Shown: one piece after another, positions 1 to 64,000 of the stretch | How positions within the stretch are numbered: the first letter of the stretch is position 1 | Layout: each line of letters opens with the position of its first letter | Source of the DNA: Actinophytocola gossypii | GTDB lineage: Bacteria > Actinomycetota > Actinomycetes > Mycobacteriales > Pseudonocardiaceae | Assembly: GCF_025165815.1 (NCBI RefSeq) | Contig: NZ_JAFFZE010000006.1 | Span: 372,001 to 436,000 of the forward strand | Reading direction: 5' to 3' | DNA length: 64,000 bases | The notes under the pieces: generated by a model | The model's database searches: none | What the model was told of the DNA's origin: nothing | Seen by the model: only the letters and a program-made list of their open reading frames with translations | Made by a program: the position numbers and the translations under genes

Positions 1-336
1 CGTCGACGGCGACGAGCACATCGCCGGCATCGACCCTGGGCGGATTCTCCCGATAGCGGTTCGCGCTTGTGATCGCCACGTCGGGTGCCCGGACAGTGGG
101 CGGGAACCCGGCCTGGATGACGACCTCGACCTCGGGCAGCGCCGCGAGCGTGGGCGGCAGCTGACGGTTGAGCGCCACCGCGAGGTTCGCCACGGCGATC
201 TGGTGTTTCGGGGCCGGCCGCGGGGCCACGATGAGGACTCCCTCAGCTAGTTCGAAATGCCGCGAGGTGTCCTCTGGTAAGGCGTCCCACTCCTCGAGGG
301 AGAGAGAAGGTGATCGGGCCGCGGCTGTGCGGTCAC
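1..336 (-). pseudogene. Uma2-family (DUF820) protein, N-terminal part, frameshifted, runs off the left edge
   Basis: Reading leftward, the protein resembles the start of Uma2 proteins, which have a restriction-endonuclease-like fold and are common in actinomycetes. Visible pieces are LEEWDALPED, HFELAEGVLIV, PRPAPKHQ and APDVAI. That reading frame has no ATG, GTG, TTG or CTG before an in-frame stop at about 345. A GTG at 336 opens the expected beginning (TAQPRPDHLLS) but in another frame, which ends at a TAG near 250. The two frames meet in a GA/CT dinucleotide tract at 299-309. Removing one dinucleotide would join them seamlessly. This suggests slippage, or a sequencing error. The 3' end is outside the window. 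The family assignment is by pattern recognition. Confidence 0.6.
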
Positions 337-383
337 GTGCTCGATTCTATGGCTTCCGGTGTGGTCGGACTATTCGGAGCGCC

Positions 384-1613
384 TCAGCAGTTCGAGGTGG
401 TCGGGCGGTCGGCGAAGCGGTCGCCGAGCCAGGTCAGGGCGGCGGGGCCGCCGACACTGACGCCGAGGATGTGCTCCGCCAGCGGGATCGGCTGCCAGCG
501 GACCTCGGCGCCCCGCGCGCACCACGCCGACCGCAGCTCCTCGCCCACCGCGAACGGGACCACCTCGTCCAGCGTGCCGTGGTACAGGTACACCGGCGCC
601 GCCGGGACGCGGGTGCCGGCGCTGTTCTCCGCCAGCCGCGCCACCCAGCGCGGGTCGGGCAGCGGGTCCGGCACCGTGACGAAGTCGGCGATGCGGCCGA
701 ACGGGGCGATCGTTGCCAGCTCGACCGTGCACGCCTCCCGGACCCGCGACACCGCCGCCCGGCCACGCTCGTCGAGGATCTCCTCGAACGGGACGTCCGC
801 GTACGCCGCGTCGTGGCCGGCCGCGGCGGCGAGCACGAGCGAGAAGCCGGCGTTGCCGTCGTTGAACCTCGCCACCTCCGCCAGGTCCGCCGGGACGCCG
901 CCGGTGGCCACGCCGACGATGTTCAGCTCCGGCGCGTACGACGGCGCAAGTTCGGCGGCGAACGCCGTCGCCTGCCCGCCCTGCGAGTAGCCGAACAACC
1001 CCACCGGCGCCGTCGGGGACACGCCCGCGCCGGGGATCCGGGCCGCGGCGCGGACGGCGTCGAGCACGGCATGGCCCTCGGACCGGCCGACCGCGTAGGT
1101 GTGCCGGCCCGGTGTCCCGAGGCCCTCGTAGTCGGTCAGCACGACGGCCCAGCCGGCCAGCAGCGCCCGGCCGATCAGCGCGATCTCGTTCTCCGTGCCG
1201 GTGCGCAGCCGATACGACGGCGCGCACTCGTCGCCGAGGCCGTGGGTGCCGACCGCGTAGCCGACCAGCGGCCGGGGACCGCCCGACCACGGTGTTCTCG
1301 GCACCAGCAGGGTTCCGGAGACGGCGTTCGGCGCGCCCGTCGCGGACGTCGAGCGATAAATGAGCTGCCAGGCGTCCACCGGCATCGGGAACAGAGCGAG
1401 CGGGTCGGCGAAGACTTTTACCGCGCGGTGCCGAATGACGTTTCCGGGGACCCCCGACGACTGCTCGATCGGGTGGGTGTAAAACGGGTCCCCCAATGGT
1501 GCGGGAACTCCCACCGGGACGGCGGTGGCCTGACCCGGCACGGTGAACAACGTCGTGACCAGGATCAGCAAACCAACCGACACGCGACCGAACGACCGTG
1601 GGAAGATTCGCAT
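384..1613 (-). CDS. Secreted lipase (LIP-type alpha/beta hydrolase)
   Basis: 409 residues. A signal peptide (about residues 1-31, ending GQATA) directs export. The alpha/beta-hydrolase core has the nucleophile elbow GYSQGG with Ser210, an acid candidate at Asp349 in GTLDE and a catalytic His candidate at 381 in LAEHILG. The layout matches the secretory lipases related to fungal LIP1 that hydrolyse acylglycerols or esters outside the cell. ATG 1613 was chosen because GGAGG lies about 9 bases upstream; ATGs at 1631 and 1640 have no such site. The gene is divergent from a TetR regulator, with a perfect 18-bp palindrome between them, so local repression is likely. The substrate is not determined by sequence. 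Confidence 0.85.
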   Translation of the reverse strand: MRIFPRSFGRVSVGLLILVTTLFTVPGQATAVPVGVPAPLGDPFYTHPIEQSSGVPGNVIRHRAVKVFADPLALFPMPVDAWQLIYRSTSATGAPNAVSGTLLVPRTPWSGGPRPLVGYAVGTHGLGDECAPSYRLRTGTENEIALIGRALLAGWAVVLTDYEGLGTPGRHTYAVGRSEGHAVLDAVRAAARIPGAGVSPTAPVGLFGYSQGGQATAFAAELAPSYAPELNIVGVATGGVPADLAEVARFNDGNAGFSLVLAAAAGHDAAYADVPFEEILDERGRAAVSRVREACTVELATIAPFGRIADFVTVPDPLPDPRWVARLAENSAGTRVPAAPVYLYHGTLDEVVPFAVGEELRSAWCARGAEVRWQPIPLAEHILGVSVGGPAALTWLGDRFADRPTTSNC

Positions 1614-1645
1614 CGTCGACGACCTCCGCATGGATTCCATTGTTG

Positions 1646-1663
1646 TGAAAATTGAAATTTTCA
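1646..1663. promoter_or_regulatory. 18-bp palindrome between lipase and tetR, candidate operator
   Basis: TGAAAATT-GA-AATTTTCA is a perfect inverted repeat with 8-base arms and a 2-base spacer. It is unusually A+T-rich for this genome and sits in the 93-bp divergent intergenic region. Its position suits an operator for the adjacent TetR protein controlling both genes. Binding is inferred, not shown. Confidence 0.5.
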
Positions 1664-1706
1664 GAAAGTTGGATTCCCAGCCGTGAGAGCTGAGGGAGAA
1701 GGTCCT

Positions 1707-2342
1707 ATGGGGCAGGGCCCGCACAGCCGCATGTACCGGGGCGTGGACACCGAGCAGCGGCGTGCCGAGCGGCGGGAGCGGCTGCTCGAGGCAGCCCTGG
1801 ACGAGTTCACCACGCGGGGATATCACAAGACGAAGATCGCGGACCTGTGCGCGCGTGCCGGCGTGTCGACGCGCAACTTCTACGAGAAGTTCGCGAGCAA
1901 GGAGGCGTTGCTGCTCGAATTGCACGCGCACATCAACACGGTGGCGATGAAGCGAATGCTGCCGGTGCTCGAGTCGCTCGCCGACGCCGACGCGCTGACC
2001 AGGATCACCACGCTGCTCGACGCGTTCGTGGCGGCGGTGACCTCCGACCCTCGGTACCCGAGGCTGAACTACGTCGAGGCGCCGGGGATCAGCCAGGCGA
2101 TGGAGCGCCAGCACCGGGACTGGTTCACCCGGTACACCGACTTCATCGAGGCCGAGTGCGACCGCGCGGCGGCGGCCGGCCTCGCGCCGAAGCGCGACTA
2201 CCACCTCACCGCGATCGCGCTCGTCGGCGCGATGACCGGGATCCTGCGCGAGTGGCAGGCGCACGACCCGCCGCTGCCCGCGGGTGCCGTCGCGACGGAG
2301 ATCCGCGAGGTGTTCATCGCGGCCATCACCCGTCCGGCGTAA
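1707..2342 (+). CDS. TetR/AcrR-family transcriptional regulator
   Basis: 211 residues. The N-terminal helix-turn-helix is clear (RRERLLEAALDEFTTRGYHKTKIADL then AGVSTRNFYEKFASKEALL, written here as two pieces of one domain), preceded by a short arginine-rich arm. The C-terminal half is the usual helical ligand-binding and dimerisation domain. ATG 1707 follows GGGAGAAGG at good spacing; a GTG at 1683 in the same frame is less likely. It is divergent from the secreted lipase and is probably its repressor and autoregulator through the palindrome at 1646-1663. The ligand is unknown; a fatty acid or ester product would fit the neighbour. Confidence 0.85.
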   Translation: MGQGPHSRMYRGVDTEQRRAERRERLLEAALDEFTTRGYHKTKIADLCARAGVSTRNFYEKFASKEALLLELHAHINTVAMKRMLPVLESLADADALTRITTLLDAFVAAVTSDPRYPRLNYVEAPGISQAMERQHRDWFTRYTDFIEAECDRAAAAGLAPKRDYHLTAIALVGAMTGILREWQAHDPPLPAGAVATEIREVFIAAITRPA

Positions 2343-2512
2343 AGCGGCGGCTGCACAACGCTTCCGCATCGATTCGGGTGGGGGCCATCACCCGTCGTGT
2401 GGTTTCCGCGCGCGCGAAATCCCCGTAACGTCGTGGTGTACGGGCTTTCCGGCAACCGGCGGGAGGCCTTCGTGCTTTCGGTGGTCCCCCCTACACGACG
2501 AGGAGATCGGGC

Positions 2513-3187
2513 ATGGCGGAGGCGAGGATCGCGACCAGCGACGTCACGGTGGACCTGCCCAAGATGCGGGTCTCCTACGAGGTGGGCACGCTGAGCGAGG
2601 TGGAACTCGCCGACACCTGGCACGACCAGCTCCAACAGTGGCTCGACGACGCCATCCGCGCCGCCGCCCCGGAGCCGAACGCGATGGTGCTCGCGACCGC
2701 GAACGCCGACGGCATCCCGGCGTCCCGCACGGTGCTCGCCAAGGGCCTCGACGAGCGCGGCGTCGTGTTCTTCACCAACTACACGTCCGCGAAGAGCCAC
2801 GACCTGATGGCCACGCGCTTCGCGTCGGCGACGTTCCCGTGGTACGCGCTGCACCGCCAGGCGACCGTGCGCGGCACCGTGGAGAAGGTGAGCTACGCGG
2901 AGACGGCGACCTACTGGGCGAGCCGGCCCAGGGGTTCGCAGCTCGGCGCGTGGGCGTCCCCGCAGTCGATCGTGGTGAGCGGCCGGAACGCGCTGGAGTC
3001 CGCGCTGGCGAACGTGCAACGCCAGTTCGCCGACGTGGAGGAGGTCCCGGTACCCCCGCACTGGGGCGGCTGGCGGATCCGCCCGGAGGTCGTCGAGTTC
3101 TGGCAGGGCCGCCGCGACCGCATGCACGACCGCCTCCAGTTCAAGCTCACCCGCGACGGCTGGAAGGTCGAGCGCCTCGGCCCGTAA
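2513..3187 (+). CDS. pdxH: Pyridoxamine/pyridoxine 5'-phosphate oxidase
   Basis: 224 residues, the normal length. The enzyme oxidises pyridoxine or pyridoxamine 5'-phosphate to pyridoxal 5'-phosphate using FMN and oxygen in the cytosol. Visible family features are the FMN-binding strand with SRTVLAKG, FFTNYTSAKS, the QxxQLGAWASPQS-type segment and the conserved C-terminal WRIRPEVVEFWQG followed by the RLGP end. ATG 2513 follows GAGGAG by about 7 bases. It lies alone between the tetR gene and an MFS gene. The 170-bp leader upstream shows no recognised regulatory element. Confidence 0.93.
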   Translation: MAEARIATSDVTVDLPKMRVSYEVGTLSEVELADTWHDQLQQWLDDAIRAAAPEPNAMVLATANADGIPASRTVLAKGLDERGVVFFTNYTSAKSHDLMATRFASATFPWYALHRQATVRGTVEKVSYAETATYWASRPRGSQLGAWASPQSIVVSGRNALESALANVQRQFADVEEVPVPPHWGGWRIRPEVVEFWQGRRDRMHDRLQFKLTRDGWKVERLGP

Positions 3188-3288
3188 CCGCCGAGTCGTC
3201 CACAACCGGCCCGGTCGTGAGCTCGGTCACCCGGGGTGATCGGGTTCACGGTCGGGTCAGTCGTTAGCTGGGCTAAGCTCTTGGCCTC

Positions 3289-4551
3289 GTGGGGAAGGCC
3301 GCTGGTAGTCGGGTACGTCGGATCGCGATCGACACTCGGCCGTTGCGGATTCCGGCCTTCCGGCGGCTCTGGGTGTCCACCGCGATCACCGCCGTCGGCA
3401 GTCAGCTGACCACCGTCGCGGTGCCGAAGCAGGTCTTCGACATCACCGGGTCCTCCGGGTACGTCGGGCTCACCGGGGCCTTCGGGCTCGTTCCGCTGCT
3501 CGTCTTCGGGCTCTGGGGTGGCGCCATCGCGGACGCCGTGGACCGGCGGACCGTGATGATCGTCAGCAACGCCGGGATCGCGGTCACCTCGGTGCTGTTC
3601 TGGGGGCAGGCGGCGCTCGGGATGCGGAACGTCTGGCTCGTCCTGGTGCTGCTCGCGGTGCAGCAGGCGTTCGTCGCGGTGAACATCCCTACGCGGACCG
3701 CCGCGGTCGCGCGGCTGGTGCCGATCGAGCTGCTTCCGGCGGCCACCGCGCTGGCCTCGACGGTCGGCTCGTTCGGGATGGTGTTCGGGCCGCTCGCGGC
3801 GGGGGCGCTGATGCCGCTGGCGGGGTTGCCGGTGCTCTACGCGATCGACGCGGTCGCGCTGGTCGGCGCCACCCTGATGATCGTTCCGTTGCCGGCGCTG
3901 GCACCGCTGGACGGGGTTCGGCGGCGGGCCGGGATCAGGGACATCGTCGACGGGTTCCGGTATCTCGCGGCGAAGCACGTGCTGCTCGCGTCCTTCCTCC
4001 TCGACATCATCGCGATGGTCGCGGGGATGCCGCGCGCGCTGTTCCCGGAGATGGCGGAGCGGACCTTCGGCGATCCGCCGGGCGGCGGGCTCGCGCTGGG
4101 CTGGCTGTACGCGGCCATTCCGATCGGGGCGCTGCTGTTCGGGCTCGTCTCCGGGTGGCTGGGACGCATCCGGCGGCACGGGGTCGGCGTGACGGCCGCC
4201 GTGTGCGTGTGGGGGCTCGCGGTCATCGGGTTCGGGTTCGCGGACGCGCTCTGGCTCGCGGTCGCCTTCCTCGTGCTCGGCGGCGCCGCCGACATGGTCA
4301 GCATGATCTACCGCAGCGCCATGCTCCAGACCGCCGCCACCGACGAGATGCGGGGACGCATGCAGGGCGTGTTCACCGTCGTCGTCGCGGGTGGGCCCCG
4401 GGTCGCCGACATCGTGCACGGCTGGGGGGCCGCGGGGGCGGGCACCGCCGCCGCGGCCAGTGGTGGCGGCGTCCTGGTGATCGTGGCGACGGTGGTCGCG
4501 GTCTGCTGTCTCCCGGCATTCTGGAAGTACCGGGCGCCGAGCGGAACGTGA
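3289..4551 (+). CDS. Major facilitator superfamily exporter (MFS_3/EntS-like)
   Basis: 420 residues with about 11-12 hydrophobic segments. The N-terminal motif PAFRRLWVSTAITAVGSQLT and the loop DAVDRRTVM between helices 2 and 3 (motif A of drug-proton antiporters) place it with the EntS/MFS_3 transporters, which export siderophores, drugs or small metabolites. GTG 3289 is the only start that fits the alignment, although its ribosome site is weak. A short hairpin (TCACCC-G-GGGTGA, near 3231) in the upstream gap could end pdxH transcription. The substrate cannot be read from the sequence. Confidence 0.82.
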   Translation: MGKAAGSRVRRIAIDTRPLRIPAFRRLWVSTAITAVGSQLTTVAVPKQVFDITGSSGYVGLTGAFGLVPLLVFGLWGGAIADAVDRRTVMIVSNAGIAVTSVLFWGQAALGMRNVWLVLVLLAVQQAFVAVNIPTRTAAVARLVPIELLPAATALASTVGSFGMVFGPLAAGALMPLAGLPVLYAIDAVALVGATLMIVPLPALAPLDGVRRRAGIRDIVDGFRYLAAKHVLLASFLLDIIAMVAGMPRALFPEMAERTFGDPPGGGLALGWLYAAIPIGALLFGLVSGWLGRIRRHGVGVTAAVCVWGLAVIGFGFADALWLAVAFLVLGGAADMVSMIYRSAMLQTAATDEMRGRMQGVFTVVVAGGPRVADIVHGWGAAGAGTAAAASGGGVLVIVATVVAVCCLPAFWKYRAPSGT

Positions 4552-4565
4552 CCGGCCGGTGACTC

Positions 4566-4580
4566 TGGTGATCGTCACCA
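4566..4580. promoter_or_regulatory. Short inverted repeat before the permease start
   Basis: TGGTGA-TCG-TCACCA forms a perfect 6-base-arm dyad just upstream of the permease start codons. It could be a small operator or a hairpin in the leader. No regulator gene is next to it, so the assignment is weak. Confidence 0.25.
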
Positions 4581-4601
4581 TGATCGGGCATGCTCTGGTT
4601 C

Positions 4602-6008
4602 ATGGTGACCGAGAACACAGCTCAGACCGGGGAGAACCAGCCGGCGCTCAAGCGGGTCATGGGGCCGAGACTGCTGTTCTTCTTCGTCATCGGTGACATC
4701 CTTGGCACCGGCATCTACGCGCTGACCGGCAGTGTCGCCGGCAGAGTCGGCGGCGCGCTCTGGCTGCCCTTCCTGATCGCGTTCCTCGTCGCGTTCCTCA
4801 CCGCGTTCGCCTACCTCGAACTGGTCGGCAAGTACCCGCGCGCGGCCGGCGCCGCCCTCTACACCAACCGCGCGTTCCGCAAACCGTTCCTGACCTTCAT
4901 CGTCGCGTTCGCGGTGATGTGCTCCGGCATCACCTCCGCCTCCGCGGCGGCGCGCGCGTTCGGCGCCACCTACCTCCCGGAGGCGTTCGACATCGAGGTC
5001 TCCGGCACCGTCATCGCGATCGTGGCCGTGCTGTTCGTGCTGCTCCTGGCCGGGATCAACTTCATCGGCGTCGCCCACTCGGTGAAGACCAACGTCGTGC
5101 TCACCTGCGTCGAGCTCGCCGGGCTCGCGATCATCATCGGCGTCGGGATCTACGCGGTCGCCGGCGGGCAGGGCGAACCCGGCCGACTCGTCGAGATCAA
5201 CACCGCGGACACCAACTGGCTGCTCGCGGTCACCGCCGCCTCCTCGCTCGCGTTCTTCGCGATGGTCGGGTTCGAGGACTCGGTGAACATGGCCGAGGAG
5301 ACCAGGGACCCGAACCGCACGTTCCCCAAGGCGCTGCTGTCCGGCATGGCGGTCGCGGCGCTGATCTACGTGCTGGTCGCGCTCACCTCGTCGCTGCTGA
5401 TCGCCGCCGACGACCTGGCCGCCGCCGAGTCCGGCGCGCTGCTCGAGGTGATCGGCGTCGGCGCGCCCGACTTCCCCCGGTGGATCTTCGAGTGGATCGG
5501 CATGTTCGCCGTGGTCAACTCGGCGCTGATCAACATGCTGATGGCCAGCCGCCTGCTCTACGGCATGGCCAACGAGCGGATCCTGCCCAAGGTGTTCGGC
5601 ACCGTGCACCCGTTCCGCCGCACGCCGTGGGTGTCGATCCTGGTCACCAGCGCCATCGCCGCCGTGCTGGTCGCCACCGCGGGCGAGGACGGGGTGAGCA
5701 AGCTCGGTGGCACCACCGCGCTGCTGCTGCTGTGCGTGTTCCTCGTGGTCAACATCTCGGTGCTGGTGCTGCGCCGGGAGAGCGTCGAGCACCCGCACTT
5801 CCGCGCGCCCACCTGGGCGCCGATCACCGCGGGAATCCTGTGCGGGTACCTGGCGGTCCCGTGGCTGTCCGGGCGGCCGGCGAGCGACTACTACATCGCG
5901 CTGGTCCTGATCGCGCTCGGCATGCTGCTGTGGGTGGTCAACTGGCTCTACCTGCGCGGTCGTGGCGAGCGGGTCACCGAGTTCGACCCGCAGGCGCTCA
6001 ACGACTGA
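4602..6008 (+). CDS. APC-superfamily amino acid permease
   Basis: 468 residues with about 12 membrane segments. The first segment carries the APC signature GDILGTGIYALTG, which contacts the substrate backbone in AdiC/LeuT-fold transporters. The helix-6 region FFAMVGFEDSVNMAEE, including the acidic loop, is typical of APC permeases. It likely imports or exchanges an amino acid or amine across the plasma membrane. ATG 4602 is preferred, with an in-frame ATG at 4590 as an alternative; neither has a strong ribosome site. The C-terminus is a short cytosolic tail. The substrate is unknown. Confidence 0.85.
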   Translation: MVTENTAQTGENQPALKRVMGPRLLFFFVIGDILGTGIYALTGSVAGRVGGALWLPFLIAFLVAFLTAFAYLELVGKYPRAAGAALYTNRAFRKPFLTFIVAFAVMCSGITSASAAARAFGATYLPEAFDIEVSGTVIAIVAVLFVLLLAGINFIGVAHSVKTNVVLTCVELAGLAIIIGVGIYAVAGGQGEPGRLVEINTADTNWLLAVTAASSLAFFAMVGFEDSVNMAEETRDPNRTFPKALLSGMAVAALIYVLVALTSSLLIAADDLAAAESGALLEVIGVGAPDFPRWIFEWIGMFAVVNSALINMLMASRLLYGMANERILPKVFGTVHPFRRTPWVSILVTSAIAAVLVATAGEDGVSKLGGTTALLLLCVFLVVNISVLVLRRESVEHPHFRAPTWAPITAGILCGYLAVPWLSGRPASDYYIALVLIALGMLLWVVNWLYLRGRGERVTEFDPQALND

Positions 6009-6030
6009 GGCGCGCCAATAGGGTCTGCGC

Positions 6031-6942
6031 ATGGGACCTACCGGACAGCAACTGGAGATCGGGCACGGCGACGCGCGGGCCGTCGTCACGACGGTCGGCG
6101 CGGCGCTGCGTGCCCTCACCGTGGCGGGCGTGCCGTACGCGGAGACCTACGGGGCCGACGAGACGCCGCCGCTCGGGGCCGGCGCGGTGCTCGTGCCGTG
6201 GCCGAACCGGGTCGGCGGCGGCACCTGGTCGCACGCCGGGGTCACCCAGCAGTTGGAGGTCACCGAGCCGGCCAGGGGCAACGCGATCCACGGGCTGGTG
6301 CGGCGCGAGGAGTGGACGGTCGTCCGGCACGGGGAGTCGGCCGTCACCCTGGAGGTGGAGATCGACCCTCGGCAGGGCTGGCCGTTCCCGTTCCGCACGG
6401 GGATCGGCTACGCGCTCGACGAGCGCGGCCTGACCGTCACCCACACGATGCACAACCTGGGCGACCAGGAACTGCCGTTCGGCGTCGGCACCCACCCCTA
6501 CCCCCGGCCGGGTGACACCGACGTGGACGACTGCGAGCTGACGCTCGCCGCGTCGACCGTGCTGCCGGTGGACGCCGAGACGATGGTGCCGGTCGGCAAG
6601 CCGCTGTCGGTCGAGGGGACCGACCTGGACTTCCGCTCCGGCCGCCCGCTGCGCGAGGTGGAGCTGGACACCGCGTTCGGCGGCTGCGAGCCGGGCGAGG
6701 ACGGGCTCGTGCACCACACGGTCACCCGGGACGGCCGCGGCGTCGAGGTGTGGGCCGAGCCGGTGTTCTCCTGGGTACAGGTGTTCACCCCGGCCGAGTT
6801 CCCCGGCAAGGGCGCCCGCGCGGTCGCCGTCGAGCCGATGACCTGCCCGCCGGACGCGCTGAACTCCGGCACCGACCTGATCGTGCTAGCGCCGGGGGAG
6901 ACCTGGAGCGGCCGGTGGGGGATCCGCCCGCTCGTCGGGTAG
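6031..6942 (+). CDS. Aldose 1-epimerase (mutarotase) family protein
   Basis: 303 residues with the galactose-mutarotase-like beta-supersandwich fold. Recognisable elements are the substrate arginine in PWPNRVGGG (Arg60), His87 in NAIHGL, His155 in GTHPY and the catalytic glutamate in VAVEPMTC (Glu268). These match the aldose 1-epimerase active site that interconverts alpha and beta sugar anomers. It begins 22 bases after the permease stop, so the two may share a transcript. The family also includes glucose-6-phosphate 1-epimerases, so the exact sugar is uncertain. Confidence 0.87.
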   Translation: MGPTGQQLEIGHGDARAVVTTVGAALRALTVAGVPYAETYGADETPPLGAGAVLVPWPNRVGGGTWSHAGVTQQLEVTEPARGNAIHGLVRREEWTVVRHGESAVTLEVEIDPRQGWPFPFRTGIGYALDERGLTVTHTMHNLGDQELPFGVGTHPYPRPGDTDVDDCELTLAASTVLPVDAETMVPVGKPLSVEGTDLDFRSGRPLREVELDTAFGGCEPGEDGLVHHTVTRDGRGVEVWAEPVFSWVQVFTPAEFPGKGARAVAVEPMTCPPDALNSGTDLIVLAPGETWSGRWGIRPLVG

Positions 6943-6956
6943 TAGGTTGCGTGGTC

Positions 6957-8168
6957 GTGAGTACAGCTGTCACTGGTGGATATGTCGTTCCGGTCGACGG
7001 GGACCCGATCGAGGGCGGGACCGTGCTGATCGACGGCGGGCGGATCGTCGCGGTCGGCGCCGAGGCCGATGTGGACGTTCCGGACGACGCGGAGATCGTG
7101 GACGCGTCGGGCACGTGGGTGCTGCCCGGGTTGGTCGAGTCGCACGGACACGTCGGCGTGGCCGAGGAGGGCGACGGCTGGGCGGGCATCGACGTCAACG
7201 AGATGACCGACCCGAACGGTGCCCGCCTGCGCGCGCTCGACGGCATCAACCCCGACGACGAGGGCTTCCGCGACGCGCTGTCCGGCGGGGTGACGACCGT
7301 CGTGGTCAAGCCGGGCTCGGGCAACCCGATCGGCGGTCGGACCGTCGCGGTCAAGTCGTGGGGCCGGACCGTCGAGGACATGCTGGTGCGCGAGCCGACC
7401 AGTGTGAAGAGCGCGCTGGGGGAGAACCCCAAGCGGATCTACGGCGACCAGAAGAAGCTGCCGTCGACCCGTCTCGGGGTGGCCGCGGTGATCCGCGACG
7501 CGTTCACCAAGGCGCAGGACTACCGCGAGGCGCGGGAGTGGGCGATTCGCGAGGGCAAGCCGTTCGAGCGGGACAACACGTCCGAGATCCTGGTGCGCGT
7601 GCTCGACGGCGAGGTGCCGTGGTGCCAGCACAGCCACCGCGCCGACGACATCGCGACCGCGATCCGGCTGGCCGATGAGTTCGGGTACCGGCTGATCGTC
7701 AACCACGGCACCGACGGGCACCTGCTCGCGGACACATTGGCGGACAAGGACATCCCGGTGATCATCGGACCGCTGATCATCGGCCGGTCCAAGGTGGAGG
7801 TTCGCCGCCGGTCGATGCGGAACCCGGGGATCCTGGCCAGGGCGGGCGTGCGGATCGCCCTGACCACGGATCACCCGGTGGTGCCGATCGACTATCTGGT
7901 GCACCAGGCCACGTTCGCGGTCAAGGAGGGCCTCGACTCGGACACGGCGCTGCGGTCGATCACGGTGAACCCGGCCCGGATCATGGGGCTGGACGACCGG
8001 GTGGGCGCGCTGAAGCCGGGCCTGGACGCCGACATCGTGCTGTGGTCGGGCGATCCGCTGGACGTGATGAGCCGCGCGGTGCGGGTGTTCGTCGACGGCC
8101 GCGAGGTCTACCACTTCGACGAGACCACCGGCCTCGGCGTCACCGCGAACCCGTTCTACCGGGAGTAG
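6957..8168 (+). CDS. Amidohydrolase (imidazolonepropionase-like, COG1228)
   Basis: 403 residues. The N-terminal beta-sandwich strand (GGTVLIDGGRIVAVG) leads to the metal-binding ESHGHVG (His63 and His65), and later metal-ligand candidates are HSHRAD, NHGTDG and TDHPVV. The C-terminus closes with the usual LKPGLDADIVLWSGDPLD segment. These are metal-dependent amidohydrolases acting on cyclic amides or similar bonds. GTG 6957 is preferred over GTG 6951; the ribosome site is weak for both. The last 13 bases overlap the convergent NmrA-type gene. The natural substrate is not evident. Confidence 0.85.
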   Translation: MSTAVTGGYVVPVDGDPIEGGTVLIDGGRIVAVGAEADVDVPDDAEIVDASGTWVLPGLVESHGHVGVAEEGDGWAGIDVNEMTDPNGARLRALDGINPDDEGFRDALSGGVTTVVVKPGSGNPIGGRTVAVKSWGRTVEDMLVREPTSVKSALGENPKRIYGDQKKLPSTRLGVAAVIRDAFTKAQDYREAREWAIREGKPFERDNTSEILVRVLDGEVPWCQHSHRADDIATAIRLADEFGYRLIVNHGTDGHLLADTLADKDIPVIIGPLIIGRSKVEVRRRSMRNPGILARAGVRIALTTDHPVVPIDYLVHQATFAVKEGLDSDTALRSITVNPARIMGLDDRVGALKPGLDADIVLWSGDPLDVMSRAVRVFVDGREVYHFDETTGLGVTANPFYRE

Positions 8169-9007
8169 GCACCCGCCAGCACGTCGCCCAGCGCCGTCGG
8201 CGCGCGCCCGGTCAGGTCGGCGACCGTCGAGGTGACCCGCGCGGCGAACCCGCCGCGGATGGCCGCGCCGAACGACGTGACGACGTCCGCGGCCTCCGCC
8301 GGGAGTCCGGCGCCGAGCAGGCCGGCGCGGAACGTGTCGTCGTCGACCGGTTCGACATCGACGCCTTCCGCGCCGGCGAGGGCCGCGAGGTCGGCGGCGG
8401 TCAGTGCCGCCGGGCCGGTGACGTCGTAGGCGACGTTCTCGTGCCCGTCCTGGGTCAGCACGGCGGCGGCCACCGCGGCGCAGTCCTCGCGGGTGACGTA
8501 GGCGGCGGCGCCGGAGCCGGCGTTGGTGACCAGCCGGCCGGCCGCGGCGGCCTGCTCGATGGTGGACACCTGCATGTGCGCGTACAGGTTGTTGCGCAGC
8601 ATGGTCCAGCGGAGGCCGCTGTCGCGCAGCGCCTGCTCGGTGCCGGCGTGGTCGGGCACCACCAGTGCGGGGTTGGCCGGGACCGGCTCGGGGACCGAGG
8701 TGTAGGCGACATGCCGGACTCCGGCGCCGGCGGCCGCCGCGACGGCCGCGCGCTGCTGGTCCAGGCGCGCGCCGACGGCGTCGGTGGAGACCAGCAGCAG
8801 CCGCTCGACCCCGGCGAACGCGGTGCGCAGCGTGCTCGGATCGCCGAAGTCCGCGCGGCGCACGTCGGCGCCGAGGGCGGCGAGATCGGCGAGCGCGTCC
8901 GGGGTGCGGGTGGTGAGCACGACCTCGCGCGGGTCGACGGCCCGCAGCACGAGCTCGGCAGTGGCCCGGCCGAGAGCACCGGAGGCCCCGGTGATGGCGA
9001 CGGTCAT
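8156..9007 (-). CDS. NmrA-like NAD(P)H-binding oxidoreductase
   Basis: 283 residues. It begins with a Rossmann motif TGASGALGRATAEL and continues with the atypical SDR layout of NmrA/QOR2 proteins (LLLVSTDAVG, HVAYTSVPEP, RWTMLRNNLYAH). Relatives are NAD(P)H-dependent quinone oxidoreductases or redox sensors. The catalytic Tyr-Lys pair of classical SDRs is not conserved, as usual for this group. It is divergent from an Rrf2 regulator, an arrangement that often means control of the oxidoreductase by the regulator in response to redox or electrophile stress. The 3' end overlaps the amidohydrolase tail by 13 bases. Confidence 0.83.
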   Translation of the reverse strand: MTVAITGASGALGRATAELVLRAVDPREVVLTTRTPDALADLAALGADVRRADFGDPSTLRTAFAGVERLLLVSTDAVGARLDQQRAAVAAAAGAGVRHVAYTSVPEPVPANPALVVPDHAGTEQALRDSGLRWTMLRNNLYAHMQVSTIEQAAAAGRLVTNAGSGAAAYVTREDCAAVAAAVLTQDGHENVAYDVTGPAALTAADLAALAGAEGVDVEPVDDDTFRAGLLGAGLPAEAADVVTSFGAAIRGGFAARVTSTVADLTGRAPTALGDVLAGAYSR

Positions 9008-9029
9008 CGCCGCTCCTAACTGTAGTCAT

Positions 9030-9061
9030 CGTGGTTACGAACTAGCGCAATCGTAGCCACG
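9030..9061. promoter_or_regulatory. Inverted repeat between NmrA-like gene and rrf2, candidate operator
   Basis: CGTGGTTACGA and TCGTAGCCACG form 11-base arms with one mismatch around a 10-base spacer. It is central in the 81-bp divergent region, so an Rrf2 dimer bound here could control both promoters. Inferred from position and symmetry only. Confidence 0.45.
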
Positions 9062-9088
9062 GCGGTTGCGATATGACAACCTGGACGC

Positions 9089-9535
9089 ATGGCGCGATCG
9101 AGCAACACCCAGTTCGCGGTCGCCGTGCACGTGCTGACCTACCTCGCTGGCGCGGCTGCGGGCCGGGCCGCCAGCTCCGACGAGCTGTCCGAGAGCGCGA
9201 ACGTCAATCCCGTGTACGTGCGCCGGGTGCTCGCCCCACTGCGCGAGGCCGGCCTGGTGCGGTCGCGTTCCGGCGCGCACGGCGGGTGGGAGCTGGCGGC
9301 CGGCGCCGAGGACGTCACGCTCGCCCGCGTGTGGCGGCTGCTCCAGGGCACCGACCCGGTACTCGGCCTGCACGGGCCCGATCCGGCCTGCCCGGTCGGC
9401 CGCGACATCCAGAGCGCGCTGACCGCACTCGACCACGCCGTCGCCGACGCCGTCGCCACCGAACTCGGCCGGTTCACCGTGCACGACGTGTTGACCGGTC
9501 GCGTCCCCGCCGCCGAGCCGCGACGGGGACCGTGA
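9089..9535 (+). CDS. Rrf2-family transcriptional regulator
   Basis: 148 residues with the Rrf2 winged-helix domain: NTQFAVAVHVLTYLA at the N-terminus, the recognition region VNPVYVRRVLAPLREAGLVRS and the wing SGAHGGWELA. Only one cysteine is visible (DPACPVG, about residue 97). The three-cysteine iron-sulfur pattern of IscR/NsrR is therefore absent, and it more likely resembles YwnA/CymR-type or thiol-based members. It is divergent from an NmrA-like oxidoreductase and the pair share an inverted repeat. The 106-bp gap after it holds only a short direct repeat (GGGGACCGTGACC at 9525 and 9625). Confidence 0.86.
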   Translation: MARSSNTQFAVAVHVLTYLAGAAAGRAASSDELSESANVNPVYVRRVLAPLREAGLVRSRSGAHGGWELAAGAEDVTLARVWRLLQGTDPVLGLHGPDPACPVGRDIQSALTALDHAVADAVATELGRFTVHDVLTGRVPAAEPRRGP

Positions 9536-9641
9536 CCTGGGGCGCCAGGGCCGGGCGATGGCCGGGAACGCCCTCGTTCACCTCGGTGGCGCGGGGCGGA
9601 ATCCCCGCTTCCACCTCGGGCGGCGGGGACCGTGACCGGGG

Positions 9642-10787
9642 TCAGGACCTGCGGAGTTCCCGCGCGATGAGCATGCGCTGGATCTGGTTCGTGCCCTCGA
9701 AGATCTGCGGCACCTTGGCCTCCCGCAGGTACCGCTCCACCGGGAAGTCACGGGTGTACCCCGCCCCGCCCAGGACCTGCACCGCGTCGGTGGTGACCTT
9801 CATCGCGGCGTCGGTGGCGACCAGCTTCGCGATCGACGCCTGGCGGGTGAACGGCAGGCCCCGGTCCCGCCGCCGCGCGGCCTCCAGGTACGTCGCGCGC
9901 GCCGACTCGACGGCCGCGGCCATGTCGGCCAGCAGGAACTCCATGCCCTGGAACTCGATGATCGGCCGGCCGAACTGCGAGCGCTCCTTCGCGTACGCCA
10001 CCGCCTCGTCCAGCGCGGCCTGGGCCAACCCCACCGAGCAGGCGGCGATGCCGAGCCGGCCGGAGCTGAGCGCGGTCAGGGCGATCCGCAGGCCGTCACC
10101 CTCGGCGCCGAGGAGGCGGTCGGCCGGCACCCGCGCGTCGTCGAAGATCATCTGGGTGGTGGGGGAGCCGGTGAGGCCCATCTTGTGCTCCGGCGGCGCC
10201 GCGGACAAACCGGGGGTCGCCGCGTCCACGAGCAGGCAGCTGACGCCTCGGCCACCATCGGGTGACGTTCGCACCATCGTGGTGTAGAAGTCGGCGTGGC
10301 CACCGTGGGTGATCCAGGCCTTGACACCGTTCACCACGTACGTCGAGTCCGTCAGCACCGCGCGGGTGGTCAGGGCCGCCGCGTCCGAACCCGCCTGGGG
10401 CTCGGACAGGGCATACGCCCCCAGCAGCTCGCCGCCCAGCATGTCGGGAAGCCACCGCGCCCGCTGCTCGTCGGTGCCGTACTCGGCCAGCGCGAAGCAC
10501 GACATCACGTGCACCGACAGGCCGACGCCCATCGACATCCACGCCGTCGCGACCTCCTCCAGGACCTGGAGGTACACCTCGTAGGACAATCCACCCCCGC
10601 CCCAGGCCTCGGGGTACGGCAGCCCGAGCAGCCCGGAACGGCCGAGCAGGCGGAACTGCTCGCGCGGGAACCGTTCCTCCTCCTCGTACCGGGCGGCGAT
10701 CGGGGCCAGCTCGTCCCTGGCGATCTCCCTGGTCAGCTTGACGAGGTCCTCCGCGTCCCGGTCGGGAAGCAGGCGCTCGGCGGGCAT
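9642..10787 (-). CDS. Acyl-CoA dehydrogenase
   Basis: 381 residues, the usual length. It has the N-terminal helical domain, the middle FAD-binding beta-domain ([15 protein letters not shown] and the WITHGG segment), and the C-terminal helices with the catalytic base in [10 protein letters not shown] (Glu364). It introduces a trans-2 double bond into an acyl-CoA and passes electrons to ETF. ATG 10787 follows GGAGG at 8 bases. It is monocistronic here and divergent from the PfkB kinase. Chain-length or branched-chain specificity cannot be settled from sequence alone. Confidence 0.9.
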
Positions 10788-10881
10788 TACACATTCCTCC
10801 GCAGGTCAATGCGTTGGCCATGGGCGCCCATTAGTATGACGACCTACTGTCGGGTAGTGGTCGAGAACGGGATGGTGACGC

Positions 10882-11823
10882 GTGATCTGTGTCGGTGGCG
10901 AGGCCCTGGTCGATCTCGTACCGGCATCCTCGGCCAGACCGGGTGAGCTCGGCCCACTGCTCCCGCTGCCCGGCGGCGGGCCCTACAACACCGCGATCGC
11001 GCTCGGCCGGCTCGGCGGGCCGGTCGCCTTCCTCTCCCGCCTGTCCACCGACACGTTCGGGGACGCGCTCCTCGGCCGGCTGCACGCGTCCGGTGTGGAC
11101 ACGGCCCTGGTCCAGCGCGGCGACGAGCCGACCACGCTCGCGGTCGCCGGGATCGGGCCGGACGGGTCGGCCCGCTACTCGTTCCACGTCGAGGGGACCG
11201 CCGACCGGGTGGTGGCCGACCCGGGTGAGTTGCCGGCGGACGTGACGACGGTCTCACTCGGCACCCTCGGGATGGTGCTCGAACCGGGCGCGACGACCTA
11301 CGAAACCGTGCTGCGCCGGCATTCCGCGCGCGGCGGGCTGGTCGTCCTCGACCCGAACATCCGGGCCGCGATGATCACCGACCCGGACGCCTACCGCGCG
11401 CGGTTCGACTCCTGGCTGCCGGACGTCGGGCTGCTCAAACTGTCCCTTGAGGACGCCGAGTGGCTGGCGGGCGGGATGGCCACCGAGGCCGCCGTGCGGG
11501 GCTGGCTGGACCGGGGTCCGGCGGCCGCGGTGTTGACCCGGGGTGCCGCCGGGCTGCTCGCGCTGACGGCGGACGGTGACCGGATCGAGGTGCCGACCGT
11601 CCCGGTCGCGGTCGTCGACACCATCGGCGCGGGGGACACCGTGCACGGCGCGTTGCTGTTCTGGTTGAACGAGGCGGGAATCACCGGCCCGGCCGGGGTA
11701 CGGGAGATCGACGCCGACGGCTGGCGGGCGGCACTCGAATTCGCCTCCCGGGCCGCGTCGGTCACCGTTTCCCGCGCGGGCGCCGAGCCGCCGTACGCGA
11801 CTGAGCTGGGAATTCACCCGTAA
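10882..11823 (+). CDS. PfkB-family carbohydrate kinase (fructokinase-like)
   Basis: 313 residues of ribokinase fold. The N-terminal PGGGPYNTAIALGRLG is the first PfkB signature, and DTIGAGDT with catalytic base Asp252 is the second, forming the anion hole. It phosphorylates a sugar hydroxyl with ATP. The fructokinase-type first signature makes fructose a reasonable guess, but other sugars are possible. It is divergent from the acyl-CoA dehydrogenase, and citrate synthase follows on the same strand after 92 bases with its own promoter region. Confidence 0.87.
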   Translation: MICVGGEALVDLVPASSARPGELGPLLPLPGGGPYNTAIALGRLGGPVAFLSRLSTDTFGDALLGRLHASGVDTALVQRGDEPTTLAVAGIGPDGSARYSFHVEGTADRVVADPGELPADVTTVSLGTLGMVLEPGATTYETVLRRHSARGGLVVLDPNIRAAMITDPDAYRARFDSWLPDVGLLKLSLEDAEWLAGGMATEAAVRGWLDRGPAAAVLTRGAAGLLALTADGDRIEVPTVPVAVVDTIGAGDTVHGALLFWLNEAGITGPAGVREIDADGWRAALEFASRAASVTVSRAGAEPPYATELGIHP

Positions 11824-11883
11824 AGTGCGGTTGCCCACACCTCGCGGACTGTCCGGCCGGCCCCGAGCGCACTAGCGTTGGCG

Positions 11884-11901
11884 AAACAAGACACGTTTGT
11901 T
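11884..11901. promoter_or_regulatory. Small inverted repeat in the citrate synthase leader
   Basis: AAACAA-GACACG-TTTGTT, with 6-base perfect arms, ends 14 bases before the gltA start and just ahead of its GAGAGGG ribosome site. It could be an operator or a leader hairpin. No specific regulator can be named. Confidence 0.3.
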
Positions 11902-11915
11902 GAGAGGGACTACGC

Positions 11916-13274
<1,359 letters not shown>

Positions 13275-13290
13275 GCCCCGACGCCGTCCT

Positions 13291-14481
13291 TCACCGCAGG
13301 GCGTCCCGGAGGCGCAGGCGGGGGCCCGGGTGGAGGACGGCGTTGCGGTAGACCGGGCCGGCGAGGCGAGCCAGCAGCACGATCGACACCACGGTGAGCA
13401 CGAGCGCGACGCCGACCTGCCACAGCGGTACCGCGGCGAGCGCGATCCGGCCCGGCACCAGGATCGGGGACAGCGGCGGCAGCAGGGACAGCACCGTCGC
13501 CGCCGTGCCGTCGGGGTTCAGGGACAGCACGGCGAACCCGACCACGAACGCGACCACGAGCGCCGCGGTGACCGGCATCAGCACCGCCTGCACGTCCTCC
13601 TGCCGCGACACCAGCGCGCCGACCGCCGCGAACACCACGGCGTAGAGCAGGTAGCCGAGCACGTACCAGAGCAGGCCCCAGGCGAGCGCGCCCGCCGCCG
13701 GGCCGGCGATGGTGAGCACCCCGGTCAGCGCCGCCAGCAACAGCCCGACCCCGCCGACCGCGGCCAGCTGGACCAGCCCCACCAGCCCCAGCCCGACCAC
13801 CTTGCCGGACAGCAGCTGCCCCGGCCGGATCGTGGCCAGCAGCCGCTCCGCCACCCGGCTGGACTTCTCCTCCACCACGCCCTGGGCCACCAGCGACCCG
13901 TACAGCAGCAGCGCCAGGTACAGCAGCGCCACCACGACCAGCGCGACCGAGAGCCGCTGGTCGTGCCCCGGGTCGGCCGGTTCGAGCGCGCGCACCTGGA
14001 CGCCGGCGTCCGCGATGGTGCCCAGTACCTCGCCAGCGTCCAGCTCCTCGACCGACGCGATCAGCCCGGACAGCACCTGGCGCTGCACGATCCCGTTCAG
14101 CACGTTGTGCAGGTCCGGGTCGAGGTCGCCGCGGACCAGCACGTGCAGGGCCGCCGGGGCGCCGCTGACCAGCGCGTCCAGGGTGCCGTCGGCCACCTGT
14201 TCGCGGGCCGCGGCCAGGTCGGTGACCTCGGTGGTGCGCACCTCGAGGTCGAGCGCGGCCGCGCCGTCGGCGAGCGGCTCGGCGACCGCGATCGACTGCC
14301 CGTTGAGCCCGACCGTGCTGACCCGCCGGTCGTCGAACACCGTGCTGTGCGCCAGTACGAACACCACGAGCACGACCATCGACCCGACCGTGCTGACCAC
14401 AAAGGACCGAGTGCGCAACCGGGCGTTGAGCTCCCGGCGCGCGACCAGGAGGACCGGCTGCGCCGACCTGGGCCCGATCAC
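13291..14481 (-). CDS. ABC-2 type (NatB-like) transporter permease without adjacent ATPase
   Basis: 396 residues. One N-terminal membrane helix follows a short cytosolic stretch. A large extracytoplasmic loop comes next (about residues 55-190), then about five helices in the C-terminal half. This is the NatB/ABC-2 exporter layout. The cytosolic coupling segment VEEKSSRVAERLLATIRPGQLL is characteristic of NatB permeases. GTG 14481 follows GAGGAGG. Normally a NatA ATPase gene lies directly upstream, but here the upstream gene is the unrelated YbaB operon on the other strand. The partner must be encoded elsewhere or has been lost. Confidence 0.83.
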   Translation of the reverse strand: MIGPRSAQPVLLVARRELNARLRTRSFVVSTVGSMVVLVVFVLAHSTVFDDRRVSTVGLNGQSIAVAEPLADGAAALDLEVRTTEVTDLAAAREQVADGTLDALVSGAPAALHVLVRGDLDPDLHNVLNGIVQRQVLSGLIASVEELDAGEVLGTIADAGVQVRALEPADPGHDQRLSVALVVVALLYLALLLYGSLVAQGVVEEKSSRVAERLLATIRPGQLLSGKVVGLGLVGLVQLAAVGGVGLLLAALTGVLTIAGPAAGALAWGLLWYVLGYLLYAVVFAAVGALVSRQEDVQAVLMPVTAALVVAFVVGFAVLSLNPDGTAATVLSLLPPLSPILVPGRIALAAVPLWQVGVALVLTVVSIVLLARLAGPVYRNAVLHPGPRLRLRDALR

Positions 14482-14614
14482 GTGACCTCCTCGCCGGCCG
14501 GGATTACGTTTGAAAATTCTTCGCCAGACTACGACCTTCGGCGGCAGACGACCGCGTAGGTTCCGACGAGGATGCACGTGATGATCCACCACGGACCATT
14601 GGAGTGGCGAGGGA

Positions 14615-15064
14615 ATGGACCAGGGCATCGACCCGGAGAAGTGGTTCGCACAGTACGACGAGAAGCTGCGGGACGCCGCGGCGCAGGCGGAGAAGGCCGA
14701 GAAGGCGCTGAAGACCGTCGGCGGCTCGGCCACGTCGCAGGACGGTGAGGTCACCGTCCGGGTCAACGCGAGCGGTGCGACGACCGACCTGGTGCTGCGG
14801 GCCGGGGTACGCGACTTCGACCACGAGCACCTGGCGCGGGTGATCCTGCAGACCACCCGGCAGGCGCAGCGGGACGTCGGACAGCAGGTCGTCGACGTGA
14901 TGACCAAGTTCGTCGGCGAGGGCGCCGCGCTGGAGGCGGTCAAGGAGCACCTCCCGGAGGGCTTCGCCGGCGACGGCACCGACGAGGTGTTCAACCTCGA
15001 GGCGCACCGCGACAAGCGTCCGGACGACGAGTACTTCGACAACCCCCCAGAAGTGATCAAGTAA
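14615..15064 (+). CDS. YbaB/EbfC-family nucleoid-associated or ESX-associated protein
   Basis: 149 residues. The central part (GEVTVRVNASGATTDLVL and the following helices) matches the YbaB/EbfC fold, a small DNA-binding dimer. Actinobacteria have many paralogues beside type VII secretion substrate genes, and this one has an acidic C-terminal extension (RPDDEYFDNPPEV) not found in housekeeping YbaB. It heads an operon with an EspC-like protein (27-base gap) and a WXG/peptidase protein. The role is inferred to be structural or chaperone-like for that module rather than recR-linked. Confidence 0.75.
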   Translation: MDQGIDPEKWFAQYDEKLRDAAAQAEKAEKALKTVGGSATSQDGEVTVRVNASGATTDLVLRAGVRDFDHEHLARVILQTTRQAQRDVGQQVVDVMTKFVGEGAALEAVKEHLPEGFAGDGTDEVFNLEAHRDKRPDDEYFDNPPEVIK

Positions 15065-15091
15065 GTCCACCAGACGAAATCGGGGATCCCC

Positions 15092-15448
15092 ATGGGCAGT
15101 GGTTTCAACGTCAGCGTCGGGGAGGTGCGGGCGCACGCCACCACGGTCACCACCGTGGCGACGATGGTCCGCTCGGCCTCGGCGAACGCGCAGGACTCGG
15201 TGAGCGGCGGCGCGTTCGGCCAGGTCGGCCAGTTCTTCGCCTCGGCGATCACCCAGGCGGCCGCCGAGCTGCGGGACGACATCAACCGCGCTAGCCAGAC
15301 CGTCGACCAGGTCCAGTCGGGCCTGAGCCAGGTCGCGGACTCCTACCAGTCGGTCGACGAGCGGCACATGTCGCTGTTCGACGCGGCGGTGCCGGAGCCG
15401 ACGACCGCACCCAACCCGGCTCGGACGACGGAGGTGAACGGACGGTGA
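15092..15448 (+). CDS. EspC/DUF2580-like type VII secretion-associated helical protein
   Basis: 118 residues, predicted all-helical in the first 95 with no signal peptide. The pattern FNVSVGEVRAHATTV, then QVGQFFASAITQAA and TVDQVQSGLSQVADSY, matches the EspC/DUF2580 proteins that pair with WXG100-type substrates. Such proteins usually form antiparallel four-helix bundles with a partner and leave the cell through an ESX machine. The gene overlaps the next start by 4 bases (GTGA), so the two are translationally coupled and probably partners. No ESX ATPase or membrane component is in this window. Confidence 0.7.
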   Translation: MGSGFNVSVGEVRAHATTVTTVATMVRSASANAQDSVSGGAFGQVGQFFASAITQAAAELRDDINRASQTVDQVQSGLSQVADSYQSVDERHMSLFDAAVPEPTTAPNPARTTEVNGR

Positions 15449-16866
15449 CGACCACGACCGACAACTCCGCGCAGGACCTGTTCGAGAACATCCGCACCAC
15501 CGCGAACGCGATCGAGGAGGGCGACTGGCTCGACGCCGGCGTCGGGGTCGCCAAGGTCGCGATGGACATCATCGGCCTGGAGGGCGACCCGCTCGGCGCG
15601 ATCGCCTCCTCCGGCGTCAGCTGGGTGCTCGGCGCGGTCTCGTTCCTGCGCGAGCCGTTCGACATCCTCAAGGGCGACCCGGGTGCGATCAGCTCGTCCG
15701 CGTCGTCGTGGAACGGCGCCTGCGGCAACCTGCACGAGACCGCGGACCGCTACCGGCAGGCGTCGGTCGACCAGACCAGCCTGTGGCAGGGCACCGCCGC
15801 CGACCGCTACCGCGCGGCGAGCAACAACCAGGCCGACGGGCTGTCGGCGCTGAGCCAGGCCAGCCGCGGCGTGTCGCAGGCCATGCAGCAGGGCGGTTCG
15901 CTGCTCGCGTCGGTCCGCAAGCAGGTGCTGGACCTGATCAGCCAGGCGGTGCAGCAGATCATCCAGATCTGCATCGACGCGCTGTCGAAGTCCTGGATGT
16001 CGTTCGGGGCCAGTGTGGCGCTGGGGATCTCCCGCTCGGTGCAGAAGGCCGTGCAGACCGGCCAGAAGCTGATGCAGGCGATCCAGAAGCTGGTGCAGGG
16101 CCTGCAGAAGATCATCAAGGTCGTGCAGCAGATCATGAAGGTCGCGCAGAGCGTCAAGCAGCTCCTGGAGACCATCGGCGGCAAGGCGAGCGGCGAGCAG
16201 CCGCAGGCGCTGTCGGGCTACCAGGTGACCACCAGCGGCGCCATGGGCTCGGTCCAGCACGCGGTGGACACCGGCCGGGCGCCGACGCTGATGAACGCGA
16301 TCGCCCCCGGCTACCAGTGGGAGGCCCCGCCGATGGCCGGCGGCGGCGTCCAGCTGGCGCAGGCGACCGTGCAGCAGCAGGGCGGCCCGGTGTCGCAGAA
16401 CGGCTGGCCGGTGAACCCGCCGCGCGGGAACCGCACCATCCCCGGCACCGACGTCCAGCTGAACGTCGCCGACGGGCCGGCGGGCGACGTGCTGATGTAC
16501 GTCGCGGAGCAGGTGCACAACCGGGTCGAGGACGTCACGCTGGACGACCCGGTGGATGGCGAGGAGGACGACTGGGGCTACGCCTACCGCAACGTGCGCG
16601 GTGGTGAGGCGGTCTCCAACCACGCCAGCGCGACGGCGATCGACCTGAACGCGACCCGGCACCCGCTCGGCGTCCGGGACACCTTCACCGAGACCCAGGT
16701 CAACGAGATCCACCGCATCCTGGAGGAGGTGGACGGCGTCGTGCGCTGGGGCGGGGACTACCAGAACCGCGCCGACGACATGCACTTCGAGATCAACGCC
16801 TCGCTGGCCGAGGTCACCGCGGTGGCCGACCGGCTCCGCGCGGCCCAGGCTCAGCCCGCGCAGTAG
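15445..16866 (+). CDS. WXG-like helical protein fused to a C-terminal M15/VanY-type peptidase
   Basis: 473 residues. The first 220 or so are helical and WXG/PPE-like (LWQGTAADRYRAASNNQADG), with a glutamine/lysine-rich amphipathic coil around 190-250. A proline/glycine linker follows. The last 150 residues are a peptidase M15 domain. Zinc ligands are His393 and Asp400 in SNHASATAID and His447 in DDMHFEI. The canonical glycine of SxHxxGxAxD is alanine here (Ala396). M15 enzymes cut D-Ala-containing peptidoglycan stems. There is no signal peptide, so export through type VII secretion is inferred. It could remodel the own wall or act as an effector on competitors. Confidence 0.75.
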   Translation: MTTTTDNSAQDLFENIRTTANAIEEGDWLDAGVGVAKVAMDIIGLEGDPLGAIASSGVSWVLGAVSFLREPFDILKGDPGAISSSASSWNGACGNLHETADRYRQASVDQTSLWQGTAADRYRAASNNQADGLSALSQASRGVSQAMQQGGSLLASVRKQVLDLISQAVQQIIQICIDALSKSWMSFGASVALGISRSVQKAVQTGQKLMQAIQKLVQGLQKIIKVVQQIMKVAQSVKQLLETIGGKASGEQPQALSGYQVTTSGAMGSVQHAVDTGRAPTLMNAIAPGYQWEAPPMAGGGVQLAQATVQQQGGPVSQNGWPVNPPRGNRTIPGTDVQLNVADGPAGDVLMYVAEQVHNRVEDVTLDDPVDGEEDDWGYAYRNVRGGEAVSNHASATAIDLNATRHPLGVRDTFTETQVNEIHRILEEVDGVVRWGGDYQNRADDMHFEINASLAEVTAVADRLRAAQAQPAQ

Positions 16867-16871
16867 GCACC

Positions 16872-16924
16872 GCCCTGAAGGTGACCTTCGAGACACTGGA
16901 CGTCTCGAAGGTCACCTTCAGGGC
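16872..16924. terminator. 53-bp perfect palindrome, bidirectional terminator; copy 1 of a repeat
   Basis: Two 23-base arms pair without mismatch around a 7-base loop (arms 16872-16894 and 16902-16924), and TTTT follows on the plus strand. It separates the WXG-M15 operon from the convergent glpD, whose stop codon lies inside the right arm. A second element of identical 23-7-23 geometry occurs at 27812-27864, so this is a dispersed repeat that serves as a terminator here. Confidence 0.8.
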
Positions 16925-18417
16925 TTTTCGGCCAGCAGGGCCTCGTCGACCAGGGCGGTCACCGCGGCGCGGGCGGACTCCAGGCGGGTTGGCACCAGGC
17001 CGATCCTGGTGCGCCGGTGCAGCACGTCGTCGGCGGACAGCGCGCCCTCGTGCCGGACGGCCCACCGGATCTCGCCCTCGGTGATCTCGCCGGCCACGGG
17101 GTCGGGGTGCTCGGCGACCAGTCGCGCCTCGGTTCCGTACGACGCGACCAGCCGTGCCGGAGCGTCCAGAGTGGACAATTCGGGGCGAGAAGCCGCGCCC
17201 ACCAAGGGAAGTCGGGCGGTCGGGGAGGGCCGGGAGGTCAGGCCGGTGGCGTCCACGGCGTCCTGGGCCATCTTCCGGTACGTGGTGAGCTTGCCGCCGA
17301 CGACCGTCAGCACCCCGTTCGGCGCGGTGAGCACGGCGTGTTTGCGGGACAGGTCGGCGCTGCGGCCCGGCGCGTCCAGCAGCGGGCGCAGGCCGGCGTA
17401 GCTGCCCAGCACGTCCGACCGGGTCAGCGGCCGCTCCAGCACCGACGACGCCACCGCCAGCAGGAAGTCCACATCGGACTCCGGGGCGGTCGGCTCGTCC
17501 GGTACCTCGGCGTCGAACAGCTCGTCGGTCAGTCCGATGTAGACGAGCCCGTTCCGTTGCGGCAGCACGATGACGAACCGGTTCCGCTCGCCGGGCACGG
17601 GCACCGTGAGCGCGGTGCCGGCACCGCCGAGCGCGGTCCCGTCGACCACCACGTGCGAGCCGAGCGACGGGCGCAGCCGCACCGAGTCCACCAGCGAGCC
17701 CGCCCACACGCCGGCCGCGTTCACCACCTTCCGCGCCCGCAGCGTGACCTCCGCGCCGGTGAGCCCGTCGGTGGCCGCGACCCCGTCCCCGTCGACGGCG
17801 GTGACCCGCAGCCTGGTCAGCACCCGGGCTCCGTACCCGGCGGCGGTCCTGGCCAGCGCGACCACCAGCCGCGCGTCGTCGGTGAGCTGCCCGTCGAAGG
17901 ACAGCAGCCCACCGCGCAATCCGGCCGGCCGCAGTCCGGGAGCCAGCGCGAGCGCCTCCTGCCCGGACACCCGCCGCGGCGGTGGCAGCAGGGCCGACGG
18001 CGTTCGCGCGGCCCGCCGCAGCGCGTCCCCGGCGTGCAGGCCGGCCCGCACGACGGCGGCCCCGCCGCGGGAGACCTGCTCGTGCAGCGGGAGCAGCTGG
18101 GGCAGCGGCCGGGACAGGTGCGGGGCCGTCCTGGTCATCAGGATGCCGCGCTCCACCGCGCTCTCGTGCGCGAGCCGAACGTCGCCGTGCGCCAGGTACC
18201 GCAGGCCGCCGTGTACCAGCTTGCTCGACCACCGCGAGGTGCCGAACGCCAGGTCGTGCGCCTCAACCAGCGCCACCGACAGACCCCGCGCGGCCGCGTC
18301 GAGCGCGATCCCGGCACCGGTCACCCCGCCGCCGACGACCAGCAGGTCCACCACCTCGCCGGCGGCCAGGGCGGCCAGCTCCCCGGCGCGCCGGGCCGCG
18401 TTGAGGGATGTCCTCAT
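16918..18417 (-). CDS. glpD: Glycerol-3-phosphate dehydrogenase, FAD-dependent
   Basis: 499 residues. The FAD-binding Rossmann motif is at the N-terminus (VVGGGVTGAGIALDAAARG, about residues 26-44), followed by FGTSRWSSKLVHGGLRYL, the hallmark of GlpD. Near the C-terminus GGKLTTYRKMAQDAV completes the FAD site. It oxidises glycerol 3-phosphate to DHAP at the inner face of the membrane and passes electrons to quinone. Its ATG overlaps the upstream tetR stop (ATGA), so the two are co-translated. An AGPS-like gene, which uses DHAP-derived substrates, is divergent from this operon. The last codons and stop lie inside the terminator palindrome. Confidence 0.9.
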   Translation of the reverse strand: MRTSLNAARRAGELAALAAGEVVDLLVVGGGVTGAGIALDAAARGLSVALVEAHDLAFGTSRWSSKLVHGGLRYLAHGDVRLAHESAVERGILMTRTAPHLSRPLPQLLPLHEQVSRGGAAVVRAGLHAGDALRRAARTPSALLPPPRRVSGQEALALAPGLRPAGLRGGLLSFDGQLTDDARLVVALARTAAGYGARVLTRLRVTAVDGDGVAATDGLTGAEVTLRARKVVNAAGVWAGSLVDSVRLRPSLGSHVVVDGTALGGAGTALTVPVPGERNRFVIVLPQRNGLVYIGLTDELFDAEVPDEPTAPESDVDFLLAVASSVLERPLTRSDVLGSYAGLRPLLDAPGRSADLSRKHAVLTAPNGVLTVVGGKLTTYRKMAQDAVDATGLTSRPSPTARLPLVGAASRPELSTLDAPARLVASYGTEARLVAEHPDPVAGEITEGEIRWAVRHEGALSADDVLHRRTRIGLVPTRLESARAAVTALVDEALLAEKP

Positions 18418-19013
18418 GGGCGCAGGACCACGTCGAGCACGTGCGCGAGCTCGGTCAGCAGGGCGTCCAGCGGCAGGTCGGAGGTGGACGGGCGGATCGC
18501 GAACACGTAGGGCTGGAGCAGCAGGAAGATCGACCGCGCCTGCACCGCCGGGTCGCCGTCGCGGATCGAGCCGTCGCGGCGGCCGGCGGCGAGCTGGGCG
18601 CGCACGAACTCCTCGGTCATCCGCTGGCTGGTGCCGATCCGCTCCATGATGTACGGCAGCAGCATCTCCGCGTCGCGCTCGATCACGGCGTGCATCAGGG
18701 GGTTGTCGGCGAGCGCCCGGATCGTGTGCACCGAGGCGACGACCAGCTGCCCGCGCGCGGTCGGCTCCTGGGCGGCGGCCCGGTTGGCCTCGGCGAGGAT
18801 CTTGCCGAACTCGCGGGTGATCAGCGCGGACAGCATGCCGCGCACGTCGGGGAAGCGGCGGTAGAGCGTCATCCGGCTCACCGACGCCGTGCGGGCCACG
18901 TCGCTCAACGTGGTCCGCCGGACGCCGACGGACAGGACGCACTCCATGGCCGCGTCCAGCAGCACGTCGTCGGCGACACGGTTGGGTGACGGCGTGTGAC
19001 GGATGGACGTCAT
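18414..19013 (-). CDS. TetR-family regulator of the glpD/AGPS locus
   Basis: 199 residues. A standard TetR helix-turn-helix is seen in the first 60 residues (RRTTLSDVARTASVSRMTLYRRF). The rest is helical. ATG 19013 is favoured: GTG/ATG codons further upstream would place the start in the divergent promoter. It is translationally coupled to glpD and faces the AGPS-like gene across 133 bp that contains A+T-rich sequence (TATAGTGTTACATAT). It likely controls both directions in response to a lipid or glycerol metabolite. The effector is unknown. Confidence 0.85.
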   Translation of the reverse strand: MTSIRHTPSPNRVADDVLLDAAMECVLSVGVRRTTLSDVARTASVSRMTLYRRFPDVRGMLSALITREFGKILAEANRAAAQEPTARGQLVVASVHTIRALADNPLMHAVIERDAEMLLPYIMERIGTSQRMTEEFVRAQLAAGRRDGSIRDGDPAVQARSIFLLLQPYVFAIRPSTSDLPLDALLTELAHVLDVVLRP

Positions 19014-19146
19014 ATGTAACACTATACCGGTGACCGAAACGCGTGACCACACCGTCCGCCGGAGCTGGACTCCTGATGGTGGTCAGGACGTCATCCTGCC
19101 TGATCATGCCGCACGTTGGCTATATTCGAAAACCGGCCTTACCGAA

Positions 19147-20676
19147 ATGAGTACGCCGGCCGCGCCGGACTCCGCGCTCGTGGCGGGCGAGTCCGCGCTG
19201 CCCGACGCGGCTCGGTCGGCCGTGGCGGCGGTCGTCGGGCCCGAGCACGTGCTGCTCGGCCGGGAGGACCGGCTCGGCCGCGCGGGCGGGCTGTCCTATG
19301 TGGACCTGTTGCGGCACAGGGGAACCGGTGACCTGCCGGTGCCGGACGCGGTGGTGCTGCCGGCCGACCCGGAGCAGGTGGCGGCGGTCGTCGCGGTGTG
19401 CGCGGAACACGGCGTCGGGCTCGTGCCGTTCGGCGGCGGCACGTCGGTGGTCGGCGGGGTGGCGGCGTTGCGGGCGGAGCACGCGGCCGTGGTGGTGCTC
19501 GACCTGTGCCGGCTCGACCGGCTGGTCTCGGTCGACCCGGTGTCCCGGCTGGCGGTGCTGCAGGCCGGCGTGGTCGCCCCCGAGGCCGAACGGATGCTGG
19601 CCGAGCACGGATTCACGCTCGGTCACGTCCCTCAGTCGTTCGAGCGCGCCACGATCGGGGGGTTCGCGGCCACCCGATCGTCCGGCCAGGCGTCGGCGGG
19701 CTACGGGCGGTTCGAGGACATGGTCGAGGGCGTTCGGGTCGCCACCCCGCGCGGCGAGTGGCGGCTCGGCGTCGCGCCCGCCTCGGCCGCCGGGCCGGAC
19801 CTGCGCCAGCTCGTCGTGGGCAGCGAGGGCGCGTTCGGCGTGATCACCGAGGTCACCGTGCGGGTCCGGGCCCGGCCGGCCGTGCACCGCTACGAGGGGT
19901 TCGTGCTCGACGGCTGGACCAGGGGCGCCGAGGCGGTGCGCGCGCTGGCCCAGTCCCGGGTGCTCGCCGACGTCACCCGGCTGTCGGACCCGCAGGAGAC
20001 CGAGGTCGCGTTCACCATGTCCGGCGGCTGGAAGACCAGGCTGGTGCGCGGGTACCTGCGTGCCCGCGGGGTCGCCGAGCCGTGCCTGCTGGTGCTGGGC
20101 TGGGAGGGCGCGTCCACCGCGGAGATCGCCGCGCGCCGGCGGGCGGCGCTGCGCGTGCTGCGGGGCTCGCGCCCGGTGTCCCTCGGCACCGCGGCGGGGG
20201 AGGCCTGGCGGCACGGCCGGTTCGCCGGGCCGAGGCAGCGGGACGCCCTGCTCGACCGGGGCGTGTGCGTGGAGACCCTGGAGACCGCGACCTACTGGTC
20301 CACAGTGGACGACCTGCGGGCCGCGGTGCGCGGCGCCCTGGCGGACGCGCTGACCGAGGACGGCCGGCGCCCGGTGATCGCCTGCCACATCTCGCACGCC
20401 TACGAGACCGGCGCGTCGCTGTACTTCACCACGCTCGTCCCGCGTGACCCGGACGACCCGATCGGCCAGTGGAAGCGCGCGAAAGCCGCCGCCTGCCAGG
20501 CAATCGCGGGCACTGAACGTCCACTTGGGACGATCACGCACCACCACGCGGTCGGCGTCGACCACAGGCCGTACCTGCCCGGCGAGATCGGCGAGCTCGG
20601 GGTGGACGTGCTGGCCGCGGTGAAGCGCGAGCTGGACCCGTCAGGTGTGCTCAACCCGGGCAAGCTCACCGGCTGA
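19147..20676 (+). CDS. FAD-binding oxidoreductase, alkyl-DHAP synthase (AGPS)-like
   Basis: 509 residues. It has the VAO/PCMH-type FAD domain (PFGGGTSVVGG, about 94-104, and QSFERATIGGFAATRSSGQAS) and a cap domain. Near the C-terminus it carries the triple histidine ITHHHAVGVDH (465-467), followed by LDPSGVLNPGK. The HHH segment is a mark of alkylglycerone-phosphate synthase, which swaps the acyl chain of acyl-DHAP for a fatty alcohol to form the ether bond. The pairing with glpD, which makes DHAP, supports this. D-lactate or glycolate oxidase relatives are the alternative. The 3' end overlaps a convergent gene by 36 bases. Confidence 0.78.
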   Translation: MSTPAAPDSALVAGESALPDAARSAVAAVVGPEHVLLGREDRLGRAGGLSYVDLLRHRGTGDLPVPDAVVLPADPEQVAAVVAVCAEHGVGLVPFGGGTSVVGGVAALRAEHAAVVVLDLCRLDRLVSVDPVSRLAVLQAGVVAPEAERMLAEHGFTLGHVPQSFERATIGGFAATRSSGQASAGYGRFEDMVEGVRVATPRGEWRLGVAPASAAGPDLRQLVVGSEGAFGVITEVTVRVRARPAVHRYEGFVLDGWTRGAEAVRALAQSRVLADVTRLSDPQETEVAFTMSGGWKTRLVRGYLRARGVAEPCLLVLGWEGASTAEIAARRRAALRVLRGSRPVSLGTAAGEAWRHGRFAGPRQRDALLDRGVCVETLETATYWSTVDDLRAAVRGALADALTEDGRRPVIACHISHAYETGASLYFTTLVPRDPDDPIGQWKRAKAAACQAIAGTERPLGTITHHHAVGVDHRPYLPGEIGELGVDVLAAVKRELDPSGVLNPGKLTG

Positions 20677-21108
20677 CGGCTCCCGCCGCACGACGCCGAG
20701 CCACCCGAACCCGACCATGCCGGCGAAGAACAGCGGCCAGGAGAACAGCAGCCGGGTGCCGATCGCGTCCTGGCAGGTGCCGACGTAGGTGGCGAGCACG
20801 GCGGGGTCCGAACTGCCGAGGCCGTCGGCGAGCAGCGGCGTCTCCACCCCGCCGATGGTGTTGCCGCAGCTCACCGACCCGGCCTGGTCGCGGTCGAGGC
20901 TGGCGACGTGCACCGGGACGAGCGCGAGCACCAGCCCGAGCAGCATCCCGGCGACCGCCAGCACGCCGGCGAACCGGCGCGGGGTGAGGGTGATCTTGGC
21001 GAGCGGGTCGACCGGCTCGGGCTGCTCACCCAGCCGCCCGGCCGGCGGCGGTAACCGGTACGTCGGCTCGTCGGCCGGCGGCGCGGCGGTCTCCTGGTCC
21101 GGGTTCAT
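20641..21108 (-). CDS. Small membrane protein with two predicted helices
   Basis: 155 residues. A proline-rich cytosolic N-terminus (about 45 residues) precedes a hydrophobic helix (GVLAVAGMLLGLVLALVPV), an outside loop with two cysteines (VSCGNT and GTCQDA) that could form a disulfide, and a second helix (LLFSWPLFFAGMVGFGWLG). I do not recognise a family. It is followed upstream by a DUF4232-type lipoprotein gene 23 bases away and probably shares its transcript. Its 3' end overlaps the AGPS-like gene by 36 bases tail to tail. Confidence 0.65.
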   Translation of the reverse strand: MNPDQETAAPPADEPTYRLPPPAGRLGEQPEPVDPLAKITLTPRRFAGVLAVAGMLLGLVLALVPVHVASLDRDQAGSVSCGNTIGGVETPLLADGLGSSDPAVLATYVGTCQDAIGTRLLFSWPLFFAGMVGFGWLGVVRREPSAGELARVEHT

Positions 21109-21131
21109 GCCCACAGCCTGCCCGCTCCGGC

Positions 21132-21737
21132 TCAGGGTGTGAAGTAGGCGCTTCCCTCGACGTGCCCGGCACCGCAGACGGACCCGAAGTCGTGGGACAC
21201 CACGAACGCCTGGGTGTCGTCCGGCGGGATCACCCGGATCCCGGCCGACGGGGGCTGGCAACGGCCGGTGGCCGGCTCGTCGCCGGTGGGCACCACGCCC
21301 CAGTGCAGTTTCTTCGCCGCCGACTCGCCGGGGGCGAGGGTGACCAGGCTTGGCCCGGGGTTGGGCGTGCGCACCAGGTCGGTCGGGTTGGCGTTGCCGT
21401 CGGCGTCGACGAACTCCAGGCCGCCGTAGCCGTACAGGGTGCATTCCCGCTGGCTCTTGTTGGTCACCACGAGGTTCGCGTACCGGTTCCCGGCACCCGC
21501 GTCCGCGTTCGCGATCTCGCCCTCGAGTTCCATCGCCACGCACTTGGTGTCGGCCGCCTCCGGTGGCGCGCTCTCGGTGCCGCCGTCGGGTGCCGTGGTG
21601 GTGGACGGCGACGGTGTGACCGTGACGGTCTCGGTGGCCGTCCGGGTCGGACCGTCTCCTGTGGACGCCTGATCCTCTGTCCCGCAGGCACTCATCAGCA
21701 GGACGAGGCCGGCGAGCACACACATGCGGCGGACCAC
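21132..21737 (-). CDS. DUF4232-type secreted lipoprotein
   Basis: 201 residues. A lipoprotein signal peptide ends in LVLLMSAC, giving a lipidated cysteine near residue 18. A Ser/Thr/Pro-rich linker follows (to about residue 60), then a globular domain resembling DUF4232: ANLVVTNKSQRECTLYGYGGLEF, APGESAAKKLHWG and two cysteines near the end. DUF4232 proteins are beta-rich extracytoplasmic proteins of unknown function. GTG 21737 is preferred because GGAGG lies 7 bases upstream. It is the first of a pair with the small membrane protein. Confidence 0.8.
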   Translation of the reverse strand: MVRRMCVLAGLVLLMSACGTEDQASTGDGPTRTATETVTVTPSPSTTTAPDGGTESAPPEAADTKCVAMELEGEIANADAGAGNRYANLVVTNKSQRECTLYGYGGLEFVDADGNANPTDLVRTPNPGPSLVTLAPGESAAKKLHWGVVPTGDEPATGRCQPPSAGIRVIPPDDTQAFVVSHDFGSVCGAGHVEGSAYFTP

Positions 21738-21794
21738 GCGATCACCTCCCGTTTTCGCTTACTGGTCCTACCAGAAGAGACGCCCGGGCGCCGG

Positions 21795-22847
21795 TCAGGT
21801 TGTCCCCCAGTGGGTGGTGAGCGGCGACATTCCGTCGAACGGGTCGATCCAGACATATGCCCACGCGACCGTGTCGTCGTCCAGCGTCACCCGGGTACGC
21901 CGGTACTCCCGGCCCTCGTAGGTGTCCAGTATGGACAGTGCGGCGGCCGGCGCGGTCAGCTCCACCACCCACCCGGCCACCCCCGGTCCGCCGAGCCGCA
22001 GCGCCGGGTAGCCCAGCCCGGTGTCGAACAGCGTCCCCGCCAGCTCCGCCCGCCGGGGCACGCCCGCCGCGTACGGGGCCAGCATCGGCCAGTGCGACGC
22101 GTCCGGCCGCAGCGTGCCGTAGACGAACACCCGCCCGGGGTGGTCCTCGGGCACCGGCTCGCCGTCGACCGCCAGCACCGCGAGCCCGTCCCCGGCGGCC
22201 GGCTCGCCGACCAGCGCCGCCGCGGCCGCCTGCGGCACGTCCGCGCAACGCACCGGCCGCCCGTCCACCAGCAGCGGGTACCTGTTGTGCCGGGGCTGGG
22301 TGGCCCTCGCGGCCACGTACGCCAGCGGTTCCACCAGCGCCCCGCCGGCCAGCCGGACCTCGCCGGTGACGACCCGCACCAGCCGGTACCGGTCGCCGCG
22401 TCCCTCGCAGCGGTCCAGCACCCGCACCTGCTCGGGCGTGGCGAACCACACCGCGTGCGGCTCGGTGGCCTCCGGCATCGCCGTCAGCGTCGCCGGGCGC
22501 TGGTCGTCGACGACCCGCAGCCCGGCGGCCCACACCGCGGCCAGGCCCGTGCACCGCGCGCGGGCCAGCACGGCCGGTCCGACGAGCCCGAGCGTGCCGC
22601 GCAGCCAGGTCAGCTTCGACGGGCAGGCGTTCGAGCCGTAGCAGAGCACCGGCACCCGCCCGGCCAGCGGCGCGGCCCCGCGCGCGGCGAGCCAGTCGTC
22701 CAGGTCCTCGCCGCTCGCCAGGCGCCAGCCGGACAGCGCCGCCCGGTCCGGCCGCAGCGGCCACCCGGTGCCGTCGTCGTGCACGAACGAGCGGTCCGGC
22801 CGGGCGCCCGGGTAGGGCAGCGCCGGGTAGTCGGTGTCCGGGAACAT
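21795..22847 (-). CDS. Tandem gamma-glutamylcyclotransferase-like protein
   Basis: 350 residues with two GGCT-like (AIG2/BtrG) folds in one chain. The first holds LCYGSNACPSKL at about 68-79. The second holds VFVYGTLR (about 241-247), and its catalytic glutamate candidate is Glu311 in DTYEGREY. The second domain looks catalytically complete, the first less so. The family cyclises gamma-glutamyl amines to 5-oxoproline or a related lactam. Two-domain fusions are unusual. The gene sits 12 bases from the C39-type protease gene in the same direction. The substrate is unknown. Confidence 0.72.
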   Translation of the reverse strand: MFPDTDYPALPYPGARPDRSFVHDDGTGWPLRPDRAALSGWRLASGEDLDDWLAARGAAPLAGRVPVLCYGSNACPSKLTWLRGTLGLVGPAVLARARCTGLAAVWAAGLRVVDDQRPATLTAMPEATEPHAVWFATPEQVRVLDRCEGRGDRYRLVRVVTGEVRLAGGALVEPLAYVAARATQPRHNRYPLLVDGRPVRCADVPQAAAAALVGEPAAGDGLAVLAVDGEPVPEDHPGRVFVYGTLRPDASHWPMLAPYAAGVPRRAELAGTLFDTGLGYPALRLGGPGVAGWVVELTAPAAALSILDTYEGREYRRTRVTLDDDTVAWAYVWIDPFDGMSPLTTHWGTT

Positions 22848-22859
22848 CGCCTCCCGACG

Positions 22860-24146
22860 CTACAGCGGCAGCCGCTTCCCCGGCGGCGCGATGATGTAGG
22901 CGATGCCGCCCGAGCCGCTGGACACGCCGCCGGAGTCGTTGTGCCGCTTGGTGCGCAGCCAGATCGTCTCGAACTGCTCCCGCTGGTAGACGTTGCGCAC
23001 GGCCTCGTTGCTGCTCGACGCCGGGTCGTTGGCGATCACGTCACCGTTCTCGGTGAACCCGACGATCACCATGATGTGCCCGGCCGTGCCGTAGCCCGCG
23101 CCGTCGAGTTCCTCCGCCAGGAACGACTGCGACGTGATCACCGGCACCCCGGCCAGGATGAACCGCTCCACGTCGGCCAGCGAAGACAGCCGGGTGATGT
23201 ACCCGTGCAGGCCGAACGTGGCCGCGTAGGCGGTGTTGAACGGCCAGTTCCCGGTGCCGTCGTAGTCCTTGTCGTAGGTGAACCGGGCCGCGTGGTCCAC
23301 GCTCGGGTCGGCGTACGACGGGTCGACCCAGGCCAGGTCCTCCTCGGTCGGGCCGCGGCCCCAGTACTCGACGACCATCTCGGTCGAGGTCGGGCTGCAC
23401 CACGCCTCGCCGCCCCCGCCGTACTCCGGGTACTCGCCGGCGTGGATGTTCTGCGAGTACCGGGGCACCGGCAGCTCCCGGCCCCACGCGCCGGCGGACG
23501 GGCTGGTCGGCACCGTGAACCGGTCGGGGATCGCGGAGGTCATCGCGCCGACCATGGCCAGCCGGGGCGTCGCCCGCGTGCCGGCCTCCCGGTACAGCGT
23601 CACCCGCAGCTGGTAGGAGCGCAGGGTGACCCCGTCGGCGGCGACGAACGTGTCGACGTTGACGTAGCCGCTGGCGTCGGACTGGTCCGGCACGGTGGTG
23701 CGCAGGATGTCCCGGTCGCCGGAGGCCCAGCGGCCCATGGTGAACCACGGCGTGGTGTCCCCGGCGTCGGTGCCGGCCCGCATCTCGACCTTCAGCCACG
23801 TGTCGGCGGGCGTGGTCGCGTTCCACGACGCCACCAGCTCGGTCGCGCCGAACCCCGGCCGGTAGGACGGCGAGGTCCAGGTGCCGTACTCGTAGCTGCG
23901 GGTGGTGCCAAGGTCGGGCTCGGTGTGCTCGACGGTGCCGGCGGGCCGGCCGATGACCAGGGTGCCGCGCGGGCCGGGGCGGACCCCGTCGGCCTGGCCG
24001 GTCTGGAACCCGCTGGGCGAGCGCCACTCGTGGAAGTCGACGGGGGCGTCCTCGCTGAGGGGGGCGGCGGACGCGGGCACGGAGACAGACCCGGAGGCGG
24101 CGGTGGCCAGCAGGGCGACGGCGACGAGCAGGGGGAACGCCTTCAT
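22860..24146 (-). CDS. Secreted C39-like (papain-fold) peptidase
   Basis: 428 residues. A cleavable signal peptide covers about residues 1-28. A beta-rich N-terminal domain (40-210) precedes a peptidase C39_2 domain. The cysteine-protease triad is Cys250 in EAWCSPTS, His357 in GHIMVIVG and Asp374 in IANDPA. Proteins of this kind are extracellular peptidases of uncertain substrate, sometimes acting on cell-wall peptides. ATG 24146 lacks a clear ribosome site. It is followed by the GGCT-like gene. The regulator PadR lies upstream on the same strand. Confidence 0.8.
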   Translation of the reverse strand: MKAFPLLVAVALLATAASGSVSVPASAAPLSEDAPVDFHEWRSPSGFQTGQADGVRPGPRGTLVIGRPAGTVEHTEPDLGTTRSYEYGTWTSPSYRPGFGATELVASWNATTPADTWLKVEMRAGTDAGDTTPWFTMGRWASGDRDILRTTVPDQSDASGYVNVDTFVAADGVTLRSYQLRVTLYREAGTRATPRLAMVGAMTSAIPDRFTVPTSPSAGAWGRELPVPRYSQNIHAGEYPEYGGGGEAWCSPTSTEMVVEYWGRGPTEEDLAWVDPSYADPSVDHAARFTYDKDYDGTGNWPFNTAYAATFGLHGYITRLSSLADVERFILAGVPVITSQSFLAEELDGAGYGTAGHIMVIVGFTENGDVIANDPASSSNEAVRNVYQREQFETIWLRTKRHNDSGGVSSGSGGIAYIIAPPGKRLPL

Positions 24147-24186
24147 GGTGCTGATTTTCGCGCGTGGTCTTGGTTATGTAAACAGC

Positions 24187-24741
24187 TTACGACTGCTCGT
24201 CCTCCAGCTCGCGGAGGAACTCGGCCCAGAACTCCTCGACGCAGCGTTCGTAGCGCAGGCCGAGCTCGAGCGTCTTGAGCTGCCACCGGTCGGCGATCGG
24301 GGCGAGTTCGTCGCGGCGCGCGCTGTAGTCGTCCGCGCGGCGCCGGTGCGCGAGATGCTGGTCGCGCGCGAGCCGCAGCAGGTCGGACCGGTTGCCGAAG
24401 TTGGCGAAGAACAGCTTGAGCAGGCCCGGGTCACGCACCTCGGCCTGCTCGTCGGTGTGCTCGGCGAGCCACTCCCGGAGCGCCTCACGGCCGGCCGGCA
24501 GGATCTCGTAGGTCCGCCGCCGCCGGCCGGTGTCCTCGACGGTCTCGGCGACCAGCCCGTCGGCGACCAGCCGGGCCGGCTCGTCGTAGAGCTGCGAGTG
24601 CGCGAACGTCCAGAAGCTCCCGACGGTGTCGCGCACCCACAGCTTGAGGTCGTAGCTGGTCGCGGGCGCGTAGCTGAGCATGCCGAGCACCACGTACGAC
24701 GTGGCGTTCAGCTTGCGCCGTCTGTTCCCGTGTTCCGGCAC
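24187..24741 (-). CDS. PadR-family transcriptional regulator
   Basis: 184 residues. The N-terminal winged helix shows the PadR pattern (VVLGMLSYAPATSYDLKLW, FAHSQLYDEPARLVADGLV, RRRRTYEILPAGREAL). The C-terminal half is the Vir_act_alpha_C coiled coil used for dimerisation, ending in an acidic tail (EELEDEQS-like). PadR proteins repress genes for phenolics, drugs or stress. It stands 40 bases upstream of the secreted C39 peptidase and could be in one transcript with it. Confidence 0.85.
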   Translation of the reverse strand: MPEHGNRRRKLNATSYVVLGMLSYAPATSYDLKLWVRDTVGSFWTFAHSQLYDEPARLVADGLVAETVEDTGRRRRTYEILPAGREALREWLAEHTDEQAEVRDPGLLKLFFANFGNRSDLLRLARDQHLAHRRRADDYSARRDELAPIADRWQLKTLELGLRYERCVEEFWAEFLRELEDEQS

Positions 24742-24830
24742 CCCACTGACCCTAACGGGTCGATTTGCATTAGTTCACAGTGCATATCCGTTCGCCGTGC
24801 TCCCAGCAGGCGGACGCTCCGTCGCTCCGC

Positions 24831-25238
24831 TCACAGCACCGCCTGGGTCTGGGTGACCCGGGCGACGAGGCGCCCGTCGTCGTCGGTGATGTCGGTCTCG
24901 ACGACCACGAACCGGCGGCCGACGTGCAGGGGCCGGGACACCGCGGTGGCGTGCCCGGCGCGGACGGCGCGCAGGAAGTTCGTCTTCGACTCCACCGTCG
25001 ACGTGCCGGCCGAACCCTCCGGCAGGTTCTGGAACGCGCACAGCGCGCCGGTGTTGTCGGCCAGGCCCATCAGCACCCCGCCGTTGAGCGCGCCGCCGAG
25101 GGTGGTGCCGGCCTCGCTCCACGCGACCCGGGCCCGCACCTCCTCGGCCGAGCTCGCCAGCACCTCGATGCCCAGCGTCTCCGCGTACGGCACCATGCCG
25201 TGCAGGGCCTTCGTGGCCTCCTCGTCGATGCCCGTCAT
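24831..25238 (-). CDS. PaaI-like hotdog thioesterase
   Basis: 135 residues, one hotdog domain. ALNGGVLMGLADNTGALCAF carries the typical HGG/NGG-type active-site segment with Asp as the likely catalytic residue, and VESKTNFLRAVRAG follows. It should hydrolyse acyl- or aryl-CoA thioesters. ATG 25238 overlaps the stop of the upstream acyl-CoA ligase by 4 bases (ATGA). The ligase and thioesterase are thus coupled and probably act on the same acyl-CoA pool. Confidence 0.85.
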   Translation of the reverse strand: MTGIDEEATKALHGMVPYAETLGIEVLASSAEEVRARVAWSEAGTTLGGALNGGVLMGLADNTGALCAFQNLPEGSAGTSTVESKTNFLRAVRAGHATAVSRPLHVGRRFVVVETDITDDDGRLVARVTQTQAVL

Positions 25239-26869
25239 GCCAGGTGGGAGATGTCGAGCCGGCCGTTCGCGGCCGCCGCGCGCAGGACCTTCTTGTCGAA
25301 CTTGCCGACGCTGGTCTTCGGCACCTCGTCGACGAACGTCCAGTTCTCCGGCAGCTGCCACTTCGCGACCTTGTCGGTCAGGAACTCACGCAGCTCGTCC
25401 GGCGTCGCGGTCTTCCCCTCGGCCAGCACCACGGCCACCAGCGGGCGCTCGTCCCACTTCTCGTCCGGCACGCCGATCACCGCGGCCTCGGCCACCGCCG
25501 GGTGCGCCATCACCGCGTTCTCCAGGTCCACCGAGGAGATCCACTCGCCGCCGGACTTGATGATGTCCTTCGACCGGTCGGTGAGCCGCAGGTACCCGTC
25601 CGGGGTGATCGCGCCGACGTCGCCGGTGCGCAGCCAGCCGTCGTGGAACTTCTCCGAGCCCTCCTCGCCCGCGCCGACCCGGTAGTACGACGCCGCCACC
25701 CACGGCCCCGCCACCTCCAGCTCGCCGACCGCCTCGTTGTCCCAGGGCAGCTCGTTGCCGTCGTCGTCGACCAGCCTGGGCCGCACCGACGCCGGGAAGC
25801 GGCCCTGCAGGATCCGGTAGTTCCAGGCCTCCTCCTGGCTGAGGCCGGCCGGCGGGCGGGACACGCTGCCCAGCGGCGAGGTCTCGGTCATGCCCCAGGC
25901 GTGGATGATGGTCACGCCCAGCTCGTCGAACGCCTTCATCAGCGACGGCGGGCAGGCCGAGCCGCCGACGACCGCGCGGTTCAGCGGCGCCAGGTCCTGC
26001 GGGTGCTCGTGCAGGTGCGCGAGCAGGCCCTGCCAGATCGTCGGCACCGCGCCGGCCATCGTGGGCTTCTCCGCGGCGATCATCGCGGCCAGCGGCTCCG
26101 GCTGCAGGAACCGGTCGGGCATGACCAGCGACGAGCCGACCATCCACGCGGCGTACGGCAGGCCCCAGGACATCGCGTGGAACTGCGGCACGATCACCAG
26201 CGCCCGGTCGGACTGGGCCAGCGCCATCGAGTCGGTCATGCACACCTGCATCGAGTGCAGCCAGATCGACCGGTGGCTGTAGACGACGCCCTTCGGGTCG
26301 CCGGTGGTGCCGGACGTATAGCACATCGCGGCCGCGGAGTTCTCGTCCACGACCGGCCAGTCGAACTCGTCCGGCTGGCCGTCGAGCAGGTCGGCGTAGG
26401 AGTGCACGGTCACCCCGTCCGGGGCCTGGAGCGAGGCCGGGTCGCCGTTGACCACCACGACGTGCCGGACGGTCTCGAACGTGGGCAGCACCTTCGCCAG
26501 CAGCGGCACCAGCGTGCCGTCGACCAGGACCACGTGGTCCTCGGCGTGGTTGGCGACGTAGGTGAGCTGCTCGGGGAACAGGCGGATGTTGAGCGTGTGC
26601 AGCACCGCGCCCATCGCGGGGACCGCGAGGTAGGCCACCAGGTGCTCGGTGTTGTTCCACATGAACGTGGCGACCCGCTGGTCGCCGGTGACGCCGAGGC
26701 CGCGCAGCGCGTGCGCGAGGCGGGCGCCCTCGCGGGCGACGTCGGCGTAGGTGTGGCGGCGCGACTCGGCCCCGGTCCAGGTCACGACCTCGGCGGAGGC
26801 GTGGATCCGGCTACCGTGCCGTATCAGGTTGGCGATGGACAGCTGCCCGTCCTGCATGGTGCCCAACAT
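25235..26869 (-). CDS. Long/medium-chain acyl-CoA ligase (AMP-forming)
   Basis: 544 residues of the ANL superfamily. The P-loop YTSGTTGDPKGVVYSH (about 188-203), the A5 motif GMTETSP, the hinge DRSKDIIKSGGEWIS and the C-terminal catalytic lysine segment KTSVGKFDKK are all intact. It activates a fatty acid to the acyl-AMP and then the CoA thioester. The sequence is closest to the medium/long-chain FadD-like group (MCTDSM-type substrate region not diagnostic). It is coupled to a downstream thioesterase. ATG 26869 has GGGAG upstream. Confidence 0.88.
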   Translation of the reverse strand: MLGTMQDGQLSIANLIRHGSRIHASAEVVTWTGAESRRHTYADVAREGARLAHALRGLGVTGDQRVATFMWNNTEHLVAYLAVPAMGAVLHTLNIRLFPEQLTYVANHAEDHVVLVDGTLVPLLAKVLPTFETVRHVVVVNGDPASLQAPDGVTVHSYADLLDGQPDEFDWPVVDENSAAAMCYTSGTTGDPKGVVYSHRSIWLHSMQVCMTDSMALAQSDRALVIVPQFHAMSWGLPYAAWMVGSSLVMPDRFLQPEPLAAMIAAEKPTMAGAVPTIWQGLLAHLHEHPQDLAPLNRAVVGGSACPPSLMKAFDELGVTIIHAWGMTETSPLGSVSRPPAGLSQEEAWNYRILQGRFPASVRPRLVDDDGNELPWDNEAVGELEVAGPWVAASYYRVGAGEEGSEKFHDGWLRTGDVGAITPDGYLRLTDRSKDIIKSGGEWISSVDLENAVMAHPAVAEAAVIGVPDEKWDERPLVAVVLAEGKTATPDELREFLTDKVAKWQLPENWTFVDEVPKTSVGKFDKKVLRAAAANGRLDISHLA

Positions 26870-27155
26870 CGCTGTTCAGCTCCCTGTGACTCGTGCCCGA
26901 CTCGTGCGGTGGTGCTACCGAACAGTAGTGCCGAAATGGTGATCCTGGACATGGTCTCGTCGGGGTGAACAACCCCCGGAACGTGGGTCACCTGCGGTTT
27001 CGCCGGGAAGAATGCGCGTGTCGCGCGTATGTTCTCAAGGGACGGTGTGTTTACTGGGTCGCGGCACCGCGGGGGAACGCCCAGGTCAGAAAGGCCAGAC
27101 GGGCGCGGGCCCGGTCGCGGACCAGCCAGATGTCGAGTTAGGAAGGATCACCACG

Positions 27156-27467
27156 GTGGCTCTGCCCACGTTGACTCCAGAGCAGCGCGCTGAGGCGCTG
27201 GCCAAGGCGGCGGAGGCGCGCAAGGCGCGGTCCGAGCTGTTGGCGTCGATCAAGTCCGGCGAGCGGACCATCGCGTCGGTGCTCGGTAAGGCGAAGGAAG
27301 ACAAGACCATCGGCAAGACGAAGGTCGCCGCCCTGCTCAAGGCCGTGCCCGGACTGGGCGCGGTGAAGGTCGCCGCCCTGCTCGAGCAGGCCGGCATCGA
27401 CCCGGACCGGCGTGCCGCCGGCCTCGGCGACCGCCAGCGCTCCGCGCTGATCGACGCGCTGAACTGA
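27156..27467 (+). CDS. mihF: Mycobacterial-type integration host factor mIHF
   Basis: 103 residues, close to the usual 105. It has the charged N-terminal helix (EQRAEALAKAAEARKARSEL), the basic segment IKSGERTIASVLGKAKEDKTIGKTKVAALL and a helix-two-turn-helix (VPGLGAVKVAALLEQAGI) typical of mIHF. It is an essential actinobacterial nucleoid-associated protein that bends DNA and affects recombination and secondary metabolism. GTG 27156 with GGAAGG upstream gives the family length; longer in-frame starts are unlikely. A strong hairpin terminator follows at 27475. The 286-bp upstream region holds its promoter and a long leader, with nothing else recognised. Confidence 0.93.
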   Translation: MALPTLTPEQRAEALAKAAEARKARSELLASIKSGERTIASVLGKAKEDKTIGKTKVAALLKAVPGLGAVKVAALLEQAGIDPDRRAAGLGDRQRSALIDALN

Positions 27468-27474
27468 CGCGTTC

Positions 27475-27508
27475 CAGGGCCCGCCGGGACTAGTTCCGGC
27501 GGGCCCTG
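27475..27508 (+). terminator. Intrinsic-type terminator after mihF
   Basis: Perfect 13-base arms CAGGGCCCGCCGG and CCGGCGGGCCCTG around an 8-base loop, beginning 7 bases after the mihF stop. The A/T run is weak, as is common in actinomycete terminators. Confidence 0.8.
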
Positions 27509-27555
27509 AACGTGTTCAAAATCCTACCCCCGGGGGAGTTTGTCCGGCCCGATCG

Positions 27556-28704
27556 ATGGGCATGATGGGTGGCGTGACCCTTGGGCTCATCGCGGACTAC
27601 CGGCCAGGCTCGTTCCTCCTCACCTCGCCGCGGCGCTCGCTGCTGGCCACCGGCACCCAGGCCGTGGTCAGCGAACCCGACCCGGACGAGCTCGCCGCGC
27701 GGGTCACCAAGGCCCTCGTCGACTCCGACGCCCCGCTCGCCGTGGGCGCCCTCCCCTTCGACCGCGCCGCCGCCCCGCACATCGTGCTCCCCACCTCGGC
27801 CCGCTGGGAACGCACTGAAGGTGACCTTCGGGGCGTCCAGCGTCCCGGAGGTCACCTTCAGGGCATCCCCGAGGCCGTCCCGGTGCCCGCGCCGGAGGAG
27901 TACGAGCGGATGGTGGCGCGTGCCGTGCGGCGGCTGCGGGCCGGGGAGCTGGACAAGGTCGTGCTGGCCAGGCAGCTGCGCCTGCGGCTGCCCGAGCCGG
28001 TCGAGGTCCGGGCGCTGCTGGCCAACCTGGCCGCCGACAACGCCACCGGCCACACCTACGCCGTCGACCTGCCCGGCGGCCGCACGCTCGTCGGCGCGAC
28101 GCCGGAGATGCTGCTCACCCGCACCGGGCTGACCGTCGACGCCAACCCGCTGGCCGGCTCGATCGCCCGGCACCCCGACCCGGTGCAGGACCGCCTCGCC
28201 GCCGAGGAACTGCTCGCGTCGGCCAAGGACCACGACGAGCACCAGGTGGTGGTGTCCGATGTGGTGGAGGCGCTGCGCCCGTTCTGCCGCTCGCTGACCG
28301 TGCCGGAGCGTCCGTCGCTGGTCGGCACGAGCGCGGTCTGGCACCTGTCGACCAGGATCACCGGCGAGCTGGCCGATCCGGAGGTCACGTCGTTGCGCCT
28401 GGCCAGCGCCCTGCACCCGACCTCGGCCGTGTGCGGAACCCCGTTCACCGCCGCCCGGGACACGATCGCCGAGCTGGAACCCTTCGACCGCGGCTTCTAC
28501 GCCGGCGCCATCGGCTGGTGCGACGCCCGCGGCGACGGCCAGTGGGTGGTCGGCATCCGCTGCGCCGAGATCGCCGGCGCCGAGATGACCCTGTACTCGG
28601 GCGCCGGCATCATGCCCGCCTCCCGCCCCGATCTGGAACTCGCCGAGACCTCGGCGAAGTTCACCACCCTGCTCCGCGCGATGGGGATGTTGACGCCCGC
28701 CTGA
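27556..28704 (+). CDS. Isochorismate synthase (chorismate-binding family) with a palindromic insertion
   Basis: 382 residues. The chorismate-utilising domain begins near residue 115 (YERMVARAVRRLRAGELDKVVLARQL) and contains VGATPEMLL, NPLAGSIARH and KDHDEHQVVVSDVVE. These are typical of EntC/DhbC/MenF enzymes that convert chorismate to isochorismate for menaquinone or a catecholate/salicylate product. The linker before the domain (about residues 86-103) is encoded by a 53-bp palindrome that also occurs at 16872, so the extra segment is probably an insertion that kept the frame. Starts at 27562, 27565 or GTG 27574 are also possible. No menaquinone or siderophore genes adjoin it except a PPTase. 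Confidence 0.88.
   Translation: MGMMGGVTLGLIADYRPGSFLLTSPRRSLLATGTQAVVSEPDPDELAARVTKALVDSDAPLAVGALPFDRAAAPHIVLPTSARWERTEGDLRGVQRPGGHLQGIPEAVPVPAPEEYERMVARAVRRLRAGELDKVVLARQLRLRLPEPVEVRALLANLAADNATGHTYAVDLPGGRTLVGATPEMLLTRTGLTVDANPLAGSIARHPDPVQDRLAAEELLASAKDHDEHQVVVSDVVEALRPFCRSLTVPERPSLVGTSAVWHLSTRITGELADPEVTSLRLASALHPTSAVCGTPFTAARDTIAELEPFDRGFYAGAIGWCDARGDGQWVVGIRCAEIAGAEMTLYSGAGIMPASRPDLELAETSAKFTTLLRAMGMLTPA
27812..27864. repeat. 53-bp palindromic element, copy 2, inside the isochorismate synthase gene
   Basis: Same 23-7-23 geometry as the terminator palindrome at 16872-16924, with the shared cores CTGAAGGTGACCTTCG and GAGGTCACCTTCAGGGC. The arms here have about three imperfect pairs. The element is translated without a stop in the host frame. 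The matching length and sequence in two unrelated contexts indicate a mobile or amplified small palindrome rather than chance. Confidence 0.75.
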
Positions 28705-28720
28705 CGCGGATAGTCACCTG

Positions 28721-28747
28721 GAGTGAGAATTAGGTCACGTCTCACTC
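28721..28747. promoter_or_regulatory. Inverted repeat after isochorismate synthase
   Basis: GAGTGAGA and TCTCACTC are perfect 8-base arms around an 11-base spacer (ATTAGGTCACG). It lies 17 bases after the isochorismate synthase stop and just before a small reading frame. It may be a terminator hairpin without a T-run or an operator. The spacer resembles half of an iron box, but the full IdeR consensus is absent. Confidence 0.35.
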
Positions 28748-28751
28748 TGGG

Positions 28752-28991
28752 GTGTCGGGCGCGATGGCGCTCCAGGACGCCCGGATGGCCGGTCTGTCTT
28801 CGCAGGGACTGGATACGCGACTGTCCAGCACTGACGCGGCCGAGGAGGCGTACCGGCCGCTGGAGCAGTCGAAGAAGCCGCACACCGCGCAGGCGGACGG
28901 GGCGCGGGTCGACCGCGACCTGGACCAGGCCCGGCGCGAGACGGGTGCTAACCGAGGTCGGCGACGAGCTGGTCCGCCGACCGCTCGGTGA
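28752..28991 (+). CDS. Small hypothetical protein, uncertain
   Basis: 79 residues, polar and charged, with no membrane segment. Codons up to about 28945 are strongly G/C-ending in the third position, as in real genes here, and no frame on the other strand competes in 28752-28947. The last 44 bases overlap the PPTase gene. No family is recognised. The start could be GTG 28752 or ATG 28764, neither with a ribosome site. It may be a real small gene or a decayed remnant. Confidence 0.35.
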   Translation: MSGAMALQDARMAGLSSQGLDTRLSSTDAAEEAYRPLEQSKKPHTAQADGARVDRDLDQARRETGANRGRRRAGPPTAR

Positions 28992-29655
28992 CCTGGGGTG
29001 TCTCGGTGCCGAACACGGCCAGGCTCGCCCGGTAGTCGGGGCCGGGGTCCAGGTCGGCCATCCGCGTGGTCGCCGGGTCGACCTCGGGGGTCTCCGAGGC
29101 CAGCACGGCGGGCGGGGCGTCGTGCGCGGACAGGGTGAAGGTGCTCATCGGCACCGACATGCCCTTGCCGGTGGCCTTGACCACGGCCTCCTTGCGGGCC
29201 CAGTAGGTGAAGAACGCCGCCCGCAGGCCCGCCTCCGGCACCCGGCCGAACGCCGCCCGCTCCTCGGCGGTGAACGTGATCCTGGCCAGCTCGTCGACCT
29301 CGGCGTCCCGGATCTCCTCGACGTCGACGCCCACCGGCACGCCGTCGACCATGGCGAGCGCCACCCGGTCGCCCGAGTGCGAGATCGACACCTCCGGCGC
29401 GCGCTCGGCGACCACCCTTGGCTTGCCGTGCGGCTTGCCGCAGTCGTAGCAGCTCGCGTCCAGGATCACGGCCTCCGGCTCGACGCCGAGGTGGCGCGCG
29501 GCGACGGCCCGGAGCAGCGTGCGGCCGGTGAGGAAGCGGAGTTGGTCGATCTCCCGGCGGTAGTTGCCGTACCGCTCGCGCTCGGCGTCGTCGAGCAGCG
29601 CCAGTAGGCGCGGGGTCGCCGGCGCGGGCCTGGCCCACCACACGTCGCATCGCAT
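28948..29655 (-). CDS. Sfp-type 4'-phosphopantetheinyl transferase
   Basis: 235 residues, Sfp/Gsp type. The Mg-binding GVDVEEI (Asp111, Glu113) and the WARKEAVVKA motif (Glu156, Lys160) are intact, as is the CoA-contact region SISHSGDRVAL. It transfers phosphopantetheine from CoA to a serine of carrier proteins of NRPS, PKS or dedicated ACPs. It lies near isochorismate synthase and could serve a siderophore. It could also activate the ACP encoded at 60556-60804. An EntD-type role in siderophore synthesis is the main alternative. Confidence 0.9.
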   Translation of the reverse strand: MRCDVWWARPAPATPRLLALLDDAERERYGNYRREIDQLRFLTGRTLLRAVAARHLGVEPEAVILDASCYDCGKPHGKPRVVAERAPEVSISHSGDRVALAMVDGVPVGVDVEEIRDAEVDELARITFTAEERAAFGRVPEAGLRAAFFTYWARKEAVVKATGKGMSVPMSTFTLSAHDAPPAVLASETPEVDPATTRMADLDPGPDYRASLAVFGTETPQVTERSADQLVADLG

Positions 29656-29789
29656 GCCCGAATCATGGCGCGGACCGCTCGGCGCAGGAAGCCACCCCCC
29701 GTTCGTACTACTCCGATTGGAGCTTGTGTCGAGGTTACCGTCGGGTAATTTGGCCCGAACCAGGACGCGTCCCTCATGGAGGAGGATTC

Positions 29790-30830
29790 GTGCGCCGCAT
29801 CCTCAGCTTCGCCCTGCTCGGACTCGGGGTGTTCGCGGTGGCGCTCGGCCTGCTGCTGCGTTTCTACTCCTACCCGCAGCTCGCCAAGGTTCCGCTGGAC
29901 CAGGAGTCGACCTCGGTGGCGGAGGGCGACAACGTGACCGCGCTGATCGTGCGCACGGTCGACGGCGCCCCGGTGCCGGAGATCCGGCAGGGACTGAGCC
30001 TCACCTCGACCACCTACGTCACCGGCGACCTGACCGCGCCCGAGGTCCAGGAGGGCGGCGACACCGCCGTCTACGTCGAGGCCATCCGGACCGTGGACGA
30101 CGCGAGCGGGATCGTGGTGGACGCCTCGGTGCGGTCGCTGTGCGTCGACCGGTTCACCACCGAGGCCGTCGCGCCCTGCGAGCGCCAGTACATCGAGCAG
30201 GAGCAGGGCGAGCGGAACACCGGCGTCCGCGACACGATCCAGCAGCCGGGGCTGAGCTTCAAGTTCCCGTTCGGCGCCGAGCAGCGCGACTACGACTACT
30301 ACGACCTCAGCGTGGGGGAGTCGGTCGAGGCCCGCTACGACGGCGAGGAGACCATCCAGGGCCTGGACGTCCACAAGTACGTGATGACCGTGCCGCCGAC
30401 CAGGATCGGCGAGCGGGAGGTGCCCGGTTCGCTGGTCGGCCTGGACGACCGGCCGTCGGTGACCGCGGAGCTGTACTACCAGGTGCGCCGCACGGTGTGG
30501 GTGGAGCCGGTGACCGGCATCATCGTGCGCGGCGAGCAGGCCGGCAAGCAGGAGCTGCTGGTGTCGGGCGAGGATCCCGGCGAGGGCACCACGGTCTTCC
30601 AGGGCACGCTCGGGTTCAACGACAAGACGGTCAACGACAACGTGACCAAGGCCGAGGACACCAAGTCCCAGCTGAGCCTGCTGACCGCGTGGCCGCTGTA
30701 CATGTGGATCGGCGGCGGCGTGCTGATCGTCGCCGGTGTGCTCCTGCTGCTGACCGCGAACTCGGCGACCGGCCGGCGCAGCACCGCCGGCACCCCGCTG
30801 CGCCGCGAGCCGGCCGGCGTCGACCGCTAA
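29790..30830 (+). CDS. DUF3068 (PorA-family) membrane-anchored protein
   Basis: 346 residues. An N-terminal membrane helix (FALLGLGVFAVALGLLL, about 7-23) and a C-terminal helix (about 304-325) flank a large extracytoplasmic beta-rich domain containing YDYYDLSVGESVEARY and IQGLDVHKYVM. This is the DUF3068 pattern, a family also named porin PorA family. GTG 29790 is fixed by the strong GGAGGAGG site. It sits at the left edge of a wall-polysaccharide region next to a methyltransferase, which suggests an envelope function. The biochemical role is unproven. It overlaps the convergent methyltransferase by 4 bases. Confidence 0.82.
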   Translation: MRRILSFALLGLGVFAVALGLLLRFYSYPQLAKVPLDQESTSVAEGDNVTALIVRTVDGAPVPEIRQGLSLTSTTYVTGDLTAPEVQEGGDTAVYVEAIRTVDDASGIVVDASVRSLCVDRFTTEAVAPCERQYIEQEQGERNTGVRDTIQQPGLSFKFPFGAEQRDYDYYDLSVGESVEARYDGEETIQGLDVHKYVMTVPPTRIGEREVPGSLVGLDDRPSVTAELYYQVRRTVWVEPVTGIIVRGEQAGKQELLVSGEDPGEGTTVFQGTLGFNDKTVNDNVTKAEDTKSQLSLLTAWPLYMWIGGGVLIVAGVLLLLTANSATGRRSTAGTPLRREPAGVDR

Positions 30831-31588
30831 CGCTTTCGCAACACCAGGACGAGATTCCAGGAGGCGAATTCCCGCAGGACCGGAACGTGCACGATCCAGG
30901 TGGCCCACCACGGGTGATATCGGGGCAGGGCGCGCACGAGGTCGGCCTGCGCACAATTCCGCGCCCAATTCACGGCGGTGCCGACCCGAAATGCGAACAG
31001 GGTTTCGCCGAAACGGTTCTTCGGTTCCCGTCCGTGCCGCCTGGTGTAGCGGCGGCGCGCGTAGTGGCCGCCGAGGAGGTGCCACGGCGCGGTCTCGTGC
31101 CCGCCCCACGGCGAGAACCACGGCGTGAACGACGCGAACACCGTGCCGCCCGGCCTGGTCACCCGGACCATCTCGGCCAGCATCGCGGCCGGGTCGGCGA
31201 CGTGTTCGGCCACGTTGGAGGAGTAGCAGACGTCCACGGATCCCGTTCGTACCGGCAGTTCCGTGCCGCTGGCCCGGACCATTCCCGGCGCGGGTGAGCC
31301 CCGGGCGGACAGTTCGCCGACGTCCGGGTCGATGCCAAGGTAGGTGGCGCCGGCGGCCAGGAACGCGTCGGCGAAGTAGCCGGGGCCGCCGCCGACGTCG
31401 AGCACCGACCGGCCGTCGAGCGGGGTGAACGAGCCGAGTTGGGCGACCGAGTCGGCGGCCAGGATCGCGTAGAAGTGGTCCGGGTCGGACTGTTCCCGCA
31501 GAAATGCGCGGAACAATCGAACCGATCGGGTCAGCGTCGCGTCCCGGCGTGCCGGATTTCCTACCATCGGGGGTATCGCCTTCGCCAT
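30827..31588 (-). CDS. Class I SAM-dependent methyltransferase (cell-wall region, Rv0224c-like context)
   Basis: 253 residues from ATG 31588; ATG 31567 is an alternative start. The SAM site is VLDVGGGPGYFADAFLAAG, followed by YLGIDPD and the acidic strand VDVCYSSNVAEHV. A C-terminal hydrophobic end (WATWIVHVPVLREFASWNLVLVL) suggests membrane association or a lipid-linked substrate. It is divergent from a GT4 glycosyltransferase. From memory, this methyltransferase/glycosyltransferase arrangement parallels mycobacterial Rv0224c-Rv0225, near the arabinan genes. Confidence 0.83.
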   Translation of the reverse strand: MAKAIPPMVGNPARRDATLTRSVRLFRAFLREQSDPDHFYAILAADSVAQLGSFTPLDGRSVLDVGGGPGYFADAFLAAGATYLGIDPDVGELSARGSPAPGMVRASGTELPVRTGSVDVCYSSNVAEHVADPAAMLAEMVRVTRPGGTVFASFTPWFSPWGGHETAPWHLLGGHYARRRYTRRHGREPKNRFGETLFAFRVGTAVNWARNCAQADLVRALPRYHPWWATWIVHVPVLREFASWNLVLVLRKR

Positions 31589-31636
31589 TTCTTTGGTCGA
31601 CTGTACCGGTCGGTAATTTACCATCCTGGAGATTTG

Positions 31637-32734
31637 ATGAGCCGGCCGTCGGTATTGTTCGTCAACTGGCGCGACACCGCGCACCCCGAAGGTGGTGGCT
31701 CCGAGCGGTACACCGAGCGCATCGCCGAGGGACTGGTGGCGCGCGGGTACCGGGTGACCATCCAGTGCGCGGCCCACAGCCGCGCGCCGGCCGACGAGTG
31801 GGTGCGCGGCGTGCGGTTCCGCCGCCGGGGCGGCCGGTTCACGGTGTACCTCCGCGCGGCGGTCGCGGTACTGCGGCTGCGCCCGGACGTGGTGGTCGAC
31901 GTGCAGGCGGGCCTGCCGTTCTTCTCCCGTCTGGTGGCGCGCCGCCCGGTGCTGGTGCTGGTGCACCACGTCCACCGGGAGCAGTGGCCCGCCGTGGTCG
32001 GGCCGGTGCTCGGGCGGATCGGCTGGTGGCTGGAGTCGCGGCTCGCGCCCCGGCTGTACCGGGGCTGCCGCTACGTCACGGTGTCCGAGCAGACCCGCCG
32101 CGAACTGGCCGGGCTCGGCGTCCCGACGTCCCGGACCACCGTGGTGCGCAACGGTTTGGACGCCCCGCCGCCGGTGCGCGCCACCCGCGACCCGGACCCG
32201 ACGCTGGTGGTGGTGGGCCGCGTGGTGCCGCACAAGCGGGTCGAGCACGCGGTGGACGTGGTCGCCCGGCTGGCCCGCCGCTGGCCGAAGCTGCGCCTGG
32301 AGGTCGTCGGCGACGGCTGGTGGCTGGACACCCTGGCCGAGCACGTGCGGCGGCTGGACCTGGCCGACCGGGTGACCCTGCACGGGTACGTCGCTGAGCG
32401 GGACAAGCACGAGATCCTGGCCAGGTCGTGGGTGCACCTGTGCCCGTCGGTCAAGGAGGGCTGGGGCATCGCGATCACGGAGGCCGCCGCGCACGGCGTG
32501 CCCTCGGTGGCCTACCGCGCGGCCGGCGGGGTCGTCGAGTCCATCGTGGACGGCCGGACCGGCCTGCTGGCCGACGACGTCGAGGACCTGACCCGCCAGG
32601 TGGACCGCCTGCTGGCGTCCGCGGAGCTGCGCGCGTCGCTGGGGGAGGCCGGCCGGACGCGGGCGGCGACGTTCACCTGGGAGCACGGTGTGGACGCGTT
32701 CGAGCGGGTGTTGGCGGTTGAATGGGGCTCGTGA
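31637..32734 (+). CDS. GT4-family glycosyltransferase
   Basis: 365 residues of GT-B fold. The N-terminal acceptor domain has NWRDTAHPEGGGSERYTERIA, which includes the glycine-rich GGGSE loop of GT4 enzymes. The C-terminal donor domain shows VVGRVVPHKRVEHA and the E-x7-E motif in PSVKEGWGIAITEAAAHG. It transfers a sugar from a nucleotide donor, probably to a lipid-linked or wall intermediate. ATG 31637 has GGAG upstream. Its stop overlaps the next methyltransferase start (GTGA), so the two are coupled. Confidence 0.87.
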   Translation: MSRPSVLFVNWRDTAHPEGGGSERYTERIAEGLVARGYRVTIQCAAHSRAPADEWVRGVRFRRRGGRFTVYLRAAVAVLRLRPDVVVDVQAGLPFFSRLVARRPVLVLVHHVHREQWPAVVGPVLGRIGWWLESRLAPRLYRGCRYVTVSEQTRRELAGLGVPTSRTTVVRNGLDAPPPVRATRDPDPTLVVVGRVVPHKRVEHAVDVVARLARRWPKLRLEVVGDGWWLDTLAEHVRRLDLADRVTLHGYVAERDKHEILARSWVHLCPSVKEGWGIAITEAAAHGVPSVAYRAAGGVVESIVDGRTGLLADDVEDLTRQVDRLLASAELRASLGEAGRTRAATFTWEHGVDAFERVLAVEWGS

Positions 32735-33465
32735 GCTTCGAGGACGTACGCCGCGACTGGGTGCGGCTGGGTGAGCGGGACCCGCTGTGGGCGGTGTACG
32801 TCGCCGCCGACAAGCGGGGCGGCCGCTGGGACCCCGAGCAGTTCCTGGCCACCGGACGGGCCGCCGTGGCCGAGTCGGTGCGGTGGCTGACCGCGCTCGG
32901 CGCCGGCCCGCCGTGGGGCCGGGTCCTGGACTTCGGCTGCGGCGCGGGACGGCTGTCCCAGGCGCTGTCGGCGCACGCGGACGAGGTGGTCGGCGTGGAC
33001 ATCGCCCCGCCGATGCTGGCCGTGGCCCGCGGCCTGAACCCCCCGGCGAACTGCACGTTCGTACTGAACGAGACGAGCGACCTGGCACGTTTCGCGGACG
33101 GAGGTTTCGACCTGGTGTACTCGGAGCTGGTCCTGCAACACCTGCCGCCCGCGGTGATCGAGTCGTACCTGCGTGAGTTCGTCCGCGTGCTGGCACCCGA
33201 CGGCGTGGCGCTCCTGCAGTGCACGACCCGTCCACTGTGGACTTTCAAGGGCGTGGTCTGGCGGCTGGTGCCGGGGCCGCTGGTCCGCCTGGCCCAGCGC
33301 TGGCTGTTGCGCTACCCCGCACCCATGCGCATGACGAGGTTCGCCAGGGTCCCCGAGGTGGTGTCAGCGGCCGGCGGCACCGTGCTCGCCACCCGCGAGG
33401 TCGACGACAGCGCCACCCACTGGCGCTCGACGCGCTACGTGATCAGGGGGTCGTCCCGTAGTTGA
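32731..33465 (+). CDS. Class I SAM-dependent methyltransferase
   Basis: 244 residues. SAM-binding motif I is VLDFGCGAGRLSQAL (about 68-82), with VVGVDIAPPML as motif II and FDLVYSELVLQHL as motif IV. GTG 32731 gives a 4-base overlap with the glycosyltransferase stop, while ATG 32722 is an in-frame alternative. The coupling implies that it methylates a sugar or lipid product of the preceding glycosyltransferase. It overlaps the end of the convergent DUF2613 gene by 23 bases. Confidence 0.84.
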   Translation: MSFEDVRRDWVRLGERDPLWAVYVAADKRGGRWDPEQFLATGRAAVAESVRWLTALGAGPPWGRVLDFGCGAGRLSQALSAHADEVVGVDIAPPMLAVARGLNPPANCTFVLNETSDLARFADGGFDLVYSELVLQHLPPAVIESYLREFVRVLAPDGVALLQCTTRPLWTFKGVVWRLVPGPLVRLAQRWLLRYPAPMRMTRFARVPEVVSAAGGTVLATREVDDSATHWRSTRYVIRGSSRS

Positions 33466-33631
33466 CCGCGTTCGACCCGCGCAGCCCGCCCCCGAAGTTG
33501 TTCGGACTGGCGGGATCGTCGAGGTTGACCCCCTTGTCCGGGGCGGACGCCGAGGACACGGCGACCGCGACGCCGGTGGCGAGCGCGAGCCCGACCAGCA
33601 CGGAAGCGACTGCACCGACCAGCTTTCCCAC
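33443..33631 (-). CDS. DUF2613 small membrane/secreted protein
   Basis: 62 residues. KLVGAVASVLVGLALATGVAVAVS is an N-terminal hydrophobic helix or uncleaved signal. A short acidic and asparagine/glycine-rich tail ends in NYGT. This is the DUF2613 layout, known as a tiny gene beside the mycobacterial arabinosyltransferase AftD (Rv0236A next to Rv0236c). The GTG start lies 4 bases after the stop of the upstream membrane gene, so it is in one operon with it. Confidence 0.75.
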   Translation of the reverse strand: MGKLVGAVASVLVGLALATGVAVAVSSASAPDKGVNLDDPASPNNFGGGLRGSNAVNYGTTP

Positions 33632-33635
33632 GTGC

Positions 33636-35357
33636 CTACTCCCGACGCCGACGTCTGGACGGTGCCAATCTACCCGCAGGTAACCCGAGCCACAACAACC
33701 CGAGCACGACCGCCGCGACCGCACTCACATCCGCGACGACGACCGGCCCCACCGGCGCGCGCGGCTGGTCCCCACCCTCGACGTCCCCCGGAACCCGGTA
33801 CAGCTCAAGCCATTCCCCCCGGTGAACCCGCTCCATCCCGGCCGTGGTGTCGTCCGTGCCCGGCCCGGGAGTCCCCAACTCCACCAACACCCACCCGATC
33901 CCCAGCGCGGCCAGCCCGTCCCCCCGCTCCACCGCCGCCCGCACGTCCGCGACCCGCTCGTCCTCGCCCGCGACCGGTTCCCCCGAGACGAACAACGTGT
34001 CGTCGATGACGGTCGTCCGAGGCAACACCCGAGGCGCCGGATCCAGCTGCGTCCGCCCGTCGTTCCACGAGAACCGCCGAAACGCCGAGAACGGCAGCGC
34101 GACCACGTCCCCCGCCCGCGGATCGTCCCGCAGGATCCCCGCCACCACGCTCCAGTCCCGCGGATAGTCCACGCTCTCCAACCGCCCCCACCCACCCCAG
34201 GCGAGATCCGGCATCATCGCGACCGGCACCACCGCAGCGCCGGCGAGCAGCACCGGCCCAGCCCGCCGCAACGCCCGAGCCGCCACGCCCACGCCCAGCG
34301 CGAACCCCACCGCGAGCGGAAGCGCCCACCACGCCACCCACTTCTGCGAGTCCCGCAGCAGTCCGCCCCCCGGCACGTTCCCCGCGAGCCAGGCGACCAG
34401 GTCCGTTCCCCCCAGTACCCCCAGCCCCACCCCCACCAGCCCCAAAGCGACGAGCCCGATCGCGCCCGCGCTCCGCCGCCACTCCCACCACCCCAGCACC
34501 GCGATCCCCGTCATCGCGAGCACCAGCACCGGCACCAGCGGATTCCCCCGACTGGCGGGCACGACGTCGGAGTTCCAGATCCCACCCAGCCCCAACAGGC
34601 TGACCAGCGTCCCGCCCCACCCCTCACCCCGAGCCGTGAACGCCTCCGCCCCGGCCGGGTCCGACAGCCCACCCCCCGGGTGCAACACCGCCGGCACCCA
34701 CCACGGCGCGTTGAGCACCACGGCGACGGGCACCGTCACCCGCAGCCCCCGCACCCCACCACACACCAGGCCGACCGCGGCAGCCAACAAGCCACCCGAG
34801 GGCGTCAACACCGCGGGCGCCGAGGACACCACCAACCCCGCCACCGCCCGCGCCGCCGAACCTCCCGCCTCGCGCCCCCCGGAACTGTCGGTACCCCCAG
34901 GTACGCTGGAAACCGGGGGCCGGAGGCCAACCCGCAGCGCGAGCCCCGCCCGCGCCACCCACGGCAGGCACGCGTACGCCAGCAGGTACGGCCAGTGCCC
35001 GATGAACAACCGCTCGGCGACGTACCCGCTCCACCCGTACGTCACCGCCGCCACCACCCGCACGCCCACGGACCCGGTCGGCACCAGCAGCCCCGCCCCC
35101 AGCGGCCCCGCGACCAACGCCGCCAGCAGCACTGCCTTCTGCACCAGATCCCCCGGCACCACCGAGGTCAGCACGGCCACCACCGCGTCCGCCGGCACCG
35201 ACCGAGGCAACCCCGACCCCAACCCCACCGACTCCGGCAACAACCACTGCCGAGGCGCGAACACCATGTCGTAGACCAACACGAACCCCCGCCCCAACAC
35301 CGGCGCGAGCACCAGCAGCGCGACCCCCACCGCCACCCCGCCCACCGCGAGCCGCAT
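33636..35357 (-). CDS. Large polytopic membrane protein of the wall-polysaccharide region
   Basis: 573 residues with about 11-12 predicted membrane helices and a C-terminal soluble domain (about 430-545), ending in an arginine-rich tail. An early outside loop contains VYDMVFAPRQW, with an Asp where GT-C glycosyltransferases carry a catalytic acid. This and the surroundings make a GT-C-like or polyprenyl-sugar-related role plausible. The length and neighbours recall mycobacterial Rv0226c. ATG 35357 is fixed by GGGGAGG 4 bases upstream. I cannot assign a reaction. It is co-transcribed with DUF2613 and is divergent from the flippase gene. Confidence 0.72.
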   Translation of the reverse strand: MRLAVGGVAVGVALLVLAPVLGRGFVLVYDMVFAPRQWLLPESVGLGSGLPRSVPADAVVAVLTSVVPGDLVQKAVLLAALVAGPLGAGLLVPTGSVGVRVVAAVTYGWSGYVAERLFIGHWPYLLAYACLPWVARAGLALRVGLRPPVSSVPGGTDSSGGREAGGSAARAVAGLVVSSAPAVLTPSGGLLAAAVGLVCGGVRGLRVTVPVAVVLNAPWWVPAVLHPGGGLSDPAGAEAFTARGEGWGGTLVSLLGLGGIWNSDVVPASRGNPLVPVLVLAMTGIAVLGWWEWRRSAGAIGLVALGLVGVGLGVLGGTDLVAWLAGNVPGGGLLRDSQKWVAWWALPLAVGFALGVGVAARALRRAGPVLLAGAAVVPVAMMPDLAWGGWGRLESVDYPRDWSVVAGILRDDPRAGDVVALPFSAFRRFSWNDGRTQLDPAPRVLPRTTVIDDTLFVSGEPVAGEDERVADVRAAVERGDGLAALGIGWVLVELGTPGPGTDDTTAGMERVHRGEWLELYRVPGDVEGGDQPRAPVGPVVVADVSAVAAVVLGLLWLGLPAGRLAPSRRRRRE

Positions 35358-35498
35358 GCCACCTCCCCGCTCCGACGTCGTGCGATCCACGCCCGTGATG
35401 ATGTCGTGAAGACCCGCCGCGACCAAGGCGTGCGCTACTTCCGACGGTGTACTCGGGTGTGTCGCCGGGCTACAGTCGCGCCGGGAGGTGCCGGTCGG

Positions 35499-36707
35499 GT
35501 GCGGGTCGCCGCGTTGTTGGTCTCCGTCGGGGTCGCCGGGAACCAGGCGGCCTCCTATCTGCTCAACGTCGCCGCCGCGCGGGTGCTGGTGCCGGCCGAC
35601 TTCGGGGAGCTCGGTGCGTTGCTCGCGGTCCTCGTCGTGGGGGCGGTGCCGGCCATGGGGCTGCAGACGGTCACCGCGTTGCGGGTCGCGCGTGGGGACG
35701 CCGACCGGGGCCGGCTGCTCTCGCTGGGGCTCGCCACCAGCGCCGTGGTCACCTCGGTCACCGGCCTCGCCGCGCCGTTGCTGGTCGGGTTGCTGCACCT
35801 CGGCAGCGTCTGGCCCGCGCTCTGCGTCGCCGGCTCGCTCGCCTCGATCACCATGATCGGGCTCTGCTACGGCGTCCTCCAGGGCAGCCGGCGCTTCGCC
35901 GCGATGGCCGCGTTGCTCGGGTGCGAGGCCGCCGGCCGGGTCGGTGGGACCGTCGTGGGGCTGCTCCTCTTCCGGGACGCGACCGCCGCGCTGACCGGCA
36001 CGGCGATCGGCGCGTTCGTGGTCGCTGGGATCGGCTGGGTCGTGATCGGGCGGCCCCGCCCCGCCCGGCACCACCGGGGGCACGTCGGCGAGGTGCTGCA
36101 CGCCGCCCAGGCCATGCTCGCGCTCGTCCTGCTGGTCAACCTCGACCTGGTGCTCGCCCGGCACCACCTCCCGGCCCACCAGGCCGGCGAGTACGCGGTC
36201 GGCGCGATCGTCGCCAAGGCCGCCTACTGGCTCCCCCAGGCGGTCGCGATCCTCGTGCTGCCCCGGCTCGCCGACGCGGCCGGGCGGCGGCGGTTCGTGC
36301 CCGTGGCGCTCGCCGTCTGCGCGGTGCTGGACGCGGTGGTCGTGCTCGGGTGCGCGCTGCTCGGCCCGACCGTGGTGGCCGTGGTCGGCGGGGACGACTA
36401 CGCGGACAGCGCCATCCCGGTGTGGGCGTTCGCGGTCGTCGGGTCGCTGCTCTCGCTGGTGCAGATCCTGCTGTTCTCCCGGATCGCCAGCGCCGACCGG
36501 CGTTCGACGCTACTCATCTGGGGCGCGGTCGCGGCGGAGGTCCTGCTGGTCACCTTCTGGCTCAACGACGGGCTGTCCGACGTCGTCGCGGCCGCGGTCG
36601 TGGCCACCGGGCTGCTGGTGGCCGCCGGCGCCCTGGTCGAGCTCCGGTCCCGGCGACGGGTCGAACCAGTCCACCAGTACGGACACCACGGCGGCCGACG
36701 CGAGTAG
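35499..36707 (+). CDS. Wzx-like polysaccharide flippase (MOP superfamily)
   Basis: 402 residues with about 12 membrane helices. The first helix pair (NQAASYLLNVAAARVLVPADFGELGALLAV) is the usual beginning of MOP-superfamily polysaccharide exporters. They flip lipid-linked glycans to the outer face of the membrane. GTG 35499 has GGGAGG about 10 bases upstream. It faces AftD tail to tail and their 3' ends overlap by 198 bases. The surrounding glycosyltransferases and methyltransferases suggest a wall glycan or glycolipid as cargo. Confidence 0.8.
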   Translation: MRVAALLVSVGVAGNQAASYLLNVAAARVLVPADFGELGALLAVLVVGAVPAMGLQTVTALRVARGDADRGRLLSLGLATSAVVTSVTGLAAPLLVGLLHLGSVWPALCVAGSLASITMIGLCYGVLQGSRRFAAMAALLGCEAAGRVGGTVVGLLLFRDATAALTGTAIGAFVVAGIGWVVIGRPRPARHHRGHVGEVLHAAQAMLALVLLVNLDLVLARHHLPAHQAGEYAVGAIVAKAAYWLPQAVAILVLPRLADAAGRRRFVPVALAVCAVLDAVVVLGCALLGPTVVAVVGGDDYADSAIPVWAFAVVGSLLSLVQILLFSRIASADRRSTLLIWGAVAAEVLLVTFWLNDGLSDVVAAAVVATGLLVAAGALVELRSRRRVEPVHQYGHHGGRRE

Positions 36708-39700
36708 CAGCGCGCCCTGCGCCACCCACCCGTACGCCCACGCCTGCCCGTGCTCCAGCAGCCGCCCGGTCACCGCGGTCGCCGTCGCAGCCACCGCGCC
36801 GCCGAGCACCAGCCACCTCGGCGCGGGTGGCCACAGCAGCCGCAGCAGCAGGCACGCGATCAGCAGCACCACCGGCAGCATCCCGCCGAGCACCGCCAGC
36901 AGGCCGACCAGCGCCACCGGCACCCACCGCCGCCCGCCGGGCCGCACGTCGACCGGACGACGACGCCGCGCCGGCACCAGCACCGACCCGGCCAACAGCA
37001 CAGCCGTGACCCCGCCGGCCGCCAGGGCACCCCGGTACCGGGCGTCGGGGGTGAACTCCAGCGTCACCGTGCCACCGGCTCCGGCCGGCACCAGCCACGC
37101 CTGCTGCCAGCCGTCCACCCTGATCCGCTCCAGCGGACGGCCGTCCATCGAGGCCACCCAGCCGTCGTTGGCGTTCTCCGGCACCGCGAGCACCGCCGCC
37201 GGGCCCTCGCCGACGGTGATCTCCCGCTCGGTGACGTCCCAGCCGGTGACCGTGTGCGACCGGTGCTCGGCCGAGGTGTCCGGTGTGGACGGAATCAGGC
37301 GCGCGTCCTGCACCACGAAGTGCTCCGATGCCGCAGTGCGCAGCTCGTGCCCACCCGCCGGCAGGTCGACGCCGCCCTCCAGGTCACGGCAGGTCGACAG
37401 GGGCAGCGGGCGGTGCGCGAGGTAGTCGGCCAGCGAACCGGACACCGACGTCTGGTACCGGAACCCGTCCAGCTCGACGGTCGGCCCGGACCCGCACGGC
37501 ACCTCGAACCGCGTCGGCGGCGCCGGCGGATCCACGCCGGGGAAGGTCAGCTCGCTGATCCCGGCCGGCGCGCCCGGCCGGTCCTCGACGCCGACCACGG
37601 TCAGCTCGAGCTCCGCCGTGGTCAGCGAGAACCTGGCCACGCCGTCCGGGGTCACCGGCACCGTCTGCTCACCCTGGGGCACCCGCACCACCAGGTCGGT
37701 CGGCCGCGCCCCGCCCGAGGTGTCCGATGTGGACATGTGGAGGCCGTCGATGGCGACCGGCCGGTCCCAGGTCAGGCGCAGCGTCGGCCGCAGGTCGGTG
37801 CCGTCCGCGATCCAAGTCGTGTCCGGGTCGCCGTCGACCGCCGCGAGCGGGCCCGCCGCAGGATCACCGGCCACCTGGCTCGATCCCGACACCGTCATGC
37901 CGTCCAGCGTCACCGGCACGCTGCCGCCGACGGCCGGCAGCACCGTCCCGGCCAGCCGGTAGTTCGCCGCCGACGTGGTCCGGAACAGCCGGTGCACGCC
38001 CGACGGCTCCTCGCCGACCCGCGCCCGCTCGGCCGCGCACCGCCCGGCCACGCACGCGTACCTCGGCACCGGGCCTCGGGTGAACGCGAACCCGGTCGCC
38101 CGCTCCGGCCCCGGTGTGGCGTCGGCCGGCACCCGCAGGGCCCGCGACGGACGCACCCCGGGCACCGACAGCTCCGCGATCCCCACGTTCCCGTTCTGCC
38201 GCCCGGCCGCGACGCCCAGCACGGTGACCCGGATCGTGCTGGTCAGGCCCGGCGTGGTGGTGAACCGCTGCTCCCCGCCGCCGGCCGCCACGTCGTGCTC
38301 GACGCTGCCGGTGTCGGTGGTGACCCGGATCCGGGTCACCGGCCAGCCGACCCGCAGGTCGTCCACGATCCGCATGGTCACCTCGGCCACCGGCAGCGGC
38401 GTGTCCAGCTCCACCTCGAGCCACTGCCCGTCCGGCCCGGTGAAGCTCGACGAGCGCCACGCCGTCCTCGGGTCGCCGTCGACCGCCGCGAACGGCAGTC
38501 CGGACGGGTCGGAGGCGTTCACCGCGTCCGCGTAGGCGACCGACGTGGACGCCCGCACGTCGCGGATTCCGCGCAGGGCGGCCACGGTCTGGTGCTCGCG
38601 GCCGCGGAACGGCAGCACGTCGGTCGACGGCCGCTGCTGGCGCGGCTCCGCGCCGGCGGTGAGCGTGTGGCTCAGGTTGTCCCGCACCCGCCCGACGTTG
38701 CGTTCCCGGTACCGCAGCCCGTCGGTGACCAGCCACGTCGACGAGTCGGTCCCGCCGTCGCCGGCCAGCACCGTCGGCGTGCCCGCGTCCAGCATCCCGG
38801 ACTCCAGCAGCGGCAGCAGCGACTCCGGGCCGCCGCTCACCGTCGGCACGTCCGAAGTGGACACCACGGTGGCGCGCGGCACGGCCGCGTCCACTTCGAA
38901 CACTTCGAGTGACGGCACCGCCCCGACGCCGTCCAGTCGAACGTCCTCGCCGAAGGTCGCCACCCGTTCCAGCCCGGGGGAGCCGGCGAGCCCGGCACGC
39001 AGCGCCGCCGGGTCGGGCGCGTCCGCGCCGCGCTGGTCGAGATCGTTGCGCACCAACAGGAACCGGTACCCGCCGCGGGCCAGGAACTCCGCCAGCGCCG
39101 GTGAACCGCGCCCGTTGGTGAGTGCCTCCTCGACCGCGTCCATCAGCCGGGTGTTGCCCTCCGAGCCGAGCGGGATCTGGCTGCGCACCGCCCACGCCGA
39201 CCGGGCGAGCGCCTGCGCCGGCTCGTCGACCGTGCGGCCCCAGGTGTAGTCGCCGAACCCGGACGCGGGCAGCAGCAGCGTGCGCGCGTGCGCGTCCCGC
39301 TCGGCGACCCAGCTCATCGCCGAGCGCCAGTGGTCCGGCACCTCAGACCAGCCCGGCCCCGGCCGCAGCGTCAGCAGCCACGCCGGCGCGGCCAGCACCG
39401 CCACCAGCAGCACGCCCGCGGTGAGCCGGGCGCGGGTGGCCCGCAGCGCGGACGTGCCCCGCGCCATCCCGGGCAGCCGCCCGGCCAGCGCGTGGGTGAA
39501 CGCGAGCATCAGCGGCAGCCGCAGCACCGGCTCGAACTTGTGCACGTTGCGCAGCGGCGCCAGCGGCCCGTCCAGCAGCGCGCGCACGGTGCTCGACAGC
39601 GGCCCGTCGAGGGTGCCGACGTAGCCGACGGTCAGCAGCACCAGCCCGGTGACCACGCCGATCACCAGGAACCGCCGCTCCGGCAACCGGGCCAGCACCA

Positions 39701-40637
39701 GCCCGTACAGCCCGACCGCCGCCACCAGCCCGGTGGCCAGCATCAGCACCGGGTTGTCGATCAGCAGGAACCCCGACGGCCACCACGGCGTGCCGGCGAC
39801 CACGTAGGCGACCCACTGGTTGGTGCCGCGCAGCACCTCCCACAGCGACATCGGCGCGGTCGTGTTCGTGGCCGACTCGATGTAGTCCAGGAACGGCAGG
39901 CTGTACTCGCCGAGCAGCAGCAGCGGCAGGATCCACCACAGGCACACCGCCAGCACCGAGGCGCACCACCAGGCGACCAGCCGAACGTGCGCGGCGGTCC
40001 ACCGGCGGGTCGCCAGCCACAGCACCGGCAGTACCAGTGCCATGACCACCATCGCGCCGTTGACCCCGCCCATGCCGAACACGGCCAGCGCGGACAGCCC
40101 GGCAGCGCGGCGGGGCGAGCCGATCCGCCCGGCCAGCACCAGCGGCAGCAGCACCCACGGCAGCGCGACCGCCGGCAGCATCTCCGCCGACAGCGGGCCG
40201 ATCTCGGTGAGCATCCGGGGCGCGAGGGTGTAGGCGAGCGCGCCGACGAACCGGGTCGGCTCGGTGCCGACGCGCAGCGCGCGGGCCAGCGCGAGCATCC
40301 CGGCGAACGCCAGGCACAGCAGCAGCGCGCACCAGAGCCGCTGGGTGACCCACGGCGGCAGCCCGAGCAGCTGACCGACGGCGAAGAACGGGCCCATCGG
40401 GAACAGGTAGCCGTAGGCCTGGTTCTGCAGCTCGCCGCCGGTGGCCTCGGGGTTCCACAGGTGCAGCGCGCGGCCGAGGAACGCGACCGGGTCGACGGCC
40501 AGGTCGAGCTTGGTGTCGAACGTGGTGCGGCCGGGGAGCTGCAGGAACGACAGCAGGGTGAGCCCGAGCATGACCCAGGCGGCCGGGTTGCGGAGCAACC
40601 GACCGACCCTACCGTCGGTGGTTAACATCGCCCGCAT
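36510..40637 (-). CDS. aftD: Alpha-(1->3)-arabinofuranosyltransferase AftD-like
   Basis: 1375 residues. The N-terminal half is a GT-C membrane domain of about 10 helices; its first outside loop carries FDTKLDLAVDP near residue 40, with candidate catalytic acids. The external part has discoidin-like beta-sandwiches around 700-850 and 930-1050 (AAVDGDPRTAWRS and AAVDGDPDTTW). Two or more helices return at about 1210-1325. AftD adds alpha-1,3-linked arabinofuranose from decaprenyl-phosphoarabinose to arabinogalactan or lipoarabinomannan. The last roughly 50 residues are low-complexity and are encoded opposite the flippase gene. A start at 40628 is also possible. Confidence 0.88.
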   Translation of the reverse strand: MRAMLTTDGRVGRLLRNPAAWVMLGLTLLSFLQLPGRTTFDTKLDLAVDPVAFLGRALHLWNPEATGGELQNQAYGYLFPMGPFFAVGQLLGLPPWVTQRLWCALLLCLAFAGMLALARALRVGTEPTRFVGALAYTLAPRMLTEIGPLSAEMLPAVALPWVLLPLVLAGRIGSPRRAAGLSALAVFGMGGVNGAMVVMALVLPVLWLATRRWTAAHVRLVAWWCASVLAVCLWWILPLLLLGEYSLPFLDYIESATNTTAPMSLWEVLRGTNQWVAYVVAGTPWWPSGFLLIDNPVLMLATGLVAAVGLYGLVLARLPERRFLVIGVVTGLVLLTVGYVGTLDGPLSSTVRALLDGPLAPLRNVHKFEPVLRLPLMLAFTHALAGRLPGMARGTSALRATRARLTAGVLLVAVLAAPAWLLTLRPGPGWSEVPDHWRSAMSWVAERDAHARTLLLPASGFGDYTWGRTVDEPAQALARSAWAVRSQIPLGSEGNTRLMDAVEEALTNGRGSPALAEFLARGGYRFLLVRNDLDQRGADAPDPAALRAGLAGSPGLERVATFGEDVRLDGVGAVPSLEVFEVDAAVPRATVVSTSDVPTVSGGPESLLPLLESGMLDAGTPTVLAGDGGTDSSTWLVTDGLRYRERNVGRVRDNLSHTLTAGAEPRQQRPSTDVLPFRGREHQTVAALRGIRDVRASTSVAYADAVNASDPSGLPFAAVDGDPRTAWRSSSFTGPDGQWLEVELDTPLPVAEVTMRIVDDLRVGWPVTRIRVTTDTGSVEHDVAAGGGEQRFTTTPGLTSTIRVTVLGVAAGRQNGNVGIAELSVPGVRPSRALRVPADATPGPERATGFAFTRGPVPRYACVAGRCAAERARVGEEPSGVHRLFRTTSAANYRLAGTVLPAVGGSVPVTLDGMTVSGSSQVAGDPAAGPLAAVDGDPDTTWIADGTDLRPTLRLTWDRPVAIDGLHMSTSDTSGGARPTDLVVRVPQGEQTVPVTPDGVARFSLTTAELELTVVGVEDRPGAPAGISELTFPGVDPPAPPTRFEVPCGSGPTVELDGFRYQTSVSGSLADYLAHRPLPLSTCRDLEGGVDLPAGGHELRTAASEHFVVQDARLIPSTPDTSAEHRSHTVTGWDVTEREITVGEGPAAVLAVPENANDGWVASMDGRPLERIRVDGWQQAWLVPAGAGGTVTLEFTPDARYRGALAAGGVTAVLLAGSVLVPARRRRPVDVRPGGRRWVPVALVGLLAVLGGMLPVVLLIACLLLRLLWPPAPRWLVLGGAVAATATAVTGRLLEHGQAWAYGWVAQGALLLASAAVVSVLVDWFDPSPGPELDQGAGGHQQPGGHDRGRDDVGQPVVEPEGDQQDLRRDRAPDE

Positions 40638-40657
40638 CCTAGGGCTACGGTCCCCGG

Positions 40658-41356
40658 GTGGACTTCGAGCAGGCGTGGGCGTCGGTGGCGGAAATCCCGG
40701 GCTGGCTCACCGAGGACCAGGCGCGGATGCTGTGGGACGCCGTGCGCCGGCTGGGTCCCGGGGCGACCGTGGTCGAGATCGGCAGCCACCAGGGGCGGTC
40801 CACGATCGTGCTGGGGCACGCGGCGCGCACGGTCGGCGCGCGGGTGGTCGCGGTCGACGCGTTCGTCGACGGCCGGCTGTTCGGCGGAGCCGGGACGCGC
40901 GACCGGTTCGAGGCCAACGTGAAGGAGGCCGGACTGGACGACGTGGTGGAGCTGGTCGTCGGCTACTCCACCGAGCTGCGCCGGGGCTGGACGCGCCCGT
41001 TCGACCTGCTGTACGTGGACGGCAAGCACGACTACTGGACCTACGTCGACGACCTGCGCTGGTCGGCGCACCTGCCGCCGGGCGGGGAGATCCTGGTGCA
41101 CGACTGCTTCTCGTCGGTCGGGGTCACCGCCGGTACGCTGGTCGCGGTGCTGCTCGGCGACCGGTACACCTACCTGGACCGCAGCCGCTCCCTGGCCCGG
41201 TTCACGCTGCGGCGCCCGGGCCTCGCCGACCGGCTGCGGATCGTCCGGCAGCTGCCGTGGTTCTGCGGCAACGTGTTCCTGAAGGTGTTGCTGCGCCTGC
41301 GGTTGCACGCGGTCGCCGGCTGGTTCGGGCACCGGGGACCGTACGACCCGTTCTAG
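40658..41356 (+). CDS. Class I SAM-dependent methyltransferase (Methyltransf_24 type)
   Basis: 232 residues. The SAM motif is VVEIGSHQGRSTIVLG (about 38-53), followed by VVAVDAF and the metal-dependent-like LLYVDGKHDYWTYVDDL. HDCFSSVGV matches the catechol-OMT/rhamnosyl-OMT-like group. The substrate may be a sugar of a wall glycolipid. GTG 40658 is divergent from aftD, only 20 bases away, so the two promoters must overlap or lie inside the genes. Confidence 0.82.
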   Translation: MDFEQAWASVAEIPGWLTEDQARMLWDAVRRLGPGATVVEIGSHQGRSTIVLGHAARTVGARVVAVDAFVDGRLFGGAGTRDRFEANVKEAGLDDVVELVVGYSTELRRGWTRPFDLLYVDGKHDYWTYVDDLRWSAHLPPGGEILVHDCFSSVGVTAGTLVAVLLGDRYTYLDRSRSLARFTLRRPGLADRLRIVRQLPWFCGNVFLKVLLRLRLHAVAGWFGHRGPYDPF

Positions 41357-41392
41357 CCGCCTGATTCTGATCGGAGGATCGTCCTGGTCCAG

Positions 41393-41980
41393 ATGGTCCG
41401 AGCGTTCGGGAATCCCGTGAGCGCGACGCTCGCGGTCGCACTGCTCGCCTGCTCGCTCGCGGCGGTCGTGCTCGACCTCGGCGGTTCGCCCGGAAGAAGA
41501 CGTGTTCACCTCGCGCGTGCCGGCCTGGTCCTGTCCCTGCTGTTCATCGCGTACGTGACGCTGGTGGCCCGCCTGGGGAGCACCCGGGAGTCCGGTCTCT
41601 CCCTGGTGCCGTTCGTCGACACCCTGCGCGCGCTCGACGGGGAGACGACGTCCGCCGTCGCGCTCGCGGGGATCGCGGGGAACGTGGTCCTGTTCGTTCC
41701 CGTCGGAGTGACCCTGGCTGTCGCGTCAGGTGGCCGGGCCCGCTCCGGGAGGATCGTCCTCACGGTTGCCGTGATCGCGTCGTCGACGGTCGAGGTCACC
41801 CAGTTCGCGATGGACCGCGGCGGTGTCGCCGCGCTCGACGACGTGGTGCTGAACGTTTCCGGCGCCGTTCTGGGCTGGCTGGCGTACAGCCGGATCAGGC
41901 GGCGAACGGGCCGAACTAGCCGGGCACGCCGACGGTCACGTCGGTCACGCAGATCGGTCGGAGGCGCAGCGGCCGGCTGA
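41393..41980 (+). CDS. VanZ-like membrane protein
   Basis: 195 residues with about four or five membrane helices. The pattern SLVPFVDTLR, then NVVLFVPVGVTLAV, SSTVEVTQFAM and ALDDVVLNVSGAVLGWLAY is characteristic of VanZ, whose enterococcal member gives low-level teicoplanin resistance by an unknown mechanism. The GGAGG site lies 16 bases before ATG 41393. A CTG at 41384 would be better spaced, so the true start is uncertain. The arginine-rich last 22 residues overlap the convergent membrane gene. Confidence 0.8.
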   Translation: MVRAFGNPVSATLAVALLACSLAAVVLDLGGSPGRRRVHLARAGLVLSLLFIAYVTLVARLGSTRESGLSLVPFVDTLRALDGETTSAVALAGIAGNVVLFVPVGVTLAVASGGRARSGRIVLTVAVIASSTVEVTQFAMDRGGVAALDDVVLNVSGAVLGWLAYSRIRRRTGRTSRARRRSRRSRRSVGGAAAG

Positions 41981-43607
41981 CCTCGACGTGCGTGTAGGTG
42001 CCGGTGGCGACGACGTGCAGCACGTGCAGGCCCTCGGCGAAACGGACCGGCACGGCGGTGTCGCCGACCCGGACCGTGCCGTCACCGGAGTCGCCGGTGT
42101 AGTACCCGATGCGCACGATCCGCCGGCCGGTGACGGTGTCCTCCAACGGGATCCGCACGGTGTCGGTGCCGATGAGGTAGCCGCAGTCGGGCCGCGGGCC
42201 GGGGAGCGCGACCGTGGTGTCGACGAGGTCGATGATCGGCCGCGGGGTGCCGGTGCCGTCGAGCTGGTGGAGGTCCTCGGTCGGCCGGTCGAACCGGGGC
42301 CGCTCCGGCACCAACCCGACGACCCGCGAGGTGAACGCGTCGTTCACGAACCAGTCGATGATGACCTGGTTCGGCACCGCCGTGTCGTACAGCACCAGGT
42401 CCGGCCGCCCGGCGAGCGCGGAGCGCGCGGTCGCGACGTACTCGCGGGCGTCCTGGAACTGCAGCGCCGGCGCCACCCGCACGAAGCTCGCGACCCCGCC
42501 GGCGACCACCAGCACGGTCAGTGCTCCCACCGCGACCCTGGTCCTCGTCCCCGCGGGTTCGCGCCGGGGCGCCAGGAACGCGAACGCCGCGCACAGCACC
42601 GCGACCGGCACCACGTCGGCGAGGTAGCGCGGGTCGCTCGCGACCACCGGCCCGACCACCCCGAGCCGCGTCACCGCGACGATCGTCAGGTCGGCCGCGA
42701 GGTACCCGGCCAGGAACAACCACGGCAGCAACGCCCGGCGCCCCGACCGCAGGAAGCTCAGCACCACCAGCGCCACCGCCGCGACCCCGGTACCCACCCG
42801 CACCGCGGCCGGCGGCGTCACCCAGGTCGCGCCCCCGCCCGGTTCGGTCAGCGGCCCACCCAACAGCCCGGGCAGCAGTGTGTCCACGACGGACCGGTAG
42901 ACGAAGGTGAGCACGTCCCGGCTGCCGACCGGGTTCTCGTTCGCCGGCGCGTCCGCCAGCGACACGTACAGCACAGCGAACGCGGCGAGCACCGCGAGGT
43001 GCCCGAGCCACACCCACCGGTACCGCCGCAACGCCCACAGGATCGGCGTGTCCGACGGCGCGGTCAGGATCGCGACCGCGAGCAGCACCGCGGGGATCAG
43101 CGCGGCCTTCTCGTAGAACAGCAGCCCGAACGCCACCCACGGCACCGCGAGCCACGGGTTGCGCGGCTGCGCGAGGAGCGCCCCGAACAGCGCCAGCAGT
43201 ACCGGCAGCAGCTGCAACGCGTACGCCCACCACAGCGTCGGGAACAGCACCAGCGGCGAGCAGGCGAACACCGCGAACGCCACCACCACGCCCCACCGGT
43301 GCCCGAACAGCCGCACGAGGGTCCGCCAGCAGAGCCACAGCACCAGCCCGTGCACCACGAGCAGCGGCCCCATCGCGACCGGGAAGCTCAACGGCGCCAC
43401 GGCCGTCACGACCCACGCGTAGAGGAAGACCCCCGGTTGTAGGTGCCCGCTGTAGTCCTGGAAGAGGTACTCCAGGTCGAGGGGACCCGCCGCCCGGTAC
43501 GTGAGGACGAAGTCGTCCTGCCCGAAGTAACCCCCGAGCGCCAGCCACGCGTGCACGACGAACGCCACCAGGCCGACGACCAGGGCGGCCACCCGCTCGA
43601 CCGACAC
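41916..43607 (-). CDS. Polytopic membrane protein, putative GT-C glycosyltransferase
   Basis: 563 residues with about 10-11 membrane helices over the first 400, then a soluble extracytoplasmic C-terminal domain of about 160. The first outside loop carries GYFGQDDFVLTYRAA, with the adjacent acids expected for GT-C enzymes using polyprenyl-phosphate sugars. GTG 43607 is preferred because GGGAG lies just upstream; an in-frame GTG at 43712 would add 35 residues. The acceptor is unknown. The 3' end overlaps the VanZ-like gene by 65 bases. Confidence 0.72.
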   Translation of the reverse strand: MSVERVAALVVGLVAFVVHAWLALGGYFGQDDFVLTYRAAGPLDLEYLFQDYSGHLQPGVFLYAWVVTAVAPLSFPVAMGPLLVVHGLVLWLCWRTLVRLFGHRWGVVVAFAVFACSPLVLFPTLWWAYALQLLPVLLALFGALLAQPRNPWLAVPWVAFGLLFYEKAALIPAVLLAVAILTAPSDTPILWALRRYRWVWLGHLAVLAAFAVLYVSLADAPANENPVGSRDVLTFVYRSVVDTLLPGLLGGPLTEPGGGATWVTPPAAVRVGTGVAAVALVVLSFLRSGRRALLPWLFLAGYLAADLTIVAVTRLGVVGPVVASDPRYLADVVPVAVLCAAFAFLAPRREPAGTRTRVAVGALTVLVVAGGVASFVRVAPALQFQDAREYVATARSALAGRPDLVLYDTAVPNQVIIDWFVNDAFTSRVVGLVPERPRFDRPTEDLHQLDGTGTPRPIIDLVDTTVALPGPRPDCGYLIGTDTVRIPLEDTVTGRRIVRIGYYTGDSGDGTVRVGDTAVPVRFAEGLHVLHVVATGTYTHVEVSRPLRLRPICVTDVTVGVPG

Positions 43608-43733
43608 CGGCACTCCCGCGCCTCGGCCCCGACCAGCCAACACGACGACGCCGCAGACTATCAGCGTTCTCCGCGACAGAACCGGGACGAAACCCGGACG
43701 CCAGGACGACACCGAGGCGCGAGGGTGCCGACC

Positions 43734-44719
43734 ATGGATTCCATGACGAGCGGAACCCTGGTCGTCGCCGCGGCCGTGCTGACCGGCGTGCTGGCCGCAC
43801 CGGCGACCGCCGAGCCCGCGGGCGCCTTCGACGCCGCGACAAGGCGTCCTTCGACCTGACCGCGACCGTGCCGCCCGGCTGGGGTGTGGTGTCGATCGGG
43901 CGCGAGGTCCCGGTGCCTGGGGCCTCGACGTTCCGCTGGCGGGAGCGTTCCGTCGACCCCGCGCACGTCGCGGTCTCCGTCGACCGCTTCACGTTCGAGC
44001 GGTCCACGCTGCCCGACGGCACCCCGGTGGTCAGCGCGTACGCCGAGGGCCTGCGGGACACCACCGAGCCGCTGGCCGACCGGTTGCCGGAGATCCTGGA
44101 GTTCCTCTCCGGGACGTTCGGCGACTACCCGTTCCGCTCCGCCGGCAACGTGTTCGTCCACGTCAACGACGACGGCCCCGCGACAGCGCCCCAGACCCGA
44201 CCGGTGTACCTCGGTGCCGGCAACGCGCGCTTCATGACCCTCGACGTCGTCGTGCACGAACAGGCACACCAGTGGTACGGCATCTCGGTCGCGCCGCGCA
44301 CCCCGGCGGACATGTGCGTGTCCGAGTGCTTCGCCGTCTACGCCACCTGGCTGTGGGACGAGGCGAAGTCCGGCACCGACCTCGACGCCCGCTACCGCGA
44401 GCAGGTCACCGCGAACAAGGACGCCGAGGCGTTCTGGGGCGCGCTCTACCGCCCGGGGCAGAACCCCGGGATCAACATCTACGACAAGGGCCCGCTGGCC
44501 CTGCACGCCCTCCGCCACCAGGTCGGCGACGAGGCGTTCTTCCGCCTGCTCGAACGATGGCCGACCGACAACGCGGGCGACCACGTCGGCTGGCCGGCCT
44601 TCGAGGCGTTCGCCGAACGAGTCACCGGCCAGGAGCTGACGGCGTTCTTCCGGTCCTGGATCCACTCCTCGACGATCCCCGCCGACGAACACCTCTGGCC
44701 CGGCACGCTGCTCCCGTAG
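43734..44719 (+). pseudogene. Secreted M1 metallopeptidase with N-terminal domain deleted and frame lost
   Basis: ATG 43734 encodes a good signal peptide (LVVAAAVLTGVLAAPATAEP), but that frame stops at 43859. From about 43845 another frame continues with DKASFDLTATVPPGW, a segment that in full-length M1 enzymes lies some 150 residues further in. The remaining 283-residue frame from 43868 holds the zinc site HEQAH (His130, Glu131, His134 of that frame) and Glu153 at the correct 18-residue spacing. Most of the N-terminal beta domain has been removed and the junction is out of frame. A truncated cytosolic product is possible, but function is doubtful. An assembly error is the alternative. Confidence 0.7.
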
Positions 44720-44728
44720 TTTTCTCGG

Positions 44729-45292
44729 GTGAGCACCCAACGGGACCGCATGCTGCGCGGTGAGTGGTACAAGGACAGCGACCCGGTGCTGGTCGAGGAA
44801 CGACGGCGGTGCGGTTCGCTCCTCGACCGGTTCAACGGCACGGCGGCCGCCGCCGAGGAGGAGCGGCAGGAGATCCTGCGCGACCTGCTCGGCGAACTCG
44901 GCGCCGGCTCCTGGATCATGCCGCGCCTGCGGTGCGACTACGGCTACCTGATCCGGTTGGGCTCGAACAGCTTCCTCAACTACGACGCGATCCTCATGGA
45001 CTGCGCCCCCATCACGATCGGGAACGACGTGTCGATCGGCCCGCGGGCCCAGTTCCTGACCGCCCTGCACCCGCTCGACGATCACGAACTGCGCCGCCAG
45101 CGGTGGGAGCGAGCCGAACCCATCGTGGTCGGCGACAACGTGTGGTTCGGCGGCGGCGTCATCGTGTGCGCCGGGGTGACGGTCGGAGACAACACGGTGG
45201 TCGGCGCGGGCAGCGTGGTGACGCGCGGTCTGCCAGCCGGCGTGCTGGCGGCGGGGAACCCGGCTCGGGTGATCCGCGACCTGAACCGCTGA
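44729..45292 (+). CDS. Maltose/galactoside O-acetyltransferase-like enzyme
   Basis: 187 residues. The N-terminal Mac domain (MLRGEWYKDSDPVLVEERRRC) is followed by the left-handed beta-helix hexapeptide repeats typical of NodL/LacA/Maa acetyltransferases. HPLDDHELRR supplies the catalytic histidine region. The C-terminus PAGVLAAGNPARVIRDL is the standard end. It transfers acetyl from acetyl-CoA to a sugar hydroxyl. It begins 10 bases after the peptidase relic and is convergent with arsC, 3 bases away. Confidence 0.87.
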   Translation: MSTQRDRMLRGEWYKDSDPVLVEERRRCGSLLDRFNGTAAAAEEERQEILRDLLGELGAGSWIMPRLRCDYGYLIRLGSNSFLNYDAILMDCAPITIGNDVSIGPRAQFLTALHPLDDHELRRQRWERAEPIVVGDNVWFGGGVIVCAGVTVGDNTVVGAGSVVTRGLPAGVLAAGNPARVIRDLNR

Positions 45293-45295
45293 CGG

Positions 45296-45697
45296 TTACC
45301 CCAGTTCACCCAGCAGACCCCGGACCCGGCGCTCGATGTCGTCCCGAACCAGGCGGACGGCGTCGAGCCCCTGGCCGGCGGGGTCGTCGAGGGCCCAGTC
45401 GAGGTACCGCTTGCCGGGGAAGATCGGGCAGGCGTCGCCGCAGCCCATCGTGATGACCACGTCGCTGGCGACCACGGCGTCCGTGCTGAGCACCTTCGGC
45501 ACCTCGGCGCCGATGTCGATGCCCACCTCGCGCATGGCGTCCACGACGACGGGGTTGACCGCGTCCGCCGGTGCCGAGCCCGCGGACCGGACCTCCACAC
45601 GCCCCTGCGACAGGTGGGTGAGGAACGCGGCCGCCATCTGCGAACGGCCCGCGTTGTGCACGCAGACGAACAGCACGGAAGGGCGTTCCCCGGTCAT
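45296..45697 (-). CDS. arsC: Arsenate reductase / low-molecular-weight phosphatase family
   Basis: 133 residues. The phosphatase-like loop VCVHNAGRSQMA supplies the nucleophile Cys12. Further cysteines at 86 and 90 (GCGDACPIFPG) allow the disulfide relay used by thioredoxin-type arsenate reductases. It reduces arsenate to arsenite, which is then exported or modified. ATG 45697 overlaps the arsR stop (ATGA), so reductase and repressor are co-expressed. No arsenite pump gene is visible in the window. Confidence 0.88.
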   Translation of the reverse strand: MTGERPSVLFVCVHNAGRSQMAAAFLTHLSQGRVEVRSAGSAPADAVNPVVVDAMREVGIDIGAEVPKVLSTDAVVASDVVITMGCGDACPIFPGKRYLDWALDDPAGQGLDAVRLVRDDIERRVRGLLGELG

Positions 45698-46008
45698 CCG
45701 GTCACCTCCGCCGGCCGGGCGAGCAGGGCCGCGAGCATGTCGGTCGTGTCGGGGCGGAGCCAGTAGTACACCCAGGTGCCCCGCCGTTCGCAGTCGATGA
45801 GCCCGGCTTGGCGCAACAGCTTGAGGTGGTGGGAGATCGTCGGCTGGGACAGGTCGAATGCCGGCGTCAGCTCGCACACGCAGACCTCGCCCCCGGCTCC
45901 CGAGGCGATCATCGACAGCAACCGCAGCCGCACGGGGTCTCCCAGCGCCTTGAACGCCCGCGCCAGCTCCGCCGCCCGCCGCTCGACAAGCGCCTCCTGA
46001 ATCGACAC
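45694..46008 (-). CDS. arsR: ArsR-family arsenic-responsive repressor
   Basis: 104 residues from GTG 46008. The winged helix is PTISHHLKLLRQAGLID, and the metal site EVCVCELTPAF has Cys43 and Cys45 as in arsenite-sensing ArsR. Binding of As(III) or Sb(III) releases the operator. The start is the only reasonable one in frame, although the GAAGG site is very close to it. It is coupled to arsC. Immediately upstream is an A+T-rich stretch suitable as its operator. Confidence 0.87.
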   Translation of the reverse strand: MSIQEALVERRAAELARAFKALGDPVRLRLLSMIASGAGGEVCVCELTPAFDLSQPTISHHLKLLRQAGLIDCERRGTWVYYWLRPDTTDMLAALLARPAEVTG

Positions 46009-46031
46009 CCTTCTATATTGACTGATATCGA
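46009..46031. promoter_or_regulatory. A+T-rich element upstream of arsR, candidate operator
   Basis: CTATATTGACTGATATCGAT stands out as A+T-rich with an ATAT-N6-ATAT dyad directly ahead of the arsR start. ArsR operators are usually A+T-rich imperfect palindromes overlapping the promoter, so this is the obvious autoregulatory site. It is inferred from position. Confidence 0.4.
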
Positions 46032-46090
46032 TCCAACTGGCAAGCGCGATGGTCCGTGCCCCGCCGCCACGACCGTGTCGACCGACCGCC

Positions 46091-46168
46091 GTGCCCGCCG
46101 ACAGGCCCGCGGTGTTCGCCGAGATGTCCCGCGTGCTGAGCCGCATCGGAATCTCGGATGTCGTCGGC
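46091..46168 (+). pseudogene. Fragment resembling arsenite methyltransferase (arsM relic)
   Basis: The frame here reads PADRPAVFAEMSRVL and then SRIGISDVVG. ArsM-type arsenite methyltransferases have, at this point, a sequence like DKPAVLAEM-RVLRPGGRIGISDVV, so the match is close with the PGG turn missing. No SAM motif or cysteine region remains on either side. Its place directly upstream of arsR-arsC supports a decayed ars gene. The rest of 46009-46302 shows nothing else convincing. The match is from recognition, not a search. Confidence 0.45.
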
Positions 46169-46302
46169 AGGACACCCCGACCCACCAGGTCGCCGACGTT
46201 GAACAGTCTCGCAGTCGGATCGAGGACGGGTAGGTACCGGTTGGCCGGACGAGCCCACCGTGTTTCCGTCGAACGCGGGAGTCGACGTGGCGGGGGTGCG
46301 GG

Positions 46303-46695
46303 ATGCGGACCGTGGCGACGAGCGCGGGACTGTCGGTCGAGGTGCTGGCCGGCACGTTCGCGCTGCACGGGGTGGCACACGTGGTGCGCGCGGCGACCCC
46401 ACCACTCACCGTGGCCGGCGGCGGCGTGTTCCTGGCGGCGATGGTGACCCTGCTGGTGCGTGGTTGGCGCGCTCGCCGCGTGGCCCCGGCCACCGCCGTC
46501 CTCGGCGTGCTCACCGTGGGGGCGCTGACCACCGTGCATCTGGTACCGATGTGGGGCGCCCTCAGCGAGCCGTGGTTCGGCGCCGGAGTCCACCTGATCT
46601 GGTGGATCACCCTGTGGCTCGCCCTGGCCGGCGCGTCCTGGGCCGCCGTCGCCGCCGGCCACGAGTGGATGGTCGCGAAGCCCGGGTCACCGTAA
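46303..46695 (+). CDS. Small four-helix membrane protein of unknown function
   Basis: 130 residues with about four hydrophobic helices and conserved-looking histidines in LHGVAHVVRA, TTVHLVPMWG and VHLIWW. Codon use is typical of genuine genes here. No family recognised. It lies downstream of the arsM-like fragment on the same strand, so it might once have been part of an ars locus, but nothing in the protein proves that. The 125-bp gap after it contains nothing recognised. Confidence 0.6.
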   Translation: MRTVATSAGLSVEVLAGTFALHGVAHVVRAATPPLTVAGGGVFLAAMVTLLVRGWRARRVAPATAVLGVLTVGALTTVHLVPMWGALSEPWFGAGVHLIWWITLWLALAGASWAAVAAGHEWMVAKPGSP

Positions 46696-46820
46696 CGCCG
46701 CCTCCACCGCGGCGAGCCAGAAAGCGCCACCGCGACCGCCGCCACCGGTACTCGACGTAACCCGTCGATGTCCACCAACTGCGACGGCCGCACGCTCGCG
46801 ACGCTACCCGCACCTCCTGG

Positions 46821-48521
46821 TCAGCCGCCTTCGGTGGGCTGGCACTCCGGGGGTTGGCAGAGGAGCTTGGACAGCGCCGCGTAGAAGATGTCGCCGATCT
46901 TGGTGGGGTCGGGGGTGGTGAAGGCCTGGCCGCCGGTGGCGCCGGCGATGGCTTGGAGTTCGGCCTCGTCGATGTCGGGGCCGATGCCGATGCCGATGAT
47001 CTGGACGGGGCGGCGAGGGTCCTGGAGCGCTCCCAGTTCGGCCAGCAGGCCTTCCCGGCTGATGCCGTTCGCGTCTTCGTTGCGGCCGTCGGTGAGCACG
47101 ATGACCAGGTTGATCCGGCCGGGCTCGAAGTTCTGGGTCGCGGAGCGGTACGCGGCCAGGGTGCTGTCGTACAGGCCCGTCGCGCCGTTGGGGAGGGCCT
47201 GGACCTCGCGGAGGCGTTCGATCGCGCCGGTTGACTGGAGGTCGGACACCGGGCGTACCGGGACCAGCTCGCGGTGGTCGCGGTTCTCGCCGTCCAGGTT
47301 CGTGGAGAACAGCCAGATGCCCAGTTTCGTCGTCGGTTTCATGAGGCCGATGCCCAGTTCGGCCGCTTGCAGGGTCACGGCCATGCGGTTGCGGCCGGTG
47401 CCGGGGACGGGCTCGTTCATCGAGCCGGACACGTCGAGCAGTACCTGGATTCTGGCGCTCAGGTTCACGCCGGCCCACTGGTTGAGGACCTGGTCGACCT
47501 GCGCGGGCTCGGGGAGTGGGGCGGGGGTCATCTTGCGACCCATCGTCCGGCGGTCGTTGTCGCGATCCCGCAGCATCTCGCCGTCGGGGGTGCGGAAGCC
47601 GGCGTCGGCCAGCACTCCGGCTGCCTCCTGGGCGATCAGCTCGGAGAGGAAGCGTTCGGCGGCGTCGCGTTCGGCGGGCTCGGTGTCGGGGAGGACCACG
47701 TAGGGGTAGTCGAGGGCGGGGACGGCGGGTTGGGCGTAGACGGCTACCAGGGGCACTCCGGAGCCGCGGACGTTGTGGCGCAACACCGCCAGCTCCGAGG
47801 CGGGGAAGCCGTCCAGGGGCTCCTCGCTGCTTGCCACGCCGGGGAGTCTGGTGAACAGGTCCGCGGCCCTCGGCACCGTGTTCGGGGACAACGTGCGCAG
47901 TTCGGCGGTGATCGCCTGGGCGTTGTCGCCGTGCAGGTCCCGGACGCCGAACAGGGTGGACACGCCGGCCGGTTCGCGCGCCGGATCGGGCATGCCGATG
48001 GTCAGGTCCTGGCGAGCCTCCGGGCCGAGCACCTCCGCCCAGGTCGGCTCGTCGCTGGGCCAGCCGATTCGGCTCGCGGCCTCCTCGGTCAGCGCCAGCA
48101 CGACCGGGGAACTGGCGATCGACGTGCCCTGTACCGGGACGTTCCACGCGCCCTTCTCCTGCGCGCGCTGCAACCAGATCGTCGACTCGGGGATCCACAC
48201 GTGCGGGCGTTCGGTGCCGTCCGACAACACCAGCGAGTCCGCCGTCACCGACGACTCGCGGGCGGTCACCGACACCTCGTAGCAGGCGTCGCCCTCCTGC
48301 TCGGCCACCCGGTCGGCGAGCTGGTCGACCACAGGGGCGATGTCCTCGGCGGCGGTCACCCGGACGGTGGTCGTCGACTCGCAGTCGGACGCGCCGAGGC
48401 GTTGGCTGAGGAAGTCGACGGTGAGCCAGCCGAGCAGGGCCAGCACCAGCAACACACTCAGCAGGATCACCGGCGACCGGGAGCGCGCGCCGCGGGACTT
48501 GACCGATGAGTGTCGCCCCAT
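46821..48521 (-). CDS. Membrane-anchored substrate-binding-like and VWA domain protein
   Basis: 566 residues. A cytosolic basic start and one membrane helix (ILLSVLLVLALLGWLTVDF, about 19-37) place the rest outside. Residues 50-320 resemble an extracellular solute-binding protein. From about 345 there is a von Willebrand A domain with the MIDAS motif DVSGSMN and the TDGRNED metal loop. Such two-domain proteins are widespread in actinomycetes, with an unknown role in envelope or metal-dependent adhesion. Cysteines near the C-terminus (LLCQPPECQP) may form a disulfide. Confidence 0.83.
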   Translation of the reverse strand: MGRHSSVKSRGARSRSPVILLSVLLVLALLGWLTVDFLSQRLGASDCESTTTVRVTAAEDIAPVVDQLADRVAEQEGDACYEVSVTARESSVTADSLVLSDGTERPHVWIPESTIWLQRAQEKGAWNVPVQGTSIASSPVVLALTEEAASRIGWPSDEPTWAEVLGPEARQDLTIGMPDPAREPAGVSTLFGVRDLHGDNAQAITAELRTLSPNTVPRAADLFTRLPGVASSEEPLDGFPASELAVLRHNVRGSGVPLVAVYAQPAVPALDYPYVVLPDTEPAERDAAERFLSELIAQEAAGVLADAGFRTPDGEMLRDRDNDRRTMGRKMTPAPLPEPAQVDQVLNQWAGVNLSARIQVLLDVSGSMNEPVPGTGRNRMAVTLQAAELGIGLMKPTTKLGIWLFSTNLDGENRDHRELVPVRPVSDLQSTGAIERLREVQALPNGATGLYDSTLAAYRSATQNFEPGRINLVIVLTDGRNEDANGISREGLLAELGALQDPRRPVQIIGIGIGPDIDEAELQAIAGATGGQAFTTPDPTKIGDIFYAALSKLLCQPPECQPTEGG

Positions 48522-48552
48522 CGTGGTCGCCCTCCAGGGTCTTCGAAACCGG

Positions 48553-50349
48553 TCAGTTGTACAGCGCGTGCACGTCCGTTGCGAAGTCCTTCATGATCAC
48601 GTTGCGCTTGAGCTTGAGCGACGGGGTCAGGTAGCCGTTCTCCGGGTTGAACTCCGTGTCCAGCACCCGGAACCTGCGCACCGACTCCGCCTGCGACACC
48701 GCCTGGTTCCCGTCGTCGATCGCCTGCTGGATCTCGGCCAGCAAATCGGGATCCTCGGCCAGGTCGGCCACCGTCGCGGAACCCGGTTTGCCGGCCGTCG
48801 TCTTCCAGTAGGTGAAGTAGTCGGGGTCGATCGTGATCAGAGCGGCAACATACTTCTGCCCGTCGCCGACCACAAGGGCCTGGCCCACCAACGGATGCGC
48901 GGAGATGCGGTCCTCGATCACCGACGGCGCCACGTTCTTGCCGCCGCTGGTCACCAGGATCTCCTTCTTGCGGCCGGTGATCCGGAGGAACCCGTCGGCG
49001 TCGAGGTCGCCGAGGTCGCCGGTGGTGAACCAGCCGTCGTCGTCGATGGCCTCGGCGGTCGCGGACTCGTTCTGCCAGTAGCGCGGGAAGATGCCGTCGC
49101 CGCGCAGTTGGATCTCGCCGTCGTCGGCGATCCGGACGGCGGTGCCGGGCAAGGGCTTTCCTACCGTCCCCGGCTTGAACGCGCCGGGCGCGTTGACGAC
49201 CGACGCCGCGGTCGACTCGGTGAGGCCGTAGCCCTCGAACACGATGATCCCGACGCCGCGGAAGAAGTGCGTGAGCCGGGACCCGAGCGCGGCACCGCCG
49301 GAGATCGCGTACTTCACCTGACCGCCCATCGCGGCGCGCAGCTTGCTGTAGACGAGCCGGTCGAACAGGGCGTGCTTGAGGCGCAGGCCCAGCCCGGGCC
49401 GGCCGGCGGCCTCGCTGTAGGCGATCGCGGTGGCCGCGGCGGCGTCGAAGATCTTGCCCTTGCCGCCGGCGTGCGCCTTCTGCCGCGCGCCGTTGTAGAC
49501 CTTCTCCAGCACGTACGGCACGGACAGGATGAACGTCGGCCGGAACGAGGCCAGGTTGTCGGTGAGCGTCTTGACGTCGGCCCAGTGCCCGAGCGTCGCC
49601 CTGGCCAGCACCGTGCCGACCTCGACCATGCGGCCGAACACGTGCGCCAGCGGCAGGAACAGCAGCGTCGACTGCTGGTTGCCCGGCTCGCCCTTGAACA
49701 TCGCGGCCAGGTACTCGACGGCGTTGCCGACGGCGGCGAGCAGGTTGCGGTGGGTGAGCACCACGCCCTTGGGGCGGCCGGTGGTGCCGGAGGTGTAGAT
49801 GATCGTCGCCAGGTCGTCGGCGGTGACCGCCGCCCGGCGCTCCTGGACCGCGTCGGCGGGCGTCTCCGCGCCCGCGGCGACGAGCGTGCCGACGGCGTCG
49901 TCGTCGATCCGCCAGACGTGCTTGAGGTCGGGGAGCTTGCCGCGGACCGCGTCGACCTTCTTCGCCAGCGGCTCGGTCTCCACGACCACGGCCGTCGCGC
50001 CGGAGTCGGACATGATCCACTCGATCTGCTCCTCGGAGGAGGTCACGTAGATCGGAACCGAGACGGCACCGGCGGCCCAGATGGCGAAGTCGAACAGGGT
50101 CCACTCGTAGCAGTTGGCGGACAGGATGCCGACCCGGTCGCCCGGGCCGACCCCGGACGCGATCAGACCCCTGGCGACGTCGACGACTTCGTCGAGGAAC
50201 CGCGCCGCGGTGACGTCCCGCCACGCCCCGTCGACCTTGCGCCGGAACGAGACGGCGTCGGGGGCCTCGTCGGCGTTGGTGAAGACGATGTCGGCGAGGC
50301 CGCCACTGCCCGGCACGGTGGCCAGCGGGGGGACGGCGAGTTCGCGCAT
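48553..50349 (-). CDS. Long-chain fatty acid-CoA ligase (FadD15-like)
   Basis: 598 residues, matching the roughly 600-residue FadD15/FAA group. Motifs are IIYTSGTTGRPKGVVLTH, EGYGLTESTA, TGDLGDLDADGFL, GRKKEILVTSGGKNVAPS and LKLKRNVIMKDF at the end. It activates long-chain fatty acids for beta-oxidation or lipid synthesis. ATG 50349 has GAGGAG upstream; a GTG at 50367 is in frame. Its neighbours do not suggest a dedicated pathway. Confidence 0.9.
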   Translation of the reverse strand: MRELAVPPLATVPGSGGLADIVFTNADEAPDAVSFRRKVDGAWRDVTAARFLDEVVDVARGLIASGVGPGDRVGILSANCYEWTLFDFAIWAAGAVSVPIYVTSSEEQIEWIMSDSGATAVVVETEPLAKKVDAVRGKLPDLKHVWRIDDDAVGTLVAAGAETPADAVQERRAAVTADDLATIIYTSGTTGRPKGVVLTHRNLLAAVGNAVEYLAAMFKGEPGNQQSTLLFLPLAHVFGRMVEVGTVLARATLGHWADVKTLTDNLASFRPTFILSVPYVLEKVYNGARQKAHAGGKGKIFDAAAATAIAYSEAAGRPGLGLRLKHALFDRLVYSKLRAAMGGQVKYAISGGAALGSRLTHFFRGVGIIVFEGYGLTESTAASVVNAPGAFKPGTVGKPLPGTAVRIADDGEIQLRGDGIFPRYWQNESATAEAIDDDGWFTTGDLGDLDADGFLRITGRKKEILVTSGGKNVAPSVIEDRISAHPLVGQALVVGDGQKYVAALITIDPDYFTYWKTTAGKPGSATVADLAEDPDLLAEIQQAIDDGNQAVSQAESVRRFRVLDTEFNPENGYLTPSLKLKRNVIMKDFATDVHALYN

Positions 50350-50480
50350 GTTCAGCTCCTCGAGCACGAAGCGGAGGCGCTCGCTCGGCTCCTGGCCCGT
50401 CGTCGAGCGCGCTACCTCACGGTAACTTGCCGCACATCTTGCCCGTGAAGCCCGCCCGAGGCCAGCCCCCGACTATGCGA

Positions 50481-50517
50481 GGGCCCCCTCACCGCCCGCG
50501 ACGCGGTGAAGGGGCCC
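50481..50517. terminator. GC-rich hairpin terminator downstream of the secreted protease gene
   Basis: GGGCCCCCTCACCGC pairs with GCGGTGAAGGGGCCC, 15-base arms with one mismatch, around a 7-base loop. It begins 10 bases after the end of the convergently placed trypsin gene and lies in the 176-bp gap to the FadD gene start. No T-run, as is usual for actinomycete hairpins. Confidence 0.65.
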
Positions 50518-50526
50518 GTCGTCGCG

Positions 50527-52988
<2,462 letters not shown>

Positions 52989-53105
52989 GCGTTCCTCCTG
53001 CAGGGGACGCCGGCAGTGGCCGGCGCGGAGGTTGTATTCAGTTGGTCACTCGATGTTTGCCCGCGGGCCGCGCCGCCACAAGCACGGCTTCTTCCCAGTT
53101 GACAG

Positions 53106-54653
53106 TCACCGGATGCCGAGTGCGCGCATGATGCGCAGCGAGCCGGTCATCGCCTTCGCGAACAGGCCGTACGGCAGCCGGCGCGGCGGGTCGAGCAGCG
53201 CCACCCGCTGGGTCGCGACGGTCTGCGACTCGGTGTACTTGAGCAGGCCCTCCGCGCCGTGGCGGCGGCCGAGTCCGGACGCGCCGACGCCGCCCATCGG
53301 CGCGTCGGTGCTGCCGTAGGCGGACGCGTAGCCGTCGTTGACGTTGACCGTGCCGACCCGCAGCCGCGCCCCGACCGCGGCGGCGCGGCGCCGGTCGCGG
53401 CCGAACACGCTCGCGTTCAGGCCGTACTCGGTCCGGTTCGCCAGGGCGACGGCCTCGTCGTCGTCGTCGAACGGGTACAGCGACACCACCGGCCCGAACG
53501 TCTCGGCGGCGTGGCAGCGCATGTCCGGGGTGACGTCGGTGAGCACGGTCGGTTCGTAGAAGTACGGGCCGAGGTCCGGGCGCGGGCGGCCGCCGGCGAG
53601 CACCGTGGCGCCCTTCGCGCGAGCGTCGTCGACGTGCTCGGCGACGGTGGTGAGGGCGCGTCGGGAGGTCAGCGAGCCCAGGTCGGCGCGGTAGTCGTAG
53701 CCGGCGGCCAGGCGCAGCCGCCCGGTCTCGGCGACGAACGCGTCGGCGAACGCGTCGAAGATCGAGTCGTGCACGTAGACCCGTTCCAGCGACAGGCAGA
53801 GCTGTCCGGCGTTGGCGAAGCAGCCGCGCACGGCGGCGCGGGCGGTCGCGGGGATGTCGGCGTCGTCGAGGACGAGCAGCGGGTTCTTGCCGCCGAGTTC
53901 GAGCGAGCAGCCGATGAGCCGGCGCGCGGCCCGCTCGGCGATCAGGGTGCCGGTGCGGGTGGAGCCGGTGAAGCCGACGTAGTCGCAGGTGTCGACGACC
54001 GCGCCGCCGACGGTGGGGCCGTCGCCGAGCACGACCTGGAGCAGACCGGCCGGGAGCCCGGCCCGGTACAGCAGCTCGACGCCGAACAGCGGGGACAGCG
54101 GGGTCTGCCGGTCCGGCTTGAGCACCACCGCGTTGCCGGCGACCAGCGCGGGCACCAGGTCACCGATGGACAGCGCGAACGGGTAGTTCCACGGCGCGAT
54201 GATCCCGACGACGCCCTTGGGGTGGCGGAGCTCGGTGGCGCTGACCGCGCCGGGGAGCGCGCCGGCGCGGCGGCGGGGCCGGAGCAGTCCTGGCGCGGTG
54301 CGCAGGTAGTGGCTGGTGACGAGCGCGGGCTCGGCGAACTCCTCGAAGGCGTCCCGGCGGGCCTTGCCGGTCTCGGCCTGGAGCAGGTCGGCGACGGTGT
54401 CGCGGTGACGCAGGAGCAGGCGGTGGAACCGCTCGAACACGGCGAGCCGGGTGGCGAGCGGGGTGGCGGCCCAGTCCCGCTGCGCGCGGGCGGCGTGCTC
54501 GACGGCGGCGTGCACGTCGTCCGGGGTGGACTCGGGCACGGTGGCCAGGTCGCCGCCGGTGAACACGGCGGTGGTGGTGTGCGTGCCGCCGGACCCGGTG
54601 ACGCGGGCGCGGAGGGTGTCGAGGAGCTCGTCGGTGAGCGAGGGTGGGCGCAT
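53106..54653 (-). CDS. NAD(P)-dependent aldehyde dehydrogenase (succinate-semialdehyde dehydrogenase type)
   Basis: 515 residues. Catalytic Cys286 in NAGQLCLS, general base Glu252 in LELGGKNP, Asn156 in PWNYPF and cofactor Lys179 in VLKP are all present. The protein resembles the GabD2-type succinate-semialdehyde dehydrogenases of actinomycetes, which keep a C-terminal extension (about 490-515). ATG 54653 shares one base with the SDR stop (TGATG), so translation is coupled. SDR oxidation of an alcohol followed by aldehyde oxidation is a reasonable pathway. Substrate not fixed by sequence. Confidence 0.88.
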   Translation of the reverse strand: MRPPSLTDELLDTLRARVTGSGGTHTTTAVFTGGDLATVPESTPDDVHAAVEHAARAQRDWAATPLATRLAVFERFHRLLLRHRDTVADLLQAETGKARRDAFEEFAEPALVTSHYLRTAPGLLRPRRRAGALPGAVSATELRHPKGVVGIIAPWNYPFALSIGDLVPALVAGNAVVLKPDRQTPLSPLFGVELLYRAGLPAGLLQVVLGDGPTVGGAVVDTCDYVGFTGSTRTGTLIAERAARRLIGCSLELGGKNPLLVLDDADIPATARAAVRGCFANAGQLCLSLERVYVHDSIFDAFADAFVAETGRLRLAAGYDYRADLGSLTSRRALTTVAEHVDDARAKGATVLAGGRPRPDLGPYFYEPTVLTDVTPDMRCHAAETFGPVVSLYPFDDDDEAVALANRTEYGLNASVFGRDRRRAAAVGARLRVGTVNVNDGYASAYGSTDAPMGGVGASGLGRRHGAEGLLKYTESQTVATQRVALLDPPRRLPYGLFAKAMTGSLRIMRALGIR

Positions 54654-55504
54654 CAGGTGTCGCGGTCGGTGGTGGGGGCGCTGGCGGCGGCGCGGGCCTC
54701 GTAGTCGGCGCGGGCCGCGCGCTCGGGGGCGTTGAGGACCTGATCGCCCTTGAACACGCGCAGCACCCACTCGGCGGCGGGACGGGGGAGCAGGCGGGTG
54801 AGCTTGTTGACCGGGCCGAGCGAGGCGGGTACGTAGATCTCGAACCGGGGCCTGCGCAGCGCGCCGACGATGGCCGTGGCGACGTCGGCGGCCTCGACCG
54901 CCTTGACGAACCGGGCGTCCTGCAGCCCCGCGGCGAGCTCCGTGCGCACCACGGACGGCAGCACGACGGTCACCTCGATGCCGCTACCCCGCAACTCGCC
55001 CCGGACGGCCTCGGACAGTCCGACGACGCCGTGCTTGGTGGCGCAGTACGTTGCCCCGCCGGGAAACCCGGCCTTCCCGGCGACGGACGCGATGTTGACG
55101 ATGTGCCCGGCGCCGCGCGGCCGCATCCGCCTGATCGCCTCGCGGGTGCCGTGGATGACCCCGTGCAGGTTGATCTCCAGCTGCCGCGTGGTCGACCGGT
55201 CGGACTCGTCCTCGAACGGCCCGAGCGCCATGATCCCCGCGTTGTTGACCACCACGTCGATCGGCCCCAGCCGCCCCTCCACTTCCTCGAGGAACTTCGT
55301 GAACCCGGCCAGGTCGGTGACATCCAACGGAAACGCCGTGGCCCCGATGCGCCGCGCCGTCTCCTCCGCGACGGCCAGGTCGAGATCCCCGATCGCGACC
55401 TCCGCCCCGTGCCGCACCAGCGCCTCGGCGGTCGCGGCCCCGATCCCCCGACCCCCTCCGGTGATGACCACGACCTTCCCGGCGAGCGAACGGGGTTGAG
55501 CCAT
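54653..55504 (-). CDS. Short-chain dehydrogenase/reductase
   Basis: 283 residues. The cofactor motif TGGGRGIGAATAEAL (about 15-29), NNAG, the catalytic serine in NIASVAG and YCATK with Tyr and Lys are intact. The C-terminal extension (about 225-283, PRFEIYVPASLGPVNKLTRLLP) is typical of the actinobacterial SDRs linked with fatty or steroid alcohol metabolism. ATG 55504 has GGGAGG 6 bases upstream. It leads an operon with the aldehyde dehydrogenase, and a perfect palindrome lies 26 bases upstream. Confidence 0.88.
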   Translation of the reverse strand: MAQPRSLAGKVVVITGGGRGIGAATAEALVRHGAEVAIGDLDLAVAEETARRIGATAFPLDVTDLAGFTKFLEEVEGRLGPIDVVVNNAGIMALGPFEDESDRSTTRQLEINLHGVIHGTREAIRRMRPRGAGHIVNIASVAGKAGFPGGATYCATKHGVVGLSEAVRGELRGSGIEVTVVLPSVVRTELAAGLQDARFVKAVEAADVATAIVGALRRPRFEIYVPASLGPVNKLTRLLPRPAAEWVLRVFKGDQVLNAPERAARADYEARAAASAPTTDRDT

Positions 55505-55529
55505 CCCGGGCCTCCCAGCGTAGGCAACA

Positions 55530-55549
55530 TACATTCCGGCAGGAATGTA
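55530..55549. promoter_or_regulatory. 20-bp palindrome upstream of the SDR/ALDH operon
   Basis: TACATTCC-GGCA-GGAATGTA is a perfect 8-base-arm inverted repeat 26 bases before the SDR start, typical in size and symmetry for a TetR-type operator. No regulator gene is adjacent, so it must be encoded elsewhere. Confidence 0.55.
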
Positions 55550-55590
55550 AACCGAGCATCCCAGCCCCGCTATCCGCTGGCAAGCACATC

Positions 55591-55678
55591 CGCGAGTCGT
55601 ACGTTCCCGTCGCGCGAGTCGTACGTTCCCGTCGCGCGAGTCGTACCTTCCCGTCGCGCGAGTCGTACGTTCCCATCG
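55591..55678. repeat. Tandem array of four 22-bp repeats (left side)
   Basis: Four consecutive 22-base units of CGCGAGTCGTACGTTCCCGT plus CG, with one substitution in unit 3 (ACC for ACG) and one in unit 4 (CAT for CGT), then a partial fifth. There are no spacers, so it is not a CRISPR. Three units of the same repeat occur in inverted orientation at 56688-56753, flanking the gene between. Confidence 0.9.
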
Positions 55679-55777
55679 CGCAAGTCCCGGGTGCTCAGTT
55701 ATCCACAACAGGGCGAGTTGTCCACAGCTCGGCTCCGTGCGCCTCCGAAGTGCGTTTTCGGCGGGCAAAGTCGGTGC

Positions 55778-56677
55778 ATGCAGGAATTCCCATCCGGTCT
55801 ACACGGTGCCCACCGACGCGCTGACCTGGTCCGACACCTCGGCGAGCGAAGCGTGCGGCTGGCACTGCGCGAGGGAGAACTCGTCGCCATCGGTCGTCAG
55901 GTACTGGTCGAGCGGGCCCACCAGTTGGACCTCCGCACTCGCGCTGCCGCCGCGTTACTCGTCGCCGGCGACGGCGCTGCCATCACCACCCACACCGCGG
56001 CGCTCCTGTTCGGTTGTACGGCGGCCGAAGCCGGCGAGATCCACGTGCTGGTTGGTTACGCGCGGCAGGTCCACCGCACCCCGAGCATGGTCTTTCACCA
56101 GGGCCTGCTGGACGAACAGGACGTGGTGGACCTCGATGGGCTCCGGGTCCACGCCTTGGAGCCCGCGATCGCCGACCTGTTGTGCCGCGCCCGTCGACGC
56201 ACCGCTCTGGCCTGCATGGACCAGGCGCTCGCGCTGACTCCGCGCTTCGAGCGGGCGGAGTTCCGGGCCGAGGTTCTGCACCGGATCCTCACCCGTCGGG
56301 ACCCTCGTGGGCGACGTCGCGGCGAGATCCTGCTGCTGTTGGCCAGTGGGCTCGCGGAGTCTCCGGCGGAGAGCTGGATGCTGCTCGGGTTCTTCGATTT
56401 CGGGTTGCCGATTCCCGCGCAGCAGCTGCCGGTCCTGGATTTGGACGGTCACGAGCGCTACCGGCTGGACTTCGCATGGGAGGAGGCGCGGGTGGCGGTC
56501 GAGTACGACGGCTACTCCGCTCACGTCGATCGAGCGGCTGCCGACTCGCTCCGGCAGGCCGACCTCGAGCGGCGCGGATGGACCGTCCTACGAGCCAACG
56601 CGGAGGATCTGCGTGATCCCTCACGTCTGCACGCGGCAGTGCATGCCGCGCTGGTGCGCCGGAGATTCGCGGCGTAG
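55778..56677 (+). CDS. AbiEi-like winged-helix protein with DUF559/Vsr-like endonuclease domain
   Basis: 299 residues. The N-terminal part (HRRADLVRHLGERSVRLALREGELVAIGRQVLV, read as two pieces) resembles the AbiEi antitoxin winged helix. The C-terminus, about 205-299, has a restriction-like fold with RYRLDFAWEEARVAVEYDGYSAH and VLRANAEDL, as in DUF559 proteins. Actinomycetes carry many such solitary proteins, annotated as endonuclease-domain or AbiEi antitoxin-like. No toxin gene adjoins it. It is enclosed by inverted 22-bp repeat arrays, which may mark it as a transferred unit. Start ATG 55778 has a moderate upstream site. Confidence 0.72.
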   Translation: MQEFPSGLHGAHRRADLVRHLGERSVRLALREGELVAIGRQVLVERAHQLDLRTRAAAALLVAGDGAAITTHTAALLFGCTAAEAGEIHVLVGYARQVHRTPSMVFHQGLLDEQDVVDLDGLRVHALEPAIADLLCRARRRTALACMDQALALTPRFERAEFRAEVLHRILTRRDPRGRRRGEILLLLASGLAESPAESWMLLGFFDFGLPIPAQQLPVLDLDGHERYRLDFAWEEARVAVEYDGYSAHVDRAAADSLRQADLERRGWTVLRANAEDLRDPSRLHAAVHAALVRRRFAA

Positions 56678-56896
56678 CGGTCGGGACGTACGGGAGCGTA
56701 CGACTCGCGCGACGGGAACGTACGACTCGCGGGACGGGAAGGTACGACTCGCGAGGAGGTCGGTGGTGAGGCGGTCGGCGTCGCGGTCGGGGATGTCGGT
56801 GCTGCCGGTGAGGCGGGGGGCGGGGTGGCGGTGGTGGTTGCGTTCGAGGGCGTAGACGAGGAGGGCGATGACCAGGGCGGTGACGAGAAGTTCCAT
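56621..56896 (-). CDS. Small single-helix membrane protein with repeat-derived C-terminus
   Basis: 91 residues. It starts with a hydrophobic helix (ELLVTALVIALLVYALERN) followed by a polar segment with excellent C-ending codons as far as DLLAS (about residue 50). From there the frame runs through the inverted 22-bp repeat array (ASRTFPSRESYVPVARV) and stops only inside the opposite gene. The original end has most likely been replaced by the repeat insertion. No ribosome site is obvious. No family recognised. Confidence 0.5.
   Translation of the reverse strand: MELLVTALVIALLVYALERNHHRHPAPRLTGSTDIPDRDADRLTTDLLASRTFPSRESYVPVARVVRSRTSRPLRRESPAHQRGMHCRVQT
56688..56753. repeat. Tandem array of three 22-bp repeats, inverted (right side)
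   Basis: Units CGACGGGAACGTACGACTCG plus CG are the reverse complement of the left array at 55591-55678. The middle unit (56710-56731) is exact and the outer two have a few substitutions. Together with the left array they form a long inverted repeat around the AbiEi/DUF559 gene. Confidence 0.88.
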
Positions 56897-56923
56897 GGCG
56901 TTAAGTTTGCGCTCGGTGTGATC

Positions 56924-56939
56924 CTGCCACTAGTGGCAG
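56924..56939. promoter_or_regulatory. 16-bp perfect palindrome upstream of the GlxA-type regulator
   Basis: CTGCCACTAGTGGCAG is fully self-complementary and a further half-site (CTGCCAA) occurs at 56963-56969. It lies between the small membrane gene and the regulator start at 56984, so autoregulation by the AraC/GlxA protein or control of both genes is likely. Confidence 0.5.
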
Positions 56940-56983
56940 AAAGGACCTTGTGCGTCGATATTCTGCCAACGTAGGGTCGGGGT

Positions 56984-57991
56984 GTGTTGGAGACCGTGGC
57001 CGTGGTGCTGATGGACGACGTCACACCGTTCGAGTTCGGCGTGCTGTGCGAGGTGTTCGGGATCGACCGCACCGAGGACGGCGTGCCGCGGGTCGACTTC
57101 CTCGTCTGCGGGGAGGAGCCGGGGATGCCGCTGCGGACCAGTGTCGGCGCGCGGCTCACCCCCGAGTACGGGCTCGACGCCGTCGCCCGCGCCGACCTCG
57201 TCGCGGTGACCGGCGTGAAACTGCGCGACGAGGACCAGTACCCGGTCGCCGTGCTCGAGGTGCTGCGGGCGGCCGTCGCCCGCGGGGCCACCGTGCTGTC
57301 GGTGTGCAGTGGCGCGTTCGTGCTCGGCGCGGCCGGGCTGCTCGACGGCCGGCGGTGCACCACCCACTGGCGATATGTCGACCAACTCGCCGAGCGCCAC
57401 CCCGACGCGCTGCTCGACCCGGACGTCCTGTTCGTCGACGACGGCAACGTGATCACCAGCGCCGGCACCGCCGCCGGCATCGACGCGTGCCTGCACCTGG
57501 TCCGCCGCGAGCAGGGCTCCGCCGCGGCCAACGCGATCGCGCGCCGCATGGTCGTGCCGCCCCAGCGCGACGGCGGCCAGCGCCAGTACATCGAGCTCCC
57601 GATCCCCGAGTGCACCGCCGACAGCCTCTCCCCGGTGCTCGCCTGGATGCTCGACAACCTCGCCATCGACCACACCGTCGCCGCGCTCGCCGGCCGGGCG
57701 CGGATGTCCGAGCGCACGTTCGCCCGCCGGTTCGTCGCCGAGACCGGGACCACGCCGCACCGCTGGCTGACCATGCAACGCGTCCTGCACGCGCGCCGCC
57801 TGCTCGAGGACACCCGGCTGCCGGTCGAGGACATCGCCGCGCGCTGCGGGTTCGGCTCGGCGGCGTTGCTGCGGCACCATTTCAACCGCGTCGTCGGCGT
57901 CGCGCCGAAGGACTACCGCCGCACGTTCGGCGCCGTCCACTCCGGACCGGAACTCGAGCGGTCGTCGAGCGGCGCCCAGCAGAATCGGTGA
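56984..57991 (+). CDS. GlxA-family regulator (DJ-1/PfpI-like domain plus AraC helix-turn-helix)
   Basis: 335 residues. The N-terminal class I amidotransferase-like domain (about 1-190) has TVLSVCSGAFVLGAAGLLDG with a cysteine at the nucleophile position. The C-terminal AraC domain (about 230-325) contains MSERTFARRF and FGSAALLRHHFNRVVGVAP, the two helix-turn-helix motifs. GlxA-type proteins usually activate amine, choline or aldehyde metabolism genes. Start GTG 56984. The downstream gene is a small SnoaL-like protein 86 bases away. Its effector is unknown. Confidence 0.88.
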   Translation: MLETVAVVLMDDVTPFEFGVLCEVFGIDRTEDGVPRVDFLVCGEEPGMPLRTSVGARLTPEYGLDAVARADLVAVTGVKLRDEDQYPVAVLEVLRAAVARGATVLSVCSGAFVLGAAGLLDGRRCTTHWRYVDQLAERHPDALLDPDVLFVDDGNVITSAGTAAGIDACLHLVRREQGSAAANAIARRMVVPPQRDGGQRQYIELPIPECTADSLSPVLAWMLDNLAIDHTVAALAGRARMSERTFARRFVAETGTTPHRWLTMQRVLHARRLLEDTRLPVEDIAARCGFGSAALLRHHFNRVVGVAPKDYRRTFGAVHSGPELERSSSGAQQNR

Positions 57992-58077
57992 CGAGGTTGA
58001 CGATTGCCTCGCAGCGGGGTCGTGGTGCGCTCGTGTGCGCTCGCCCCGCGCGCGCGTTCCGCGCTATACCTGGTTTC

Positions 58078-58449
58078 GTGAGACGTGAGCAGCAGATCGA
58101 CACGTACGTCGACTCGTGGAACGAGCCGGACGTCGATCAGCGGCACGTGCTGATCGAGTCCGCGTGGGCGGCCGAGTGCACCTACCACGCACCGGCCGTC
58201 GAAGCCCGTGGGTACGTCGCCATCAGCGACAACATCACACGCATCCAGCGCAAGTACCCGAACCGCGTGTTCTGCCGGACCAGCGACGTGTTCTCCCACC
58301 GCGAGCGCGCCCGCTACACCTGGGCGATGCTCGACCCGGCCGGCTCGGCCACCATCGCCGGCGTCGACTACGCCCTGTTCGACGAGGACGGCAAGCTACG
58401 CCGCGTCACCTGCGTCTACGACCGCAAACCCCGCCCCGGCGAACTCTGA
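58078..58449 (+). CDS. NTF2/SnoaL-like small protein
   Basis: 123 residues with a cone-shaped alpha+beta barrel pattern: IDTYVDSWNEPD, the strand CTYHAPAVEARG and the GVDYALFDEDGKLRRVTCVYD ending. The fold is used by polyketide cyclases, limonene epoxide hydrolase and many binding proteins, so function cannot be assigned. It follows the GlxA-type regulator in the same direction and is convergent with the DAGK gene, 4 bases apart. GTG 58078 is the chosen start. Confidence 0.75.
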   Translation: MRREQQIDTYVDSWNEPDVDQRHVLIESAWAAECTYHAPAVEARGYVAISDNITRIQRKYPNRVFCRTSDVFSHRERARYTWAMLDPAGSATIAGVDYALFDEDGKLRRVTCVYDRKPRPGEL

Positions 58450-58453
58450 ACCG

Positions 58454-59326
58454 TCAGGCCGCGAGTGCGGTCACCGGTGCGCCGATGGCCTCGACCGCGC
58501 CGGGTAGGACCGTCAGGCGGCGGGGGCCGGGTGCCGGCTGGATGACCTCGCCGTCGTGTTCGAACCACAGTGGACGGTCGTCGGTGCGTTCCAGGACGAC
58601 GGTGCGGCCACGGGTGTAGCGCACGCCGGGGAGATCCGCGTGGGCGCCGTGCCTGGTCCTGGCCAGCATCTCCGGCAGGCCGTGCTCGCCGCCGATCACG
58701 CACACGTCCAACAGGCCGTCGTCGAGGGCGGAGTGGGGGAGCAGCTTGAACTCGCCGCCCCGGTACCGGCTGCCGCCGACGTTCACCACCAGCGTCGATC
58801 CACTGTGGACCTCTACGCCGTCGACCACGACCCGCCCCGGGTACGGGCGGTAGTCGGGCGCCAGCGCGGCGATGGCCTCCTGGTACGACGTTCCGGCGGC
58901 CTTCGCGGCGTGGATCACCTGGGCGGAGAACCCGGTGCTCGCGCCGGCCAGGACCAGCCGGTCGTCCAGCCGGGCCAGGTCGAGGCGCCGGGGTGGCAGG
59001 CCGGAAAGGGCTTGCCGCAACGCCGAGGGCCACGGTGTGCGGCCCCAGAGCGACCGGTACATCGAGTTCGCCGTTCCGCCGGGTACCACCATCATCGGCG
59101 CCGGGCGCCACGCGGTCGCCAGGCCGGCGGCGACCTCGCGGGCCGTGCCGTCGCCGCCGACCGAGACCACCAGGTCGGCGGGGCACCCCCGCGCGATGGA
59201 CGTCGCCTCGCCGGGGGACGTCGTCCAGCGCACCGACACCGGCCGCCGGCACGCGCGGACCACCCGCCACACCAGTTCCCTCGACGCCCCGCCCGCGGCG
59301 GGGTTCGCGATCACCAGGACCCGCAC
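58454..59326 (-). CDS. Diacylglycerol/sphingosine kinase-like lipid kinase
   Basis: 290 residues. The catalytic domain has the ATP site VVSVGGDGTAREV (GGDGT at 57-61) and PGGTANSM (82-87), then a C-terminal beta domain with HDGEVI. Family members phosphorylate diacylglycerol, ceramide, sphingosine or undecaprenol-like lipids. GTG 59326 is preferred for the GAGGTGG site; GTG 59335 is in frame. It is the last gene of the KAS/ACP operon, overlapping or abutting KAS II. Its place there suggests that it phosphorylates the product made by this operon. Confidence 0.82.
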   Translation of the reverse strand: MRVLVIANPAAGGASRELVWRVVRACRRPVSVRWTTSPGEATSIARGCPADLVVSVGGDGTAREVAAGLATAWRPAPMMVVPGGTANSMYRSLWGRTPWPSALRQALSGLPPRRLDLARLDDRLVLAGASTGFSAQVIHAAKAAGTSYQEAIAALAPDYRPYPGRVVVDGVEVHSGSTLVVNVGGSRYRGGEFKLLPHSALDDGLLDVCVIGGEHGLPEMLARTRHGAHADLPGVRYTRGRTVVLERTDDRPLWFEHDGEVIQPAPGPRRLTVLPGAVEAIGAPVTALAA

Positions 59327-59327
59327 G

Positions 59328-60563
59328 TCAACCACCTCGGTTCGCGGTCAGCACCAGCACGGCGTTCTGCCCGCCGAAGCCGAACGAGTTGCTCGTCGCC
59401 GCCGCGACCGGAACCGACCGTGCGGCGCCGTGCACGACGTCGATGTCCAGGTCCGGATCGTGACCGGACACGTTCGCGGTCGGCGGCACCACCGACTCCT
59501 CGACGGACAGCACCGCGCACGCGGCGTCGATCGCGCCGGCCGCACCCAGCGCGTGCCCGGTGACGCCCTTGACCGACGTCACCGCCGGCCCGTCCGGGAA
59601 CAGCCTGCGCAGCACCCCGGCCTCCGCCGCGTCGCCCGCCGGGGTGGACGTGGCGTGCGCGTTCACGTGGTCCACATCGGACGGACGAAGCTCCGCGTCG
59701 GCGAGGGCGGCCCGGATCGCGGCCTCCGCGCCCGCCCCGGTGGGATCCGGCGCGGTGGCGTGGTGCGCGTCGGCCGTCGCGCCGTAGCCGCTGACCCGAG
59801 CCCGGACCCGGGCGCCGCGTGCCAGCGCGTGCTCGGGCCGTTCCAGGACCAGCACCCCGGCACCCTCGGCGGCGACGAACCCGTCCCGGTGACGCTCGAA
59901 CGGGCGTGACGCGGCCGCCGGGTCGTCGACGCGGGCCGACAACGCTCCCATCCGGGTGAACCCGGCCACGATCGGCTGGCACAGGCCGGCCTCCGCCCCA
60001 CCGGCCAGCACGATGTCGCAGCGGTCGGCCCGCAGCAGCTCCCGCGCGGTGCCGATCGCGGTGGTGGCCGACGCGCAGGCGGTCGTGGTCACCAGGTTCG
60101 GGCCGTGCGCGCCGGTGTCCATCGCCAGGTAGCCGGCGACCATGTTCACCCCCATCATCGGGATGAGCAGCGACGACATCCGCCCGGCACCCTCGTCGAG
60201 CAGGGTGCGGTGCTGGGCGGTGAACGTGCCGACGCCGCCGAGCGCGTTGCCCATCACCACGCCCACCCGCGTGCCGTCCCACGACGCCGGATCCAGGCCG
60301 GCGTCGGCGACCGCCTCCCGCGCGGCGACCAGTGCGAGGTGCACGTACCGGTCCAGCCGCCAGGCGGTCCGCCGGCCGAGCAGCGCGTCCGCGTCGAAGC
60401 CGGGCACCCGGCAGCTGAGGTCCACCGGCAGCCCGGCGAGCGCCGGGTCCCGCGCCGCGGCCGGCCGGCCGGCACGGATCGCGCGCCAGCTCGCCTCGAC
60501 CCCGATCCCGCCGGGGGTGACCAGGCCGAGCCCGGTCACCGCCGCGTGGAAGGTGCTAGCCAT
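59328..60563 (-). CDS. 3-oxoacyl-ACP synthase (KAS II / FabF-like)
   Basis: 411 residues of thiolase fold. The active-site triad is Cys163 in TTACASA, His303 in NAHATST and His337 in VKGVTGHALGAAG. This is the FabF/KAS II pattern of decarboxylating elongation, in which malonyl-ACP extends an acyl chain. It starts within the ACP stop region (8-base overlap). In this operon it probably serves a dedicated chain for a special lipid, like RedR in prodiginine synthesis, rather than housekeeping FAS. Confidence 0.9.
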   Translation of the reverse strand: MASTFHAAVTGLGLVTPGGIGVEASWRAIRAGRPAAARDPALAGLPVDLSCRVPGFDADALLGRRTAWRLDRYVHLALVAAREAVADAGLDPASWDGTRVGVVMGNALGGVGTFTAQHRTLLDEGAGRMSSLLIPMMGVNMVAGYLAMDTGAHGPNLVTTTACASATTAIGTARELLRADRCDIVLAGGAEAGLCQPIVAGFTRMGALSARVDDPAAASRPFERHRDGFVAAEGAGVLVLERPEHALARGARVRARVSGYGATADAHHATAPDPTGAGAEAAIRAALADAELRPSDVDHVNAHATSTPAGDAAEAGVLRRLFPDGPAVTSVKGVTGHALGAAGAIDAACAVLSVEESVVPPTANVSGHDPDLDIDVVHGAARSVPVAAATSNSFGFGGQNAVLVLTANRGG

Positions 60564-60804
60564 CCTGGCCGACACCTTTCGCCGACAGCAGGGCGAGCGC
60601 GTCCGCCACCCGGGCGCGCGGCGTCACCGCGTCCTCGGCGATGACGACGCCGAACTCCTTCTCCAGCACCAGCGCGAACTCCACGATGGCCAGCGAGTCG
60701 AGGTCGAGCGCGGCGAACGTGGCGTCCGGGGTGACCTCGTGCTCCTCGACGCCGAAGTAGCCCACCAGGATCTCCGACAGGCGGTCGAGCACGGTTGTCG
60801 ACAT
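60556..60804 (-). CDS. Acyl carrier protein
   Basis: 82 residues, acidic and helical. Ser37 in LDLDSLAIVE is the phosphopantetheine attachment site. Start ATG 60804 is set by AAGGAGG 6 bases upstream; an ATG at 60819 in frame is less likely. It lies between KAS III and KAS II, the arrangement of dedicated type II synthases. It must be activated by a phosphopantetheinyl transferase, perhaps the Sfp-type enzyme at 28948-29655. Confidence 0.9.
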   Translation of the reverse strand: MSTTVLDRLSEILVGYFGVEEHEVTPDATFAALDLDSLAIVEFALVLEKEFGVVIAEDAVTPRARVADALALLSAKGVGQDG

Positions 60805-60815
60805 GTCGTCCTCCT

Positions 60816-61814
60816 TCATCCGGCCTCGATGTCCGGCCAGCGCAACACGGTCGACCCCCAGGTCAGCCCGCCGCCGAAGGCGCCGAGCAGGACTCGTTGT
60901 CCGGCCACCAACTCCCCGTTCCCGGCGGCCGAGGCGAGCGCGAGCGGCACCGACGCGGCCGCCGTGTTGCCGACCTGGTCGATGTTGCGGACGAACTTCG
61001 CCACCGGTTGCCCGAGCATGTCCGCGACGCCGTTGATGATCCGCGCGTTGGCCTGGTGGATCACGAACCGGTCGATGTCGGCCAGGCCGAGCCCGGCACG
61101 CCGCAGCAGGGCCTGCGCCGACCCGGCCATCTGGAAGATCGCCTTGCGGAACACCGCCTTGCCGGCCATGGTGAAGAACTCCGCACCGGGCGGCGCCGGC
61201 TCCCTGGTCGACCGCTGCCGCGAGCCGCCGGCCGGCACCATGATCAGGTCGGCGTCCTGGCCGTCGCTGCCCAGGTCGAACGGCCCGAGCGCGCCCGGCT
61301 CGTCCGCGTCACCCGCCCGCAGCACCACCGCGCCCGCGCCGTCACCGAAGATCGCGGCGGTCGCGCGGCAGTCCGGGTCGACGATCGTGGAGAACGTGTC
61401 CGCGCCGACCACCAGCACCCGCTCGGCCACCCCGGACGCGATCAGCCCCGTGCCGGAGGCGAGCCCGTACAGGAACCCGGTGCACACGGCGTTGACGTCG
61501 AACGCGGCGCACCGGTCGAGCCCGAGCCGGTGCGCGACCCCGGGCGCGGTCGCCGGGCACGGCCGGTCCGGCGTCGTGGTGGCGAGCACGAGCGCGTCGA
61601 CCGTGTCGGTGTCGGCGGACTTGAGCGCCCGCTGCCCGGCCTCCACGGCCAGGTCCGACGTGGCCATCCCCGCCTCGACGACGTGCCGCTGCCGGATCCC
61701 GGTCCGCCCGTGGATCCACTCCTCGGACGTCCCGAGCCGCGCCGCGATCGACGCGTTCGGCACCACGGCCGGCGGCACCCACGTCCCCAGTCCACACAGG
61801 ACAGCGGAGGTCAT
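60816..61814 (-). CDS. 3-oxoacyl-ACP synthase III (FabH-like)
   Basis: 332 residues. The KAS III triad is Cys111 in VNAVCTGF, His253 in VIHQANARI and Asn283 in VGNTAAAS. The end GGLTWGSTVLRWP is typical. It starts chains by condensing an acyl-CoA with malonyl-ACP. ATG 61814 has GGAGGAGG upstream and overlaps the diiron gene stop (ATGA). The starter unit is unknown; branched or aromatic starters occur in such clusters. Confidence 0.92.
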   Translation of the reverse strand: MTSAVLCGLGTWVPPAVVPNASIAARLGTSEEWIHGRTGIRQRHVVEAGMATSDLAVEAGQRALKSADTDTVDALVLATTTPDRPCPATAPGVAHRLGLDRCAAFDVNAVCTGFLYGLASGTGLIASGVAERVLVVGADTFSTIVDPDCRATAAIFGDGAGAVVLRAGDADEPGALGPFDLGSDGQDADLIMVPAGGSRQRSTREPAPPGAEFFTMAGKAVFRKAIFQMAGSAQALLRRAGLGLADIDRFVIHQANARIINGVADMLGQPVAKFVRNIDQVGNTAAASVPLALASAAGNGELVAGQRVLLGAFGGGLTWGSTVLRWPDIEAG

Positions 61815-62725
61815 AGTGCCTCCTCCAGCCCGATGTGTCTCAGCCGCGACTCCTTCATCTCCGTCGACCAGCGGTCGGCGGTGGCGAGCCGTTCCTCCGG
61901 CGTCGTGTCGACCAGCCGGCGGCCGGGCCAGACCTCGTAGTCCCCGACCAGCGACCGGTACCGGTCGAGGCCCTCCTGGAACAGGATCTCCCGGCGCAGC
62001 ACCATGTCGTGCACCGGCAGCACCGACCACATCCGCATCCCCTCGCGGATCAGCGACACCACGCGCGGCCGGTCGGCCGGGTGCGCCAGCAGGTGCTCGC
62101 GGGCGATCGACGCGCCGACGGTCAGGTGCCGGATCTCGTCGATGCCCGCGCCGCGGTCGATCTCCGCCGCCACCGGGTTCAGCGGCCGCCACTTGCGCTC
62201 GGACAGCTCCGCGGCCGGCGCAAGCGCGCCCTCGATGATGATCGCCATCATCACCACGCCGCCGACGAAGTCGTCCCGCATCACCGACAGGCCGAACTCC
62301 TCCAGCGGATCCAGGATCGCGGCGATGTCGTCGCCGGCGGCCGCGTCGAGGTCGGTGACGCCGAGGACACGCAGGTGGTCGCGGAACACCATCGCGTGCC
62401 TGGCCTCGTCGAGCACCTGGGTGGCGTAAAACTCCATCGTGTCGGTGTCCGGTGCGAGGCCGACCAGGAACGACAGCGCCCGCGCCGCCTTGTCCTCGGC
62501 CACCGTCCGGAACGCGTACTCCCGCACCAACGCGTCCCGCAGCGGGCCTGGCTCGAACATGTGCGCCGGCACGGTCAGCGCCGGGTCGTACCCGTCCGGG
62601 CGGCCGGCCAGTGTCCCTTGTGGAACGTTCGTCAGCCAGTACCGCAGGTTCGCGTCCCGCGCGGTCAGCTCGACGCTCGTCGCGCCGTCCAGCAGCGACG
62701 GCGCCGAGTCCCAGTCGGTGATCAC
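61811..62725 (-). CDS. Ferritin-like diiron enzyme (AurF/VlmB-like oxygenase candidate)
   Basis: 304 residues, mostly helical. Candidate metal ligands are Glu77 in VAEDKAA, Glu107 and His110 in DEARHAM, Glu165 in IIIEGAL, and Glu197 and His200 in DEIRHLT. The two ExxH motifs give the non-heme diiron pattern of AurF-type N-oxygenases, VlmB-like proteins and acyl-ACP-linked oxygenases. It is coupled by overlaps to KAS III downstream and a small membrane protein upstream. It may oxidise an amine or an acyl chain in the product. The specific reaction is inferred from fold and context only. Confidence 0.75.
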   Translation of the reverse strand: MITDWDSAPSLLDGATSVELTARDANLRYWLTNVPQGTLAGRPDGYDPALTVPAHMFEPGPLRDALVREYAFRTVAEDKAARALSFLVGLAPDTDTMEFYATQVLDEARHAMVFRDHLRVLGVTDLDAAAGDDIAAILDPLEEFGLSVMRDDFVGGVVMMAIIIEGALAPAAELSERKWRPLNPVAAEIDRGAGIDEIRHLTVGASIAREHLLAHPADRPRVVSLIREGMRMWSVLPVHDMVLRREILFQEGLDRYRSLVGDYEVWPGRRLVDTTPEERLATADRWSTEMKESRLRHIGLEEAL

Positions 62726-63123
62726 GACGCCGCCTCGAACGGCTCGGCGAACGGCTTGAGCGTGCTGCCGAACAGCGCCCGGTCGCCGCACAGGTGGATC
62801 GGGATCGCCAGCAGCGCCCACTCCCAGCCGGCCACCAGCACCCACACCGCGACCACCACCGCGTGGGTGACGAAGCTGTGCATCACGTTGTAGAGCACGT
62901 AGTACGCCTTCGCGATCCGCTCGCCACCGGCGCGGTGGTGCGCGACCAGGCCGGGCAGGTACCCGACGACGTCGATGACGGCGAACAGCACCACCGCCGG
63001 CAGCCACCGCACCTCGCCGAGGTGTAGCACGAACAGCGCGACGCAGACCGCGAGCGCGATCCCGTGCTCCAGGCGCAGCACGGCGCTCGTCGCCCGCGTG
63101 TCGACGTGAACCGCGGCGGTCAT
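62722..63123 (-). CDS. Small membrane protein of the KAS/diiron operon
   Basis: 133 residues with about four membrane helices. The loop HRAGGERIAKAYYVLYNVMHSFVTHA (two pieces) and IHLCGDRALFGSTLKPF are notable: histidines and an Asp lie near the membrane face. I do not recognise the family. It overlaps the diiron gene by 4 bases (GTGA) and shares one base with the SRPBCC gene stop (TGATG). Coupling on both sides means it is an integral part of the pathway, perhaps a membrane oxidoreductase or an anchor. Confidence 0.75.
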   Translation of the reverse strand: MTAAVHVDTRATSAVLRLEHGIALAVCVALFVLHLGEVRWLPAVVLFAVIDVVGYLPGLVAHHRAGGERIAKAYYVLYNVMHSFVTHAVVVAVWVLVAGWEWALLAIPIHLCGDRALFGSTLKPFAEPFEAAS

Positions 63124-63587
63124 CAGGCGATCCGTTCCAGGTCGCTGAGTGCTTCGGCACCTTCCTGCACCGTGGTCGGCCCGAACAGGCCGGTGAGCAC
63201 GTCGCACACCACGCGCTTGATCACCCGCTCCGCGATCGGATCCATGATCCCGGCCATGCTCTCGATGCCGAAGTCCCAGGCCGCGGTGAACCGGACCACG
63301 CAGCCGCGGATGCCCGGCACCAGTTGCCAGGCGCCGGAGAACGCCGCGAAGTCACCGGTGACCTGCTCGAACCCGATCCGCAACCGGTCCCGGTCGACGG
63401 TGTCCCGCTCGGTCCAGCGCAGCAGCCCGCGCCGGAAGTGCACCACCCAGTCGCTCTCGTCGGCCCGGGACCGGACCTCGCGCACGTCGGCGGCGAGGCT
63501 GGGGAAGCGTTCGAAGTCGGCGATCCTGGTCAGCGCGGTGCGCGCGTTCCGCACCGGGATGCGTACGGTCAGTGCCACGTTCCGCAT
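63123..63587 (-). CDS. SRPBCC/polyketide cyclase-like protein
   Basis: 154 residues. The pattern VRIPVRNARTALTRIADFERFPSL, VHFRRGLLRWTERD and the long C-terminal helix MDPIAERVIKRVVCDVLTGLF fit the START-like hydrophobic-pocket fold of polyketide cyclases/aromatases. It could bind or cyclise the chain made by the KAS/ACP set. ATG 63587 has GAGGAGG upstream. It lies 12 bases after the aminotransferase stop and is coupled to the membrane protein downstream. Confidence 0.82.
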   Translation of the reverse strand: MRNVALTVRIPVRNARTALTRIADFERFPSLAADVREVRSRADESDWVVHFRRGLLRWTERDTVDRDRLRIGFEQVTGDFAAFSGAWQLVPGIRGCVVRFTAAWDFGIESMAGIMDPIAERVIKRVVCDVLTGLFGPTTVQEGAEALSDLERIA

Positions 63588-63599
63588 GCTCTGCCCTCC

Positions 63600-64000
63600 T
63601 CAGTTCAGCACCGCGTGCGCGGCGTGCTCGAACGCGTCCAGCAGGAACCGCACCTCGCGGTCGTCCAGCAGCGCGGGCGGGGTCAGCCGCAGCACCCGGT
63701 CGGCGTTGAGCGAGTGGTTGGCCACCACCCCGGCCGCCAGCAGCTCCAGCAGCAGCTCACCGGCCAGCCCGTCGACCGCGCACTCGATCCCGATCAGCAG
63801 GCCGGCTCCGCGCACCTCGGCCACCCGGTCGCCGAGCACGTCGCCGAGCAGGCGCCGCAGCTCACCGACCAGCCGGTCGCCCAGGGCCGCCGCCCGCGGG
63901 ACCAGCCCGTCCTCCCGGATCGCCGCGACCGCCCCGCACACCGCGGCCATGCCCAGCGGCGCGGCGGAGAACGTCGAGGTGTGGATGAACGGATCCCGGT
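63600..64000 (-). CDS. Class III aminotransferase, C-terminal part (runs off the right edge)
   Basis: About 133 residues are visible. The segment FIHTSTFSAAPLGMAAVCGAV corresponds to the conserved Thr/Ser-Thr-Phe region after the PLP lysine of class III (ornithine/GABA-type) aminotransferases. The C-terminal domain follows with VRGAGLLIGIEC and DRVLRLTPPALL. It transfers an amino group between a primary amine and a keto or aldehyde group. It is the most upstream visible member of the operon, and the PLP lysine lies outside. It probably aminates the lipid precursor or product. Confidence 0.85.
   Translation of the reverse strand, partial: RDPFIHTSTFSAAPLGMAAVCGAVAAIREDGLVPRAAALGDRLVGELRRLLGDVLGDRVAEVRGAGLLIGIECAVDGLAGELLLELLAAGVVANHSLNADRVLRLTPPALLDDREVRFLLDAFEHAAHAVLN

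Follow-up and report, generated by a model that had tools for sequence, protein, structure and literature searches.

Inverted arrays of a 21–22 bp repeat around an AbiEi-like/DUF559 nuclease gene in Pseudonocardiaceae: a probable REPIN/RAYT-like system on an unrelated enzyme

The window analysed here, a stretch of 64,000 nucleotides from Actinophytocola gossypii, harbors a gene for a putative nuclease, P0001, which is enclosed by two tandem arrays of the same repeat lying in opposite orientations. The features of this locus are the following:

55591..55686, + strand: upstream array, orientation F, four 22-bp units with the core CGCGAGTCGTACGTTC and a partial fifth
55679..55694, + strand: innermost upstream unit, degenerate, inward of the last full unit by one period
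55778..56677, + strand: P0001, a 299-aa protein, AbiEi-like in its N-terminal part and carrying a DUF559 nuclease domain
56690..56753, - strand: downstream array, orientation R, three units inverted

Both the sequence and Tandem Repeats Finder (TRF) bear out the four direct units of 22 bp each at 55591–55678 that a preliminary description of the locus had reported, TRF delimiting 55591–55686 with 4.4 copies, 94% matches and a score of 171. For the downstream array (2.9 copies, score 107), the number and orientation of the three reverse-complement units were given correctly, but they start at 56690 and not at 56688. The units are contiguous, as had also been described, and the arms of 64 nt are complementary at 94% and separated by 1035 nt. 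The palindrome CGTACG, which had been attributed to every unit, is present in five of the seven and is not conserved in the arrays of the congener G132 at both corresponding places, so that it is not an essential feature of the repeat. The innermost unit reads CAAGTC at this locus, most relatives having a GAGTT form. Allowing up to three mismatches, the 16-mer core occurs at seven places in the window, all of them array units, against a mean of 1.94 places in dinucleotide shuffles, one of 100 of which reached seven; the tandem order of the units lies outside this statistic. No Rfam family matches positions 55000–57200 up to an E value of 1. A small ORF of 91 aa with a hydrophobic start and no Pfam match (56621–56896, - strand) continues across the downstream array, so that part of its C-terminal half would be encoded by array units.

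The C-terminal part of P0001 matches the DUF559 family (PF04480) with 35.7 bits, above the Pfam cut-off of 20.6, which is also exceeded by four of its homologs. Six polar residues of this domain (D231, E242, D244, H249, D256 and R259) are invariant among 18 aligned homologs, which speaks for P0001 being an enzyme. Compared by sequence with solved structures, the domain yields weak matches, the best being the endonuclease-like 3hrl (E 0.087), and another the mobile intron protein 3r3p (E 0.091); this weakness counts against the explanation favored below. In PADLOC, the N-terminal part gives an AbiEi-like match with a best E value of 2.4e-8. The genome contains a single P0001-like gene at E ≤ 0.001. 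Carriage by a plasmid or phage was rejected, since the plasmid search gave one weak partial match covering 26% of the query and the phage search gave none.

The repeat is not confined to this species. Contigs of Amycolatopsis suaedae, Saccharothrix yanglingensis and Lentzea sp. NBRC 105346 carry exact tandems of the core (29 stretches), and a looser tandem pattern is found in 41 of 297 genomes of the family, from 13 of its 46 genera, the reversed control giving one match in each of three genomes. The preferred unit variant differs among the array-bearing genomes listed. A common GAGTC...GACTC hairpin was rejected as the basis of the arrays, being rare (11 of the 297 genomes).

When P0001 was searched in 24 of these 41 array-bearing genomes, every one was found to encode one or two close homologs (E ≤ 2.4e-65). 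The four array-free congeners, on which the presence/absence link rests, have no close homolog: three of them hold matches of 26–32% identity with E values no better than 2e-11, and the fourth has no match. Flanks were analysed for 30 of the 39 matches, namely 28 close homologs and two remote ones. With GAGTC clusters and TRF taken together, arrays of 20–23 bp units lie upstream of all 28 close homologs and on both sides of 26, while the remote homologs have no flanking arrays. The GAGTC motif alone finds fewer, with arrays at 23 of the 30 loci and on both sides at 20, since the units at some genes are quite unlike this motif. At the two remaining loci (L149 and L166), the repeat finder detects an array upstream only, which counts against the explanation favored below. 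In 27 of the 28 loci, the match between the upstream flank and the reverse complement of the downstream flank beats all 200 mononucleotide shuffles, L166 failing this strict test (p ≤ 0.015); the inverted match also exceeds the direct one in 27 of the 28, the exception being L164, where the direct match scores higher. The neighboring AraC-type gene P0003 served as a control at 30 loci of the same 24 genomes. There, the GAGTC motif finds arrays at three loci, two of which are neighbors of P0001 homologs, and TRF alone finds some 20–23 bp tandem at ten, but neither finds arrays on both sides at any. The bracketing is thus not due to chance. That the repeat flanks genes of this family, a check suggested in the preliminary description, holds for the close homologs upstream, on both sides in nearly all of them and with a significant inverted match in 27 of 28; the contrary outcome that it had named, a repeat scattered over the genome with no link to the gene, is not what is seen, the repeat being both genome-wide and linked.

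At 13 of these loci (L147, L148, L150–L159 and L162, from 12 genomes of one genus plus Lentzea), the nuclease gene lies between the same two neighbors, of which the upstream one presumably encodes an EspG-like protein. This shared neighborhood suggests long vertical inheritance of the nuclease gene, which sits elsewhere in the window genome and in G132. In several relatives, array units supply the stop codon of the gene preceding the array and also the final codons of the nuclease gene itself.

Beyond the locus, the repeat is dispersed over the genome of A. gossypii (7.38 Mb in 53 contigs), in which the 16-mer core with at most one mismatch occurs at 227 places, and its reversed control at none. 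A BLAST search with three units gave at least 77 matches, 40 of 72 candidates being scored, and the clusters described here are a large sample from the matches listed, comprising 58 clusters, or 57 when a wider joining gap is used. In these sampled clusters, a distance of 22 bp separates neighboring units of the same direction in 176 of 177 pairs; the spacing is 21 bp at all 19 R-to-F junctions and 19 bp at 10 of 15 F-to-R junctions. The 6-nt spacer between the 16-nt cores also varies little, the commonest base being found in 41–56 of 56 clusters at each position, in a comparison where the cores, but not the spacers, had been selected by their likeness to the consensus. These are not CRISPR arrays, as the 22-bp units are contiguous and no unique spacers separate them. 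In one cluster (L078, ~4995–5040), a long stretch of G and then of C comes after a single unit and may be an artefact of assembly.

The dispersed arrays have a preference for the 3' ends of genes. According to a simple, unvalidated gene caller, 28 of the 57 sampled clusters lie in convergent gaps, 18 in codirectional gaps, five in divergent gaps and six inside called ORFs; convergent gene pairs therefore make up 28 of 51 array-bearing gaps, compared to 58 of 460 other adjacent pairs (Fisher 3e-11). Among these 51 clusters outside called genes, 33 have a gene 3' end within 10 nt, whereas a 5' end is that close in two of the 23 having a flanking 5' end. The first unit, when directed forward from the gene, begins 1–5 nt past the stop codon in 24 of the 31 clusters ends of this kind, and when directed backward, its distance is more scattered (39 cases). 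Arrays running in both directions are found in 21 of 28 convergent gaps and in 6 of 23 other gaps (p 0.0007), 27 of 51 in all; the 24 running in one direction count against the preferred explanation. The clusters inside ORFs (L071, L076, L080, L092, L111 and L119) may be extensions of genes or errors of the caller, given that a 22-bp array can stay open over 66 bp. The preliminary description had considered the two arrays as a terminator pair. Many dispersed arrays indeed occupy terminator positions, but a plain terminator pair was rejected, since it leaves the link with the gene unexplained.

The units also go with their own gene. Over 28 loci, similarity between arrays correlates with similarity between the encoded proteins (rho 0.54, Mantel p 0.0002), and the correlation persists (rho 0.37) when the 331 pairs with less than 70% protein identity are taken by themselves. 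This co-divergence fits P0001 as a predicted binder of its array units, a role suggested in the preliminary description for the encoded winged-helix protein. In 11 genomes, dispersed units among the matches listed, compared at the four positions left free by the search pattern, are closer to the gene-side units of their own genome than to those of other genomes (0.67 versus 0.53, permutation p 0.0002). In this comparison, the own gene takes first place in five of the 11 and second to fifth in four; in G291 and G295 it ranks ninth and tenth, a result that speaks against the favored explanation. Four genomes (G132, G208, G081 and G253) have two close homologs each, with units that differ between the two, and in the tree each homolog has a nearest relative other than its partner. 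The second homolog of G132 (L129, contig 48) is bracketed by arrays of a 21-bp unit at 6766–7040 and 8058–8120, and a dispersed 21-bp array of that genome (L130, ~2125–2430) matches the units of this homolog with a score of 83 (shuffles ≤33) and those of the first homolog with a score of 20. Two other genomes (G256 and G197) count against the favored explanation, as they contain GAGTC-type arrays yet the sole close homolog found has another kind of unit beside it; no partner gene was found for their GAGTC-type arrays.

Gene-less elements with an F...R arrangement resemble, in their sequence, the gene locus minus the gene. At the 16 gene loci where both runs are recognised, the innermost unit reads GA[AG]TT instead of GAGTC at 20 of 32 ends. 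In 11 gene-less F...R elements of other genomes, the same holds for 10 of the 22 ends, and among ordinary units for 3 of 65 (Fisher 9e-10 for the gene loci and 3e-5 for the gene-less elements). The count rests on a GAGTTC template tried at three offsets, of which the best was kept, a procedure somewhat favorable to the result, and the window locus itself, which has no GA[AG]TT inner unit, weighs against the preferred reading.

Comparison of related genomes indicates that array positions last while the units stay alike within a genome, as sites are shared and units are genome-specific. G132, which is syntenic around the window (nucleotide identity 75–82%), carries arrays of its own unit at both places of the window arrays. 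At two further array sites of A. gossypii, G132 has a different 21-bp array at one and a plain hairpin at the other, and array-free congeners have other sequence there, with a hairpin in one case. Conversely, one array of G132 corresponds to a gene end in the window without an array. In two pairs of sister species (96.0% and 90.4% identity), all five gene-less sites compared are shared with differing numbers of units, and arrays are also found at the nuclease gene's own flanks. No new insertion between sister species is seen at these five sites, which counts against the explanation preferred here. Among the sites compared, none was an exact empty match, free of arrays, to a recently inserted copy, as insertion sequences or MITEs would leave. 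The proposals of the preliminary description are supported in part; a link with mobility, one of them, fits the dispersed copies, but the gene is limited to one or two close copies in a genome, and nearby arrays keep their place between sister species. In the array-free G110, neither the P0001 gene nor its neighbors were found in the 1.2 of 9.36 Mb looked at. Two single sites show other kinds of change. The flanks of one A. gossypii site (L117, 5044–5144) lie in opposite orientations and several kb apart in the array-free G094 and G115 (L137 and L138), as if there were a rearrangement breakpoint at the site, and G066 (L135, ~2880–2950) has tandem 14-bp copies that include a gene end and its stop codon in the place of an A. 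gossypii array.

Several known systems share some of these traits. Mycobacterial interspersed repeats (MIRU) and BIMEs are tandem units at stop codons whose copy number varies among relatives, and the arrays described here are similar in both respects. They differ in that each family of arrays goes with its own nuclease gene, that both orientations occur and that the junction spacing is fixed. P0001 resembles the Vsr-like/DUF559 nucleases, which include homing-type mobile intron endonucleases, in its DUF559 match, but no intron or intein is involved here, and the arrays that bracket the gene occur dispersed as well.

REPIN/RAYT is the closest known system in behavior. In published accounts of it, one vertically kept enzyme gene is associated with each repeat family and adjoined by its cognate repeats, a genome may harbor several distinct enzyme–repeat pairs, and gene-less inverted copies lie outside genes (PMC3116915, PMC8049555). 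The few enzyme copies with cognate repeats beside them, the distinct pairs and the dispersed gene-less inverted copies are all paralleled in the present system. The differences from REPIN/RAYT (TnpA-REP) are that the enzyme is AbiEi-like/DUF559 and not a Y1 transposase, that the unit is a 21–22 bp tandem and not, as judged by inspection, a hairpin-forming palindrome, and that arrays in one direction also occur. Membership of the RAYT/REP family was rejected, as the Y1 (HUH) transposase family PF01797 is absent from the genome of A. gossypii; it is also absent from G132, and is present in three of 17 genomes with arrays and in one of 15 without.

The explanation that is probably correct is that gene and arrays form one system like REPIN/RAYT but built on an unrelated enzyme, with predicted recognition and copying of the units. 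The proposed model is that the AbiEi-like N-terminal part, of the winged-helix type, would recognise the 21–22 bp unit, and that the DUF559 domain would nick or cut at bound units. Repair templated by another array would then copy units, and this copying could expand arrays, homogenise the units within a genome and now and then seed a new site. Cognate gene-less arrays, either one-directional or as F...R pairs, would in this way become dispersed mainly at gene 3' ends, where sites just past stop codons would be tolerated and might in part act as terminators. Recognition, cutting and repair from other arrays would together account for array expansion, for the genome-specific uniformity of units at old positions and for the specificity of each family. 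Binding, cutting and copying, and any benefit to the host, are inferred from these patterns.

The main rival, rather unlikely as a full account although it may hold alongside copying, places the arrays in host regulation or architecture. The protein would bind 3'-end arrays as a roadblock, insulator or termination factor, the arrays flanking its own gene would serve autoregulation, the likeness of units would come from selection for protein specificity, and nuclease activity would be secondary or absent. The enrichment in convergent gaps, the excess of two-directional arrays there, the tight spacing of forward first units from stop codons and the plain hairpins of relatives at one orthologous site all argue for such a role. 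By itself, it leaves unexplained the inverted array downstream of the gene, the innermost unit common to gene-less elements and the uniformity of the 6-nt spacer, and the invariant nuclease residues suggest an active enzyme.

It is improbable that the system serves defense or is toxin-like, the nuclease acting on foreign DNA or on the cell with the arrays as restraining decoys or a sink. AbiEi profiles, which represent the antitoxin of the abortive-infection system AbiE, match the N-terminal part of P0001 (fused here, unlike in AbiE, to a nuclease domain), and the other domain belongs to a nuclease family; but no AbiEii toxin gene was found by Pfam among the neighbors in the window, which encode an SDR dehydrogenase and an AraC/DJ-1 regulator. 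The plasmid and phage searches also speak against defense, and it would not explain the spread of arrays to gene ends. That a dispersed terminator-like repeat merely happens to fall on both sides of the gene is plausible from this genome alone, where the repeat is common and the gene occurs once, but is ruled out to near certainty by the homolog flanks and the control, since bracketing with different units recurs in 24 genomes and at none of the 30 control loci.

The literature search, to which most subscription journals were inaccessible so that it is no proof of novelty, found no description of such a system among the titles and abstract openings listed, no paper containing any of four 13-letter unit variants, and none joining DUF559, Actinobacteria and tandem repeats. 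The chances appear evenly balanced that this is an undescribed class in Pseudonocardiaceae-type actinomycetes, in which a largely vertically inherited AbiEi-like/DUF559 protein would spread its own 21–22 bp arrays at gene 3' ends by cut-and-repair, independently of the HUH-based REPIN/RAYT, with specificity residing in a diverging DNA-binding domain. If so, the REPIN/RAYT way of life would have evolved more than once, and on quite a different nuclease, and one group of DUF559 proteins would acquire a testable function. The rewriting of gene ends by arrays in many actinomycetes would also find an explanation, and natural protein–unit pairs would become available for deciphering a recognition code.
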